DNA of 64,000 bases from Bacteroidales bacterium. Lineage in GTDB: Bacteria; Bacteroidota; Bacteroidia; Bacteroidales; ML635J-15. This document shows, piece after piece, positions 1-64,000 of this stretch (positions within the stretch are counted from its first letter, which is position 1; every line of letters starts with the position of its first letter). The stretch covers positions 124,001-188,000 of the forward strand of contig JAISPG010000078.1 of assembly GCA_031275085.1 (NCBI GenBank), given 5' to 3'. The translations under genes and the position numbers were made by a program. Under the pieces are notes generated by a model. That model made no database searches and was not told the origin of the DNA. It saw only the letters and a list, made by a program, of their open reading frames with translations.

Positions 1-702
1 CTGGATTGTTTTACTCAAACAGTTGTATTGCAATTTCTTATTGCATGGCTGCCTCCTATTCTTATTGGACATATTTATTATCTAACTGTTGTACAGCGTG
101 AAAACGAAAAAGAAATGGAAAAACTAAGAACTGAAAATCTTCAAAGTCAGGTTGATGCTCTCGTAAATCAGATAAATCCACATTTCTTTTTTAATTCGCT
201 TAATGGACTCACTGCCCTTGTTGCTGCAAACCGCAATGAGGAAACTATTGAATACGTGTCAAAATTATCTTGTATTTTCCGTTATATATTACAAAGCGAA
301 AAAAAAGGGCTGGTAAAATTAAAAGATGAACTTGAATTTCTTGATGCCTACCGGTATCTTATAGAGGTACGTTACCACGGAAAAATATCATTTATAATAA
401 ATATAAAACAGAAAGACTATGATTTACAATTGCCGGTGCTTTCGTTATTGCCTTTGATTGAAAATATAGTAAAGCATAATATTATCGACAGCGAACACAA
501 AATGACAGTTGATATCAGTATTTCTGAAAATAAGGAATTAGTTGTAACAAATCATATTTATCATAAACATAATGTAGAAGAGTCACATGGTATCGGTCTG
601 ACTAACCTCTCCACACGTTACAAATTATTGATGGGAGAAACTATAAAAGTTATAAAAAATAAAGATACCTTTAAAGTTATTTTACCTTTAAAAAATTCAT
701 AA
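1..702 (+). CDS. Sensor histidine kinase, LytS/YehU type (5' end truncated by window edge)
   Basis: Frame open from base 1; contains QINPHFFFNSLNGL (His_kinase motif) and C-terminal GIGLTNLSTRYKLLMG ATPase motif; the listed start at 28 is a TTG, so the true start is probably upstream. Confidence 0.88.
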   Translation: MDCFTQTVVLQFLIAWLPPILIGHIYYLTVVQRENEKEMEKLRTENLQSQVDALVNQINPHFFFNSLNGLTALVAANRNEETIEYVSKLSCIFRYILQSEKKGLVKLKDELEFLDAYRYLIEVRYHGKISFIINIKQKDYDLQLPVLSLLPLIENIVKHNIIDSEHKMTVDISISENKELVVTNHIYHKHNVEESHGIGLTNLSTRYKLLMGETIKVIKNKDTFKVILPLKNS

Positions 703-703
703 T

Positions 704-1462
704 ATGAAGGTGCTGATAGTCGAAGATGAAACCATTGCATATGAATATCTGAGTAAACTTATAAATAAAATATATGCAGATATTGAGATTGTTGCTGTTA
801 CCGAAAGTATTTCACAAACCGTAAAATGGTTGAAATCCAACCAGGTTCCGGATCTGATTTTTATGGATATTCATCTTTCCGATGGTTCGGCATTTTCTAT
901 CTTTGATGATATTACGATTGAAACTCCTATTATTTTCACAACCGCTTATGATGAATATGCAATAAATGCATTTAAGGTCAACAGCATTGATTATTTACTA
1001 AAACCTGTTCAGGAAAGTGATTTGAGAAAAGCAATTGAGAAGTTCCGTAAACTGACCTCATCCGAAATAAGACAATATATACTACATCAGACAGAATCTA
1101 ACCTTAACGGTAATTATTACAGAAAACTGTTAGTTTCATACAGGGATAACCTAATTCCTATATCAATAAATGATATTGTTTATTTTTACACATCTGAACA
1201 TCAGACATCAATCTGTCTTGGTAACGGTAAAAAATATCTTTATAATAAAACACTTGATTCAATAATCCAGAACCTTGATCCGGAGATATTTTTTCGTGCA
1301 AATAAACAATTTATCGTATCCAAGGATCATGTAAAGAACATTACGATCTGGTTTGACCGCCGCCTTCTCATTAGCCTTGACCTGGAAACTCCCGAAAGGA
1401 TTTATATAAGTAAAAATAAAGCTGCCGAGTTTAAGGAATGGATGGTAAGCGGAAATATATGA
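704..1462 (+). CDS. LytTR-family response regulator
   Basis: N-terminal receiver domain (VEDE, DLIFMDIHL, TTAYDEYAINAF, DYLLKP) and C-terminal LytTR-like domain; follows the kinase by 1 nt. Confidence 0.92.
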   Translation: MKVLIVEDETIAYEYLSKLINKIYADIEIVAVTESISQTVKWLKSNQVPDLIFMDIHLSDGSAFSIFDDITIETPIIFTTAYDEYAINAFKVNSIDYLLKPVQESDLRKAIEKFRKLTSSEIRQYILHQTESNLNGNYYRKLLVSYRDNLIPISINDIVYFYTSEHQTSICLGNGKKYLYNKTLDSIIQNLDPEIFFRANKQFIVSKDHVKNITIWFDRRLLISLDLETPERIYISKNKAAEFKEWMVSGNI

Positions 1463-1719
1463 AGATAACTATAACATTATAGAATACATAGAAAATACTA
1501 AACCGGCATATGTCAATAATCAATTAGTATTCACCCTAATTTAAAATCTAATTTTTGCTTGCCGTATAGGATTTTAAGAATATAATATAGTTCTATTTTA
1601 CCTTAAAACTCATTAACAAAAATTTATACCACAAAAAACGATGAGAAAAAAATCCAAATTGGAGTTAATATAAAATATTATACCAATACAATAAAATAAG
1701 TAAAAATAAATATTTTTAC

Positions 1720-1755
1720 ATTTAAATAATACAAAATAATCTGTATTATTTAAAT
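1720..1755. terminator. AT-rich stem-loop at the 3' end of the minus-strand gene
   Basis: 14-bp perfect inverted repeat ATTTAAATAATACA / TGTATTATTTAAAT with 8-nt loop, overlapping the stop region of 1750..2268. Confidence 0.35.
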
Positions 1756-2268
1756 ATATTTTGAAAAAATATTCGATTTTATTACAAAATATCCTCCAAA
1801 AATCTGCAAAAGCATTCCCGGTAACCCTATTTTTACACTTTGCCATGCATTGTAAAAATTTCCTGCAATTGCCCATTCTCCAACCATTCCTAAAGCCTGA
1901 TAAAATATAACAACCAAAGTCAGGATCCCTATTGAAACTTTTTTGAAATATAGCGAGGCAAATCCGGCGACTCCGGCAAGCAGCAAAGATTTTGTAAGAA
2001 CAATAGGCAACATCCCGGTTACCGGCATTCCAAAAAGAACGTGATTTAGTAAAGGAGAAAAGACAGCAGTTAAAAGTCCTACTTTCCAACCGTATTTATA
2101 TGCTGCAATAAGTGTAAAAAAATAGATAGGTAGCCATCCCGATCCGCCTTGCGGAAAAAGATGGAAAAGTTTTGGCAAAGCAATATTTCCAACTATAAAA
2201 AGCATTGCCGCAAAATATGTCTTTGCTTTGCCAAAACTTAGTAAATGAAATTTAACTGTAGAATTCAT
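1750..2268 (-). CDS. Small integral membrane protein resembling ECF transporter S components
   Basis: 172 aa, about 5-6 hydrophobic segments, pattern GGSGWLPIYFFTLIAAYKYGWKVGLLTAVFSPLLNHVLFGMP as in ECF S-like proteins. Confidence 0.6.
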   Translation of the reverse strand: MNSTVKFHLLSFGKAKTYFAAMLFIVGNIALPKLFHLFPQGGSGWLPIYFFTLIAAYKYGWKVGLLTAVFSPLLNHVLFGMPVTGMLPIVLTKSLLLAGVAGFASLYFKKVSIGILTLVVIFYQALGMVGEWAIAGNFYNAWQSVKIGLPGMLLQIFGGYFVIKSNIFSKYI

Positions 2269-2341
2269 ATATTTTTTTATTATAATTATCTAAAATATGT
2301 TATAAATATGTCCCTTGAATGCTTTATGATATAATCCGGTT

Positions 2342-2791
2342 TCATTTGTCTGGCGTTATAGCTTCCGTAGATACCGGTATATTTTTAATAAAATTTTCAA
2401 TGGATGGCAATAAGTTTTCCGGCAAATTTTCCTGATTACATAATATTTCAAGCGGACACCAGTCGTTTTGGCTGCCGTTGAGTATCACAGGAACTTCTGT
2501 ATGGTATGAAGCTTCTATACAGTTCTCTTTTAACATTTGTAATGCCGGAGTACTGATAAGATCCGTATAAACTTCTTTAACCCCGCCAAGTATCATCAAT
2601 GAAGCAGCAGCTTTCCCCACTACTTTATCTGCAACAAAAGCTCCTTTGAGAAAGTCCGTATTTTTGAACAGATCATACAGATCTTTTACTCCACGACTAT
2701 AAAACACACGAGTTTCATCATTATTTGCAATTACACATGAATACCCATTGTCGTGTAATAAATCGATGATTTCTTTAATCTTTTCCATCAT
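2342..2791 (-). CDS. DUF1893 domain protein
   Basis: 149 aa; GAFVADKVVGKAAASLMILGGVKEVYTDLIS...CPLEILC resembles the DUF1893 family. Confidence 0.72.
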   Translation of the reverse strand: MMEKIKEIIDLLHDNGYSCVIANNDETRVFYSRGVKDLYDLFKNTDFLKGAFVADKVVGKAAASLMILGGVKEVYTDLISTPALQMLKENCIEASYHTEVPVILNGSQNDWCPLEILCNQENLPENLLPSIENFIKNIPVSTEAITPDK

Positions 2792-2797
2792 AATTTT

Positions 2798-4285
2798 CTA
2801 AATAAATTTATGTCTTTCATGTCCTTCCACATAAATTGCACTGAGTGGACGTGACGGACACAAATATTCACAGGCACCGCATCCAATACAACGTTCAGTA
2901 TCAACAGCAGGGATCTGGCGCGAATTTGGATCATCCATATCTCTCGACACCATCAATATTGCACCGGCAGGACAATGGCGTGCACAATTTCCACAATCTA
3001 CATCGTCTGTAATGACCACACAATTATGCATTATCCATATGGCATTTCCTATTTGTGTAGAAGATTTGTCTTCCTTACTTATCCGCTTTATAGCACCATT
3101 CGGACAAACTTCGGAACATTTTGTACACTCAGGACGACAAAATCCACGCTCGTAAGACATTTCAGGCTGCATAAGCCTCGAAATATCATTTGAAGGGCGC
3201 AGGATCTGATTGGGACAAACCGACACGCATAATTGACAAGCTGTACAATGTTGTGAAAAATGTTTTAAACTTTCCGAACCGGGAGGTATTATATATGTTG
3301 AACGTTTCGGTATTTTTTTATCTTCAATGATTGCCAACCCGCCGTCAACTTTGCTTATCTGTGCTTTTATTGCCGATGTAGCAGCCAAAGCAGCAGTTAC
3401 GGCAAGAAACTTACGACGGGAATTGTCTGCAACGTTTTCTCCGGTAGTTTTAACGGCTTTTTCGGGTTTAAATTTTGGTATATATTTTAATGATTCTTTA
3501 CGGCATGCCGAAATACAATTCATGCACGACACACAACGGCTGTAATCTATTTTATGTTCTTCCGGATTTATACATGATGCTTTACATACTCGTTCGCAAA
3601 GTCCGCAATTATTACATGTTGAATTATTGAACCGTATCTTAAATATCGAAAATCTTGACAGGAATCCAAGAATAGTACCAACCGGACAAATAGTATTACA
3701 ATATGTACGACCGTTACGCCATGCTAAAACAGCAATTACAATAAAAGTTACAATTGAGATTACAAATGTAGATATTGATTTAATCCAGATATCAACTGAA
3801 TAAAATGCATAACTGTCAAATCTTTCGGCAAGATAAGCAAAAAGATTATTCATTCCCTGATATAACGGGGCAAAAAGATTTGAAGCAATTCGACCATAAG
3901 CACTGTAAGGATCGAGTATGGAGACTATTACGCTTATCCCTGCTATCAAAGCTATGATAAAAATTACCAGCACGGCGTAACGCAACCAGTTTATTGCACG
4001 AGAATAGGAAAAACGATATTTTTTACGCTTTCCGGCAACCCACGAAATAGCATCCTGAAAAATTCCCAAAGGACAAATTACAGAACAATATACACGACCA
4101 AAAATTAATGTCAGCAATATCAAAAATATTATTATTCCCACATTCAGAGCCAAAATTGCAGGTAAGAATTGTATTTTTGCCATCCATCCGAACCAGATAT
4201 GTAGTGTTCCGGTAAAGTCTAGAAATAATAAAGTTAATAATGCAAAAAATATAAAAGCTGTAATTATTCTGATTCTTTTTAACAT
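2798..4285 (-). CDS. Membrane polyferredoxin, NapH-like membrane domain fused to NapG-like multi-[4Fe-4S] domain
   Basis: N-terminal TM segments with CSVICPLG and CNTICPVG; ferredoxin clusters CNNCGLCERVCKASC, CVSCMNCISAC, CTACQLCVSVCP, CTKCSEVCP, CGNCARHCP, CIGCGACEYLCP; internal SRRKFLAVTAALAATSA. Confidence 0.88.
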   Translation of the reverse strand: MLKRIRIITAFIFFALLTLLFLDFTGTLHIWFGWMAKIQFLPAILALNVGIIIFLILLTLIFGRVYCSVICPLGIFQDAISWVAGKRKKYRFSYSRAINWLRYAVLVIFIIALIAGISVIVSILDPYSAYGRIASNLFAPLYQGMNNLFAYLAERFDSYAFYSVDIWIKSISTFVISIVTFIVIAVLAWRNGRTYCNTICPVGTILGFLSRFSIFKIRFNNSTCNNCGLCERVCKASCINPEEHKIDYSRCVSCMNCISACRKESLKYIPKFKPEKAVKTTGENVADNSRRKFLAVTAALAATSAIKAQISKVDGGLAIIEDKKIPKRSTYIIPPGSESLKHFSQHCTACQLCVSVCPNQILRPSNDISRLMQPEMSYERGFCRPECTKCSEVCPNGAIKRISKEDKSSTQIGNAIWIMHNCVVITDDVDCGNCARHCPAGAILMVSRDMDDPNSRQIPAVDTERCIGCGACEYLCPSRPLSAIYVEGHERHKFI

Positions 4286-4305
4286 AATTTCTATATATTT
4301 AAAAA

Positions 4306-5697
4306 TTAACCGTTGATTTTCAATTGTTCTACATATTTATTTATCTTGTCCATTTGCTGAGGGATATTGATACGCTGAGGACAATCCGGGATACACTGGT
4401 TACAATGAATACAATGGTCTGCTTGCCTTAATTTCGGCACAGATCTGTCATAACCTATAAGAAAAGCTCGGCGGCTCTTACGATAGTTCTCATCCTGAGA
4501 ATCTTTAGGAACATTCCCTTCAGTAAGACAACGGTTATAATGTGAAAATATTGACGGTATATTAATTCCGTAAGGACAAGGCATGCAATACTGGCATTCG
4601 GTACATGGAACATAATCGGAACGGAGCATAAGTTCGGTAACTTCTTCCAATGCTTTATATTCGCGATCATTAAGACGTTCAAGCGGAGAGTAAGTACGTA
4701 TATTTTCCTGTAAATGTTCCATATAGGTCATACCACTCAACACAGTGAGAACATTTTCGGGAGAACCGGCATAACGAAATGCCCAGTTTGCAGGGCTGTC
4801 TTCGGGACGAATTTGTTTAAGAATAGAAAGCGAATGCTGATTTAATCTTGAAAGACGTCCTCCCAAAAGTGGTTCCATAACTACTGCAGGAACATTATGC
4901 CTTGTAAGTTCTCCATACAAATATTCTGCATTAAAATTAAATCCGGAAGCATTTTTCCAATCAACATAGTTGAGTTGTATCATAGCAAAATCCCACTTAA
5001 CACCCGATGCAAGTAAATGGTCGAATACTTTTATATCGCCATGAAAAGACCATCCGAGATTGCGAATACGCCCGGCTTCACGTTCTTTAAGCAAAAAATC
5101 CAGAATCCCATTATCAATGAAGCGATTATTGTAAGTTTCTATTCCATCATCACCGCCTCCAATAGAGTGAAGCAAGTAATAATCAAAATAATTCACCTGC
5201 AGATCTTCCATCGACTTGCGATACATAGCAATTGAGCCTTCGCGGGAACGTAAATAAGGGTCTTCTGACTGATTCGACATTTTTGTCGCAATAAAATACT
5301 TATCACGCGGATGACGGCTTAACGCTATTCCCGTAACTTTTTCCGACATTCCTCTGACATAACGTGGTGATGTATCAAAATAGTTGACTCCGTGTGCAAT
5401 AGCATAATCAATCAGGTCGTTTACTGCATCCTGGTCAACTTCTTCTTCTCCGGCCGCATTGGTTTTTAATGGCCAGCGCATACATCCGTATCCCAGCAAA
5501 GAGACTTTATCTCCTGTATGTGGATTTGTACGGTATGTCATTTTATCGGTCGGAACATCAGTCTTATTGTATATTCTTTCTTCGTTTTGTTTACCATTTG
5601 GGCCGCAGGCATACAAGGCTGTGGTAGCAGCTACTCCGGTTCCAAACACTTTCAGGAATTTCCTGCGATTCATGTGTTTTTTATTGTTTTCTTCCAT
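4306..5697 (-). CDS. Aldo/keto reductase with C-terminal 4Fe-4S clusters and Tat lipoprotein-type signal
   Basis: NRRKFLKVFGTGVAATTALYAC at N-terminus; AKR core (GYGCMRWP, DTSPRYVRG, YYLLHS); Cys clusters CTECQYCMPCP and CIHCNQCIPDCP. Confidence 0.9.
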   Translation of the reverse strand: MEENNKKHMNRRKFLKVFGTGVAATTALYACGPNGKQNEERIYNKTDVPTDKMTYRTNPHTGDKVSLLGYGCMRWPLKTNAAGEEEVDQDAVNDLIDYAIAHGVNYFDTSPRYVRGMSEKVTGIALSRHPRDKYFIATKMSNQSEDPYLRSREGSIAMYRKSMEDLQVNYFDYYLLHSIGGGDDGIETYNNRFIDNGILDFLLKEREAGRIRNLGWSFHGDIKVFDHLLASGVKWDFAMIQLNYVDWKNASGFNFNAEYLYGELTRHNVPAVVMEPLLGGRLSRLNQHSLSILKQIRPEDSPANWAFRYAGSPENVLTVLSGMTYMEHLQENIRTYSPLERLNDREYKALEEVTELMLRSDYVPCTECQYCMPCPYGINIPSIFSHYNRCLTEGNVPKDSQDENYRKSRRAFLIGYDRSVPKLRQADHCIHCNQCIPDCPQRINIPQQMDKINKYVEQLKING

Positions 5698-5839
5698 AAT
5701 GTTAATTTAGCCGAAAGATAAAAATTGTAGTTTTCTGGTTTTTATTTAATACTAAAAAATCATATTGTCCGCTTTTCTGTAAAAATATATCTTTTTATTA
5801 TTTTATTTTTATTACCGGAATATTAAATTCACAGAAGAG

Positions 5840-6391
5840 TTATTTAATCATATTTATTTCTTTCAACCAATTTTCAACTTCAGCTTTTGAACTTTTCGAC
5901 CTGCTGTCTCTTATTGCCAAACCTTCAGTTATTGTTGCCCCGGAACAAAGTTTTTGCATATCTGTAAAACATTTGGCTTTTCCGCCTCCTCCATGTGTAA
6001 TGAAGGGGACTACGGTTTTACCGCTTAAATCGTTTTCCGACAGAAATGTTGCAACCGGAGGCGCTATTGTACTCCACCAGTTTGGAGATCCTACATATAT
6101 TACATCGTAATCTTTAAGGTTATTGATTTTTGTTTTTATGGCAGGCCTAAAATCAGAATTAATTTCTTTTTTTGCCTGATCTACACATTCGTCATAATCA
6201 CCTGGATAAGCATTTGCAGGAACTATTTCCAATATCTCAGCTCCTGTAATGGATTTGATCTGTTCGGCGATTTCACGTGTATTTCCTCCCCACGAATAAT
6301 ATACTATCAAGGCTTTTTTTGATTGTGCATTTAAATTTAATCCTGATGTAACCATAGCAATAAGCGTTAAAATTAAAATTGTTGTTCTCAT
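5840..6391 (-). CDS. Flavodoxin with N-terminal signal peptide
   Basis: Signal-like MRTTILILTLIAMVTSGLNLNAQ, then KALIVYYSWGGNTREIAEQI (FMN loop) and VGSPNWWSTIAPPVATFL. Confidence 0.88.
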   Translation of the reverse strand: MRTTILILTLIAMVTSGLNLNAQSKKALIVYYSWGGNTREIAEQIKSITGAEILEIVPANAYPGDYDECVDQAKKEINSDFRPAIKTKINNLKDYDVIYVGSPNWWSTIAPPVATFLSENDLSGKTVVPFITHGGGGKAKCFTDMQKLCSGATITEGLAIRDSRSKSSKAEVENWLKEINMIK

Positions 6392-6682
6392 ATTATTTTT
6401 ATTTATATGTTATTTTTATCTTCACCGGAATTAGCTGTAACAAATTTGAAAAAATATTTTTAATTCTAATACTATAATTTATAAAAAGGACAAAATTGAG
6501 CCTGAAAACGGCATGATACAGAATTTGACACATTTTAGAAATTTAATTATAATCCGTTAACTCCAATAATTTTTACTATGATTAATTTGCGTAATCGTAT
6601 GCATTGTATAACAAAGTTTTATGTATACTCTAACTTTTTAAATGTTTTATAATTAAAAAAATCCTATCATATAAAATTAATA

Positions 6683-6690
6683 TATCTTTG
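6683..6690 (+). promoter_or_regulatory. Bacteroidota -7 box TATCTTTG
   Basis: Matches TAnnTTTG consensus, 5 nt upstream of the gpsA-like ATG. Confidence 0.5.
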
Positions 6691-6695
6691 CATTT

Positions 6696-7703
6696 ATGAA
6701 AAAAACAAAAAAGCCATTTATAGTTGTTGCCGGAGCCGGAGCTTTCGGCACTGCCCTTGGGAATTCCTTAGCCGCTAATGATGAAATAAAAGTTAGGCTT
6801 TTAACTATAGAAAAGGAAGTTGCTGACAGTATAAATAATGCCCGGATAAATAGTGTCTATTTTCCTAACTCAACTTTACGTAAACGTTTAAAAGCGACCA
6901 CAGATCCTGAGATATTAAAAAATGCGGAAATATTACTTCTGGCAGTTCCTTCGGGAGTATTGATCTCTTACTTAAATGAGATAAGACCGTTTTTAAATTC
7001 TCATACATTGCTTATAAATACGGCGAAAGGTCTTGGTGAAGGAAATGTAATAATATCTGAATATATTGAAGAAAATTTCCCTAATCCGGTTGCAGCTCTT
7101 AAGGGGCCCTCATTTGCAGTAGAACTTCTGAACCGTATGCCGACTGCTTTTACATTTGCTTCACGTGATAAAGTATTTTTCGAAATGTTTAGTGGAATGT
7201 TGAAAAATACCAATATTCAACTAGACTTCACCGAAGATATACGCGGTGTGGAATTATTAAGCATATTGAAAAATGTCTATGCTATTATACTCGGAGTAAT
7301 TGATGCTCATTATAACTCGGCTAACGTACGATTTTTAGTTCTTACCAAATTATTCAAAGAATTACGTAAAGTACTGATAACTTTTGGTGGAAAATCCGAA
7401 ACTATATTTAATTTTTGCGGATATGGTGATTTCGGATTAACTTCAATTAATGACTTAAGCCGTAATCGTACAATGGGTTTACTTATCGGAAAAGGTTTTA
7501 TAAAAGATATGGTTTCGGAAAATATTGTACTTGAAGGTAAGCGCTCATTGAACATTTTTTATCAAATGTTACAGGGAGAAAACCTTGGAATTAATCCTGT
7601 ACGTGAATTTCCTATTCTTGTAGAATTATACAAGCTTTTCAATAAAGATTATAATCAAAGGAAATTTGTAATGAATGTTATTAATGCTGTCAATAATTTA
7701 TAA
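6696..7703 (+). CDS. gpsA: NAD(P)H-dependent glycerol-3-phosphate dehydrogenase-like protein
   Basis: GAGAFGTALGNSLA Rossmann motif, LKGPSFAVEL, ILKNVYAI catalytic Lys region, GYGDFGLTSINDLSRNR. Confidence 0.85.
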   Translation: MKKTKKPFIVVAGAGAFGTALGNSLAANDEIKVRLLTIEKEVADSINNARINSVYFPNSTLRKRLKATTDPEILKNAEILLLAVPSGVLISYLNEIRPFLNSHTLLINTAKGLGEGNVIISEYIEENFPNPVAALKGPSFAVELLNRMPTAFTFASRDKVFFEMFSGMLKNTNIQLDFTEDIRGVELLSILKNVYAIILGVIDAHYNSANVRFLVLTKLFKELRKVLITFGGKSETIFNFCGYGDFGLTSINDLSRNRTMGLLIGKGFIKDMVSENIVLEGKRSLNIFYQMLQGENLGINPVREFPILVELYKLFNKDYNQRKFVMNVINAVNNL

Positions 7704-7747
7704 TATAAAAACAATTATTTCCGTTCATTAATAATAATGAAGATCAT

Positions 7748-7791
7748 AAAAAAATCAGGATTAACTTTTAAAAGTTAATCCTGATTTTTTT
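7748..7791. terminator. Bidirectional intrinsic terminator between convergent gpsA and yidC
   Basis: Near-perfect palindrome AAAAAATCAGGATTAACTTTT/AAAAGTTAATCCTGATTTTTT with A/T tails. Confidence 0.85.
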
Positions 7792-7833
7792 ATTCCAGTA
7801 GAATACTTTTTGGCATTATTACCAATAAAAACA

Positions 7834-7868
7834 ATTATCTCCGTCAATTAATTTTGAACGGAGATAAT
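7834..7868. terminator. Stem-loop downstream of yidC
   Basis: 11-bp inverted repeat ATTATCTCCGT / ACGGAGATAAT with 13-nt loop. Confidence 0.4.
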
Positions 7869-7906
7869 CATTTATCTATATATACCGAAATTCGATTTCT
7901 GTAATT

Positions 7907-9841
7907 TTATTTTTTTCTGTTTTGTTTTTGTAATTGTTGTTGCTGTTTTGCTGCTTCTTCAAGACGTTGTTGCCACTTAGATTTTGGTTTTACTTTCTTT
8001 TTGTTCGCCTCCATTTGTGCTAATACTTTCTTTTCGTCAACAACGAATTTTTGCATAATCCAAGTTTGTAATATAGTGATAACATTTGCCAATAGATAAT
8101 AATAACTTAATCCTGCTGAATAGTTATTAAACCATAAAACCATCATTACAGGCATCATATACATCATTACTTTCATTCCTGGCATACTGGAATTTGTCGG
8201 CTGGCTTGCACTTGTGAGTTTTGTTGATAACACCATAGATGCAGCCATCAGTAAGGTAAATAAACTTATATGGTCGCCGTACAACGGAATATTAAACGGT
8301 AGATCAAGAATACTATCGTAAGTAGATAAATCTGTTGCCCATAAGAATTTTTCCTGCCTTAGTTCTATAGAAGCGGGAAAAAACCTGAACATTGCCAGCA
8401 ATATAGGGAACTGGAACAACATGGGTAGGCAGCCTCCCATAGGATTGACCCCCACTTTTTTATATAAAGCCATTACAGCCTGTTGTTTTTCCATTTCTTT
8501 TCCGGGAGGATATTTTTCATTTAACGCATCAACCTGTGGTTTCAATACCCTCATTTTGGCTGAAGACATATAGGTCTTATACGTAAACGGAAATATTATA
8601 ATTTTTATAAAAATAGTAAGTAATAATATTATCAACCCGTAGTTATCAATAAATCTTCCAAGGAAATTGAATACCGGTATTATTAAAAATCTGTTTACCC
8701 AACTTATTATTGTCCATCCTAAATAGATTACTTTTTCGAGCCCGAGATCATAACTTTTCAATAATGAAAATTTATTCGGACCAAAGTAAAAGTTAAAACT
8801 TTTACTTTGTTTTTCATTATCGTCCAGGGAAAAAGTGAATTCAGATTCAAATGTTTTTAGATAAGAGCTGTTGGTATTATTTATTTTTTTCAGACCGGCT
8901 GCAGGATTTTCCAATTTATCCTTAGCAATAAGTATAGATGAAAAAAATTGTTGTTTATATGCAATCCACTGGGCACTACCTCTACTACTGAATTTATCCT
9001 CATCCTTTGTTTCGCCAAGACTTTCAATTTCATCATCAGCCATTTTTAAATAAATAGTAGTATTATTTGACTCCCAGTCACGCCCTCTTTCCAAACCTGG
9101 TATCAAAGAACTCCATTTAAATGTTATATACGGATTGGATTCTAATTCCCTGTTTAATCCTACAAAATTAATATCAAAATCTATCATGTAATCATCTGGC
9201 ATGATAACATATTGATACTCAATATATTTATCATCAGCAGCATTTAATCTCATCCCTACTGATAACGGCTGGTCTTCCACAATCACATGATCGTCATTTA
9301 TTGTAGGAGTAAAGTACATCTCATTTGTTATCAGCGGTTTGCCTTCTGCCATCATTTCCATTCCGAATGTAGAACTTTCATCATTTACAAATAAAATTAA
9401 AGGCTCCTGATAATACGTTTTATAGTCCTTAAGTTCTACTGAATATATTTTCCCCCCTCTGTTTGTAAGGGTTAAAATCATTTTCTCATTTTCGATAACT
9501 GTAAATTTTTCTTCACCTGTTGCTGCATTCTTAAAAATACCATACTTGGAAGTTAATTTATAATTTTCAACCGAATCTCTTTGTACTATATAGAGAGAAT
9601 CAATTAATTCTTTATCTAATTCCGAGATTTCGTCATGTTCTTCATTTGCCAATGTTTCCTGTCTTATTTTTTCCAGAGAATCGGCTTTATGTCTGACTTG
9701 AGTAATAGAATCCTGCTTCCTTTTCATCTCGGCAAGCTGGGCTTCACTAGCAAGCTGGGCTTCACTAGGTTTGCTGATAAAATAATAACCAACAAATACT
9801 AATCCAATAAGAATTATTCCTATAATACTATTTCTATCCAT
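7907..9841 (-). CDS. yidC: Membrane protein insertase YidC
   Basis: N-terminal TM, periplasmic domain, C-terminal Oxa1/YidC core (YGLIILLLTIFIKIIIFPFTYKTYMSSAKM, GGCLPMLFQFPILLAMFRFFP). Confidence 0.96.
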   Translation of the reverse strand: MDRNSIIGIILIGLVFVGYYFISKPSEAQLASEAQLAEMKRKQDSITQVRHKADSLEKIRQETLANEEHDEISELDKELIDSLYIVQRDSVENYKLTSKYGIFKNAATGEEKFTVIENEKMILTLTNRGGKIYSVELKDYKTYYQEPLILFVNDESSTFGMEMMAEGKPLITNEMYFTPTINDDHVIVEDQPLSVGMRLNAADDKYIEYQYVIMPDDYMIDFDINFVGLNRELESNPYITFKWSSLIPGLERGRDWESNNTTIYLKMADDEIESLGETKDEDKFSSRGSAQWIAYKQQFFSSILIAKDKLENPAAGLKKINNTNSSYLKTFESEFTFSLDDNEKQSKSFNFYFGPNKFSLLKSYDLGLEKVIYLGWTIISWVNRFLIIPVFNFLGRFIDNYGLIILLLTIFIKIIIFPFTYKTYMSSAKMRVLKPQVDALNEKYPPGKEMEKQQAVMALYKKVGVNPMGGCLPMLFQFPILLAMFRFFPASIELRQEKFLWATDLSTYDSILDLPFNIPLYGDHISLFTLLMAASMVLSTKLTSASQPTNSSMPGMKVMMYMMPVMMVLWFNNYSAGLSYYYLLANVITILQTWIMQKFVVDEKKVLAQMEANKKKVKPKSKWQQRLEEAAKQQQQLQKQNRKK

Positions 9842-9851
9842 TCTATATTTC

Positions 9852-13765
<3,914 letters not shown>

Positions 13766-13791
<26 letters not shown>

Positions 13792-15901
13792 TTTTATCTT
13801 CTTGACTTTCTTTTTGTTTTAGTTCTCTTTCGGCAAGATCAATAGATTTCTTTTTTTCTTTTAATACATTGATTTCATCTTGTATTTTAGCTATTTTCTT
13901 TTTAAAATCCTTAATAATACTGTCTGATCCGGTAGAGAAAAAACCCATATTATTTTCTATCTGGATAATTTCGGATTCTAATTCTTTTATTTTTTGTTTG
14001 ATCCTGCTTCTTTCTTTTTCCAATGGTCGTGTAGAACCGCCGTCTTTCAGCATTTCTACTTTAGAATTAAAACTACTTAGTTCAAGGCTGTTTCTGCTTA
14101 AATTTATTTTTTCATAAATTTTATTAATTGCTTTTCTGTATTCATTATATAAGCGGTCTTTTTCAGAACTTGCAACATAACCTATCTCTGTCCATCTGGC
14201 CTGAAATGATTTTATATTTTCTATTCCTTCAGCCTGGTTTTCTGTTGGAACATAATTATTTATTTCATTAATCAGATCTTCTTTTTTTATCAAATTTTCT
14301 TTTTGTTCAACTTCTATATTTGAATAAAAACCTGATTTTGCATTGAAAAAATGATCACACGCCGCTCTGAATCTTTTCCATATTTGTTCTGAATTTTTCT
14401 TTGGAACAGGACCTATTTCTTTCCATTTCTTTTGCAGATCAAGAAACATTTCGGTTGTTTTTTTCCAATCAGTGTTATCTTTAAGTAATTCTGCATTTAC
14501 GCATAATTCTATTTTTTTCTGAAGATTTGTACTTAATTCTTCATTTATAACACTGAAAAATTCTTTTTTTGCATCGAAAAACTTATTACATGCACTGCGG
14601 AACCTTTCATAAACTTCGTTATTGACCTTATTAGGTACCATTCCTATGGTTTTCCATATTTTTTGAAGTTCCATTATTTGTTCCGACATATCTGTCCATT
14701 CTTTTCCGGTTTGCGGAATATTTTCATTAACAATAGCTTCTACTTTTTCGCAAAGAATAAGTTTTTGTTGATAGTTGGCTTCTCTTTCTTCTTTTAATTT
14801 TTCAAAATGTTCCTGATATGCCTGACGTATTTTCCTGCTTGTTTCGCTGAATCTGTCCCATATCTCTTCTCTTTTGTCTGTAGGCACCGGACCTAATTCT
14901 TTCCATAAATTATGCAATTCCTGAAGTTTTTTATATGCTCCGACAACATCGGTTTCCAATAATAACTCTTCAGCTTTTTCACATAATTCTATTTTTTGTT
15001 CAAGATTCCGGCGAAAATCCAGATCTCTGAGGTCTTTATTTATTTTTACCAGATCATAAAACCTTTCTATCTGCAATTGATAACTTTTCCACAATCCTGA
15101 TGCTTCAGAATTAGGAACAGGTCCTGTTTCGAGCCATTGCTTCTGTAAATTTTTAAATTCTGTAAAAGTTTTATTAAGGGATTCTTCACTATTGGCAAGT
15201 CCTTTTATTTTCTCAATTATATCTAATTTTATATTGAGATTATTTTGTTTTTCTTCTTCTTGTTTTTGGACATATTCTGATTTCCTCTTACGGTAATCAT
15301 TTAAAAGTTCTTTCAAATAATCCTCATTAGGATCTTTAGGCATTTCGATTTCAGCATCTTCTCCTGCCTTTTCCTTGAGTTCTTTTCTTATTTCGTCGAA
15401 CTGAATTTTCTGATTTTTATAATATTGATTTTTTAGAGAATCAATTTCTTTTCTTGATTCTTCAATATTAGTTTCATGAATGAGATATCTAAGTTTACTG
15501 AGTATCTCCTCATTTGTTAATTCATTGAAATCGGTATCAACATTGTCGGAATCATTTTCATCAATAAGTATGTCTTCAAATATAACATTTTCACTTTCCA
15601 ATAATTCCGGACTTGTAATAATGTTTTCGTCCGTGTCCGGTACAGGCAGGGAAAGTTCTTCTTTAAAAGATTCCTCATCAACACTGTTTTCCGTCAGTAC
15701 CAATTCTTCTGTTTTTTTATTTTCTTCTATACCAGTCAATTTTATCATCTCTTCGGGAGCTTCCCTATGATCTTCGGTAGTTGTTTCATTAGTTCCTTCT
15801 GATAGTGTAGTTTCTTCAACTTTAGTGTTTTCTACCGTATTGTTTTCATCCATTAAAGATGCATTTTGATCTTTAATTTCTTCAGAGTTTTGATTTGTCA
15901 T
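13766..15901 (-). CDS. DUF349 repeat protein with acidic N-terminal tail
   Basis: Repeated W-x-E-[LIT]-G-x-[VM]-P pattern (WLETGPVPNSEASGLW, WKELGPVPTDKREEIW, WKTIGMVPNKVNNEVY, WKEIGPVPKKNSEQIW, WTEIGYVASSEKDRLY). Confidence 0.9.
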
Positions 15902-16536
15902 ATCAGCCAGATTTTCGTTTTTTTCAATTCTTTGTTTTTCTCTAATTCAATATTTAATTTTTTACATTAATTTTTTTCAGACAACCGGATTTTTCGTATT
16001 CAAATATTATCATTTATTTTATTCTAAACTCAATTATTTATTTTAACTAATTGACATTCAATAACTTAATAAAAGATATTATATTTAATCATAAACTTAC
16101 GAAAGTATATTTTTAATATGTTACAAACAAATTTTTCGTGATTTTTCTGCTTGCAGAACTTCCCAAATTATCAATATAACCCACAATATGAATTTTTTAT
16201 TATATTTCTTTTAGAATATAAAATATCTTCTCTATCAATGTTTTTACGATCACATATATCAGCCTATTATAACAGCTGGTTTTTATTTATCAATGATTTG
16301 TCAGTTAGAATAACATAATAAGCTAACTACATAATTGATGAATATTATTTAAATTGGTGAAAAACTTGTAAATTTGTAAAACATATTATGAAATGAAAAA
16401 ACACAGACGAACATTTATCCTGAAACTATAACAATTTAAGAAACAATAAAATTTTATAATATAAAAGATTTATTGAGCTAAAAACAGATAAAATTGAAAT
16501 TTTTTAATAACAGTAATTTTTATTTTTACAGATCAA

Positions 16537-17247
16537 ATGAATAAAGATATTTTTGGAAATGCTTGTCTTGACTATTTAAATAGCAAAGATAAAAAAATTG
16601 CAATAAAAGTAAAATCAGATATAGTTGAAACAGATGTTATCCCTGTAGAATACTTGTTCCGCAACTTCGACCAGATGCCTGTTCTGGAACAAAAAGCATT
16701 ATTGATCTCGGAAGGTAATATTTTAGATGTAGGAGCTTGTGCAGGGTCACATTCATTATATTTGCAGAATATAGGAAAAAGTGTAACATCTATTGATAAG
16801 TCAAAAGGATGTTGTGAGGTCATGCACAGCAGGGGAGTAAAAAATATAATCAGGGAAGATATCTTTGCTTATAAAGAAAAAAAATATGACACAATCTTAT
16901 TATTGATGAACGGTATTGGTATTGCCGGAACTTTGCCGGAATTTCCTGCGTTTTTAAATCATCTGAAAAACTTACTAAATCCTTCAGGAAGAATTATTTT
17001 TGATTCATCGGATTTGCAATATCTTTATTATGAAGACGACGGCAGCTTAAATATTCCTTTTACAGAAAGATATTATGGAGAAATAACATATCAGATGGAA
17101 TACAAAGGTAACAATTCTAAAAAATTTTCATGGCTTTTTGTCGACCCGTTTACTGTAGAAAATATTGCAAAAGAATGTTGCTTTGAAATGCAATTTATTG
17201 CAGAAGGTGAACATTATGATTATCTGGCTTGTCTGATAAATGAATAA
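16537..17247 (+). CDS. Class I SAM-dependent methyltransferase
   Basis: ILDVGACAGSHSLYLQNIGKSVTSIDKS (motif I), DTILLLMNGIGIAG. Confidence 0.85.
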   Translation: MNKDIFGNACLDYLNSKDKKIAIKVKSDIVETDVIPVEYLFRNFDQMPVLEQKALLISEGNILDVGACAGSHSLYLQNIGKSVTSIDKSKGCCEVMHSRGVKNIIREDIFAYKEKKYDTILLLMNGIGIAGTLPEFPAFLNHLKNLLNPSGRIIFDSSDLQYLYYEDDGSLNIPFTERYYGEITYQMEYKGNNSKKFSWLFVDPFTVENIAKECCFEMQFIAEGEHYDYLACLINE

Positions 17248-17281
17248 ACAATAGTCAGAATATATTTTTATTTTTTGAAGT

Positions 17282-18526
17282 TTATTTTTCATTCTTTTCC
17301 ATAAGATTCACAATTCTGTCATATACAGGAGGATGTGAATAGGAAATAAAAACGACCAACGGATGTGGAGTTAGATTACTCATATTATGCGAACTAAGTT
17401 TCTTTAATGCAAAAATAAGAGGTTGAGATAACCTGTAGCTTTTTGCAAAATTATCTGCCTGATATTCTGCTTTACGACTCTGCATGTTAGTAATAATTCC
17501 GAGAATAGTAGATAATGGGCTGTATATAATCCCAAAAGCAATAAGAGCGATATGGAAACTTGCCTGCTGAACTCCTAAAGACTGAGAAAGAACATCACTG
17601 CCGGCAAACAGACCAAATATAAATAACATAAATCCTGTTTCCAGAATAGATGCAATCATTGTTTTATAAATATGTTTATGCTTGTAATGACCTATTTCAT
17701 GAGATAATACAGCTACTATTTCTTCGGTGCTCATTTCATTAATTAATGTATCGTAGAGCACTATCCTTTTTTTAGGTCCCAGACCACTGAAATAAGCATT
17801 AGCTTTTGTAGAACGTTTTGAGCCGTCAATTACAAAAATGTTTGAAATATTAAATCCTGCTTCTTTACCAAACTCCATTATTGCATTTCTCAGTTCGCCA
17901 TCTTCAAGAGGAGTTTGTTTATTAAATAACGGAACAATAAGTACAGAATAAAACATATTCATAAATATGGAAAATACAACTATCAGTATCCAGGCATATA
18001 ACCAGAAAAATTCATGGTTTAGTTCATAGATATATATAATTGCAGTCAGGATAGCACCTCCTACTATGAAAGAAATAAACCAGGATTTAATTTTATCTGA
18101 AATATATGTTTTTGGAGTAGTTTTATTAAATCCGTATTTTTTTTCTATTATAAATGTATCGTATATATCAAATGGAATATTTAAAATATCTGATGCTAAA
18201 AAAATTATGAAGAAAAATATTAATGGTCTTAAAATATAGTGGTCGCTTATTTTAAGTGCTAAACTATCGACAAATGCAAATCCATTAAAAAGCAACATTA
18301 ATACAATAAGAATAAAACTAAAAGTGGAAGTAATAATTCCAAAACGGTAATTCTCAAATTTATATTTTTGTTGTTGTTTATATTTTTCAGGATCGTAAAC
18401 ATCCGACAACAATTTGGGAATAGGTTTATTAAACCAGCTCGCATTAAGATAATCCAATATTTGTTCAAAGAAAAATCCCAGAACAACTATAGCAAATATT
18501 ATTAAGAAAAGAATTTGTGAAGTCAT
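17282..18526 (-). CDS. M48 family metallopeptidase (Ste24/CAAX protease 1-like)
   Basis: Multi-TM protein with VAVLSHEIGHYKHKH zinc motif and downstream EYQADNFA. Confidence 0.93.
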   Translation of the reverse strand: MTSQILFLIIFAIVVLGFFFEQILDYLNASWFNKPIPKLLSDVYDPEKYKQQQKYKFENYRFGIITSTFSFILIVLMLLFNGFAFVDSLALKISDHYILRPLIFFFIIFLASDILNIPFDIYDTFIIEKKYGFNKTTPKTYISDKIKSWFISFIVGGAILTAIIYIYELNHEFFWLYAWILIVVFSIFMNMFYSVLIVPLFNKQTPLEDGELRNAIMEFGKEAGFNISNIFVIDGSKRSTKANAYFSGLGPKKRIVLYDTLINEMSTEEIVAVLSHEIGHYKHKHIYKTMIASILETGFMLFIFGLFAGSDVLSQSLGVQQASFHIALIAFGIIYSPLSTILGIITNMQSRKAEYQADNFAKSYRLSQPLIFALKKLSSHNMSNLTPHPLVVFISYSHPPVYDRIVNLMEKNEK

Positions 18527-18547
18527 GAATCTGAATAAAAATAATTT

Positions 18548-19114
18548 TTATATTTCGGTAAAGGAATGAATAATATCGCTTAAAATATAATCGTATTTTT
18601 CTTTTTTAGATAAAGGTACCCATGTAACGATCTGATAATATGTATTTTTGCCTTTATAGCATCCCATATGAAAATATGCACTTTGCGATTCCATTTCTCC
18701 CGTAAACCTTACTACTTTAGCTTCCATCCCATTTATAAAAGTATCTTCGCCGGAAATTATCTCCATATTGTCGGCTTCCTCTTCAAAATCGTCAAGTAAT
18801 AATTGTGAATAACCTTGAAGATCTTCAGAATAATCTTCGGAGAGATAAAAATCTTCCAGAAATTCATGAAAGCCATCTATAGGTTGTTCAATTATAATTA
18901 CATAAAAATTTCTTGACTTATTTTGGTATTGTATGGAATTATTCTCATTTAAACTTCCTGAACTTGATAAAAAGTCAGGAAGGTCAACAGAAAATCTGTT
19001 ATCCATAACTATATTTTTCATTTCAAAACTATTGCTGCATGATGAAAATATAAAAAGGATAAATATAAATACCGGAATCTTAAAAATAATCATTTTTTTA
19101 AATCTATACAACAT
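18548..19114 (-). CDS. Putative lipoprotein of unknown function
   Basis: IFILFIFSSCSNSF lipobox-like N-terminus; 188 aa. Confidence 0.65.
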   Translation of the reverse strand: MLYRFKKMIIFKIPVFIFILFIFSSCSNSFEMKNIVMDNRFSVDLPDFLSSSGSLNENNSIQYQNKSRNFYVIIIEQPIDGFHEFLEDFYLSEDYSEDLQGYSQLLLDDFEEEADNMEIISGEDTFINGMEAKVVRFTGEMESQSAYFHMGCYKGKNTYYQIVTWVPLSKKEKYDYILSDIIHSFTEI

Positions 19115-19306
19115 AAATTATAAATTTATAATTTTTTGATGATGCAATATAGCAGCATTTTTTTGTTTTTACAAATGTACCATACTATGCATATAATGAC
19201 AAAGAAAATAATTTAATATAAACCCCGGTTATAAGGTCATATACAGATTCATTTTAAAAAGAGTTACCAACGATACTATAAAATTTAAAAAAATAAAAAA
19301 AAAATT

Positions 19307-19314
19307 TAAATTTG
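19307..19314 (+). promoter_or_regulatory. Bacteroidota -7 box TAAATTTG upstream of pyrH
   Basis: TAnnTTTG match 20 nt before the ATG. Confidence 0.5.
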
Positions 19315-19333
19315 CATCAACAATTTTGATAAC

Positions 19334-20041
19334 ATGAGATTTAAGAAAATATTACTGAAATTAAGTGGCGAATCTTTAGCCGGAAGCAAAAAGCAGGGGC
19401 TGGATGAGAACTGTTTACTTGAGTATGCTACACAAATAAAAACAGTTGCCGGATATGGAGTGCAAATAGGAATTGTTATTGGTGGCGGAAATATTTTCCG
19501 GGGCCTGTCCGGAGAGAACAAGGGATTCGACAGAGTAAAAGGAGATCAGATGGGAATGCTGGCAACAGTAATAAACTCGCTGGCATTACAAAATGCTTTG
19601 GAATCTGTTGGTGTTAAGACAAAAGTATTTACTTCATTTTCTATAGAATCAATAGGCGAAAGGTTATCAAAACAAACTGTTGTCGATGCTCTGAATAACG
19701 GATATGTATGTATCTTATCCGGCGGAACAGGTAATCCCTACTTTTCTACTGATACAGCTTCCGCATTACGTGCAATTGAGATAGAAGCAGATGTATTCCT
19801 TAAAGGGACAAGAGTAGATGGAGTTTATAATGCAGACCCCGAGAAATTTCCGGATGCTGTTAAATATGAAAAACTTACTTTTACCGAAGTATATGAAAAA
19901 TCGCTTAAAGTTATGGACTTAACTTCATTTACAATGTGTAAAGAAAACAATATGCCGGTAATAGTGTTTAATATGGATAAGCCCGGCAACCTTGAAAAAG
20001 TGATTTTGAATGATAATATAGGTACAATTATTACAAATTAA
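19334..20041 (+). CDS. pyrH: UMP kinase
   Basis: KKILLKLSGESLAGSKKQGLD, GGGNIFRG, SGGTGNPYFSTDTASALRAIEIEADV. Confidence 0.98.
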   Translation: MRFKKILLKLSGESLAGSKKQGLDENCLLEYATQIKTVAGYGVQIGIVIGGGNIFRGLSGENKGFDRVKGDQMGMLATVINSLALQNALESVGVKTKVFTSFSIESIGERLSKQTVVDALNNGYVCILSGGTGNPYFSTDTASALRAIEIEADVFLKGTRVDGVYNADPEKFPDAVKYEKLTFTEVYEKSLKVMDLTSFTMCKENNMPVIVFNMDKPGNLEKVILNDNIGTIITN

Positions 20042-20060
20042 AACGCTAAATATAAGTCAG

Positions 20061-20621
20061 ATGGAAGAACTAGAATTAGTATTAGATGCAGCAAGAGAAG
20101 GAATGGCATCTGCAATTGATCATTTGGAAAAAGAATTAGGAAAGGTTCGTGCAGGGAAAGCGTCTCCTGCCATGCTGGATAGTGTTAAAGTAGATTATTA
20201 TGGCGTTATTTCTCCGATTTCACAGGTTGCTAACGTTACTACTCCCGATGCAAAAACAATATTTATTCAACCATGGGATAAATCAGTTTTATCTATAATA
20301 GAAAAAGCTATTATGGCTGCGAACTTAGGATTTAACCCCGCAAATAACGGCGAAGTAATAAGAATAATCGTTCCTCCGCTAACAGAAGAAAGACGTAAAC
20401 AACTGGCAAAACAGGTAAAAGCTTTGGGCGAAAATTCAAAAGTTGTAATACGGAACGAACGTAGAGATGCAATAGAAGAATTCAAAAAACTGAAAAAAGA
20501 AGGAGTATCGGAAGACGCAACAAAAGATGCAGAACAGCAAGTTCATAAAACACATGAAGATTATATTAAAAAAATCGACGAAATTGTTGCAGTAAAAGAA
20601 AAAGAAATAATGACAATATAA
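20061..20621 (+). CDS. frr: Ribosome recycling factor
   Basis: KVRAGKASPAMLDSVKVDYYG, PPLTEERRKQLAKQVK, VVIRNERRDAIEEFKKLKKEG. Confidence 0.98.
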   Translation: MEELELVLDAAREGMASAIDHLEKELGKVRAGKASPAMLDSVKVDYYGVISPISQVANVTTPDAKTIFIQPWDKSVLSIIEKAIMAANLGFNPANNGEVIRIIVPPLTEERRKQLAKQVKALGENSKVVIRNERRDAIEEFKKLKKEGVSEDATKDAEQQVHKTHEDYIKKIDEIVAVKEKEIMTI

Positions 20622-20638
20622 ATTTGGCTTACTTTGGC

Positions 20639-20682
20639 GGGCGATGGCTGAGCGTAGCTTCGGCTACGCTCAGCCATCGCCC
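20639..20682. repeat. Perfect 20-bp GC-rich inverted repeat with TTCG loop (REP-like hairpin / possible terminator)
   Basis: GGGCGATGGCTGAGCGTAGC-TTCG-GCTACGCTCAGCCATCGCCC; no U-tract follows. Confidence 0.85.
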
Positions 20683-20771
20683 GGTTTATTGACAATTATT
20701 CAGAATAAATTAAAAATTAAGTACTTTTAACTTTCAATCAGGAACCAAGTATTTTTAATTAAATTACAGAT

Positions 20772-21770
20772 ATGGCTTCGCAAAATACAGGAAAGATATC
20801 CGGATATTTAAATTCTTTCAAAAAGAAAAAAGTGTTGATAGTAGGTGATGTAATGATCGATTCATACATGTGGGGAAAAGCAACACGGATATCTCCGGAA
20901 GCTCCTGTCCCGGTTGTAACCGTAACAAATAAAGATTATCGCCTGGGAGGAGCAGCAAATGTTGCACTGAATATTACGGCACTGAATGCAACACCATATC
21001 TTTGTTCTGTAATAGGAGTTGATAATTATTCATTGATTTTCAATGAATTAATGAAAAACAATAATCTTAGTACCGAAGGAATAATTTCACACGAAAGCCG
21101 GAATACTACCGTAAAAACCAGAATAATATGCAGTGACCAACACATGCTGAGAGTCGACGAAGAAATAGAAAGCGATCTTAGCAATGAAGTTTCAGCACAA
21201 TTATATACCAGAATAGAAGAAATTGTAAAAAAATACAATATTGATGTCATAATATTTGAAGATTATGATAAGGGAGTGCTTACGCCTGAATTAATTGAAA
21301 AAATTGTGGCTTTGGCCAGGAAATTAAATATAATTACAACTGTCGATCCTAAAAAGAAGAATTTTAATTATTATAAAAATGTTGACCTTTTCAAACCCAA
21401 TTTTAAAGAATTCACAGAAGGTGTGAAAATTGACATTTATAAAAATGATATCGGAAAATTGACAGAATATGCTAAAAAATTCCTGAAAGATACGGATAAT
21501 AAAAACCTTATGATCACTTTATCAGAATATGGCAATTTTATTTCCGATAATTCCGTAAGTTTCCATTATCCTGCAATGTTACGCAATATTGCAGACGTTT
21601 CCGGTGCAGGCGATACTGTTATTAGTATTGCCAGCCTGTTGCTTTCTTCAGGTGCAACGATTGCCGAAATTGCCGAAATATCCAACATCGCAGGAGGACT
21701 TGTTTGCGGCAAAGTAGGAGTTATTCCTGTCTGTGCTGAAGAACTGAAAGATTATTTCAACGAAAAATAG
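20772..21770 (+). CDS. PfkB-family kinase, D-glycero-beta-D-manno-heptose-7-phosphate kinase (RfaE/HldE domain I)
   Basis: VLIVGDVMIDSYMWGKATRISPEAPVPVV, YRLGGAANVALNI, VSGAGDTVISIASLLL. Confidence 0.9.
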   Translation: MASQNTGKISGYLNSFKKKKVLIVGDVMIDSYMWGKATRISPEAPVPVVTVTNKDYRLGGAANVALNITALNATPYLCSVIGVDNYSLIFNELMKNNNLSTEGIISHESRNTTVKTRIICSDQHMLRVDEEIESDLSNEVSAQLYTRIEEIVKKYNIDVIIFEDYDKGVLTPELIEKIVALARKLNIITTVDPKKKNFNYYKNVDLFKPNFKEFTEGVKIDIYKNDIGKLTEYAKKFLKDTDNKNLMITLSEYGNFISDNSVSFHYPAMLRNIADVSGAGDTVISIASLLLSSGATIAEIAEISNIAGGLVCGKVGVIPVCAEELKDYFNEK

Positions 21771-21774
21771 TATT

Positions 21775-22215
21775 TTATTTTTTATTCCTTACCAGATTTT
21801 TTGTAACCAGATAATCTATCGAATACTTTCCTGCCCCTGTAATGAATATACTCGCAAACATTACCATGTAAATAAGACTTGATTCTTTACCGGAAAAAGT
21901 ATCTCCACCATGAGTGATAAAAGAAGCAACAAACATTCCGAACATGACCGGAATAGTAGACAAACGTGTGAAAGCTCCTAAAATAATGAGTATTGAACAA
22001 AAGAATTCAGCAAATACAATTAATATGAATGATGTTTTGGCTCCCAAGCCTATAGGATCGGCAAAATGGATCTCTTCACCTGAAATAAGATGCTGAAATT
22101 TCGGAAATCCATGAGTGAGTAAAAAAGCACCGACAATTATACGAAATACTAATAGCCATAAATTCAAAACATTACTATTAATTTTATTCGAAAAAATCAA
22201 ATTGATAAACTTCAT
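21775..22215 (-). CDS. DoxX family membrane protein
   Basis: LLVFRIIVGAFLLTHGFPKFQHL, ILIVFAEFFCSILIILGAFTRLSTIPVM. Confidence 0.85.
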   Translation of the reverse strand: MKFINLIFSNKINSNVLNLWLLVFRIIVGAFLLTHGFPKFQHLISGEEIHFADPIGLGAKTSFILIVFAEFFCSILIILGAFTRLSTIPVMFGMFVASFITHGGDTFSGKESSLIYMVMFASIFITGAGKYSIDYLVTKNLVRNKK

Positions 22216-22289
22216 AATAATTCTTTTTAATAAATTTCTTTATTAGGAAAACAGACCACAATATTTTTTGTTTAAAAAATAACAATATT

Positions 22290-22898
22290 TTAAATTACAC
22301 CCCAGACAAGAGTATTATTATCTATTTCTAAAGAATATAACTCAAATTGTTTTATTTCATCATTAAGATAAAACTCACAAATGATTTTATTATCTGTGTC
22401 GAACGGCAATACTCTTATCTGTGTCCTGAACTCAATACCGGGATCATTACACAGTTTAAAAACACATTCTTTACAATTCCACAATAATGTAAGGATTTTA
22501 AGATCATTGTTTGCAAATATAAGCTCGGAGTCGGAGAAAGCTCTTTGCGCGATCCTATAAAGCCTCTTGTCAATCTCCTCAATATCTATAGCAGTATTCT
22601 TTTCAGGATGCCATATGACTGAAGCAAAACTATTGGAATGAGATATACTTATATGCCCGGTATCGCATACAGGCTTGCGGTCATCATAACGTATTACAAG
22701 ATTAAGATTCAACTGATTAACAAGAGCTCTGACCGCCAGTATTTCAATACGCCTCGATACGGAAGAAGAACCATTAAGCAATTTTAAATCATATTCATTA
22801 AGATTACACAATTCAAATAATTCTGTTTCATTTTCCGTTATTTTCCATATCCCTGAAACAGAGTCTCCGCAACTAAAATTTCTTAAAACCAAAGGCAT
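22290..22898 (-). CDS. 4'-phosphopantetheinyl transferase superfamily protein
   Basis: ISISHSNSFASVIWH, TAIDIEEIDKRLYRIAQRAFSDSEL, LLWNCKECVFKL (WxxKE-type motif as WNCKE). Confidence 0.85.
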   Translation of the reverse strand: MPLVLRNFSCGDSVSGIWKITENETELFELCNLNEYDLKLLNGSSSVSRRIEILAVRALVNQLNLNLVIRYDDRKPVCDTGHISISHSNSFASVIWHPEKNTAIDIEEIDKRLYRIAQRAFSDSELIFANNDLKILTLLWNCKECVFKLCNDPGIEFRTQIRVLPFDTDNKIICEFYLNDEIKQFELYSLEIDNNTLVWGVI

Positions 22899-22984
22899 AT
22901 TAGTTTTTTTACAAAAATATAATTTTTATTGCTGATTAATAAAAAAAATACATGCAAAACATCCTCTATTTAAGAAATATTTAC

Positions 22985-22992
22985 TACCTTTG
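22985..22992 (+). promoter_or_regulatory. Bacteroidota -7 box TACCTTTG
   Basis: TAnnTTTG match upstream of 23058..23600. Confidence 0.4.
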
Positions 22993-23057
22993 AATTAAAA
23001 TGTATAGAACATACATAATTTTATTTAAGTAATTACGTTATAACAAAAACTATTTAT

Positions 23058-23600
23058 ATGAAAACTAAAACACTAATATTATCGGTAGTTCTATTAGTAT
23101 TACCTTTTTTCAATTATGCCCAGGAATCAACAGAATCTGAAAATATTGGATATTCAAATATTACCGAAATGGGCTTTCAGGTGACCAGTCCACGTGGAGT
23201 TGCTTTTGAGGTAACAACAATAAACGGGATATGTTTCAATAAAAAACATTCAATCGGAATCGGGGTTGGGATAGGAGTTAATGATCATAACACATACAGT
23301 GATGCCACTGCATATAATCCTATTTTTCTGAACTACAGGCTTTATTTTAAACCAGGTAAAACTTTTTCTCCACATGTAAATTTAGCAGCCGGCGGAATGA
23401 TTGCAAAAGATGGCGGCGGATTATATTCATCTCTGACTGCAGGCTTCAGAGCAGGTGTTTTTTCTTTCTCTTCAGGATTATCCCTGTTTGCAGTTCAAAG
23501 AGAAAAAACATATCAAATCCCTTACGAAGGCTACTATACAAAAGTTAAAGATTGGTATTATCCTTTTGGAATAACTATAAAAGTTGGATTTTCTTTTTAA
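23058..23600 (+). CDS. Secreted/outer-membrane beta-barrel-like protein of unknown function (paralog of the next gene)
   Basis: Signal peptide; C-terminus ends FGITIKVGFSF; shares FSPHVNLAAGG / GFRAGVFSFSSGL with the downstream gene. Confidence 0.65.
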   Translation: MKTKTLILSVVLLVLPFFNYAQESTESENIGYSNITEMGFQVTSPRGVAFEVTTINGICFNKKHSIGIGVGIGVNDHNTYSDATAYNPIFLNYRLYFKPGKTFSPHVNLAAGGMIAKDGGGLYSSLTAGFRAGVFSFSSGLSLFAVQREKTYQIPYEGYYTKVKDWYYPFGITIKVGFSF

Positions 23601-23617
23601 TAAAAAAATATTAGAAA

Positions 23618-24142
23618 ATGAGGATTTATAAATTATTTTTTCCGGTCATACTGATATTTTTCTGTACAAATTCAATTGCACAGGAAGATAAAGATAATAA
23701 CATAAAATATTCATTAAGTGTTGAAACCGGAATTATGGGAAATCCTGATTACTTTGCATATGAACAAACAATTGTGAACGGGATCAATATAAAAAACAAG
23801 CATAGTTTAGGTTTAGGGATTGGTGTCGGTGTAAATTGGGATGATGCGGAATATTGGCCATTATATTTTAATTACAGATATTATTTTAAACCGGATAAAA
23901 TTTCCCCACATGTGAATTTTTCAATAGGGGCACTTTTACAAGAATATGACCAGGGATTTTTTACTTCAATAACATCAGGATTCAAAAGATACTTATTTTC
24001 ATTTTCATCCGGGATATTTTTTAACTACCTTCCATATACCAGATCATATGCATTCGATTATAATGGTAATATTTATTATGAAATAGAACACAAAGAAAGA
24101 TATTCGGTCGGATTTATTATGAAAGCAGGAATAACTTTCTGA
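23618..24142 (+). CDS. Secreted/outer-membrane beta-barrel-like protein of unknown function (paralog of the previous gene)
   Basis: Signal peptide; ISPHVNFSIGA, GFKRYLFSFSSGIF, ends VGFIMKAGITF. Confidence 0.65.
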   Translation: MRIYKLFFPVILIFFCTNSIAQEDKDNNIKYSLSVETGIMGNPDYFAYEQTIVNGINIKNKHSLGLGIGVGVNWDDAEYWPLYFNYRYYFKPDKISPHVNFSIGALLQEYDQGFFTSITSGFKRYLFSFSSGIFFNYLPYTRSYAFDYNGNIYYEIEHKERYSVGFIMKAGITF

Positions 24143-24543
24143 CAGAAATATATTTTAATTAATATCCGGGTAAGTATGCATATCTTCCCGTTCCTGAACA
24201 TAATTTTATTTTACTACAGGAGCACATATTTCAAATTAGATCTTTGTTTTTGTAAAAATGGTAGTACCGCAGTTACTGAATTGTAATATTGTATTTTATT
24301 TTTCACATATAAGATTTTTTAAATGAAACATCAAATACGGATCAGTAAATATGACTTTATCAATGTTTTAAAAAGTTATTCCCAATTCAAAAATAATATA
24401 AATTTAAAGTAAAAAGGTTAAAAATAATACGAGAACCCTTCAAAACTGTTAATAAAGAAATTTTTCTTTATATTTTTAGTAAATTATTAAAAAATAAATT
24501 ATACTTTTACTCGTTAAAAAATTTAAGTTTAAAATAAATTGTT

Positions 24544-27468
24544 ATGAAAAAACTATTGTTTATTGTTTTAGGAGTTTTGATCCTTTTCAGTTGTGGAGAA
24601 AAAAGTAAGACCAAGACCAAAACCGATACTAACGGATATAATTACGAATATGTTGAAGGAGATCCGGCAAAAGCAAGGATCTATACTTTGGGAAACGGGC
24701 TTAAAATTTATTTATCCGTAAATAAGGACCAACCGAGAATTCAAACATACATTGCAGTAAGAGCAGGCTCAAAGCACGATCCGCGGGAAACAACAGGATT
24801 AGCTCACTATTTTGAGCATATGATGTTTAAAGGAACAAACAAAATCGGAACTTTAGACTGGGAAAAAGAAAGTCTTCTTATTTCACAAATCTCAAATTTA
24901 TTTGAGCAAAGAATAGCAACAGAAGACCCTGTTGAAAAAGAAAGATTATATATACAAATCGACAGCATCTCCCAGATAGCTTCAGGATATGCTATTGCCA
25001 ATGAATATGACAAAATATGTTCATTACTTGGAGCTACGGGAACTAATGCCTGGACAAACTATGAAGAAACAGTATATGTAAACGAAATACCTTCAAACGA
25101 AATAGAAAGATGGTTGTATGTAGAAAGAGAAAGATTTGAAAATCTTGTGTTAAGATTATTTCATACCGAACTTGAAACCGTTTTTGAAGAGTTTAACATG
25201 GGACAGGATACTGACGGACGAAAAGCAAATTCCAAACTTATGGAAACACTTTTCAAAAAACATCCTTACGGAGTTTCTGTTATAGGTAAGGCAGAACATC
25301 TGAAAAATCCTTCAATGGTAAATATTTTGAAATTCAAGGAAGATTATTATGTTCCGAATAATATTGCCATATGTTTATCCGGTGATATGGATATGGAAGC
25401 AACTGTAAAACTCATCGATAAATATTGGGGCACATTAAAGCCAAATGAGAATATCCCTGAATTCAATTACGAAGAAGAAGAACCTATAGTTAGTGTTTCC
25501 GAAATTGAAGTAAATGGTCCGGAAAGAGAATTTGTTACTATTGCATACCGTTCTCCAAACAACAAAACCAAAGAGTCAAAATACCTTGATATGATCGGAT
25601 TGATACTTAGTAATGACAAAGCCGGTTTAATGGATCTGGATCTTGTCAAAAAACAAAAAGTAATGTCGGCATATGCTTACAATTATGGAATGAATGACTA
25701 TGGAACTTTCCGTATGGGAGGGACACCACGCGAAAACCAAAGCCTCGAAGAAGTAAGGGATCTTTTATTGGAAGAGATAGAAAAAGTTAAAAAAGGAGAA
25801 TTCGAAGATTGGTTGCTTCAGGCTATTGTTAACGAAATAAAACTTGACAGGACAAAAGCTATAGATAACAACTATATTGCATATTATTTTGTAAATTCAT
25901 TTATTGCAGGAGAAAAATGGGAAGATGTCATATTTGATGCCGAAGAATATGAAAAAATAACCAAACAGGAATTAGTTGATTTTGCTAACGAATTTTTTAA
26001 AGACAATTATATAGTTCTATACAAAAGGACAGGTACTGACAATACAATTGTTCATGTAGAAAAACCAAAAATTACTCCTTTACAGATCAACAGAAATGTA
26101 GAATCCCAATTTATAAAAGAATTAAGAGAAATTAAAGTTGATGATATAGAACCGGTTTTTGTTGATTACAAAAAATTAATTAAAACAGAAAATATAGTTA
26201 AAGATCTTGAGTATAATTATATTAAAAATGAATCAAATGATCTGTTCTATCTTGATTATATATTCGACATGGGAAGAAAGAATAATGAATGGCTGTCTAT
26301 TGCTATAAATTATTTAAAATATCTGGGAACAGAAGATAAGACAATAGACGATCTTCAAAAGGAATGGTACAGGTTAGGAGTAAACTTTAACGTTTCGGTA
26401 GGAGACGACAGGGCATATGTTTACATTAATGGTCTGGATGAAAATCTGGAAGCAGCGATGAAACTGATGGAAGAAATACTTGCCAATGTTAAGCCTGACC
26501 AGGAAGTTTACAATGAATATGTAAACGGAATAATAAAATCACGCTTAAACAATAAACTAAATAAAAGTACAATTCTGTTCAACGGGTTGATGTCATATTC
26601 AAAATATGGCGAACAATCCTTATTTAATGATGTTATAAGCGAAGAAGAATTACGGGCTAAAGATCCTTCCGAATTAACAGATCTTATTAAAGATATGTTG
26701 AATTATGAACATAAAATTTTCTACTACGGACCAAGAGAGTCAGGAAAAGTTGCAGAACTTGTAAAAGCAAATCATAATGTCGGAGGTAATTATAAACCTG
26801 TAGAAGAACCAAAAGAATTTCCGGAATTAGATTATAATGAACCGAAAGTATATTTTGCAAATTATGATATGACACAGACTATGATTGCAATAGTGTCTAA
26901 AGATGTGGAATTTGATAAGAATATTATGCCGGAGGCAAGAATGTTCAACGAATACTACGGAGGCTCAATGTCAAGCATAGTATTTCAGGAAATTCGTGAA
27001 TCAAAAGGATTGGCATATGGTTGTTATGCAGGATATTCACAGGCATCCGAATCAGGAAAATCAAACTATGTATTAGGTTATTTAAGTACTCAACCCGATA
27101 AAATGAAAGAAGCTCTTGATGCATTAACAGGATTATTAAATGAACTGGCACTTTCCGACGAACTGTTTGCTAACAGTAAAGATGCTATAATAAAACAGAT
27201 GAAGACCGAAAGAATTATTAAAGATGATATTTTCTGGAATTATTATTATAACAAAAAACGTGGAATAGATTATGACATAAGGAAAGATATATATAATGAA
27301 GTCAAAGACTTCACATTAAATGATGTTAGCGAATTTTTCGACAGTCATATTGCCGGAAAAAAATATGATATCCTGATAATCGGCAATAGAGATAAGATAG
27401 ATTTCAACTTGCTCAAACCTTATGGACAGGTTCATGAACTTAGTCTGGAAGAAATATTCGGATATTAA
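24544..27468 (+). CDS. M16 family zinc peptidase (two-domain, lipoprotein)
   Basis: LILFSCGEKS lipobox; HYFEHMMFKGT (HxxEH inverted zinc motif) with downstream E; repeated M16 halves. Confidence 0.93.
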   Translation: MKKLLFIVLGVLILFSCGEKSKTKTKTDTNGYNYEYVEGDPAKARIYTLGNGLKIYLSVNKDQPRIQTYIAVRAGSKHDPRETTGLAHYFEHMMFKGTNKIGTLDWEKESLLISQISNLFEQRIATEDPVEKERLYIQIDSISQIASGYAIANEYDKICSLLGATGTNAWTNYEETVYVNEIPSNEIERWLYVERERFENLVLRLFHTELETVFEEFNMGQDTDGRKANSKLMETLFKKHPYGVSVIGKAEHLKNPSMVNILKFKEDYYVPNNIAICLSGDMDMEATVKLIDKYWGTLKPNENIPEFNYEEEEPIVSVSEIEVNGPEREFVTIAYRSPNNKTKESKYLDMIGLILSNDKAGLMDLDLVKKQKVMSAYAYNYGMNDYGTFRMGGTPRENQSLEEVRDLLLEEIEKVKKGEFEDWLLQAIVNEIKLDRTKAIDNNYIAYYFVNSFIAGEKWEDVIFDAEEYEKITKQELVDFANEFFKDNYIVLYKRTGTDNTIVHVEKPKITPLQINRNVESQFIKELREIKVDDIEPVFVDYKKLIKTENIVKDLEYNYIKNESNDLFYLDYIFDMGRKNNEWLSIAINYLKYLGTEDKTIDDLQKEWYRLGVNFNVSVGDDRAYVYINGLDENLEAAMKLMEEILANVKPDQEVYNEYVNGIIKSRLNNKLNKSTILFNGLMSYSKYGEQSLFNDVISEEELRAKDPSELTDLIKDMLNYEHKIFYYGPRESGKVAELVKANHNVGGNYKPVEEPKEFPELDYNEPKVYFANYDMTQTMIAIVSKDVEFDKNIMPEARMFNEYYGGSMSSIVFQEIRESKGLAYGCYAGYSQASESGKSNYVLGYLSTQPDKMKEALDALTGLLNELALSDELFANSKDAIIKQMKTERIIKDDIFWNYYYNKKRGIDYDIRKDIYNEVKDFTLNDVSEFFDSHIAGKKYDILIIGNRDKIDFNLLKPYGQVHELSLEEIFGY

Positions 27469-27624
27469 CCGAAAGTTTGAAAAATGTTATTTAAAAATAA
27501 AACCATTATTTGATTTATAAATATTTTTTAAATAACATTTTTCGTTAAATACTAAAATTATGTTAAAATCGGGAAAAAAGAATATAAATTTTTTGGTATG
27601 ACTTTTGTTGTCAGAAAAAATATG

Positions 27625-27632
27625 TAAATTTG
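27625..27632 (+). promoter_or_regulatory. Bacteroidota -7 box TAAATTTG
   Basis: TAnnTTTG match with TTTTGTTG about 15-20 nt upstream; precedes the lipoprotein at 27671. Confidence 0.5.
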
Positions 27633-27670
27633 TAAAAATTAAATGAAGTTTAACTAAAAGAAATTATTTT

Positions 27671-28696
27671 ATGAAAACAGTAAAAATTTTATTATTATTT
27701 GTTGCTACAATTGCAATGTTAAGTGGATGTAAAGATGATGAGGAATTTGCAAAACCTACAATATCATTTGTTGGAACAGAAAACCCGGTAGTTGCTGAAT
27801 TTGTCGGCGGCGTTTACGGAGTTAGTGTACAGGTTGCAATTAAAGCTGAAGGTAAAATCAAAACAACAGTAATTAAAAAGTATATTGACGGAAGCGTTAA
27901 CGATGCTCAATCAAATGCTTTAACAAATGCAGTTAGCGGTGACAGAAACCAAACAGATTTTGCTTTTACTTTAACTGATGCTATCAACGAAGCAGATTTT
28001 GAAACATCTGTTAAGTACGAAGTTATTATTACTGACCAGGAAAATCAGGAAACTAAAGCTACTTATACAGTTAACAAATCAGCTGCTCCTGTTACTACAT
28101 ATACTCATACTTTTACAGTAAAAGAAGGAACAACTAATGTTATTCAAGGAGCAACAGTAACTATTAATGACGAAGTAAAAACAACAAATGAAAACGGTGT
28201 AGCAAGTTTTACTTTAGAAGCAGGCGAATATAACTATTCTGTTGCTAAAGAAGGTTATGTTGATGCAACAGGAACATTTACAGTTGCAGAAGACGGAAAC
28301 ACTAATGTTGAATTAACTCCTGAAACTACTCCTTTATCTGATTGGGGTGCTGAAATCAGAATTGATATTCAACAAGAAAACACTACTATCGGAGTAAAAT
28401 ATTCTACAAATCCAGATGCATCGCATATGAAAATTGTTCCTGCAACAGGTTGGGAAAATTTTGTGGTTTTAACATCTGCTGATTATACTACAGTAGAAGA
28501 GTTAGTAGCTGCTTATGAATCTAAAACTCCAGTTGCTGAACATATAACTGAATATACTGCAAGCAAAGCATATTCAGAATTTTACCTGATAACAAAAAAA
28601 GGTGATGAATATGTTCTAGTTCATAATTATAAAGCAATCCATTATATGGATGGCGGAAATGCAATAAACTACATGTTATTCAAAGCTAAAAAGTAA
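27671..28696 (+). CDS. Lipoprotein with carboxypeptidase-regulatory-like (PEGA-like) domain
   Basis: IAMLSGCKDDEE lipobox; GTTNVIQGATVTINDEVKTTNENGVASFTLEAGEYNYSVAKEGY. Confidence 0.75.
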   Translation: MKTVKILLLFVATIAMLSGCKDDEEFAKPTISFVGTENPVVAEFVGGVYGVSVQVAIKAEGKIKTTVIKKYIDGSVNDAQSNALTNAVSGDRNQTDFAFTLTDAINEADFETSVKYEVIITDQENQETKATYTVNKSAAPVTTYTHTFTVKEGTTNVIQGATVTINDEVKTTNENGVASFTLEAGEYNYSVAKEGYVDATGTFTVAEDGNTNVELTPETTPLSDWGAEIRIDIQQENTTIGVKYSTNPDASHMKIVPATGWENFVVLTSADYTTVEELVAAYESKTPVAEHITEYTASKAYSEFYLITKKGDEYVLVHNYKAIHYMDGGNAINYMLFKAKK

Positions 28697-28713
28697 ATTA
28701 AACTGAAAATAAT

Positions 28714-28757
28714 AAAGAGGGTGGATCAAAAGTGATTTCACCCTCTTTTGTTTTTTG
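28714..28757 (+). terminator. Intrinsic terminator
   Basis: AAAGAGGGTG...CACCCTCTTT stem followed by TGTTTTTTG. Confidence 0.85.
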
Positions 28758-28875
28758 TACTTTTTCTGTAAGTCAACCTAAATACTTAATCCCAGAAAAT
28801 TAAATTTATGATTTTTCATTGACACTTTTAACTATTAAACCTAAATTTGTAATCTTGTGATAAAATAAATAAATC

Positions 28876-29532
28876 ATGAAAATAATAAAGACCTTACCTG
28901 TTAGTTTTATTTTGTTAGTTATTCTTGTGTTTAGCAGTTGTAAAGAACAATACATAAAACCAATAATAAACTTTAGCCCTGATAAAAACAATGAAGTGCT
29001 GGATTTTACTTCTGTCGATAATATAGAAATAGCTTTCGATATTAAAATTATTTCAGAGAATGAAATAAAAAATATCAGCATATCTGAATATATATACGAA
29101 GGCGATACAATCATTGAAATAAAGGAACTGCCTCCGGTTGAAGGGTACGCCGGCAAACTTGACTTTAATTATCATTTTACAAAAACGTATATTGAAAAAG
29201 ATTTTAAAGGCAGGTCAAAAATAGATATAGTTTTTACTGTTTTTGACAACAAAGGCCAAAGTGTTGAAAAATTCTACAGATTAACACATTCCGGGAAATA
29301 TGTTGTCGATTTTATTATTACAGATACAGAAGGTACTCCGGTTGATGATGCTGTTATAAAACTTGGAGAAACGATAAACGATACAGGAATATACAAATTT
29401 ATTGTCTCTGCAGGAAATTACAATTATGAAGTATCAAAAAACAATTACAATACTTTAACAGATAGTATTAAAGTAGAAAATATATCATTGGAGGTTAATA
29501 TTCAGTTAGAAACAGAAACAGATCTGCAATGA
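28876..29532 (+). CDS. Lipoprotein with carboxypeptidase-regulatory-like domain, paralog of 27671..28696
   Basis: LVFSSCKEQ lipobox; GTPVDDAVIKLGETINDTGIYKFIVSAGNYNYEVSKNNY parallels the upstream gene. Confidence 0.72.
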   Translation: MKIIKTLPVSFILLVILVFSSCKEQYIKPIINFSPDKNNEVLDFTSVDNIEIAFDIKIISENEIKNISISEYIYEGDTIIEIKELPPVEGYAGKLDFNYHFTKTYIEKDFKGRSKIDIVFTVFDNKGQSVEKFYRLTHSGKYVVDFIITDTEGTPVDDAVIKLGETINDTGIYKFIVSAGNYNYEVSKNNYNTLTDSIKVENISLEVNIQLETETDLQ

Positions 29533-29603
29533 TCTGATCTGTATTATTGTGAAAAAAATAGTCAAAAAAGATAATATTATTTTGTTCAATAATTAAAAAA
29601 TAC

Positions 29604-29611
29604 TATTTTTG
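29604..29611 (+). promoter_or_regulatory. Bacteroidota -7 box TATTTTTG upstream of the tRNA pair
   Basis: TAnnTTTG with TTTG about 19 nt upstream; 18 nt before mature tRNA 5' end. Confidence 0.5.
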
Positions 29612-29628
29612 CAACCTCAAAGTTCTTT

Positions 29629-29699
29629 TGTCCGATGGTGTAATGGTAGCACTGCAGATTTTGGTTCTGCCTGTTAAGGTTCGAATCCTTATCGGACAA
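29629..29699 (+). tRNA. tRNA-Gln (TTG)
   Basis: Acceptor TGTCCGA/TCGGACA, anticodon arm GCAGA-TTTTGGT-TCTGC, T-arm TAAGG-TTCGAAT-CCTTA; no encoded CCA. Confidence 0.94.
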
Positions 29700-29709
29700 C
29701 TGAAATTAT

Positions 29710-29781
29710 TGACTTGTGGTGTAACAGGCAGCATATAAGATGTTGAATCTTAAGATCTTGGTTCGACTCCTTGCAAGTCAA
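29710..29781 (+). tRNA. Degenerate tRNA-Gln-like gene (TTG anticodon position, G33, mismatched T-stem)
   Basis: Acceptor TGACTTG/CAAGTCA (7/7), anticodon arm TAAGA-TGTTGAA-TCTTA, G18G19 and TTCGA present; T-stem CTTGG/CCTTG has two T-T mismatches. Confidence 0.6.
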
Positions 29782-29783
29782 CA

Positions 29784-29810
29784 AAAAAACCGCTCAATGA
29801 GCGGTTTTTT
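29784..29810 (+). terminator. Intrinsic terminator after the tRNA pair
   Basis: AAAAAACCGCTC-AAT-GAGCGGTTTTTT. Confidence 0.9.
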
Positions 29811-29836
29811 ATTTTTATATTTCCGGTTGTTTTTTT

Positions 29837-30964
29837 TTAAATTGCTTTTTTCACTTCAGGAGGATTTGGATTTGCATATAATATATTTGGCCAGCTTGCA
29901 TAATTACTGTTTTTTTGTCCTCCGGTATAAACTCCATACCAATCGTAATAATTTTCCTGGCTTAATTCATTTTCATCAATATTTCCGTTACCATTAGAAT
30001 CTCCCCCATGTGCATCATCTTTAAATGATGTGAAATATACTCCTGATCCGTCATGATTGACTAATGCAGAACCTCCGTCTATCAAGTCAAGCATTCCGTC
30101 CTCAAGGAATTTTAAAACAGCTTTATTTGCAAGGGTCAGTTTTATTCCACTATTTATAACTAAATTGTTAGATAAAATAACAAAAGCCACTTCATCTTCC
30201 TGCCATGTAGTATTTTTTGTGATCCTGATACCATCAACAAAGATCCCATTATATTTATTAGTATATCCGTTGTAAGAAAACGAATTGGAATTATTCAGGT
30301 CTTTTTCTGCATTTATCGTCAACGGAAGTTCATTTGAATAAAAAATGTTACCGGTAATTTCAGTATTCTGATAGTTTGAATTAATAGTATGAAGAGCACC
30401 TACACAATTATTTTTGTCAAATTTTCCACCATTGTATGCAAATGTACAATTGTTTATGATAGCGGAAGAATTGGTAGATATATCCAGTGCAGCATTTTGT
30501 TTTAACCCGTCATTTCTACCTCCGTACATAAATTTACAATTTATAAATTCAGATCCCGATGATTCTACTAAAGTAATACTGTTCCAGTCTCCTGCAGCCG
30601 GAGATGTTCCGCCTCCGTCACCATTAGTGTCGCCTCCGTTTCCGTCATCTTTTATTGATGTGAAAACTATTGGACTGCCGGAAGAACCGCGGGCAATAAT
30701 TTTTGCACCATTTATTACCGTCATATTTCCTGCATTGGATGTAAATTTTATTATTGACCCTGCTCCTATAGTCAGAGTATTTTCCACCCGGAAATCATTC
30801 TTTTTTATTACATAGATTTTCCCTCCGGCCCATTGTGTTTCAGATTTAATATCTTCTTCAATATTTACGATTTCATATTCGGATTCCGTTTCTTTAGGAT
30901 CACATGATGTGAAAAAAACTGAAGAAATAACTACGATCAATAATAAACTATAGTACTTTTTCAT
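29837..30964 (-). CDS. Lipoprotein, predicted right-handed beta-helix
   Basis: FFTSCDPKE lipobox; beta-helix-like repeats and two DD.GGD.NG.G segments (FTSIKDDGNGGDTNGDGGG; FTSFKDDAHGGDSNGNGN). Confidence 0.7.
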   Translation of the reverse strand: MKKYYSLLLIVVISSVFFTSCDPKETESEYEIVNIEEDIKSETQWAGGKIYVIKKNDFRVENTLTIGAGSIIKFTSNAGNMTVINGAKIIARGSSGSPIVFTSIKDDGNGGDTNGDGGGTSPAAGDWNSITLVESSGSEFINCKFMYGGRNDGLKQNAALDISTNSSAIINNCTFAYNGGKFDKNNCVGALHTINSNYQNTEITGNIFYSNELPLTINAEKDLNNSNSFSYNGYTNKYNGIFVDGIRITKNTTWQEDEVAFVILSNNLVINSGIKLTLANKAVLKFLEDGMLDLIDGGSALVNHDGSGVYFTSFKDDAHGGDSNGNGNIDENELSQENYYDWYGVYTGGQKNSNYASWPNILYANPNPPEVKKAI

Positions 30965-31194
30965 AATTATTTTAATTTAAAGTTATTATAATAATTGACA
31001 AATATAATACCTAAATTTTTAAATTTCATGTATGATTTACTTTTTTAATGACTTTAGAATAAGTTTTCAGAGTTGGATAATTCAAATAATAATTGTTCCT
31101 GCCAATAATATCATATAAATTATAATAATGATTTTTTTATGAAAAAGAATATATTTCTACTGGCAAATTATTATTTTTACATAAAAACAAAAAA

Positions 31195-32469
31195 ATGAAT
31201 GAAGAGTTCCTACATTTTATCTATAAACACAGGCTATGGAAAAATAGTATAAAATTGACATCAGGGAAAAAAATTGAAATAATTGATACGGGCATCCCTA
31301 ATTATAATTCAGGACCTGATTTTTTTAATGCAAAAATTAAAACAGATGACACAATATGGGCAGGTAATGTGGAAATTCATATTAATTCTTCAGATTGGTA
31401 CCGGCACAAACACGATCAGGACCTTTCGTATGATAATGTAATATTACACGTAGTATTCAATCATGATAAAGAGATAAAATATAAAAACGGACAGGATATT
31501 CCCACATGGGAAATGCGATTTGACCATGCATTGTATAATAATTATTCGAAGCTAAAAAATAATGACTCTGATATCCCATGTACAAATTATATAGAACTTA
31601 TTGATAAATCTAAAATCTCTTTATTCCTGGAGAAACTGGCAATTGAAAGATTAAAAGAAAAAACCGAATATATATATGAATTGCTGTCGCAAACTAAAAA
31701 TAACTGGGAACATGTTTTTTATATAATTTTAGCAAGGACTTTCGGATTTGGAACAAATGCTTTACCATTTGAACAAATGGCACGAAATACACCTATTAAC
31801 ATCATAAGAAAATATTCCGGTAATATTTTTGTCATAGAAGCATTATTATTCGGACAGTCCGGACTATTAGACGAAAATGCAGATGATGAATATGCTGCTA
31901 TACTTAAAAAAGAATATGATTTTCTCAGAAAGAAGCATAAATTAAATCCGATTCCTGCAGAAATGTGGAAAAAAGCAAAAATACGTCCGGTAAATTTTCC
32001 TACGGTCAGAATTGCTCAATTTTCACGTTTATTAACAAATTTTCATGATTTATTCTCTGTTGCTACTAATATATCACAGGCAAAAAACCTGAAAAAATAT
32101 TTCGAAACAGAGCCTTCCGAATACTGGAGGTCTCATTATGTATTTGGTAAACATACAGAAAAAGGAACAACAGGTATCGGATCCGGAATGTCAGATATTA
32201 TTATAATAAATACGATTATTCCGTTTATGTTTTGTTTTTTTACAAATTATCATTCTGCGGATCCTCATGAAATAGCTATCAGCTGGCTTAATAATATTAA
32301 ACCGGAAAATAACAAAAATGTACGGGTCTGGAAAAAACTGGGAATAATTCCTGACACTGCTTTTGAGTCTCAGGCATTAATCCAGTTGAAAAATAATTAT
32401 TGTGATATGAAAAAATGTTTAGATTGCAATATCGGTTATGAAATAATGAAGGAAATAAACAAGTTATAA
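31195..32469 (+). CDS. DUF2851 family protein
   Basis: MNEEFLHFIYKHRLW, IIDTGIPNYNSGPDFFNAKI, WAGNVEIHINSSDWYRHKHDQD, YDNVILHVVF. Confidence 0.85.
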   Translation: MNEEFLHFIYKHRLWKNSIKLTSGKKIEIIDTGIPNYNSGPDFFNAKIKTDDTIWAGNVEIHINSSDWYRHKHDQDLSYDNVILHVVFNHDKEIKYKNGQDIPTWEMRFDHALYNNYSKLKNNDSDIPCTNYIELIDKSKISLFLEKLAIERLKEKTEYIYELLSQTKNNWEHVFYIILARTFGFGTNALPFEQMARNTPINIIRKYSGNIFVIEALLFGQSGLLDENADDEYAAILKKEYDFLRKKHKLNPIPAEMWKKAKIRPVNFPTVRIAQFSRLLTNFHDLFSVATNISQAKNLKKYFETEPSEYWRSHYVFGKHTEKGTTGIGSGMSDIIIINTIIPFMFCFFTNYHSADPHEIAISWLNNIKPENNKNVRVWKKLGIIPDTAFESQALIQLKNNYCDMKKCLDCNIGYEIMKEINKL

Positions 32470-32506
32470 ATAAGAACATAAATTTCGAAAAAACGTTTTA
32501 ATGATG

Positions 32507-32514
32507 TAAATTTG
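32507..32514 (+). promoter_or_regulatory. Bacteroidota -7 box TAAATTTG
   Basis: TAnnTTTG match 5 nt before the ATG at 32520. Confidence 0.5.
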
Positions 32515-32519
32515 CAATA

Positions 32520-35117
32520 ATGAAAAAACTTTACATACTGATAATATTAATATTGGTAAGTTTTTGTACTTATGCAACCCATAACCGGGCAGGTGAGATA
32601 ACATATCGTCAGGTTTCGGGGCTAACCTTTGAAATTACGATAGTAACATATACGGCTACAGGACCGGGATATACTGCAGATCGCCCCCAACTTGAAATTT
32701 TATGGGGAGATAATACCAGGAGTGTTCTGAACAGAAGTGAAGAAGTATTTCTACCGGATTATTATAAAAGGAATAAATATATAGGACAACATACATATCC
32801 GGGTCCGGGGATATATACTATTGTTGTTGAAGACCCAAACAGAAATTATGGAGTTTCTAACATTCCTAATTCGGTAAATACGATATTTTCCATTTCTACA
32901 ACAATGTATATCAATCCGAACCTGGGCACGAATAATACTCCTGTTTTAACACGTGCTCCTTTGGATAAGGCTGCCGTAGGACAATTATTCATACATAATC
33001 CAGGAGCTTATGATATGGACGGCGACAGTATTTCGTATAAATTAACCACATGCAGGGCAGATAATGGTGAGCCAATTCAGGGATATAGTTTACCTGCAGC
33101 CAGTGATTCGATATATGTGAATGAAATAACCGGCGACCTTGTTTGGAATACTCCGATGTATGCCGGAGTTTATAATGTTGCAATGCTAATTGAAGAATGG
33201 CGTGGTAATGTTAAAATCGGGGAGATAATCAGAGATATGCAAATTGAAGTCTTTAATTCTAATAATAAAGCACCTGAAATACTTACAGATGATTATTTTT
33301 GTGTAGAAGCAGGTGAAGCTTTTGAACATACATTTCATGCTACAGATATAAATAATGATAATATTAAACTAACAGCTACAGGAGAACCATTTGTTTGGGA
33401 CGGATATGTCGCTCTCTTTTTGCAAACCAGAAATGAGCCGGGTTATGCAGAAGGGAAAATAGCATGGACTCCCGAATGTAAACGAGTTCGCAGTCAGCCA
33501 TATTCTATAAACATAAAAGCAGAAGACAACAGTGAACCTGTAAAACTGGTGCATATGAAAAACATATTTATCCTTGTTGTCGGTCCGGCAGTTAAAGATG
33601 TTACGATAGATGCTACCGCTACAAATATCCTGCTTAACTGGAATCAAAACAGATGTAGTAATGTTAAAGGTTATAACATATACAGAAGGATCTCTCCTTC
33701 CGGATTCGTTCCCGACCATTGCGAAATTGGAGTTCCGGAAGCATATGGTTATACTAAAATCGCATATGTGGACGGAAGAATTAATACCAGCTATGAAGAT
33801 TTTGATGTAGCACAAGGACATGAATATTGCTATCTTATATGCGCTGTTTTTCCCGATGATATGGAAAGTTATGCTTCCGAAGAAGTTTGTATAAGCCTGC
33901 TAAGAGGAATTCCGACGCTAACAAATGTCAGTGTGAATGAAACTCATGAAAACTTGGGTGAAATTTATGTTGCCTGGGCAAAACCTACACAATTGGACAT
34001 TGGTGAGGCTCCGGGACCATATCAATATGTTCTGTATCGTTCCGAAGGATTTTTCGGTGAGAATCTTCAGCAAATACAGATTTTTAATGATTTGAATGAT
34101 ACAACATTTATTGACAGGAATCTTAATACAAAAAATAATGCATATTCATATAAAGTCGAGTTATACAATAATGCAGCAAATAATCGTTTTTTAATAGGTA
34201 CACCTCACATTGCATCATCAGTTTTTCTAAATCTGGATCAGATGGAGAATGCTCTAAAAATAACATTTGAAAAAAACGTACCCTGGGTCAATACCGAATA
34301 TAATGTTTTCCGCTATTTTGAAAGTTCAGATTCTTACGAGTATATCGGAGATGCTAACAATGATGAATATTATATTGATAATGGTCTGATTAACGGAAAA
34401 GAATATTGCTATTATGTAAGATCAGTAGGTTCTTATACCGTAGATGGTTTTATAGACCCGATAATTAATCTTTCACAAATTAACTGTGAAACGGCTATTG
34501 ACACAACCCCACCATGTCCTCCGCAACTTAGCGGATACACTAATTGTGATTCGGTATATAATTTGATCAAATGGACATATAGCACTGAATGCCATAATGA
34601 TATCGAATTATTTAATCTTTATTACACTCCTTTCCTGAATGGAAATTATCAGAATATTTATACTGCCGATGCAGATATTTTTTCATTCACACATTTCCCT
34701 ACGATAGGAATGGCCGGATGCTATTATGTAACTGCTGTAGATTCATTCAGGAATGAAAGCGGAAGATCCAATATTATTTGCCTGGATAATTGTTCATATT
34801 ACAAATTACCGAATATATTTACTCCTAACGGCGACGGAATTAATGATTATTTCCAGCCTATAAAACCATATCATTTTGTTACTGAAGTTGATATGAAAAT
34901 ATTTAACCGCTGGGGACAATTGTTGTTTGAAACGAGAGATCCCGAAATTAACTGGGATGGAACAAATTCCCGTAATGGTAAAGTTGTAAGCGACGGAGTA
35001 TATTTTTACGAGTGTGATGTTTACGAACAACGTTTAACAGGAATAGAAGTCCGTCACTTGCAAGGATTTGTACATGTGACAAATGCAACACAATTTGATA
35101 AACCTCCTGTCGAATGA
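32520..35117 (+). CDS. Large secreted protein with C-terminal gliding-motility/T9SS type B (CHU_C) sorting domain
   Basis: Signal peptide; PNIFTPNGDGINDYFQP...MKIFNRWGQLLFET...WDGTNSRNGKVVSDGVYFYECDV. Confidence 0.93.
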   Translation: MKKLYILIILILVSFCTYATHNRAGEITYRQVSGLTFEITIVTYTATGPGYTADRPQLEILWGDNTRSVLNRSEEVFLPDYYKRNKYIGQHTYPGPGIYTIVVEDPNRNYGVSNIPNSVNTIFSISTTMYINPNLGTNNTPVLTRAPLDKAAVGQLFIHNPGAYDMDGDSISYKLTTCRADNGEPIQGYSLPAASDSIYVNEITGDLVWNTPMYAGVYNVAMLIEEWRGNVKIGEIIRDMQIEVFNSNNKAPEILTDDYFCVEAGEAFEHTFHATDINNDNIKLTATGEPFVWDGYVALFLQTRNEPGYAEGKIAWTPECKRVRSQPYSINIKAEDNSEPVKLVHMKNIFILVVGPAVKDVTIDATATNILLNWNQNRCSNVKGYNIYRRISPSGFVPDHCEIGVPEAYGYTKIAYVDGRINTSYEDFDVAQGHEYCYLICAVFPDDMESYASEEVCISLLRGIPTLTNVSVNETHENLGEIYVAWAKPTQLDIGEAPGPYQYVLYRSEGFFGENLQQIQIFNDLNDTTFIDRNLNTKNNAYSYKVELYNNAANNRFLIGTPHIASSVFLNLDQMENALKITFEKNVPWVNTEYNVFRYFESSDSYEYIGDANNDEYYIDNGLINGKEYCYYVRSVGSYTVDGFIDPIINLSQINCETAIDTTPPCPPQLSGYTNCDSVYNLIKWTYSTECHNDIELFNLYYTPFLNGNYQNIYTADADIFSFTHFPTIGMAGCYYVTAVDSFRNESGRSNIICLDNCSYYKLPNIFTPNGDGINDYFQPIKPYHFVTEVDMKIFNRWGQLLFETRDPEINWDGTNSRNGKVVSDGVYFYECDVYEQRLTGIEVRHLQGFVHVTNATQFDKPPVE

Positions 35118-36316
35118 TGAAAAGAATTTTCAATATCATATTATTTATTTTGATATGTTCAATAAAAATTCTTGGACAGGATGCAAGTGCTGTATCAAAT
35201 TATTATAAAGCATTGAACTATTATCAGAATAAAAATGACAAATCTGCATTAGAACAACTGGAATCATGTAATGAAGATATAAAATGTATTGAGTTCACAG
35301 GTAAAATATATTTTAAAAATAAAGATTACGTAAAAGCAATAAGTATTTTTAAATCACTACTGGAAAAGGAACCTGCCGAAGCAAGTTTTTATTTATCACT
35401 GATCTTTGCTGATATGGGTTTTGCTGATGAAAGTATATTATGGCTTGAAAAATATTTCGAATACAAAAATCCAAGATTTTATTCCCGGATAATTTCAAAC
35501 AAAGAATTTGATAATATTGCAAAAACATCCGAATGGCGTGAATTCTGGAAAACAGAAAGATATCCTAAAAATTATGAACAGTTTGAAGAAGCTGAGTATA
35601 AAGTAAGATCAGAAAATTATACGGATGCCATAAACATATTGAATAACATACAAGGCTCCTCTTCTGATTATTATAAAAATTATTTGACAGCGTTGTCTTA
35701 TTTTAATCTTGGAAATTATCAGGAAGCAAACAAATTTGTTGATATATCAATTAATGAAAAACAAAAATTCATTGATGCATATAAATTGAAATATAAAATA
35801 TCCATAAATAATAAAGATTATAATAGTGCATATAATTCTGTAAATACTCTTTTAAAAATAGATGAATATGATCCTGTTCATTTGTTGGAAAAGGCTGAGG
35901 TTTTAAATTTGTCATCTAAATTTGAAGAAGCGGAAAAATATATAAATGAATATACAGGTTATTTTCCAGATAATGAGAATGCATTATTATTAAAAGCACA
36001 TATTTTCATAAATAATAAGAAAAATTTTGATGCATTACTGGTATTAAATTCACTTATTGATAAAAACCCGTCTGTAACGGAATATTTTCTGCTCAGGGCA
36101 GATATAAACTATAATTTCAAATCTTGGGATATCGCAAAAAAAGATTATTCAATGGCTTTGGATATCAATCCGGATCAACCGGAGGCATATTTTAAATTAG
36201 GAATGTGTTATTATAATCAGGGAGCTATGAAAAAAGCATGCTACAACTGGAATAAAGCCGCTCAAATGAAGCATCGTGAAGCAACCAGAATGTTATATGA
36301 TTATTGCGGATATTAA
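35114..36316 (+). CDS. Tetratricopeptide repeat protein, secreted
   Basis: Signal peptide; TPR-like helices (AKKDYSMALDINPDQPEAYFKLGMCYYNQGAMKKACYNWNKAAQ); ATGA overlap with upstream gene. Confidence 0.85.
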   Translation: MMKRIFNIILFILICSIKILGQDASAVSNYYKALNYYQNKNDKSALEQLESCNEDIKCIEFTGKIYFKNKDYVKAISIFKSLLEKEPAEASFYLSLIFADMGFADESILWLEKYFEYKNPRFYSRIISNKEFDNIAKTSEWREFWKTERYPKNYEQFEEAEYKVRSENYTDAINILNNIQGSSSDYYKNYLTALSYFNLGNYQEANKFVDISINEKQKFIDAYKLKYKISINNKDYNSAYNSVNTLLKIDEYDPVHLLEKAEVLNLSSKFEEAEKYINEYTGYFPDNENALLLKAHIFINNKKNFDALLVLNSLIDKNPSVTEYFLLRADINYNFKSWDIAKKDYSMALDINPDQPEAYFKLGMCYYNQGAMKKACYNWNKAAQMKHREATRMLYDYCGY

Positions 36317-36418
36317 TAATAAAAATATTTTGCCGGCTAACAATTTGTCTTAAAATTTGTTATTTAGTTTAGTAGAATAACCTAATTATTAAAATTTTTA
36401 ATTAATAAAATCAATATC

Positions 36419-36757
36419 ATGAAAAAATTATGGATTATATTTCCGGCTTTAGCTTTAACGCTTACTTTCAATCAGTTGAGCGCACAAAATGATCCTGGCA
36501 AAGCAACCAGGAATAATGCACAAAAGGAAATCAAACGTGAAGGAGAAGTCCAGAAGTCCCGCAATGAAAAAATGGAAAAAGAAGAAAATAAGGACTTAAA
36601 AAAATCGCAGAAAAGCAGAAAGAAATCCGAAAAGCATAATAATAAAATCAATAAAAAGAATCAACGGGAGTGGGACAGGGATGAGAGAAAAGCACTGAAT
36701 TCCTCTAATGCAGATATCAGAAAAAAAGACAAATTAATTATAGCAAACAAAGAATAG
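36419..36757 (+). CDS. Small secreted highly charged protein of unknown function
   Basis: Signal peptide (...NQLSAQ) followed by K/E/R/N-rich sequence. Confidence 0.6.
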   Translation: MKKLWIIFPALALTLTFNQLSAQNDPGKATRNNAQKEIKREGEVQKSRNEKMEKEENKDLKKSQKSRKKSEKHNNKINKKNQREWDRDERKALNSSNADIRKKDKLIIANKE

Positions 36758-36763
36758 ATTTCT

Positions 36764-37180
36764 TTATTCGAGTGATATCTCAAAAGAATAATTACCATAT
36801 CCCAAATCTGATTTATTCCGGTAGATTCTTACATAATAAGTTCCGGCAGGAAGGTAATCTACGGTAATCTTACAATCTCCTGTGTTGTCGTTGCCGTACA
36901 GGAAATTTCTTTCACTCTCCCCGCACCCATGCCATATTTCCAATTCGGGCTTAAAATCCGAATTACATGCAGAAAAAACTACATCATATGTATCATCCGT
37001 AATAGTTATATAATACCAATATACAGCTTCAGGAGAAAGATTTCCTGAATGTGGACTGTCATTTATCCGGCCATAGTTTACTGACATTGAACAATAATCC
37101 TCAATATCGGATCGCTGACAAAAAACAGTACTGCCAAATAATAGTATAATACCGGTAATAAATAAAAATTTAGTTCTCAT
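36764..37180 (-). CDS. Secreted protein of unknown function, pre-peptidase C-terminal (PPC)-like fold
   Basis: Signal peptide; YWYYITITDDTYDVVFSACNSDFKPELEIW...AGTYYVRIYRNKS. Confidence 0.6.
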   Translation of the reverse strand: MRTKFLFITGIILLFGSTVFCQRSDIEDYCSMSVNYGRINDSPHSGNLSPEAVYWYYITITDDTYDVVFSACNSDFKPELEIWHGCGESERNFLYGNDNTGDCKITVDYLPAGTYYVRIYRNKSDLGYGNYSFEISLE

Positions 37181-37382
37181 TTTTTAATGTTTGGATTGTT
37201 TTTTTATAAACAGTATGAGATTTCGAATGTTCATGAAACTGAATTTTTACTTCTCAATTTACATTATAAAATAATTTATTATTGATATAAAATTACGAAA
37301 ACCTCTATGTAAAAACATAACAATAAATTCGATATAGGTTTTGATTATTTTCTACCTTTGCCTGTGACAAATTTATGCAAAA

Positions 37383-39104
37383 ATGAATATAAGTAAAAAA
37401 TTAATAAATACATTTCTGATTACAGGATTAGTAATATTATTGACCATTTTTTTCAGTCGAACAGGGTATATTCGTAACGAAGGGTTCAATCCTACAGACG
37501 AAGGTGTTGTTATCGCCCAATCCTGGAGGGTCATTAATGGTGAAATTCCACATAAAGACTTTATTTCAATACGTCCGGCAGGCAGTGGAATTTTTCACAC
37601 GATTGATTTTATTTTTCCGGGTTCACTTGTGGAAAACTCACGTTGGATCGTATTGTTTCAGTATTTTGTAATTGCTTTATGCGTATCATTATTATTTTAC
37701 AGGGAAATAAACAAAAAATATAATATTTATGGATCTCCCGTCATACTAGTTTCCATGATAATTGCCGGATTTACACTAACAGTGTTGAATTATAATTTAT
37801 TTCCATGGACTACTGTTGATGCATTGTTTTGGACATCCATAGCCTTGCCGTTGATCTTTTCTGATAAGAATAAACTGAAAAATTATATAGGATTAATATT
37901 ATTAGCATTTGCCGCTTTGTCACGTCAGACATTTTTACTTATATCACTATTAGGGAATTGTTATATTATTTATCAATATCGTAAGGAATTTATTAAGTCC
38001 ATCCCTGTAATTTTGATCGGATTACTACCGTATATCGGTTATTTCCTGATGCTGTTTATAAATAACGGGTTGTCGGATTTTATCATCCAGATGTCAGGAA
38101 GATCTGAATTTTTCAGAACAGCAATCCTTAAATTCGGAAGCAGTTTTTTTAAAGGATATGCAGCACCGTTCAATTTTGTAATAATATTTATATCTGTTTT
38201 GCTGATCATCAGGAAAAAACACAATTTTATCGAAATGTTTGTTAACAAAGGTTTACATGCAGTAGTTTCGATAATATATATAATTCTTGCCGTGATAATG
38301 ATTGTCCGCCATTTTCTTGCTGCCGAATTTAATGCTTATGGTATGCCTTTTGAAATATTTTTTATATTGTTGACATTTATATTTTTCCATTATTCTGTCT
38401 ACCCCTTTAATAGCAGAATAAGAACAATTGCAATATCAATACTTCTAATATCATGGGTTTCGGCAATTTCACTCGGGGCAAACACTCCTGTTTTCTCTGT
38501 TGGTTTAATGTTTATCACTTTAGTTTCGCTTGTAGCAGATATTTTATTGGAATATCCTTTCGAAAAAATTAAAATTATTGAAAATAAATATATCATATTA
38601 ATAATTTCAGTAGGATTATTTATTGTTGGATATTTTGGACAACAAAATAATAATTACAGAGATAACAAACCGGAAAAACTTGTATATGGTTTAAATTATG
38701 CAAGTCCCGAATTCGGAAAAATAAAAACAAATCATTCCATGGTGGCTTATTATAGTGATCTTAAAGATATTTACAGTTTTTTGGATAATGCTGAAAATAA
38801 TACTGTGGTTTTTCCATGTAATGCAATTTTTTATCCTGTGATGAAAACAAAAAATCCTATGAGCCTGGACTGGTTGAATCCTTATGAATATACAGGTCAG
38901 GAAGAGCGGATAAAAAAAGACTTACTTTCAGTCATATACGAAAAAGATGTTTATTTTATTGTTGATAAAATAGATGTAAGAATAATTAACAATAAAATTA
39001 AACCTATGGTATATAATACTGATATTGTGTATGATATAATAAGAGAAAATTGTAAAAAAATTGAAATGGATTCTGATTTTTTTGAAATATACAAGAGTTT
39101 CTGA
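37383..39104 (+). CDS. Multi-TM GT-C-like membrane protein (possible glycosyltransferase)
   Basis: About 11-12 hydrophobic segments; early loop FNPTDEGVVIAQSWRVINGEIPHKDFISIRPAGS resembles GT39-type proteins. Confidence 0.55.
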   Translation: MNISKKLINTFLITGLVILLTIFFSRTGYIRNEGFNPTDEGVVIAQSWRVINGEIPHKDFISIRPAGSGIFHTIDFIFPGSLVENSRWIVLFQYFVIALCVSLLFYREINKKYNIYGSPVILVSMIIAGFTLTVLNYNLFPWTTVDALFWTSIALPLIFSDKNKLKNYIGLILLAFAALSRQTFLLISLLGNCYIIYQYRKEFIKSIPVILIGLLPYIGYFLMLFINNGLSDFIIQMSGRSEFFRTAILKFGSSFFKGYAAPFNFVIIFISVLLIIRKKHNFIEMFVNKGLHAVVSIIYIILAVIMIVRHFLAAEFNAYGMPFEIFFILLTFIFFHYSVYPFNSRIRTIAISILLISWVSAISLGANTPVFSVGLMFITLVSLVADILLEYPFEKIKIIENKYIILIISVGLFIVGYFGQQNNNYRDNKPEKLVYGLNYASPEFGKIKTNHSMVAYYSDLKDIYSFLDNAENNTVVFPCNAIFYPVMKTKNPMSLDWLNPYEYTGQEERIKKDLLSVIYEKDVYFIVDKIDVRIINNKIKPMVYNTDIVYDIIRENCKKIEMDSDFFEIYKSF

Positions 39105-39106
39105 TT

Positions 39107-39991
39107 TTAAAATAAACTTAGCTGCCGGTTTTGGTTTTCGGGTTTATAAAAATTCATTCTTGTATCTATACCAAGTTTATCTGTCAATTCTGTAAATATT
39201 CTTTGTAAACGATAATATTCGGGACTGTTGCAGATATAATTTTCTCCGAATTTATTAACATATTTTTCTTTCATTTCCGGGAAATAATTGTCTATTGATT
39301 TATAAAAAAAATCTCTTGAACCCTTTCTTAAAGTAAGTCCGAACATTGGTATAATATAAGATGCTCCGCAGTCTTTTGCTTTTTTTATGATATTTTCAAG
39401 GTTTTCAATATCGTCGTTGATATAAGGTAGTAGCGGCATTAATGTAATTCCCGTATAAATTCCGTTTGAAGCCAATTGTTCTATCGCTTTAAATCTTGCA
39501 GACGAAAGAGGAGCCAATGGTTCTATTTTTGCGGAAAGCTTATCGTCAAAAGTTGTTATTGTAATACTTCCTGCAGCGTAAGTTTTGGCGATTTCCTGTA
39601 ATACATCCAGATCTCTGGTTATAAGATCACTTTTTGTAATAACATGAACAGGAAATTTCTCCGATGCAATTATTTTCATTGCATTACGTGTGATCTCCAG
39701 GTCTTTTTCTACAGGCATATACGGATCATTCATAGATCCTGTCCCGATTGTCCCTTTGTTTTTACGTTTTAGTTTTAATTCTCTGGTTAACAGATCCAGA
39801 GCATTTTGCTTCACGGATATTTGTGAAATATCTCCTACCCCATAACAATCGCTTCTTGTATCACAATATATACAACCATGCTGGCACCCGCGATATAAAT
39901 TCATATTGTATGTTATACCAAAAAAAGCATCTGTCTGGCGCAATTTCGACAAAATTGATTTTGCCTGTATATATTTTATATCTTTATTCAT
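39107..39991 (-). CDS. Radical SAM protein, spore photoproduct lyase (SPL)-like family
   Basis: MNLYRGCQHGCIYCDTRSDCY (CxxxCxxC), GTGSMNDPYMPVEKDLEITR, HVITKSDLITRD. Confidence 0.88.
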   Translation of the reverse strand: MNKDIKYIQAKSILSKLRQTDAFFGITYNMNLYRGCQHGCIYCDTRSDCYGVGDISQISVKQNALDLLTRELKLKRKNKGTIGTGSMNDPYMPVEKDLEITRNAMKIIASEKFPVHVITKSDLITRDLDVLQEIAKTYAAGSITITTFDDKLSAKIEPLAPLSSARFKAIEQLASNGIYTGITLMPLLPYINDDIENLENIIKKAKDCGASYIIPMFGLTLRKGSRDFFYKSIDNYFPEMKEKYVNKFGENYICNSPEYYRLQRIFTELTDKLGIDTRMNFYKPENQNRQLSLF

Positions 39992-40071
39992 TTCGGTAAA
40001 CTAAAACAAAATTATATGAATAGTACTAACGTTTACTAAATATTATAAAATATTTATTTAAAGAATTATTT

Positions 40072-41208
40072 TTGTGCATTAAAAACAAGTTTATGAGATG
40101 GTTATTTTTATTATTGATGATAGCGGTATTTTTATCCGTTAATTTATATGTTTTTTTACGGGCCTGGCAGGCTATAGGGTTAAATAATATGATATGGAAA
40201 ATAGCTTTTATAGCTATAGCGGTGCTGCTTTCCGTTTCAATGTTTGTTTTCTTTATGATTTCGGAATCAGTACCGATATCGGTTTCCGGTTTTTTGTACA
40301 GATTCAGTACTACATGGTTTATAGCTTTTATATATTTCTTTTTATTTATATTGCTAAGAGACATAATACTGGTGGTTGACAGGTATACTCATTTTATTCC
40401 GGTCTCAATATCCGCAAATCCGAAATTCTATCAGTTAAGTTTTTATGTAACTACTGGTATTGCTGTAGTTATATTGTTAATCGGATTTATAAATTACAAT
40501 TCCAAGAAAAGAGTTGAGCTTACTATAGATACCGGAAAAATGAAAGAAAGTGTAAAAATGGTAATGGTCAGCGACCTTCATTTGGGATATGCAATAGGAA
40601 CCGGTGAAGTTGACAAATGGGTAAAATTAATAAATAAAGAAAATCCGGATATTGTTTTGATAGCCGGAGATCTAATTGATAACAGTGTTCGACCGCTTAA
40701 TGAGTTGAATTTTGATCTGCATCTGAAAAATATAAATGCTCCGCTGGGAGTTTATGCATGCCCCGGAAATCATGAATTCATAAGCAATATCCAAAGGAGT
40801 GCCGAATTTATGAAAAAGAGCAATATAAATTTTCTGGTCGATACTACAGTATTAATAAATAATAGTTTTTATCTGATCGGAAGGAACGACAAAACTGATC
40901 CGAACAGAAAAACCATTGATGAACTGGCGGCAGGGCTTGACAGGTCTAAACCTGTTGTTCTGTTGGATCATCAACCATATAATCTTGAAGAAACCAGTAA
41001 GAATAAAATAGATCTTCAACTTTCGGGACATACTCACAAAGGACAGGTTTGGCCTATAACATGGATAATAAATGCAATGTACGAAGTTCCTTATGGTTTT
41101 AAGAAAAAAGAAGATACAAATATATATGTAAGTTCCGGTTTGGGAATATGGGGAGGAAAATTCAGAATAGGTTCATCTTCCGAATATGCAGTAATTTATC
41201 TTAAATAA
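40072..41208 (+). CDS. Membrane-anchored metallophosphoesterase (YaeI/YkuE-like)
   Basis: MVSDLHLGYAIGTGEV, DIVLIAGDLIDN, YACPGNHEF, LLDHQP, LQLSGHTHKGQ. Confidence 0.92.
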   Translation: MCIKNKFMRWLFLLLMIAVFLSVNLYVFLRAWQAIGLNNMIWKIAFIAIAVLLSVSMFVFFMISESVPISVSGFLYRFSTTWFIAFIYFFLFILLRDIILVVDRYTHFIPVSISANPKFYQLSFYVTTGIAVVILLIGFINYNSKKRVELTIDTGKMKESVKMVMVSDLHLGYAIGTGEVDKWVKLINKENPDIVLIAGDLIDNSVRPLNELNFDLHLKNINAPLGVYACPGNHEFISNIQRSAEFMKKSNINFLVDTTVLINNSFYLIGRNDKTDPNRKTIDELAAGLDRSKPVVLLDHQPYNLEETSKNKIDLQLSGHTHKGQVWPITWIINAMYEVPYGFKKKEDTNIYVSSGLGIWGGKFRIGSSSEYAVIYLK

Positions 41209-41269
41209 ACGTGAATTATGGATTATTTCTCAACAAAAGTTGCTAATCTGAAATGAAAAGGGTGAAATA

Positions 41270-41459
41270 ATACCAAAGTGAAATATTTTTAATCCTATTT
41301 TAAGAATCTTTACGAAATTCAAGTCTGGTAATAACCCGGGCATCCTGTTAAGGATGCTACTTTTTTGAAAGTCTCATACCTCTGGCATGAGTTGTACTAC
41401 GGATTATATTTCTACCAGACTTTCATTCCTATGGAATTAAAAATAATTCACTTTGGTAT
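41270..41459. repeat. Inverted-repeat-bounded, multi-hairpin element (MITE-like candidate)
   Basis: 24-bp terminal inverted repeats (ATACCAAAGTGAAATATTTTTAAT / ATTAAAAATAATTCACTTTGGTAT, 1 mismatch), inner AGTCTGGTA/TACCAGACT, and internal hairpins GCATCCT-GTTA-AGGATGC and CTCATACC-TCT-GGCATGAG. Confidence 0.75.
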
Positions 41460-41472
41460 AAGAAACTTATAA

Positions 41473-43527
41473 TTAGTTAACAGTATTTAAAAAACTGTAT
41501 TTTTCTCCATAGTCCATGTGCTGTTTTATAAAATCCATAGGATATTCCAGTTTAAAATCAATGAAATCTCCGTCTTTTTCTACCGGAACGATTTCAGGAT
41601 TTATAAAACCTCCATATGGTTTAAGATTCAGAGATTGATACCTCTCCCTTACTTCTTTATGTAATTCAGGATCTATTTTTACAGCATAAGTATCAATAAG
41701 GTTCTTTCCTGCACTATAATCTCCTTCTGATTTGATTCTTTGTATTTCAGCCAATAATTCTCCAAATAAAATACGTAATTTATCATAATCATTTATCATG
41801 ACGTAAGTTTTGCCGTCTATAACTTTTTTCTCAATTACATTATCTGCTTTGCCATGATCATATGCCCATGTAGCAATAAGTTTACGAGCCTGCATATGAG
41901 CCTGGGTAACATCTTTTCCAAGTTCAATGCGAGCATACTGAGTTTGTAGTCCATTACGTATATAGCTGTTATATTCGGCTTTTGCAACATTAATATCCGG
42001 ACTTATCCCTAATTCAACCATTTTCGGATCTGCAATATAATATAAAGCAAACAGGTCTGCTCTGGCTTCTTCTAAAGATGAACTGTTTTCAAGAAGGGCA
42101 TTTGAAGAAGTTCCGGGTAATAACTGACCTGAACCGTGACCTAAACATTCGTGAAGATCTGTATGTAAAACACTTCCGATTGATCCCCATTGTTTATTCA
42201 ATTCTCTTTCTTCTTCAGAGTATACAAACTCGCCTGATAAACTTCTCGGAGATTCTTCTGCTGCTTTATCATAGGCTTCCATTAAGTTTGTTATTGTTAC
42301 GGATTTTGAACCGTAATCTTTCCTTATCCAGTCGGCATTAGGAAGGTTTATCCCTATAGGAGGAGTCGGAAAACAATCTCCGCCAAGTGTTGTTGCTATT
42401 ATAGCCTTTGCAGAAACTCCTTTTACTTCTTTCTTTTTAAATCTGGTATCAACAGGAGAATTGTCTTCAAACCATTGTGCATTCTCACTTATAATATTTG
42501 AAATCTTTGTTGCTTCAAAATCTTTGAAATTTACAACTGCTTCCCAGGTTGCTTTCATTCCCAACGGGTCTCCGTAAACTTCAATAAATCCGTTTACAAA
42601 ATCAACAGTCGATTCTGTATCCTGTACCCATGCCACATTGTAATCGTCCCAGGTTTTCAGATCACCGTTTTTATAATAATCAATAAGAAGATTTGTATAA
42701 TTTCTTTGAGTATCATTTTCCGCTACCTTGTTAGCTTTTTCAAGCCAGTAAATTATTTGCTCCAGTGCTTCGCTATAAAGTCCGCCGACTTTATATACTT
42801 CTTCATAAATTTTTCCTTCTTTTTTTACCAGCTTTGAATTTAATCCGTAAGAAATTGGTGTAGGATCATCCGGATTTTCCATTTTTGTATAAAATTCTTT
42901 GGCTTCTTTTTCTGTAACTCCTTCATAGAAGTTTGTTGATGATTCTGTAATAATATCTTTTTTATCATCATTACTTTGTTTCATCTTATATATATCAGGA
43001 TTGCAGATAATATCAGCTATCCAGTTACCAAACTCTTCAACCGGCATGTTTTCCGCTACAGGGAATCCTGCTTCGTTGCTGTTTTGTATCAGCTCTTTAA
43101 GGTACTCTGCTGAAAAATCAGGTAAAATCTTATCTTCAGCATAATGGTGATGAATACCGTTACTGAAAAAAACTCTTTTTGCATATACTATAAAACTTTT
43201 ATAATCTTCGGATGATTTGTCTCCATTGTATGTATCAATTATATTTTCCAGTGTTTTTCTGACATGAAGATTATATTTGAAATTCTGGTCCCACAAAATA
43301 TCCCTTCCGCATTTTGCAGCTTCTCCAAGATAATAAACATATGCTTTTTGCTGAAGTGTCAGGTCGTCCCAGTTAGGGATCTGATAGCGCATTACTTTGA
43401 TGTCAGCAAATTCATCTACAAGATATTTGAAACTTTCTGTTTCGCTGTCTGTCTTTGACTCCTGCTTATCTGAACTGCAGGCAAAAAAAAGTCCTACGAT
43501 CGTGGTTAACATTACTATCCTTTTCAT
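41473..43527 (-). CDS. Dipeptidyl-peptidase III family (M49) lipoprotein
   Basis: LFFACSSDKQ lipobox; DLHECLGHGSGQLLPG and SSSLEEARADLFALYY. Confidence 0.92.
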   Translation of the reverse strand: MKRIVMLTTIVGLFFACSSDKQESKTDSETESFKYLVDEFADIKVMRYQIPNWDDLTLQQKAYVYYLGEAAKCGRDILWDQNFKYNLHVRKTLENIIDTYNGDKSSEDYKSFIVYAKRVFFSNGIHHHYAEDKILPDFSAEYLKELIQNSNEAGFPVAENMPVEEFGNWIADIICNPDIYKMKQSNDDKKDIITESSTNFYEGVTEKEAKEFYTKMENPDDPTPISYGLNSKLVKKEGKIYEEVYKVGGLYSEALEQIIYWLEKANKVAENDTQRNYTNLLIDYYKNGDLKTWDDYNVAWVQDTESTVDFVNGFIEVYGDPLGMKATWEAVVNFKDFEATKISNIISENAQWFEDNSPVDTRFKKKEVKGVSAKAIIATTLGGDCFPTPPIGINLPNADWIRKDYGSKSVTITNLMEAYDKAAEESPRSLSGEFVYSEEERELNKQWGSIGSVLHTDLHECLGHGSGQLLPGTSSNALLENSSSLEEARADLFALYYIADPKMVELGISPDINVAKAEYNSYIRNGLQTQYARIELGKDVTQAHMQARKLIATWAYDHGKADNVIEKKVIDGKTYVMINDYDKLRILFGELLAEIQRIKSEGDYSAGKNLIDTYAVKIDPELHKEVRERYQSLNLKPYGGFINPEIVPVEKDGDFIDFKLEYPMDFIKQHMDYGEKYSFLNTVN

Positions 43528-43906
43528 TTATTAAAAAATTTATTAATTATTAATTTTGATTTGTTTCAGACAAAAATAATACTTTTTAATTAAAAGTTCA
43601 TAAAGTAAATTTACAGATAATTATTATCCTTCTGAGTAATTAGCTTATTTTATAAAATAACTATTTTAATATAAATAGTATTTTAATACATTTTATATTT
43701 ATAAATAAATAATTAATACTAATTAGACAAAATAAGGCATATACAACAAATAATTATAAGTAATAATAAATCGAATTTTAATTATTATATTGATATTCAA
43801 ATGTTATTAGTATAATATTTAAATATTTATAATTAAATAATTTATTTATATAAAAAATTATATATAGAATAAACTACTTTCAGCATTTTTACTGAAAATC
43901 AAAGTT

Positions 43907-46900
43907 CTATTTTGCCAGAATTATCCTTTCAGTTACGGAATTTTCACCATCAACAATCCGCAGGAAATAAATCCCGTCCGGCAGATTGCCCAGATCGATG
44001 TCGGCAGAGTTGTTTATATTTTCAAATGTACGGATATGCTCCGACAAAGATGAATACAAATATAGAGTAGCATTATTTACACCTGAGACTGAAAAATTTC
44101 CGCCGGTAGGGTTAGGAAAAATGCTGATATCTGCCAGTGCTGTAGTGGATTTTTGACCTGAAAGAGTAACCGTTACCTGTTTTCCGCAAAAATCTGTTAC
44201 AGTTAGTTCTAAGCTAAAATTTTTTTTACAATTTCCCAATTCAGACATTGGAATAGAAAAAGAATTTTCATATGCTTCGGAAAAACTACAGTCCGATTCC
44301 CAATGGGCAAAATAGGGTAAAGTACCTCCGGTTATTGAAGCAAGGTATCTTTGATCTTTCAGATCTGTAATTATTTCTGCAGAAAATCTTGTTGGCTTCA
44401 TGGAATCATTATTTCTTATGAGCACCTGTTCTTCTTCACAGTGATCAGTAATTGTCACTTTAACGGCACATGGTATAACAGGGAACCTTTCTGTATTTTC
44501 ATATCCTTGAGAGGGATTACAATTACAAGGGCTTATGACCTCCCAATTATAGGAATATGGAGAAACTCCACCTTGGGGAACTGCAACATCAAAACTCATG
44601 ATTGGAGTTCCAATAGCTCCCATATTAGAATCAACTATTAATCGCCCTGTAAGAATATCCGGTTCTTGCACCTGTTTACTGTAAACTTCACTGCAACCTT
44701 TGTTGTCAGCCAATACCAGTTCATATTCCCCGGCATTAAGTCCGGTTAAGTTAGCCGTAGTTTGCGGATCTATACCATTTCCTGTCCAGTAGTATGAGAA
44801 CGGAGCATTATTTCCGGTTACTGCAGTTGTTATTGCTCCGGAACCATCATTTCTACATGTCAGATCTGCTATAGAAAATGTTGCATTTAAATTACTTGCT
44901 GTTATTGTTACAGGATCGGAAACAAGACTACAATGTCCTTCTGTCACTGTCAAATAGTATGTTCCGGGTGTGTATACTTCCACAATACTGGAGGTTGAAC
45001 CGTTCGACCATAAAAGATTATCTGTATAATTTGATGTTAAAATGACTTCCTCACCATTACAAATTACCGGAGTTCCCGGAAGCATAATACTGATATAAGG
45101 TTTTTCTGTTCTTATCCTGATCAAACCCGAATTTTCCGACCAGTTTATTCTTCTGCTTTCATTAATATTCCGGTTAACTGCATATACCGGTACTGAATTA
45201 TTATCTATCTCAATTATATTATTGGTAACATAAGGATCAATACTATAATACATCAATTCGCCGGAATGGTTCACATGTTCCAAGAGCAGGATATGACCAA
45301 GCTCGTGCAGAAAAGCATGGTAAAAACTAGCTTCACCGGCAGGAACAGTACCTGAAAGGCTATAATTCCATGTAACATCTGACGCAGGAGGATCTTTAAT
45401 CAGTATATGAGATCTTAAATCCCTGAAATATACAGTATCCCCGTCAATTATATCCATTGAGAACCTTCGCACAGCTCCCATTACGCCGGTTCCTGAAGTA
45501 CGTGGTCCGATAATATTTTTATTTGCAATATTCATTGAGTTTACAAAAACAAGGTTATCAGAAGCATCTCTTTCCAGAACCAGGCTTAAACCGGTAAGCT
45601 CCGACCATTTGTCCAGTGCTGTTTCTATAGTTTCTATGCGGACAGCATCATCCCTGTAGTTTTCGTGCATGGTAAACACAAAATCATACTCACAGTTTTT
45701 TCTTGCCAGATAGACTCTTTTTATTGTGGCATTTGCATTATATCTGTGATTTGTTATAGAATACGGGATATTTAAATCGACATTGCTGGTACAACTATCT
45801 CCTTCTGTAGTAATTATCCTTATTGGCCCTGTTCCTGCTCCTCCTGACCATTTTTTATAAGGATCATCTTCATACCCCTTATAAACCAAAGAAGGAACTA
45901 TTACTTTTATTACTGTATCCGTCCATTCTATATAATATTGATCATCTAATGCATTTAAAAATGTTTGACCACCGTCATCAGCAGTGGAGAATTTTAATAT
46001 ACCTTTTGTATTCCCAAAATTATATCCTCTGATGACCAAAGTATCTCCAACACCGGCTATCTTTGTAATGCTGCTAAGATCTGTAGTTATTACAGGATTT
46101 GTACCTATAGTATTGATAAGAATTGATGAAGGGTTAATATAATAGGTAGAATCATAGTTTTCATATTCCGAAAAATCCGAATTTATTTCCGTTGAAAAAG
46201 TTGAATGCTGTGAATTATAATCTGTGTATATAAATGTTATACCGGACGGAATATCTATAATATCCGGTAATATCTCAATTTTATAATGCAGCATTACAAC
46301 CGGAACAGTATCAAGCAGTACTCTGTTGTAAGGGGGTATAAGATTTGTACCGAATGTTATATCAAAACAATTTGGACAACGGTCATAAGTAGAATATAAT
46401 CGGTAATTATTGCTATTAAATCCTGCACCGAATTCTATTGAAATTTTATTACTTCCGTATATAAATGTTCCGAAAGCCTCATGATTATAAGCAATTGTTA
46501 TAAGTGCCCCGTCAAAATAGGTATCCTGATTATTTGCATTTACCAGAATATCAAATTCAAAATAATATTTACTTTCGGTCTCATTATAAATTATCTGCTG
46601 GTTATCTGCCCTTAAAGTTAGTATATTATTTACATTATCTGATCGTATCAGATCCTTCTGCAATTTTTTTTTTCGTTCTTCCTTATTTCTTTTTGCAGTT
46701 TCCAGCCTTTTTTCTCTTGCTTTCATTAAAGAGTCTATCTGTTCCTGAGTTTTTATTTCATAAAGCGGTTTTTGTGCTTTACTTTCCGGAATGGTTATTC
46801 CTTTAAATTGTTTCATATATTCATATAATTCTTCCCTGTTATTAAAAACAAGATCATTCAATCCGGTTATTTTGCCAAAACGCCAACTGCTTTTAGCACC

Positions 46901-47455
46901 CCAGCTATAATCTCCAAATTTTAATGATGCCTTCTCTTTTTCCTGTAACAGTTGAAATTTATCGTAATTGCATTTTTTTGTTTCATCAGGATTTCCAGGA
47001 TAATCTGATCTTACAAAAAATAAGATTGAAGAAAAATCCCTGCTTATGGAAAGTCCCATATCTTCAGGAGGTTCAGGAGGTATTTCTCCATAAGAATTTA
47101 TTTCTTCTTCATATCCTGATTCTGTCGGCTTATATATTGTTCCACTTTTTCTTATCATACATATAGTATCATTAACCAGTTCAGGGGCACCTTTAAATAC
47201 TTTTTCCACTAATACTCTGTATTCAGAATATATATCATCCGGGTCATAGTTACCTTTAGCATCATATGAACATATTATTCCAAGCATTTTCCCTTCAATA
47301 ATAAGTTCTGCTTTCTCAAAAAATTCCTCATTGCTTAATAAGCCTTCATTAAGGTTTTTTTCTTTAATCTGATCTAATGTTTTATATTCCTGGGCATTTA
47401 AAAAGGTTATATTCAATATTATAACCAAAGCAAATAAAATATATCTTTTCACCAT
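43907..47455 (-). CDS. Large secreted metzincin-like protein with IPT/TIG-like, SprB-type and T9SS type A C-terminal sorting domains
   Basis: Zinc motif HELGHILLLEH with Met-turn-like ELMYY; C-terminal ISIFPNPTGGNFSV...DLGNLPDGIYFLRIVDGENSVTERIILAK. The ORF call extends to 47479 with a TTG start; ATG at 47455 (MVKRY) is more likely. Confidence 0.85.
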   Translation of the reverse strand: MVKRYILFALVIILNITFLNAQEYKTLDQIKEKNLNEGLLSNEEFFEKAELIIEGKMLGIICSYDAKGNYDPDDIYSEYRVLVEKVFKGAPELVNDTICMIRKSGTIYKPTESGYEEEINSYGEIPPEPPEDMGLSISRDFSSILFFVRSDYPGNPDETKKCNYDKFQLLQEKEKASLKFGDYSWGAKSSWRFGKITGLNDLVFNNREELYEYMKQFKGITIPESKAQKPLYEIKTQEQIDSLMKAREKRLETAKRNKEERKKKLQKDLIRSDNVNNILTLRADNQQIIYNETESKYYFEFDILVNANNQDTYFDGALITIAYNHEAFGTFIYGSNKISIEFGAGFNSNNYRLYSTYDRCPNCFDITFGTNLIPPYNRVLLDTVPVVMLHYKIEILPDIIDIPSGITFIYTDYNSQHSTFSTEINSDFSEYENYDSTYYINPSSILINTIGTNPVITTDLSSITKIAGVGDTLVIRGYNFGNTKGILKFSTADDGGQTFLNALDDQYYIEWTDTVIKVIVPSLVYKGYEDDPYKKWSGGAGTGPIRIITTEGDSCTSNVDLNIPYSITNHRYNANATIKRVYLARKNCEYDFVFTMHENYRDDAVRIETIETALDKWSELTGLSLVLERDASDNLVFVNSMNIANKNIIGPRTSGTGVMGAVRRFSMDIIDGDTVYFRDLRSHILIKDPPASDVTWNYSLSGTVPAGEASFYHAFLHELGHILLLEHVNHSGELMYYSIDPYVTNNIIEIDNNSVPVYAVNRNINESRRINWSENSGLIRIRTEKPYISIMLPGTPVICNGEEVILTSNYTDNLLWSNGSTSSIVEVYTPGTYYLTVTEGHCSLVSDPVTITASNLNATFSIADLTCRNDGSGAITTAVTGNNAPFSYYWTGNGIDPQTTANLTGLNAGEYELVLADNKGCSEVYSKQVQEPDILTGRLIVDSNMGAIGTPIMSFDVAVPQGGVSPYSYNWEVISPCNCNPSQGYENTERFPVIPCAVKVTITDHCEEEQVLIRNNDSMKPTRFSAEIITDLKDQRYLASITGGTLPYFAHWESDCSFSEAYENSFSIPMSELGNCKKNFSLELTVTDFCGKQVTVTLSGQKSTTALADISIFPNPTGGNFSVSGVNNATLYLYSSLSEHIRTFENINNSADIDLGNLPDGIYFLRIVDGENSVTERIILAK

Positions 47456-47535
47456 TTTTTTGATATTAATTTTATACAAAAATAAATATAATTTGTATTT
47501 ATAAAAAATTTTTATTGGTTTTTTATTCTTTTATC

Positions 47536-48336
47536 TTATCTGACAGTGTCTTTTTCTTCTACTATATTTCTTTTTGCAGTTTCCAGTCTTTTTTCTCTTG
47601 CACGCATTAAGGAATCAATCTGCTACTGGGTTTTGGTTTCGTAAAGAGGTTTTTGTGCCTTGCTTTCCGGAATGGTTATTCCTTTAAACCGGACCATATA
47701 TTCATATAATTCTTCCCTGTTATTAAAAATAAGGGCATTTAAGCCAGTTATTTTGCCAAAATATGAATCATTTTTAAACCATAAATTAAAATCCATAAAT
47801 TTTATAGAAGCTTTCTCTTTATCCTGTAATAGTTGAAATCTCGCATAAGGACAAATTTTTGTTTTATCATGATTATCAGGATAATCTGATTTTACAAAAA
47901 ACAAAATTGATAGAGATTGAGTATCAATATAAAGCCCTTTATCGCGCAAAGGGTCTGGGGTATCTAAGCTATAGGAACTTATTGTTTCTTCAATGCCGGA
48001 TTCATTTTTTTTGTAAATCGCCCCTCCTTTTTTTATAAGGCATATTGTATCATTAATTAATTTTGAATCACCTTTAAATACTTTTTGTACCAAAATTCTG
48101 TGACTAGTGTATATATCATTACTATCATAGTTTCCTACAGCATCATAGGAGCCAATACGATCCAAATATTTCCCTTCAATAATAAGTTCTGCTTTCTCAA
48201 AAAATTCCTCATTGCTTAATAAGCCTTCATTAAGGTTTTTTTCTTTAATCTGGTCTAATGTTTTATATTCCTGGGCATTTAAAAAGGTTATATTCAATAT
48301 TATAACCAAAACAAATGAAATATATCTTTTCACCAT
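47536..48336 (-). pseudogene. Truncated paralog of the N-terminal domain of 43907..47455, with in-frame TAG
   Basis: 245-aa ORF ends ETKTQ-stop; the frame continues after TAG as QIDSLMRAREKRLETAKRNIVEEKDTVR, matching EQIDSLMKAREKRLETAKRN in the long gene. ATG start at 48336. Confidence 0.75.
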
Positions 48337-48400
48337 TTTTTTGATATTAATTTTATACAAAAATATAATAAAAATAAAATATTATTTTAAAGTAAAAACA

Positions 48401-48437
48401 AATAAGACTACTGATATATTATATCAGTAGTCTTATT
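48401..48437. terminator. Terminator-like perfect hairpin downstream of the PG0541-like gene
   Basis: 17-bp stem AATAAGACTACTGATAT / ATATCAGTAGTCTTATT, 3-nt loop, T-rich continuation on the minus strand. Confidence 0.8.
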
Positions 48438-48468
48438 AAAAGAATTATTGCTATTTATCGGAACAAAA

Positions 48469-48762
48469 CTATACCGTTCTTTCCACATTCCAGACAAAAG
48501 CCCTTATTCCGACTTCTTTATTTATTTCGTCTATTTTCTTTACTTTTTCCAGAATTATATCAACCATATCATCTTCAACAACTGCTAAAGTTGCTACGTT
48601 GATCTCTGGCCATGTATGGCTTCCATAATGAGGATCTCCGTCAACGCTACCGCGCCCCTGAATATTTTCCCATTGTGAAAAACCTCTTACATTAAGTTTA
48701 TCTAACATATATTCTACTTTTTCTACTATAGCCTGATTAAATACTAAAAATACTGCTTTCAT
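48469..48762 (-). CDS. PG0541-like transporter-associated (PII-like) protein
   Basis: MKAVFLVFNQAIVEKVEYMLDKLNVRGFSQWENIQGRGSVDGDPHYGSHTWPEIN; internal ATG at 48762 preferred because the ORF's upstream extension reads through repeat DNA. Confidence 0.75.
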   Translation of the reverse strand: MKAVFLVFNQAIVEKVEYMLDKLNVRGFSQWENIQGRGSVDGDPHYGSHTWPEINVATLAVVEDDMVDIILEKVKKIDEINKEVGIRAFVWNVERTV

Positions 48763-48786
48763 TTTCTTTAAGTTTATAAAGTTTAT

Positions 48787-48871
48787 AAAGTTTGTAAAGG
48801 TCATAAAGAGTACACTATTTTTTATTAATAAAAACCGGTATACATCCGCTACTTTCAACTTTACAAACTTT
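48787..48871. repeat. Short inverted-repeat element, copy 1 (flanks the S23 gene)
   Basis: AAAGTTTGTAAAG at 48787-48799 and its reverse complement CTTTACAAACTTT at 48859-48871; preceded by AAGTTTATA tandem units. Confidence 0.8.
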
Positions 48872-48882
48872 CTATTATTTTT

Positions 48883-49227
48883 TTATAATGTTTTTATTAA
48901 TCCTGATATAATCTTTGATATTTCTTCTGAAAGTAAAAATAGCTTTTTTCCCTGATCTTTATCAATAAGGCTTAATTCCATTGATAAAATTAGCATTGAA
49001 CGAACTTCTCCACATGAACCTTTTGCTATAAACAGGAATTGTTTAAATTCATTATTGCTTTTTCTTTCAAATCCTTCTGCAATATTGTTCATTACAGAAA
49101 TCGAAGCCCTTCTTATCTGATCCCGAAGGCAAAAATCTTTACTATTTTCAAAAATTCTGAAAATTTCAATTGCTAATTGCTTTGATTTCTGCCAGGCTAT
49201 TATATCTTCAAAACGTTCTATTTTCAT
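48883..49227 (-). CDS. Four-helix-bundle protein, 23S rRNA intervening-sequence (S23) family
   Basis: FEDIIAWQKSKQLAIEIFRIFE, LRDQIRRASISVMNNIAEGFERKSNNEFKQFLFIAKGSCGEVRSML. Confidence 0.93.
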   Translation of the reverse strand: MKIERFEDIIAWQKSKQLAIEIFRIFENSKDFCLRDQIRRASISVMNNIAEGFERKSNNEFKQFLFIAKGSCGEVRSMLILSMELSLIDKDQGKKLFLLSEEISKIISGLIKTL

Positions 49228-49257
49228 TTACTTTAGTTCAAAGTTATAAAGTTCAAT

Positions 49258-49324
49258 AAAGTTTGTAAAGGACTTGAGTAATAAAAAACAGCATGCTTCC
49301 ATCACTTTTTACTTTACAAACTTT
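49258..49324. repeat. Short inverted-repeat element, copy 2 (flanks the S23 gene)
   Basis: AAAGTTTGTAAAG at 49258-49270 and CTTTACAAACTTT at 49312-49324. Confidence 0.8.
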
Positions 49325-49342
49325 ATAAACTTTTAACTAATT

Positions 49343-52300
49343 CTATTCATCCATAAAACTAAATTCTTTCTGATGTGCTAATCTTTTTCTTTTTCTAGAA
49401 CCTGGTCTGTCCATAACCGCATATATTACAGGAACTACAATAAGAGTTAAGAAAGTTGAGAAAATTAACCCTCCGATTACAGATATACCCATAGGCACCC
49501 ATATTTCGGATCCTTCACCGGTACTTAATGCTAATGGCAACATACCTAATCCTGTTGTAAGGGCCGTCATTAAAACTGGTCTTAAACGAGATTTTCCGCT
49601 TAATGCAATTGCATCATATAAAGGATAATTTCTATCTCTCATCAAGTTAATATAATCGACCAGCACAATAGCATTCTTAACAACAATACCAATTAATAAT
49701 ACTGCTCCCAATGCGGCAATGATACTAAGATTTGTACCTGTCAGCCACAATGCTATTGCAACCCCGGAGAAAGAGAACGGAATTGAAATCATTATTATCA
49801 ATGGCATCTTGAATGATTCAAACTGCGAGGCCATAACTATATATACCAACGCCAATGCTAATAACATAAGCAACCCAAGATCCATAAATGATTCCTGCTG
49901 ATCTTCGTATGCTCCTCCTATATCAACTAAAATACCATTAGGAATCTCAATCTCATTTAGTTCTTTCTTTATCTCGTCTGCCATTTGTCCTAATGATACT
50001 CCATAAGGAGTTACAGATACAGTAACAATTCTCTCACGACGCTTACGATCAATATTCGGAGGTAAGAATGTTTCCACAACCTCGCCAAGATCACCTAATC
50101 TTACAACTGTTCCTTGTTGTGTAGTAATAACAATATTCTCAATATCATTTATAGAACTTCTGTATTCTTCTGCTAATCTTACGATAACATCATATTCATC
50201 GCCATCTTCTCTGAATTGAGTAGCAGTAAGTCCGGTTATTCTATTTCTCAAAATAGTAGAAACTGTTGCTGTATTAAGTCCATGGAGCGACATTTTATCC
50301 GGATCTAAAACAAATTCAAGTTCCGGTTTTAACTCATCTCTGGATATCTGAACATCACGGGCACCTTCAATACCTTTAACTCTTTCGGCCAAATCTGCAG
50401 CCAATACATTCGTTACATCAAAATCATATCCGAAAATTTCAATATCAACAGTATTACCACCCATACCTCCGGCACTACCATAGCTTACTGTATAATCACT
50501 TATTTCCGGAATTTTATCTAACTGTTGCCTTAAATCGTCGCCAATTTCCCATATATTACGTTTACGCTCTTTAGGTTTTACCAGTTTCATTGTAATATTA
50601 ATAACATTTGAACCTGAAGATCCGAATAAAGATGATATTCCTCCTTCATCATCGCTCCCTGAAGAAGATGAAACCAAAAGTGTTTCAGGATATCTTTCAG
50701 CAATAATTCCTTCAACCTGTCTCGCTATTTTAGATGTTTCTTCAACTCTTGTTCCTGCTTGCAACTTTATTGTTGCAGAGAGCCTGCTTTGATCCGATTC
50801 CGGAATAAATTCAGTTCCGATATTAGGTATAATCATCATTGATGCTACAAAAATAGCTATAGAAACAAGTAAAGCACTTACTTTATGACGTAATATAAAT
50901 CTTATTGCTCTTTCATAAAGATCATCAAACTTATCCAAAAATCTTCTGATTGTATTATCGTAGCTGAATTTTTTTGTGCTCAGAGGTTTTAATTTCAATA
51001 ATTTTGAACTTAACATTGGAGTCAACGAAATAGCAGCAATAGTTGATGTTACTGTTGTTATTGTAACGATCCATCCTAATTGTTTAAACAATACACCTGT
51101 CATTCCCGAAACCATTGTAAGAGGCACAAACACAGCAACAATTACCAGTGTTGTTACAATTACCGCCAGCCATACTTCATTGGTAGCATAAATTGCAGCC
51201 TCCCGCGGACTTGAACCCCTTTCTATGTGTTTTGTAATATTTTCAAGTACTACAATAGCATCATCCACAACCATACCAATTGCTATGGATAGCGAAGTCA
51301 ATGAAATTATATTTATTGATCCGCCTGTTAAACCAAGATATATAAATGCTGTTATAAGAGATATAGGAATGGTTAATACAATTATAAATGTAGCTCTCCA
51401 TCTTCCTAAAAAGAATAAAACCACCAGAATAACGAAAAGGAAAGCATACATTATTGTTTCCGTTAAGTTATTAATGGAACTGCTTATAAATTCAGACGAG
51501 TCGAATATTAATTCAAATTTAATATCATCAGGTAATGTTGGTTCTATACGCTCAATTTCTTTTATTACACTACTTGCAACACCAACTGTATTGGCTCCTG
51601 ATTGTTTTTGAACAAACATTCTTATACCCGGGTTTCCATCAATTTTTTCATCAATAGACATATCTTTGATGGAATCTTTGACATTAGCAATATCCCTTAT
51701 TCGAATGATCTGTCCGTTATAGTTTCCAAGAATAATATTTTTTATCTGTTCGCTTTCGGTAAATTCACCTTGTACTTTAAGCTGATAATCCATTTGTCCC
51801 ATTTTGACATTACCTGCCGGAACGTTTATATTTTCTGCCTGGATCATCCCTCCTATCATTTCTACAGTAAGTCCTATGGATTCAAGTTTTACAGGATCAA
51901 CTTCAACCTGGATCTGACGGGTAGGAGTACCTGACAATCCTACAGAACCAACTCCTTCAATACGATTAAGATAATTTACTACTTTATCGTCCATTATTTT
52001 TTCAATTCCTTCGTAACTTTCATCTGCAGTTACAGCATACATCAGGATCGGCATCATACTGGAATTGAATTTATATATAACCGGACTTTCTGCACCGTCG
52101 GGCAGGTTATCTTTTATAAATTCCAGTGCATTACGAATATCATTTGCCGCCTCATCAAGGTTTGATTCCCATTCAAATTCAATCATTACCACCGATAAGT
52201 TGTCTCTTGATATAGATGTTATTTCCTTTAATTTATCCAGACTATTTAATGCATCTTCAATAGGTTTCGATATATTAGTTTCAATTTCAGAAGAGTTCGC

Positions 52301-52459
52301 TCCCGCATATATTGTCATAACCGATATTGCAGGCATCTCCATTTCCGGATATAAATCAACCGGAAGCCTTGTAAGCGAATAAAGTCCAAACACAATGATC
52401 GCAACAAAGATCATCATTGTTGTGATCGGTTTTTTTACTGCACTTTTATAAATACTCAT
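49343..52459 (-). CDS. RND-family efflux transporter permease subunit
   Basis: KKPITTMMIFVAIIVFGLYSLTRLPVDLYPEMEMPAISV, SIAIGMVVDDAIVVLENI, GIVVKNAIVLVDYIN. Confidence 0.96.
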   Translation of the reverse strand: MSIYKSAVKKPITTMMIFVAIIVFGLYSLTRLPVDLYPEMEMPAISVMTIYAGANSSEIETNISKPIEDALNSLDKLKEITSISRDNLSVVMIEFEWESNLDEAANDIRNALEFIKDNLPDGAESPVIYKFNSSMMPILMYAVTADESYEGIEKIMDDKVVNYLNRIEGVGSVGLSGTPTRQIQVEVDPVKLESIGLTVEMIGGMIQAENINVPAGNVKMGQMDYQLKVQGEFTESEQIKNIILGNYNGQIIRIRDIANVKDSIKDMSIDEKIDGNPGIRMFVQKQSGANTVGVASSVIKEIERIEPTLPDDIKFELIFDSSEFISSSINNLTETIMYAFLFVILVVLFFLGRWRATFIIVLTIPISLITAFIYLGLTGGSINIISLTSLSIAIGMVVDDAIVVLENITKHIERGSSPREAAIYATNEVWLAVIVTTLVIVAVFVPLTMVSGMTGVLFKQLGWIVTITTVTSTIAAISLTPMLSSKLLKLKPLSTKKFSYDNTIRRFLDKFDDLYERAIRFILRHKVSALLVSIAIFVASMMIIPNIGTEFIPESDQSRLSATIKLQAGTRVEETSKIARQVEGIIAERYPETLLVSSSSGSDDEGGISSLFGSSGSNVINITMKLVKPKERKRNIWEIGDDLRQQLDKIPEISDYTVSYGSAGGMGGNTVDIEIFGYDFDVTNVLAADLAERVKGIEGARDVQISRDELKPELEFVLDPDKMSLHGLNTATVSTILRNRITGLTATQFREDGDEYDVIVRLAEEYRSSINDIENIVITTQQGTVVRLGDLGEVVETFLPPNIDRKRRERIVTVSVTPYGVSLGQMADEIKKELNEIEIPNGILVDIGGAYEDQQESFMDLGLLMLLALALVYIVMASQFESFKMPLIIMISIPFSFSGVAIALWLTGTNLSIIAALGAVLLIGIVVKNAIVLVDYINLMRDRNYPLYDAIALSGKSRLRPVLMTALTTGLGMLPLALSTGEGSEIWVPMGISVIGGLIFSTFLTLIVVPVIYAVMDRPGSRKRKRLAHQKEFSFMDE

Positions 52460-52484
52460 AACTGTCTCTTTTAAAAAATTAAAA

Positions 52485-53549
52485 TTATTCTGTTACTTCT
52501 ACTTTTGAACCGTTGTCCAAATTGGTATGACCTGCAATTATCAACTTGTCATTTCCTTTTATCTGATCAGAAATAATTTCAATTTTGTCATCAAATCTTT
52601 TTCCTAATTTTACAATAACTTTTTTAGCTGATCCATTTTCATATAAGAAAACATAACGGATATTGGTACCTAATTGCTGTAGTACAGCAGTAGATGGTAC
52701 TACTAATGCAGATTCCTGCCCTAATTCGAGATTTACTTTTGCATACATTCCCGGACGTAAAAGTTCAGATGCATTAGGAACCTGGATTTCTACGTTAAAT
52801 GTTTTTGTTGCAGAATTAATAGTGGGATGCACTAAACTGATTTTTCCTTCGAAAATTTGATCAGGATAAATTTCAGTAGTTAAACTTACAGGCATTCCTG
52901 CTTTTACTACAGGGTAATATTTTTCCGAAACGCTAATTATAGCTTTTATCGGACTAGTTTGTTGTAAAACTACTATTGCTGCTTTTCCCGCTTGTGTATT
53001 TGGTGAACCTGAATAAAGTTCCCCGTTTTCAAAATATTTTCCGGTAATTGTACCCGAAAAAGGAGCCGAAAGATTTGTATTGGTTGCTAATAACTCATAA
53101 TTTGCACGTGTAACATCCACCTGAGTTTTCATTTGATCATACTGTTGTTGAGAAACTCCTCCATATTGAATAAGAGTGTCGAATCTTTGCATATCTTTTT
53201 CTAAAGATATGAGTTGCAATTCAGTAGTATTTAATTGTGTAGGATCCATTTGAACCAATAGCTGACCTGCTCTTACCTTATCTCCTATTTCTGCATTTAT
53301 TCTTATTATTCTGCCCGGAGTAGAAGGAGCTAAATATACTTCCTCATTGGCTGTTAAATTTGCCGGATATTCAACATCTCTTGAAACAACCTCCTCTGAT
53401 AATTCCATAATTTTTACCGGCCTGACTCTGTTTGCATCGTTAATACCAGAATCCGTAGATTTATTTTTCGCATCTGAGCTGCCACAAGATGTGAATATCA
53501 TTCCTGCTGATATAATTAATAAAACCGCTAATAAATTTCTTGTTTTCAT
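52485..53549 (-). CDS. RND efflux periplasmic adaptor (membrane fusion) lipoprotein
   Basis: MIFTSCGSSD lipobox; GRIIRINAEIGDKVRAGQLLVQMD, APFSGTITGKYFENGE. Confidence 0.93.
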   Translation of the reverse strand: MKTRNLLAVLLIISAGMIFTSCGSSDAKNKSTDSGINDANRVRPVKIMELSEEVVSRDVEYPANLTANEEVYLAPSTPGRIIRINAEIGDKVRAGQLLVQMDPTQLNTTELQLISLEKDMQRFDTLIQYGGVSQQQYDQMKTQVDVTRANYELLATNTNLSAPFSGTITGKYFENGELYSGSPNTQAGKAAIVVLQQTSPIKAIISVSEKYYPVVKAGMPVSLTTEIYPDQIFEGKISLVHPTINSATKTFNVEIQVPNASELLRPGMYAKVNLELGQESALVVPSTAVLQQLGTNIRYVFLYENGSAKKVIVKLGKRFDDKIEIISDQIKGNDKLIIAGHTNLDNGSKVEVTE

Positions 53550-53573
53550 CTTATTCTAATATTTATTAATTTT

Positions 53574-54959
53574 TTATATTTTGTTAAATAATTTATCAAA
53601 TGCTAATTTTGCTTGTAATAATTCCATACCTGAAGAAATATAATTGTTTTCAGCCTGAAGCAGATTAGAATTAGCCTGAATTAAATCAAAACTTGATGCA
53701 ACGCCTTGCCTGAATTTAAGTTCAGTGTTGTTGTATATTTTTCTGGCGAGGTCTACATTCGCTTTTTGACTTTGATATCCTTCCAGTGCAGACGTTAAAT
53801 TAAACCTTAATTGTTTTTCCTGCATCAATAATTGATCATTCACAATTTCTTTTGAATTCTGAACTTTAATTAATTCTAACTTCTTTTGCTCTACATTTGC
53901 TTTTCTCTGACCACTTGAGAGAATCGGTATGGATAAGTTGAATGTAAAAAGATTTTTAGGATTCATATCGAAACCTGTAGTAAGAAGCTTTTCTGTATGA
54001 TTATATGCTCCTGCTAATGTCGGCGCATAGGTCCATCTTTCCATAGCAAGCATTTTATGGGATAATTCTTCCTGAGTACTTAAGAGCCTCATATCAATAT
54101 TCTCATTTGGATTGAATTCAACATTTAATATATTCATAAAATTAATGCTATTGAATACACCATCGTAATTTTCACTTAAAATCAGTTCTACATCATTATC
54201 CAGCCCCAGCTGAAATTTCATAAGATTGTTGTTAAGTTCTGCATTGCGCTGAAGAGACCTTTTAGAATTTTCCAACATCGTTATTGACATTTTAATTTGA
54301 TCAACATCTGTTTCTTCAATCATTCCTGCATTTAATAAAGCCTGGGTCTGTTTAAGAGTCTGGTCTAGATTTTCTATATTAGCATCAATTATTTCCATTG
54401 ATTTATCAGTAATTAAAGACATATAATATGTATTTGTAACTGATTCTAATATGTCTATCTCTGATTTTTCAAGACTCATATCAACAAGTATCTGGTTTAT
54501 TTTTGATAGTTGGATTCCTGCGATATATTGTCCGCTGAAAATTAATTGGGAAACTTGTAATGTGGCATTTGATGTGTGTTTCATCTTAATTGCAGTTCCA
54601 CTGCCTCCCGTTAATGATTCCATAAGCATATTAAATAATATCACATCTCCGGCATCAATCCCGGGAATACCGCTAATATCAGGAACTTCCGAATCGCCTC
54701 CCATGCTAAATTCCATGCTATAATTAAAATAGTTAGTATAGTCTACAGTTCCGGAAACCTGTGGCAATCCTTGTGATATTGCCTGCCATAATTGCTTTTT
54801 TGCAATGTCTACATCTACTTTTGAATTTTTTAAAGTTTTGTTATGCTCTAATGCATATTCCTGAGCCTGTTGGATGTTCAGATTTAACACTTGTGACTCT
54901 TGTGCAAAAACCAAAAATGGTGAAATTAATAACCCTATCAATAAAACCTTTTTTCTCAT
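53574..54959 (-). CDS. TolC family outer membrane efflux protein
   Basis: LNIQQAQEYALEHNKTLKNSKVDVDIAKKQLWQA; long coiled-coil OEP repeats. Confidence 0.92.
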   Translation of the reverse strand: MRKKVLLIGLLISPFLVFAQESQVLNLNIQQAQEYALEHNKTLKNSKVDVDIAKKQLWQAISQGLPQVSGTVDYTNYFNYSMEFSMGGDSEVPDISGIPGIDAGDVILFNMLMESLTGGSGTAIKMKHTSNATLQVSQLIFSGQYIAGIQLSKINQILVDMSLEKSEIDILESVTNTYYMSLITDKSMEIIDANIENLDQTLKQTQALLNAGMIEETDVDQIKMSITMLENSKRSLQRNAELNNNLMKFQLGLDNDVELILSENYDGVFNSINFMNILNVEFNPNENIDMRLLSTQEELSHKMLAMERWTYAPTLAGAYNHTEKLLTTGFDMNPKNLFTFNLSIPILSSGQRKANVEQKKLELIKVQNSKEIVNDQLLMQEKQLRFNLTSALEGYQSQKANVDLARKIYNNTELKFRQGVASSFDLIQANSNLLQAENNYISSGMELLQAKLAFDKLFNKI

Positions 54960-54962
54960 TTC

Positions 54963-55559
54963 CTAAAAATTATTTAATTGTGTTTCTATTAATTTTCTTC
55001 CTTTATCTGTTGATACTCCCACCAAATATGGTATAAAAACAGAATTTCTTATATCTTCTTTATTTATTTCTGCAAATTCATTTGAATTTACAATGTCAAT
55101 GCATTTATGTATAAATATGTTAACAACTTCAATATTAAGATCATTCCTTATAATTCCTTCTTCCATACCTCTGTTAAGTAAAGAACCGCTAAGTGAATAA
55201 TCTCTTATACTTCCTTTTTCTGCAATTTTATTGTTTATTTGTGGATAATATTTCTTTAGGTCTTCAAAAAACAAAGGATTTATTTTTTGAAAAACTCTAC
55301 TGTTTAGTTTGGTTATTTTAAACATAGCATCCACAATGTTGTTACTTTTATTTATTATGTCAAAACACATTTTTTTATGAGATTTGCTGCCTTCTTCAAC
55401 AGCCTGCATAATCAACTCATCTTTATCGTTAAACTTTTCATATATCGTACGTTTCGAAATACCAAGTTCATTAGCAATATATTCCATTGTAACACTCTTG
55501 ATCCCGTATCTGGAAAACATTATTCCGGCTTCTTTTAATATTCTGTGTTTTATATCCAT
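54963..55559 (-). CDS. TetR/AcrR family transcriptional regulator
   Basis: ILKEAGIMFSRYGIKSVTMEYIANELGISKRTIYEKFNDKDELI HTH. Confidence 0.93.
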   Translation of the reverse strand: MDIKHRILKEAGIMFSRYGIKSVTMEYIANELGISKRTIYEKFNDKDELIMQAVEEGSKSHKKMCFDIINKSNNIVDAMFKITKLNSRVFQKINPLFFEDLKKYYPQINNKIAEKGSIRDYSLSGSLLNRGMEEGIIRNDLNIEVVNIFIHKCIDIVNSNEFAEINKEDIRNSVFIPYLVGVSTDKGRKLIETQLNNF

Positions 55560-55573
55560 TTAAAAAGTTCGCG

Positions 55574-55605
55574 AAACTAAAAAACTTTTTTGGTTTTTTA
55601 AGTTT
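55574..55605. promoter_or_regulatory. Imperfect palindrome upstream of the TetR gene (candidate operator)
   Basis: AAACTAAAAAAC-tttttt-GGTTTTTTAAGTTT immediately upstream of the TetR start. Confidence 0.35.
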
Positions 55606-56037
55606 CCTGAATCTAATTAACATTTATTTAATGTTTTTATTTTCCAGATTCAAAGAATATTTTTTGTTTTACGTGTGCGAAAGTATTTCATAAATAAAAT
55701 GCGACAATAGTTTTTTCGGTGAATGGTTTAAAATATGAGGTAAATTGCGGTTAAATGAAATTAAAATAAGTAATATTATATTATTCGGGTGATAAAACCT
55801 GTTCAAATGTCACACCGATATCAAAATGTCATTTTTTATCTTGCAGAGAAATATTCCACAATATAACTATAAAATTTTAGTATTTTACAATAATTTAGTA
55901 TTTTTTTTATTAAAATAATCATTTATTTATAATTAAAATACATTACTATTAATTAATAAAAATATCTTAATTTAAATAATAAAAATAAATCATAGCTCTT
56001 TTCGTTAATATTATTTAAAGAATTATAAATGATTTTT

Positions 56038-56045
56038 TAATTTTG
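56038..56045 (+). promoter_or_regulatory. Bacteroidota -7 box TAATTTTG
   Basis: TAnnTTTG match 4 nt before the ATG at 56050. Confidence 0.45.
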
Positions 56046-56049
56046 CGAT

Positions 56050-56802
56050 ATGAAATTAAACTTTACTTATTTATTTTTATTATTTTCAATTTGTCCACTG
56101 TTAAGTTTCGGACAAATCAAAGACAGTACCATAAATATATGGCAATTTGAAATAAATTATTCTTTTCATGCGCCTGGTGGAGACATTGCCGACAGGTTTG
56201 GTGTTAATTCTACTATAGGTGCAGGACTTACATACAAAATGAAATCAAATTGGACAGTGGGTCTTGAATTAAATTATTTATTCGGCGGAAACGTTAAAGA
56301 AGATTCTATACTTAACCATTTAAAAGTTAAAGTCGGAGAAATAATAAATAAATATGGAGAATACGGAACTATTTCAATGACAGAAAGAGGATTTTACGGA
56401 GGAGTTAAAGTAGGAAGAGTATTTCCGGTAGGTCGTCCAAATACAAATTCGGGAATCGTTGTAAATGTTGGTGCAGGATTATTACAACATAAAATTCACA
56501 TAGAAAACAAAGATAATAATACGCCACCGGTTTTAAATGATTACAAAAAAGGCTACGACAGGCTTACTAATGGATTGGCTCTGCGCGAATTTGTCGGATA
56601 CCAGTATCTTTCCAATAACAGGATGATAAATTTTTATGCAGGATTCGAATTCTATCAGGCATGGACTCAATGTCGCAGAGACTTTAATTTTGACACAATG
56701 CAGAAAGATGATTCCAAACGTAATGATTACTTGTTTGGTATCAGGGTCGGGTGGATTTTGCCATTATATAAAAGAACCCCGGAAACTTTTTATTATTATT
56801 AG
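56050..56802 (+). CDS. Outer-membrane beta-barrel-like protein of unknown function
   Basis: Signal peptide; GAGLTYKMKSNWTVGLELNYLFGGNVKE; alternating hydrophobic strands. Confidence 0.7.
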   Translation: MKLNFTYLFLLFSICPLLSFGQIKDSTINIWQFEINYSFHAPGGDIADRFGVNSTIGAGLTYKMKSNWTVGLELNYLFGGNVKEDSILNHLKVKVGEIINKYGEYGTISMTERGFYGGVKVGRVFPVGRPNTNSGIVVNVGAGLLQHKIHIENKDNNTPPVLNDYKKGYDRLTNGLALREFVGYQYLSNNRMINFYAGFEFYQAWTQCRRDFNFDTMQKDDSKRNDYLFGIRVGWILPLYKRTPETFYYY

Positions 56803-56808
56803 CAGCAA

Positions 56809-58047
56809 ATGATATTTTTTTATAAAATCTCAACACTGTTATACTTTTTTGCAATATATATTGCTTCTTTTTTCAATAAAAAAGCATCTCTTATGATATC
56901 GGGAAGAAAATCATGGAGAGAAGATTTGAAAAAAAGTATCAAAAAAAATCAAAAATATATCTGGATACATTGTGCTTCTCTTGGAGAATTCGAGCAGGGA
57001 AGACCTTTAATAGAAAAATATAAGTCAGAAAAACCTGAATATAAAATTATCCTTACTTTTTTCAGCCCCAGTGGTTATGAGGTAAGAAAAAACTATGAAA
57101 AAGCCGATATAATATGTTACTTACCTTTTGATACAAAAAAAAATGCAAAAGATTTTATAAATATTATTAATCCGGAATTTGCCGTTTTTGTAAAATACGA
57201 ATTCTGGTATTACATGATTGAGGAACTTAATAAATCAAAAATACCATTTTTTCTAATTTCCGGGATATTCCGTAAAAATCAGATCTTCTTCAAACCTTAC
57301 GGCAAGTTTTACCTAAAGGCATTAAAACATTTTTCATTCATATTTCTGCAGGATAAAAATTCCGAAAATATACTAAACGAATTTGGCATCCCTAATACCT
57401 TAGTTTGTGGAGATACCCGTATTGACAGGGTTGTACAAATAGCCGGAGAAAAATATGATAATACTATTTTCGAGAATTTTTCAGCAGATTCTGTTGTTAT
57501 TGTTTGCGGAAGCACATGGCCCGAAGATGAAAAGATAATCAGTGAACTAATTAATACTTCCGGCAATTCCTATAAATTCATAATAGCACCTCACGAAGTA
57601 GACGAAAAACACATACTAAATATAGAAAATAGCATACGTAATACGTCATTAAGATATTCTTCGATTAAAGATAATGCTGTAAATACAAATGTAATAATCA
57701 TAGATTCAATAGGATTGTTATCAAAATTATACCGTTACGGAACAATAGCCTACATAGGCGGAGGGTTTGGAAAAGGTATACACAATATTCTTGAAGCAGC
57801 TGTTTATGAAATTCCTGTAATTTTCGGTCCGAATTATAAAAAATTCAAAGAGGCTATTGATCTTACAGAACTTAAATCCGCATTCTGCATTTCTTCATTT
57901 TCAGAATTACAAAATACTATTAATAAGTTAGTTAAAGATGAATCGTTATATAAAGAAATTCAGACTAACATTAAAAAATATATTACAAATTCTTATGGTG
58001 CCACACAACAAATATTTGATAAAATAAAATATATATTGAAAAATTAG
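56809..58047 (+). CDS. waaA: 3-deoxy-D-manno-octulosonic acid transferase
   Basis: IWIHCASLGEFEQGRPLIE, ILTFFSPSGYEVRKNY, GGGFGKGIHNILEAAVYEIPVIFGPNYKKF. Confidence 0.95.
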   Translation: MIFFYKISTLLYFFAIYIASFFNKKASLMISGRKSWREDLKKSIKKNQKYIWIHCASLGEFEQGRPLIEKYKSEKPEYKIILTFFSPSGYEVRKNYEKADIICYLPFDTKKNAKDFINIINPEFAVFVKYEFWYYMIEELNKSKIPFFLISGIFRKNQIFFKPYGKFYLKALKHFSFIFLQDKNSENILNEFGIPNTLVCGDTRIDRVVQIAGEKYDNTIFENFSADSVVIVCGSTWPEDEKIISELINTSGNSYKFIIAPHEVDEKHILNIENSIRNTSLRYSSIKDNAVNTNVIIIDSIGLLSKLYRYGTIAYIGGGFGKGIHNILEAAVYEIPVIFGPNYKKFKEAIDLTELKSAFCISSFSELQNTINKLVKDESLYKEIQTNIKKYITNSYGATQQIFDKIKYILKN

Positions 58048-58496
58048 ACATATTTTCAGGCATTAAAATTTTCATTAATTGTTAATTTCTTTCTTATACG
58101 AACTTTAAGCCGGTCTATATAATCAACTGTATTACAACAAAATGCCAATCAACCTGAGAACTGACTATATTAATTAAACAGCCTATTGTTAACAAATTTC
58201 TTATTCTTCATGAAAACGGCTAAATATTAGTAAATTAATTGGTTAATATTTTTTTCATGTCAATAATTTGGAGTTAACTATAATCCTGATTTTAAGATAT
58301 TTATTAGTAATTTGTTTTTCTTAAAAAAGATATGTTAATAACCTTTTATTGTATTGTCTGTTTAAGAAGAGTATTTTAGTCTTGCGGTTTTTCACCTGAA
58401 TTTTATATGCCCAGGAATTCAAAAATAAAAACTTACAAAGACAAAAAAAACAGAATAAATAAAGAATATTTTAAAGTATAAAAAAGAATAAAGAAT

Positions 58497-61073
58497 ATGT
58501 ATTTTAACGAAAATCAAAGCGAGTTACAATTTAAAAATGACGTGAAAAGAAAAATATTTAGTGATTCTGAAGCAATTATTGCAAGTCAGGAATATTTTAA
58601 AGGCGATCAGTTGGCAGCGCGGGTTTGGATAAATAAATATGCTTTAAAAGATTCAGACGGGAACTTATATGAATTAACTCCCGACGACATGCACAAAAGG
58701 TTGGCAAAAGAAATATTCCGTATAGAACAAAAGTATGAAAACCCTATGCCGGAAGAATTAATTTACAACCTTCTTAAAAATTTTAAATATATTGTACCAC
58801 AAGGAGGTCCAATGTCAGGAATAGGAAATAATATGCAAATAGTTTCCTTGTCCAACTGCTTTGTTATAGGACATGACAGAACAACCGATTCATACGGTGG
58901 AATCCTTAAAATTGATCAGGAACAGGTTCAATTAATGAAACGCAGGGGCGGTGTGGGGCATGATTTGTCTCATTTACGACCAAAAGGTTCTCCTGTTAAA
59001 AATTCTGCTTTAACTTCAACAGGAATAGTTCCTTTTATGGAAAGATATTCAAATACAACCCGTGAAGTAGCGCAAGACGGACGCAGAGGAGCCTTAATGC
59101 TTAGCGTTTCTATAAAACATCCCGATAGTGAAGATTTTATTAATGCTAAATTAACCGAGGGAAAAATAACCGGTGCCAACGTATCCGTTAAAATCACCGA
59201 TGATTTTATGGAAGCACTGATAAATGGAGAAAAATTCATACAACAATATCCTATTGACGATAAATCTCCAAAATATATTAAAGAAGTTGATCCACAGAAA
59301 ATATGGAGAAAAATTATTCATAATGCATGGAAATCGGCAGAACCTGGTATTTTATTCTGGGATACGATAATAAAAGAATCTGTTGCTGACTGTTATGCAG
59401 ATTTAGGATATAAAACAGTTTCCACAAATCCATGTGGTGAAATTCCTCTATGCCCTTACGATTCCTGCAGGTTGTTAGCAATAAATCTATATTCTTATGT
59501 AGATAATCCGTTTACAAAAGAAGCAAAATTCAATTTTGAAAAATTCAAAAAACATGTTCAGTATGCTCAACGCATGATGGACGATATCATAGATCTGGAA
59601 CTGGAAAAAATAGATTCTATCCTTACAAAAATAAATTCAGACCCTGAAGATGTTGAAATCAAACGTGTTGAAAGAAAACTATGGGAAAATATCAAGAAAA
59701 AAGCTGAAGAAGGAAGAAGAACCGGTGTTGGAATTACTGCTGAAGGCGATATGCTTGCAGCATTAGGCTTAAGATATGGTTCTGATGATGCCATCGATTT
59801 TGCAGTAGAAGTTCAAAAAACATTAGCAATAGAGGCTTACAGATCTTCTGTAGAAATGGCTAAAGAACGTGGATTTTTCTCTATCTATGATGCCCAAAGA
59901 GAAAAAAACAATCCTTTCATTAATCGTATTAAAGAGTCTGATCCTCAATTAGTAGAAGATATGGAAAGATGGGGAAGAAGAAATATATCCCTGCTTACCA
60001 TTGCTCCTACCGGAACAACAAGTTTAATGACCCAGACAACCTCTGGAATTGAGCCGGTATTCAGACCATTCTATGTAAGAAGAAGAAAAGTAAACCCAAA
60101 TGATCCTGAAAGCCGTGTAGATTTTATAGACGAACAAGGAGATAAATGGGAAGAATATAAAGTTTTCCATCATAAATTCATAACATGGCTGCAGGTTAAC
60201 AAATACAATGTAGAAGAAGTTATGAATTATGATACTGCCAAATTAAACGAGTTGGTAGCAAAATCACCATATTATAAAGCAACGGCAGGTGATATCGACT
60301 ATCTTAATAAAGTTAAAATGCAGGGAGCTATCCAGAAATGGGTAGATCACAGTATCAGTGTTACTATAAACATGCCTGAAAATGTAACTGAAGAAACTGT
60401 AGAAAATTGCTATATGGAGGCATGGAAATCAGGTTGTAAAGGTATTACAGTTTATCGTGAAGGCTCCCGTGACGGCGTTTTAATCTCAGAAAAAAATTCG
60501 GATAAGAAACAAAATCCAAACTTGCTGAAACGCCCTAAAGTTCTGGAAGCTGATATCGTGAGATTCCAGAACAATAAAGAAAAATGGGTAGCATTTATAG
60601 GTCTCATGAATGATTCTCCTTACGAGATCTTTACAGGTCGTGTTGAAGAAGATGTATTGAATATTCCAAATACTATCGAAAAAGGACAAATTATAAAAAT
60701 ACGTTTCGAAGACGGATCTTCAAGATATGATTTCCAATATAAAAACAAATATAATTATATGACTACATTTGAAGGTCTTTCACATATATTTGATGAAACC
60801 TATTGGAATTACGCAAAATTAATATCAGGAGTATTACGTCACGGAATGGCTATAGAAAAAGCAGTAGAACTCGTTTCTTCCCTTGAACTGGACAGTGATA
60901 ATATTAATACATGGAAAAATGGCGTTGAAAGAGCCTTAAGAAGATATATTCCAAATGGAACCAAAGCATCTAAAAAAGGTGTTAAATGCCCAAATTGCGA
61001 ACAAGAAGACACTTTAGTTTATCAGGATGGATGTGTAATATGTTCCGATTGCGGATTTTCCAAATGTGGTTGA
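58497..61073 (+). CDS. Adenosylcobalamin-dependent (class II) ribonucleoside-diphosphate reductase
   Basis: LSNCFVIG, RRGGVGHDLSHLRPKGSPV, TNPCGEIPLCPYDSCRL, LTIAPTGTTS; C-terminal zinc-ribbon-like CPNCEQEDTLVYQDGCVICSDCGFSKCG. Confidence 0.93.
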   Translation: MYFNENQSELQFKNDVKRKIFSDSEAIIASQEYFKGDQLAARVWINKYALKDSDGNLYELTPDDMHKRLAKEIFRIEQKYENPMPEELIYNLLKNFKYIVPQGGPMSGIGNNMQIVSLSNCFVIGHDRTTDSYGGILKIDQEQVQLMKRRGGVGHDLSHLRPKGSPVKNSALTSTGIVPFMERYSNTTREVAQDGRRGALMLSVSIKHPDSEDFINAKLTEGKITGANVSVKITDDFMEALINGEKFIQQYPIDDKSPKYIKEVDPQKIWRKIIHNAWKSAEPGILFWDTIIKESVADCYADLGYKTVSTNPCGEIPLCPYDSCRLLAINLYSYVDNPFTKEAKFNFEKFKKHVQYAQRMMDDIIDLELEKIDSILTKINSDPEDVEIKRVERKLWENIKKKAEEGRRTGVGITAEGDMLAALGLRYGSDDAIDFAVEVQKTLAIEAYRSSVEMAKERGFFSIYDAQREKNNPFINRIKESDPQLVEDMERWGRRNISLLTIAPTGTTSLMTQTTSGIEPVFRPFYVRRRKVNPNDPESRVDFIDEQGDKWEEYKVFHHKFITWLQVNKYNVEEVMNYDTAKLNELVAKSPYYKATAGDIDYLNKVKMQGAIQKWVDHSISVTINMPENVTEETVENCYMEAWKSGCKGITVYREGSRDGVLISEKNSDKKQNPNLLKRPKVLEADIVRFQNNKEKWVAFIGLMNDSPYEIFTGRVEEDVLNIPNTIEKGQIIKIRFEDGSSRYDFQYKNKYNYMTTFEGLSHIFDETYWNYAKLISGVLRHGMAIEKAVELVSSLELDSDNINTWKNGVERALRRYIPNGTKASKKGVKCPNCEQEDTLVYQDGCVICSDCGFSKCG

Positions 61074-61093
61074 TTATAAGTTAATTTTACCCG

Positions 61094-61139
61094 AAATAAA
61101 AAAGACAAAAAAACTCAAGTTTTTTTGTCTTTTTTATTT
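61094..61139. terminator. Bidirectional intrinsic terminator between convergent genes
   Basis: AAATAAAAAAGACAAAAAAACT / AGTTTTTTTGTCTTTTTTATTT stem. Confidence 0.85.
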
Positions 61140-61162
61140 TCTAATGTTCTTAAATAGTGCTT

Positions 61163-61990
61163 TTATAATAGTTTTACATTTTTTTCTTTAAGGTCAATTA
61201 TTCCTTTCCGATAAAGAGCTCCCAGTGCCTTCTTGAAATTTTTCTTGGAAATACCGAAAACTTTATATATAACCTCAGGATCACTTTCATCATTAAGATT
61301 CATTTTTCCATTATGTAACCTCAGATAATCTATTATCATATTCTCAAAATTCTGAATATCCTTATGGTCGTTTTTATAAAGTCTCAGGTCAATTTTATTA
61401 TCCTCCCTTATTTTTTTTATTACAGCCTGCAATTTCTGACCTGGTTTTAACTCTGTGAAAACCTCATTATCATATAGTAATCCATGATATTTATTTTCGA
61501 CAACAACATTATAGCCTATCTGAGACTTATTAATTACTAAAATATTTACATCCTGCCCTTCTTCCAGTTCAGGAATTTCATCAGAAAAGAATTTTTCAAT
61601 TTTAGTTGAAGCTGCTATACGGTTAGTAGCCTCATCCAAATATATATAAACAAGATAATAATGGTTCAATTCCGGTTCTGTTTTTTGTTCCATAAACGGG
61701 CAAAAAAGGTCTTTAGCTATTCCCCAGTCAAAAAACACACCTATCTTAGTTTTAGCAACAACCCTTAATTTGGCAAACTCCCCCAGTTCCGCATACGGAG
61801 AACCTATAGATGCCTTTACTATATCTGATTCGGGATATAAAAAAACATCTGCAACCTCGCCTTCTTTATACCTGATAAGAAGATCATCATTTGTTGCAGT
61901 AACTTTACCAAACTCTTCAGCATCAAACGTTACCAAATCACCATCAACTTTTAATACTTTAAGTTTATTAGTTTTTCCCAGTTGAATCAT
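61163..61990 (-). CDS. CvfB-like S1 RNA-binding domain protein
   Basis: Tandem S1-like segments (LRVVAKTKIGVFFDWGIAKDLFCPFMEQ; NILVINKSQIGYNVVVENKYHGLLYDNEVF) and C-terminal winged-helix KKNFKKALGALYRKGIIDL. Confidence 0.88.
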   Translation of the reverse strand: MIQLGKTNKLKVLKVDGDLVTFDAEEFGKVTATNDDLLIRYKEGEVADVFLYPESDIVKASIGSPYAELGEFAKLRVVAKTKIGVFFDWGIAKDLFCPFMEQKTEPELNHYYLVYIYLDEATNRIAASTKIEKFFSDEIPELEEGQDVNILVINKSQIGYNVVVENKYHGLLYDNEVFTELKPGQKLQAVIKKIREDNKIDLRLYKNDHKDIQNFENMIIDYLRLHNGKMNLNDESDPEVIYKVFGISKKNFKKALGALYRKGIIDLKEKNVKLL

Positions 61991-62061
61991 TTTATATATT
62001 TTATAGATATAACTATTTTATGGTAAATATACAGATTGTTTTGCTAATAACAAAAATTTAA

Positions 62062-62131
62062 AAGTAATGATTCACTGAGTAGTATTTCATTTCTGACGTA
62101 GATAAATTTTTCACTCAGTGTATCATTACTT
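62062..62131. repeat. 19-bp inverted repeat (1 mismatch) between fusA and the CvfB-like gene
   Basis: AAGTAATGATTCACTGAGT at 62062-62080 versus ACTCAGTGTATCATTACTT at 62113-62131. Confidence 0.75.
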
Positions 62132-62161
62132 AAGTCTTTAGCATAGAATTCTATGTTAAAA

Positions 62162-64000
62162 CTATTTATTCTTTTTTTCGTTCAACTTTTTAAGGACTTC
62201 TTCCTGTACTCCCGAAGGCAACGGCATATACTGATAAAATTCCATAGAATAATTTGCTCTTCCGGAAGTTATATTACGCAACTGTGTGGCATATCCGAAC
62301 ATTTCCATTAAAGGAACTGTTCCCACAATTTTCTGGGAACCTTTTCTGTATCTTCTCATTGATTCTATTTTCCCTCTTCTGCGGTTAAGATTACCTACAA
62401 CATCGCCGATATAATCATCAGGAGTATTAACTTCGATTTTCATAACAGGCTCCAACAGAATAGGTTTTGCTTTGTTAAATCCTTGTTTAAAACACATTTC
62501 TGCACAAACCTGAAACGCCATATCCGAAGAATCCACAGGGTGATAACTTCCGTCGATAAGGTAAACTTTAACGTCAACAACAGGGAATCCGGCTAAAATA
62601 CCTCTATCCATACATTTAATAATACCTTTATTTACAGAAGGAATGTATTCTCCGGGAATTACGCCGCCTTTTATCATATCGACATATTCATAGCCACTTC
62701 CTGAGTTAGGCTCCATTCTTATAACCGTATGAGCAAACTGGCCTTTTCCTCCGGTTTGTTTTACATGTCTGTAATTCGATTCTACAGATTCTGTAATAGT
62801 CTCCCTGAATGCTACCGAAGGTTCGCCGACTTCAACATCAATTTTAAATTCATCTCTAAGCCTGTCGACCATAATCTCAAGATGAAGTTCTCCCATACCC
62901 GATATTACAGTTTCTTCTGTTTCGTCATCATATCTTGCATGGAATGAAGGATCTTCATTTACCAATTTACTTAATGCCTCACCAAGTTTATCTTTATCTT
63001 TTTGTTTTGCCGGCTGAATTTTTAATTCTATAACTGAAACAGGAATATGAATTGATTCCAATAACAAAGGATTATTTGGATCACAAAGAGTATCTCCGGT
63101 TTTTGTTATTTTCATACCCACTAATGCAACAATTTCGCCGGCACCAGCTTCACTTATTTCTTCACGTTCTTTTGCCTTAATCCTGAAAATTCTGCCAACA
63201 CGCTCATTTTTAAGTTTCGTAGAATTAAAAATCTGCATGCCGCTCGATATTTTTCCTGAAAATATTCTTATAAAAGTTTGTTGCCCTACATATGGGTCAT
63301 TGATCAACTTAAATGCCAGTGCGGAAAAACTTTCGCTACCGGAAGGATTGCGGGAATGTGTCTTTTCTTCGTCATTAAGATCGTGACCTACGACAGCGCC
63401 AATATCAACAGGCGAAGGTAAATAATTAACCACAGAATCAAGTAAAAGCTGTATTCCTATATTTTTATAAGCGGCTCCACAAAATACAGGAGTTATTAAT
63501 AATTTAAGTGTAGCATTTCTAACTGCTGCCATTAATTTTTCTGCAGGAACTTCTTTTTCTTCAAGAAAAAATTCCATAATCTCATCATCAAAATCAGAAA
63601 GTCTTTCAATCAGACTATTCCTTGCAGCTTCTACATTATCTTTATATTCAGCAGGAATTTCATTTTCATTTCTGGTATTATTCTCAAAAGTATAAGCTAT
63701 TCTGTTTACTATATCAATAGTCCCTGTAAATGAATCTTCAGAACCCATTGGAACTTGCAAAGGAATCGCATTAGCATCAAGATATTTATTCATTTGATTA
63801 AGAGCTTCGTCAAAATTCGCTCCCGTACGATCCATTTTATTTATAAAAGCAATTCTGGGAACTCTGTATCTGTCTGCCTGGTTCCACACCGTTTCACTCT
63901 GGGGTTCAACTCCCCCAACAGCACAGAATACAGCTACCATACCATCAATAACTCTTAAAGAACGTTCAACTTCAACAGTAAAATCAACGTGTCCGGGAGT
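62162..64000 (-). CDS. fusA: Elongation factor G (5' end beyond the window)
   Basis: Frame continues through the window end (TPGHVDFTVEVERSLRVIDGMVAVFCAVGGVEPQSETVWNQ); AFINKMDRTGANF; domain IV/V EF-G signature. Confidence 0.96.
   Translation of the reverse strand, partial: TPGHVDFTVEVERSLRVIDGMVAVFCAVGGVEPQSETVWNQADRYRVPRIAFINKMDRTGANFDEALNQMNKYLDANAIPLQVPMGSEDSFTGTIDIVNRIAYTFENNTRNENEIPAEYKDNVEAARNSLIERLSDFDDEIMEFFLEEKEVPAEKLMAAVRNATLKLLITPVFCGAAYKNIGIQLLLDSVVNYLPSPVDIGAVVGHDLNDEEKTHSRNPSGSESFSALAFKLINDPYVGQQTFIRIFSGKISSGMQIFNSTKLKNERVGRIFRIKAKEREEISEAGAGEIVALVGMKITKTGDTLCDPNNPLLLESIHIPVSVIELKIQPAKQKDKDKLGEALSKLVNEDPSFHARYDDETEETVISGMGELHLEIMVDRLRDEFKIDVEVGEPSVAFRETITESVESNYRHVKQTGGKGQFAHTVIRMEPNSGSGYEYVDMIKGGVIPGEYIPSVNKGIIKCMDRGILAGFPVVDVKVYLIDGSYHPVDSSDMAFQVCAEMCFKQGFNKAKPILLEPVMKIEVNTPDDYIGDVVGNLNRRRGKIESMRRYRKGSQKIVGTVPLMEMFGYATQLRNITSGRANYSMEFYQYMPLPSGVQEEVLKKLNEKKNK

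Follow-up and report, generated by a model that had tools for sequence, protein, structure and literature searches.

A tRNA-like gene with two fixed mismatches in its T-stem and an anticodon loop closed by a Watson-Crick pair lies behind an ordinary tRNA-Gln gene in the window analysed here, a stretch of 64,000 nucleotides from a member of the Bacteroidales (contig JAISPG010000078.1, positions 124,001 to 188,000), and recurs within the genus. Judged from its sequences, this gene (B) is not decaying. We tentatively read it as a genus-specific tRNA-Gln paralogue that is charged by GlnRS, kept from ribosomal decoding and used as a non-ribosomal glutamine donor, a reading to which we give slightly less than an even chance. 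Few bacterial tRNAs are known to be withdrawn from translation, and the clearest example, tRNA-Gly of Staphylococcus aureus, is linked to a cell-wall enzyme that has been identified. If our reading is true, B would be a conserved counterpart for glutamine, anatomically different and more sharply marked, and would hint at either a glutaminyl-tRNA-dependent reaction still to be discovered or a regulatory RNA aimed at GlnRS; nature has also provided in it an experiment on which T-stem and loop features suffice to keep a tRNA away from EF-Tu and the ribosome. Its hosts belong to a Bacteroidales-like group known mainly from metagenomes. Annotation programs label B an ordinary tRNA-Gln, so that it goes unnoticed, and no description of the RNA was found in the open-access literature, most subscription journals lying outside that coverage.

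ARAGORN called two tRNA-Gln(ttg) genes in tandem, A and B (Table 1); its call for B (29710-29782) ends in a base that falls outside the mature body. B passes the cloverleaf test of Rfam RF00005, scoring 47.0 bits where the gathering cut-off is 29. The sequence-only reading of this locus had described a perfect acceptor stem unlike that of A, a perfect 5-bp anticodon stem, G18 G19 in the D-loop and TTCGA, and the sequence and the ARAGORN structure agree with it on each of these; G33 and the T-T oppositions at 50-64 and 51-63 can be read directly from the letters. In this copy U32-A38 forms a Watson-Crick pair. A common promoter and terminator had also been proposed, and both were located: upstream of A there is a promoter-like TTTG-N19-TATTTTTG arrangement, downstream of B a GC hairpin and T-run. 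A -33/-7 promoter consensus of this form is known in Bacteroidota, and we infer that the pair of boxes drives a joint A-B transcript. Directly upstream of the tRNA genes lie two paralogue-looking lipoproteins (27671-28696 and 28876-29532), both with KPxIxF close to the start and a GEYNYSV/GNYNYEV motif close to the end.

Table 1. Features of the tRNA-Gln A/B locus (positions within the window)
Feature	Position	Strand	Basis or remark
Copy A, canonical tRNA-Gln(UUG)	29629..29700	+	ARAGORN; Rfam RF00005 61.2 bits
Gene B, tRNA-Gln-like	29710..29781	+	ARAGORN; Rfam 47.0 bits; B covariance model (R1) 86.4 bits; 13-gene alignment
A-B spacer, 9 bases	29701..29709	+	About 4-16 bases in relatives
B acceptor stem TGACTTG/CAAGTCA	29710-29716/29774-29780	+	Sequence reading, ARAGORN structure
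B anticodon stem TAAGA/TCTTA	29736-29740/29748-29752	+	Sequence reading, ARAGORN structure
B anticodon loop UGUUGAA (U32 G33 UUG A37 A38)	29741-29747	+	G33 is 29742
B T-stem CUUGG/CCUUG	29757-29761/29769-29773	+	U.U at 50-64 and 51-63
B discriminator A	29781	+	
Promoter-like element of the putative A-B transcript	29581..29611	+	TTTG 29581-29584, 19-base spacer, TATTTTTG 29604-29611
Intrinsic terminator AAAAACCGC-TCAATGA-GCGGTTTTT, then T-rich run	29785..29815	+	Sequence; equivalent after 13/13 B genes

When 41 near genomes were searched, the A-B pair or a solo B turned up again within the same genus. Using a covariance model built from B (R1), the gene was found in 10 of the 26 genomes of the genus (G000, G001, G003, G004, G010, G011, G014, G018, G024 and G041), three of which hold two copies; the 13 genes score 83-100 bits, the ordinary tRNA-Gln of the genus at most 65 bits, and other tRNAs lower than tRNA-Gln. 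Across 295 genomes of the order all other matches to the model stayed at or below 77 bits, and those read were ordinary tRNA-Gln with paired T-stems. Searching 395 genomes of the class and 396 of the phylum for the mismatched T-stem pattern recovered no other tRNA, the few other matches not being tRNA-like on inspection. On these searches B appears restricted to this genus, as far as it has been sampled. Within it, B was not found in G009, G019, G020 or a 12-genome rumen-like cluster. Most of the genomes are fragmented assemblies, and absence calls in the incomplete G008 and G012 weigh little; at the corresponding site in G019, G020 and G009, B is cleanly absent, with no decayed remnant. Synteny via a nearby M16 peptidase revealed no additional B in named genomes. 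In the rumen-like cluster a tRNA-Gln(UUG) (L136:1501-1572) is unusual in its D-arm, which reads TTTGCATAATGGTAGTGCA where the other tRNA-Gln seen have GTGTAATGGTAGCAC. One B-bearing genome, G018, is a large assembly with 13 matches to the B model; three further tRNA matches fall within 4 kb at G018:C426:5706-9449 and may be a cluster of tRNA genes belonging to a prophage or some other element.

What all 13 genes have in common is two T-stem mismatches and an anticodon loop closed by a Watson-Crick pair, rather than G33. Positions 50-64 and 51-63 are unpaired in every copy, always pyrimidine against pyrimidine, so that B lacks the fully paired 5-bp T-stem of a canonical elongator tRNA-Gln; T/C exchange is seen at all four positions, a pair-restoring purine never. 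The fetched loci contain 73 other distinct tRNAs; not one of them has both mismatches, and U33 is present in all. A canonical elongator tRNA-Gln combines U33 with a non-Watson-Crick 32/38, which in the ordinary tRNA-Gln is mostly U-U or U-C; in B the 32-38 pair is Watson-Crick in 13/13 genes, against 1/58 ordinary tRNA-Gln, and occurs as C-G in 11 and U-A in two, a compensatory change. Positions 33/37 are U-A in eight copies and G/A in five. The anticodon is always that of Gln (YUG: CUG in eight, UUG in five). The five G33 genes form one subclade, all with U34, and the remaining B have U33 with C34; the G33 of the window copy therefore looks like a derived state within B. The first pairs are of Gln type (U1-A72 in 13/13, G2-C71 in 12/13), and G18, G19, TTCGA, U8 and A14, the residues of the L-shape, are invariant. 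Pairs are formed at 95.6% in the acceptor stem, 100% in the D-stem and 93% in the extended anticodon stem. When several copies were folded as RNA, the anticodon stem reached 7 bp, leaving a loop of 3 bases, or 6 bp, leaving one of 5. A rod-like fold, in which the anticodon region pairs with the T-loop, was obtained for the window copy and some others; it was not adopted, since alignment inspection indicates that it is lost in C.C-type copies, whereas the cloverleaf covaries.

Viewed in one genome alone, B could pass for a tRNA pseudogene decaying after a tandem duplication: it stands in tandem behind A, it is missing from several lineages, and two mismatches plus G33 resemble damage. The comparison among relatives makes this very improbable. 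Among 68 tRNA-Gln sequences B is monophyletic (support 75.7/97). Its copies diverge by up to 30%, yet of 247 pairings no more than 5 are broken, against 27.5 +- 4.0 expected when the same substitutions are placed at random, in a test that treats the B sequences as independent although they are related. Six pairs have changed on both sides, with compensatory changes in the acceptor and anticodon stems, and the covariation score exceeds that of all 500 shuffles and all slid versions. The recurrence of the same aberrant RNA in 10 genomes, with its stems maintained and so few pairs broken, goes beyond chance. Random substitutions, broken stems and promoter loss, the marks of a pseudogene, are not found in B. 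The earlier suggestion of selection for folding rather than decay is thereby supported by the single clade, the covarying stems, the scarcity of broken pairs and the retention of the T-stem mismatches in 13/13 copies; the compensatory changes for which it had proposed to look in relatives occur at those six pairs (0/500 shuffles as high), and random decay of the second copy was looked for among the relatives and not seen.

The flanking signals point the same way. A TAnnTTTG promoter-like box lies upstream, and a hairpin with T-run terminator downstream, at all 13 loci. In 10 of the 13 cases B is in tandem with tRNA-Gln and apparently co-transcribed; in three genomes it lacks an intact A and has its own promoter-like box and terminator, being alone in G010 and G024 and preceded in G011 by only the last 3' bases of A. 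Such retention of B where A has been lost argues against a pseudogene. It also weighs against the notion that B serves A in cis, whether in processing or as an element close to the terminator, an idea that the short spacer and common terminator of the tandem loci might suggest; the ordinary tRNA-Gln genes of the genus manage without B, and we find a cis role barely credible. At the start of contig G041:C23 (L133:1-139) a B lies near the contig end, followed by a palindromic terminator beyond which a second, inverted B begins; this means either that one terminator serves two convergent B genes or that the assembly is folded back on itself.

In a GlnRS tree the B-bearing genomes fall on both sides of the midpoint root, for which reason an early gain with later losses (in the rumen-like cluster, G009 and G020) would be the simplest history; transfer between lineages may be the alternative. 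Mobile sources were considered and set aside: phages gave no match, plasmids match only pieces of the A copy, and the single T-stem pattern match in viral contigs holds no tRNA. The neighbourhoods of B vary from genome to genome, and as the adjacent genes differ between sites they offer no guilt by association.

The proposed mechanism begins with B being transcribed and processed together with A and charged with glutamine by the single E. coli-type GlnRS. Charging is likely, since B retains the Gln anticodons together with U1-A72 and G2-C71 and a single E. coli-like GlnRS is present; one copy was found in 24 of the 26 genomes, and it is near to the E. coli type of GlnRS whose structure with tRNA has been solved. 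In GlnRS-bound tRNA-Gln the anticodon stem is extended by 32-38 and 33-37 pairs, and because its loop resembles this form B may be pre-shaped for the enzyme. A passage in PMC3664417 cites U33 as a possible GlnRS determinant, in which case the G33 copies might charge poorly. EF-Tu reads tRNA mainly via the T-stem (PMC11415595), and 50-64 and 51-63 are among the pairs that it reads, so the mismatches would be expected to weaken EF-Tu binding. Decoding would be poor too: pairing at 32-38 and 33-37 closes the loop, and one subclade has G in place of U33. Gln-B would then be reserved for a putative transferase, a non-ribosomal use of glutamine. Among the findings that speak against the donor reading are that eight of the 13 copies keep U33 with CUG, leaving some CAG decoding possible, and that B is dispensable, not having been found in G009, G019, G020 and the rumen-like cluster.

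The first of these makes a decoding isoacceptor the strongest rival, together with the fact that B is the only CUG-anticodon tRNA-Gln found in G010, G011 and G024, all incomplete assemblies. Here B would be charged by GlnRS and be slow on the ribosome, reading CAG, for example, slowly or conditionally. The Gln anticodon is kept in all 13 copies and the L-shape residues are invariant, as this would predict; natural tRNAs with G33 or A33 that are able to decode exist (PMC11415595), and a U33G allele of a yeast tRNA-Gln resembled wild type in one growth phenotype (PMC3664417). We nevertheless consider the isoacceptor unlikely, in view of adjacent mismatches at EF-Tu sites fixed in 13/13 genes and present in no other tRNA examined, and of the Watson-Crick 32-38 pair. 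Moreover, G009, G019 and G020 yielded no B and no CUG isoacceptor either, so decoding seems not to require B, and G000 and G018 hold an ordinary UUG and CUG set alongside it.

The charged, shielded donor that we favour has its nearest parallel in the S. aureus non-proteinogenic tRNA-Gly isoacceptors (Giannouli et al. 2009, as reviewed in PMC4052509 and PMC9976931). Passages in these two reviews describe tRNAs, thought to serve the cell wall, that escape EF-Tu by altered 49-65 and 51-63 pairs; by analogy, the mismatches of B should likewise lower EF-Tu use. Like them, B is an extra isoacceptor beside normal ones, is altered at T-stem pairs that set EF-Tu affinity, and otherwise keeps the body and synthetase identity. 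Unlike them, it belongs to Gln and not Gly, has outright pyrimidine mismatches at 50-64 and 51-63 in place of weaker Watson-Crick pairs, has an anticodon loop closed by the 32-38 pair, and retains an invariant G18 G19 where the S. aureus tRNAs have replaced it; nor was a Fem-type partner found for B. B, which is known here as sequence, appears to resemble these tRNAs and is not classed among them. A bolder version, in which B is the first dedicated non-ribosomal glutaminyl-tRNA, matched to GlnRS, detached from EF-Tu and the ribosome and feeding a tRNA-dependent modification, is possible but doubtful.

Other unusual tRNAs share single traits with B. The bacterial A33 tRNA-ProX and a mistranslating G33 tRNA-Ser (PMC11415595) are, like B, natural tRNAs that combine a rare base 33 with other uncommon features. 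Unlike tRNA-ProX, B shows no dual identity, its body being closest to tRNA-Gln and its anticodon that of Gln, and non-U33 is confined to one B subclade. An altered acceptor/T domain is shared with tRNA-Sec, where it reduces EF-Tu use, and with selC*-type tRNA-Cys (PMC7609411); B differs in keeping the 7/5 architecture, and nothing indicates a specialised elongation factor for it. The search for EF-Tu yielded a single copy wherever it yielded any, and no paralogue; a specialised EF-Tu for B was rejected on this count.

The sequence-only reading had left a choice between a non-decoding or regulatory RNA and an unusual isoacceptor. Conservation supports that broad alternative, within which a generic regulatory RNA fits less well; a tRNA charged with Gln and shielded from translation fits better, since B keeps the Gln anticodon and Gln-type first pairs. 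A specific regulatory form would have B bind GlnRS as a decoy, chaperone or glutamine sensor, not as a glutamine donor. The GlnRS-facing features, the loop like that of GlnRS-bound tRNA-Gln and the apparent co-transcription with tRNA-Gln in 10/13 cases all agree with it. There is also a precedent in mascRNA, whose target is GlnRS, as it might be for B: this tRNA-like RNA, itself uncharged, binds and stabilises the human enzyme (PMC9976931). B differs from mascRNA in retaining the Gln anticodon and chargeable features; its acceptor stem and discriminator A are strictly maintained, which suggests that charging matters, and the vicinity of glnS holds no known RNA element. We regard a GlnRS regulator as quite improbable.

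For the donor reading a partner enzyme was sought in the genus and none was found, which counts against that reading. The presence of FemAB, Acetyltransf_6 and LPG_synthase_C does not track B; Lant_dehydr_N gave zero matches, with its control equally silent. The LPG_synthase_C protein, which is MprF-like and in known cases tRNA-dependent, occurs in only two genomes of the genus (G000:C2:73973-74764 and G041:C200:1578-2375). These two are sister genomes, and both carry the G33 form of B.
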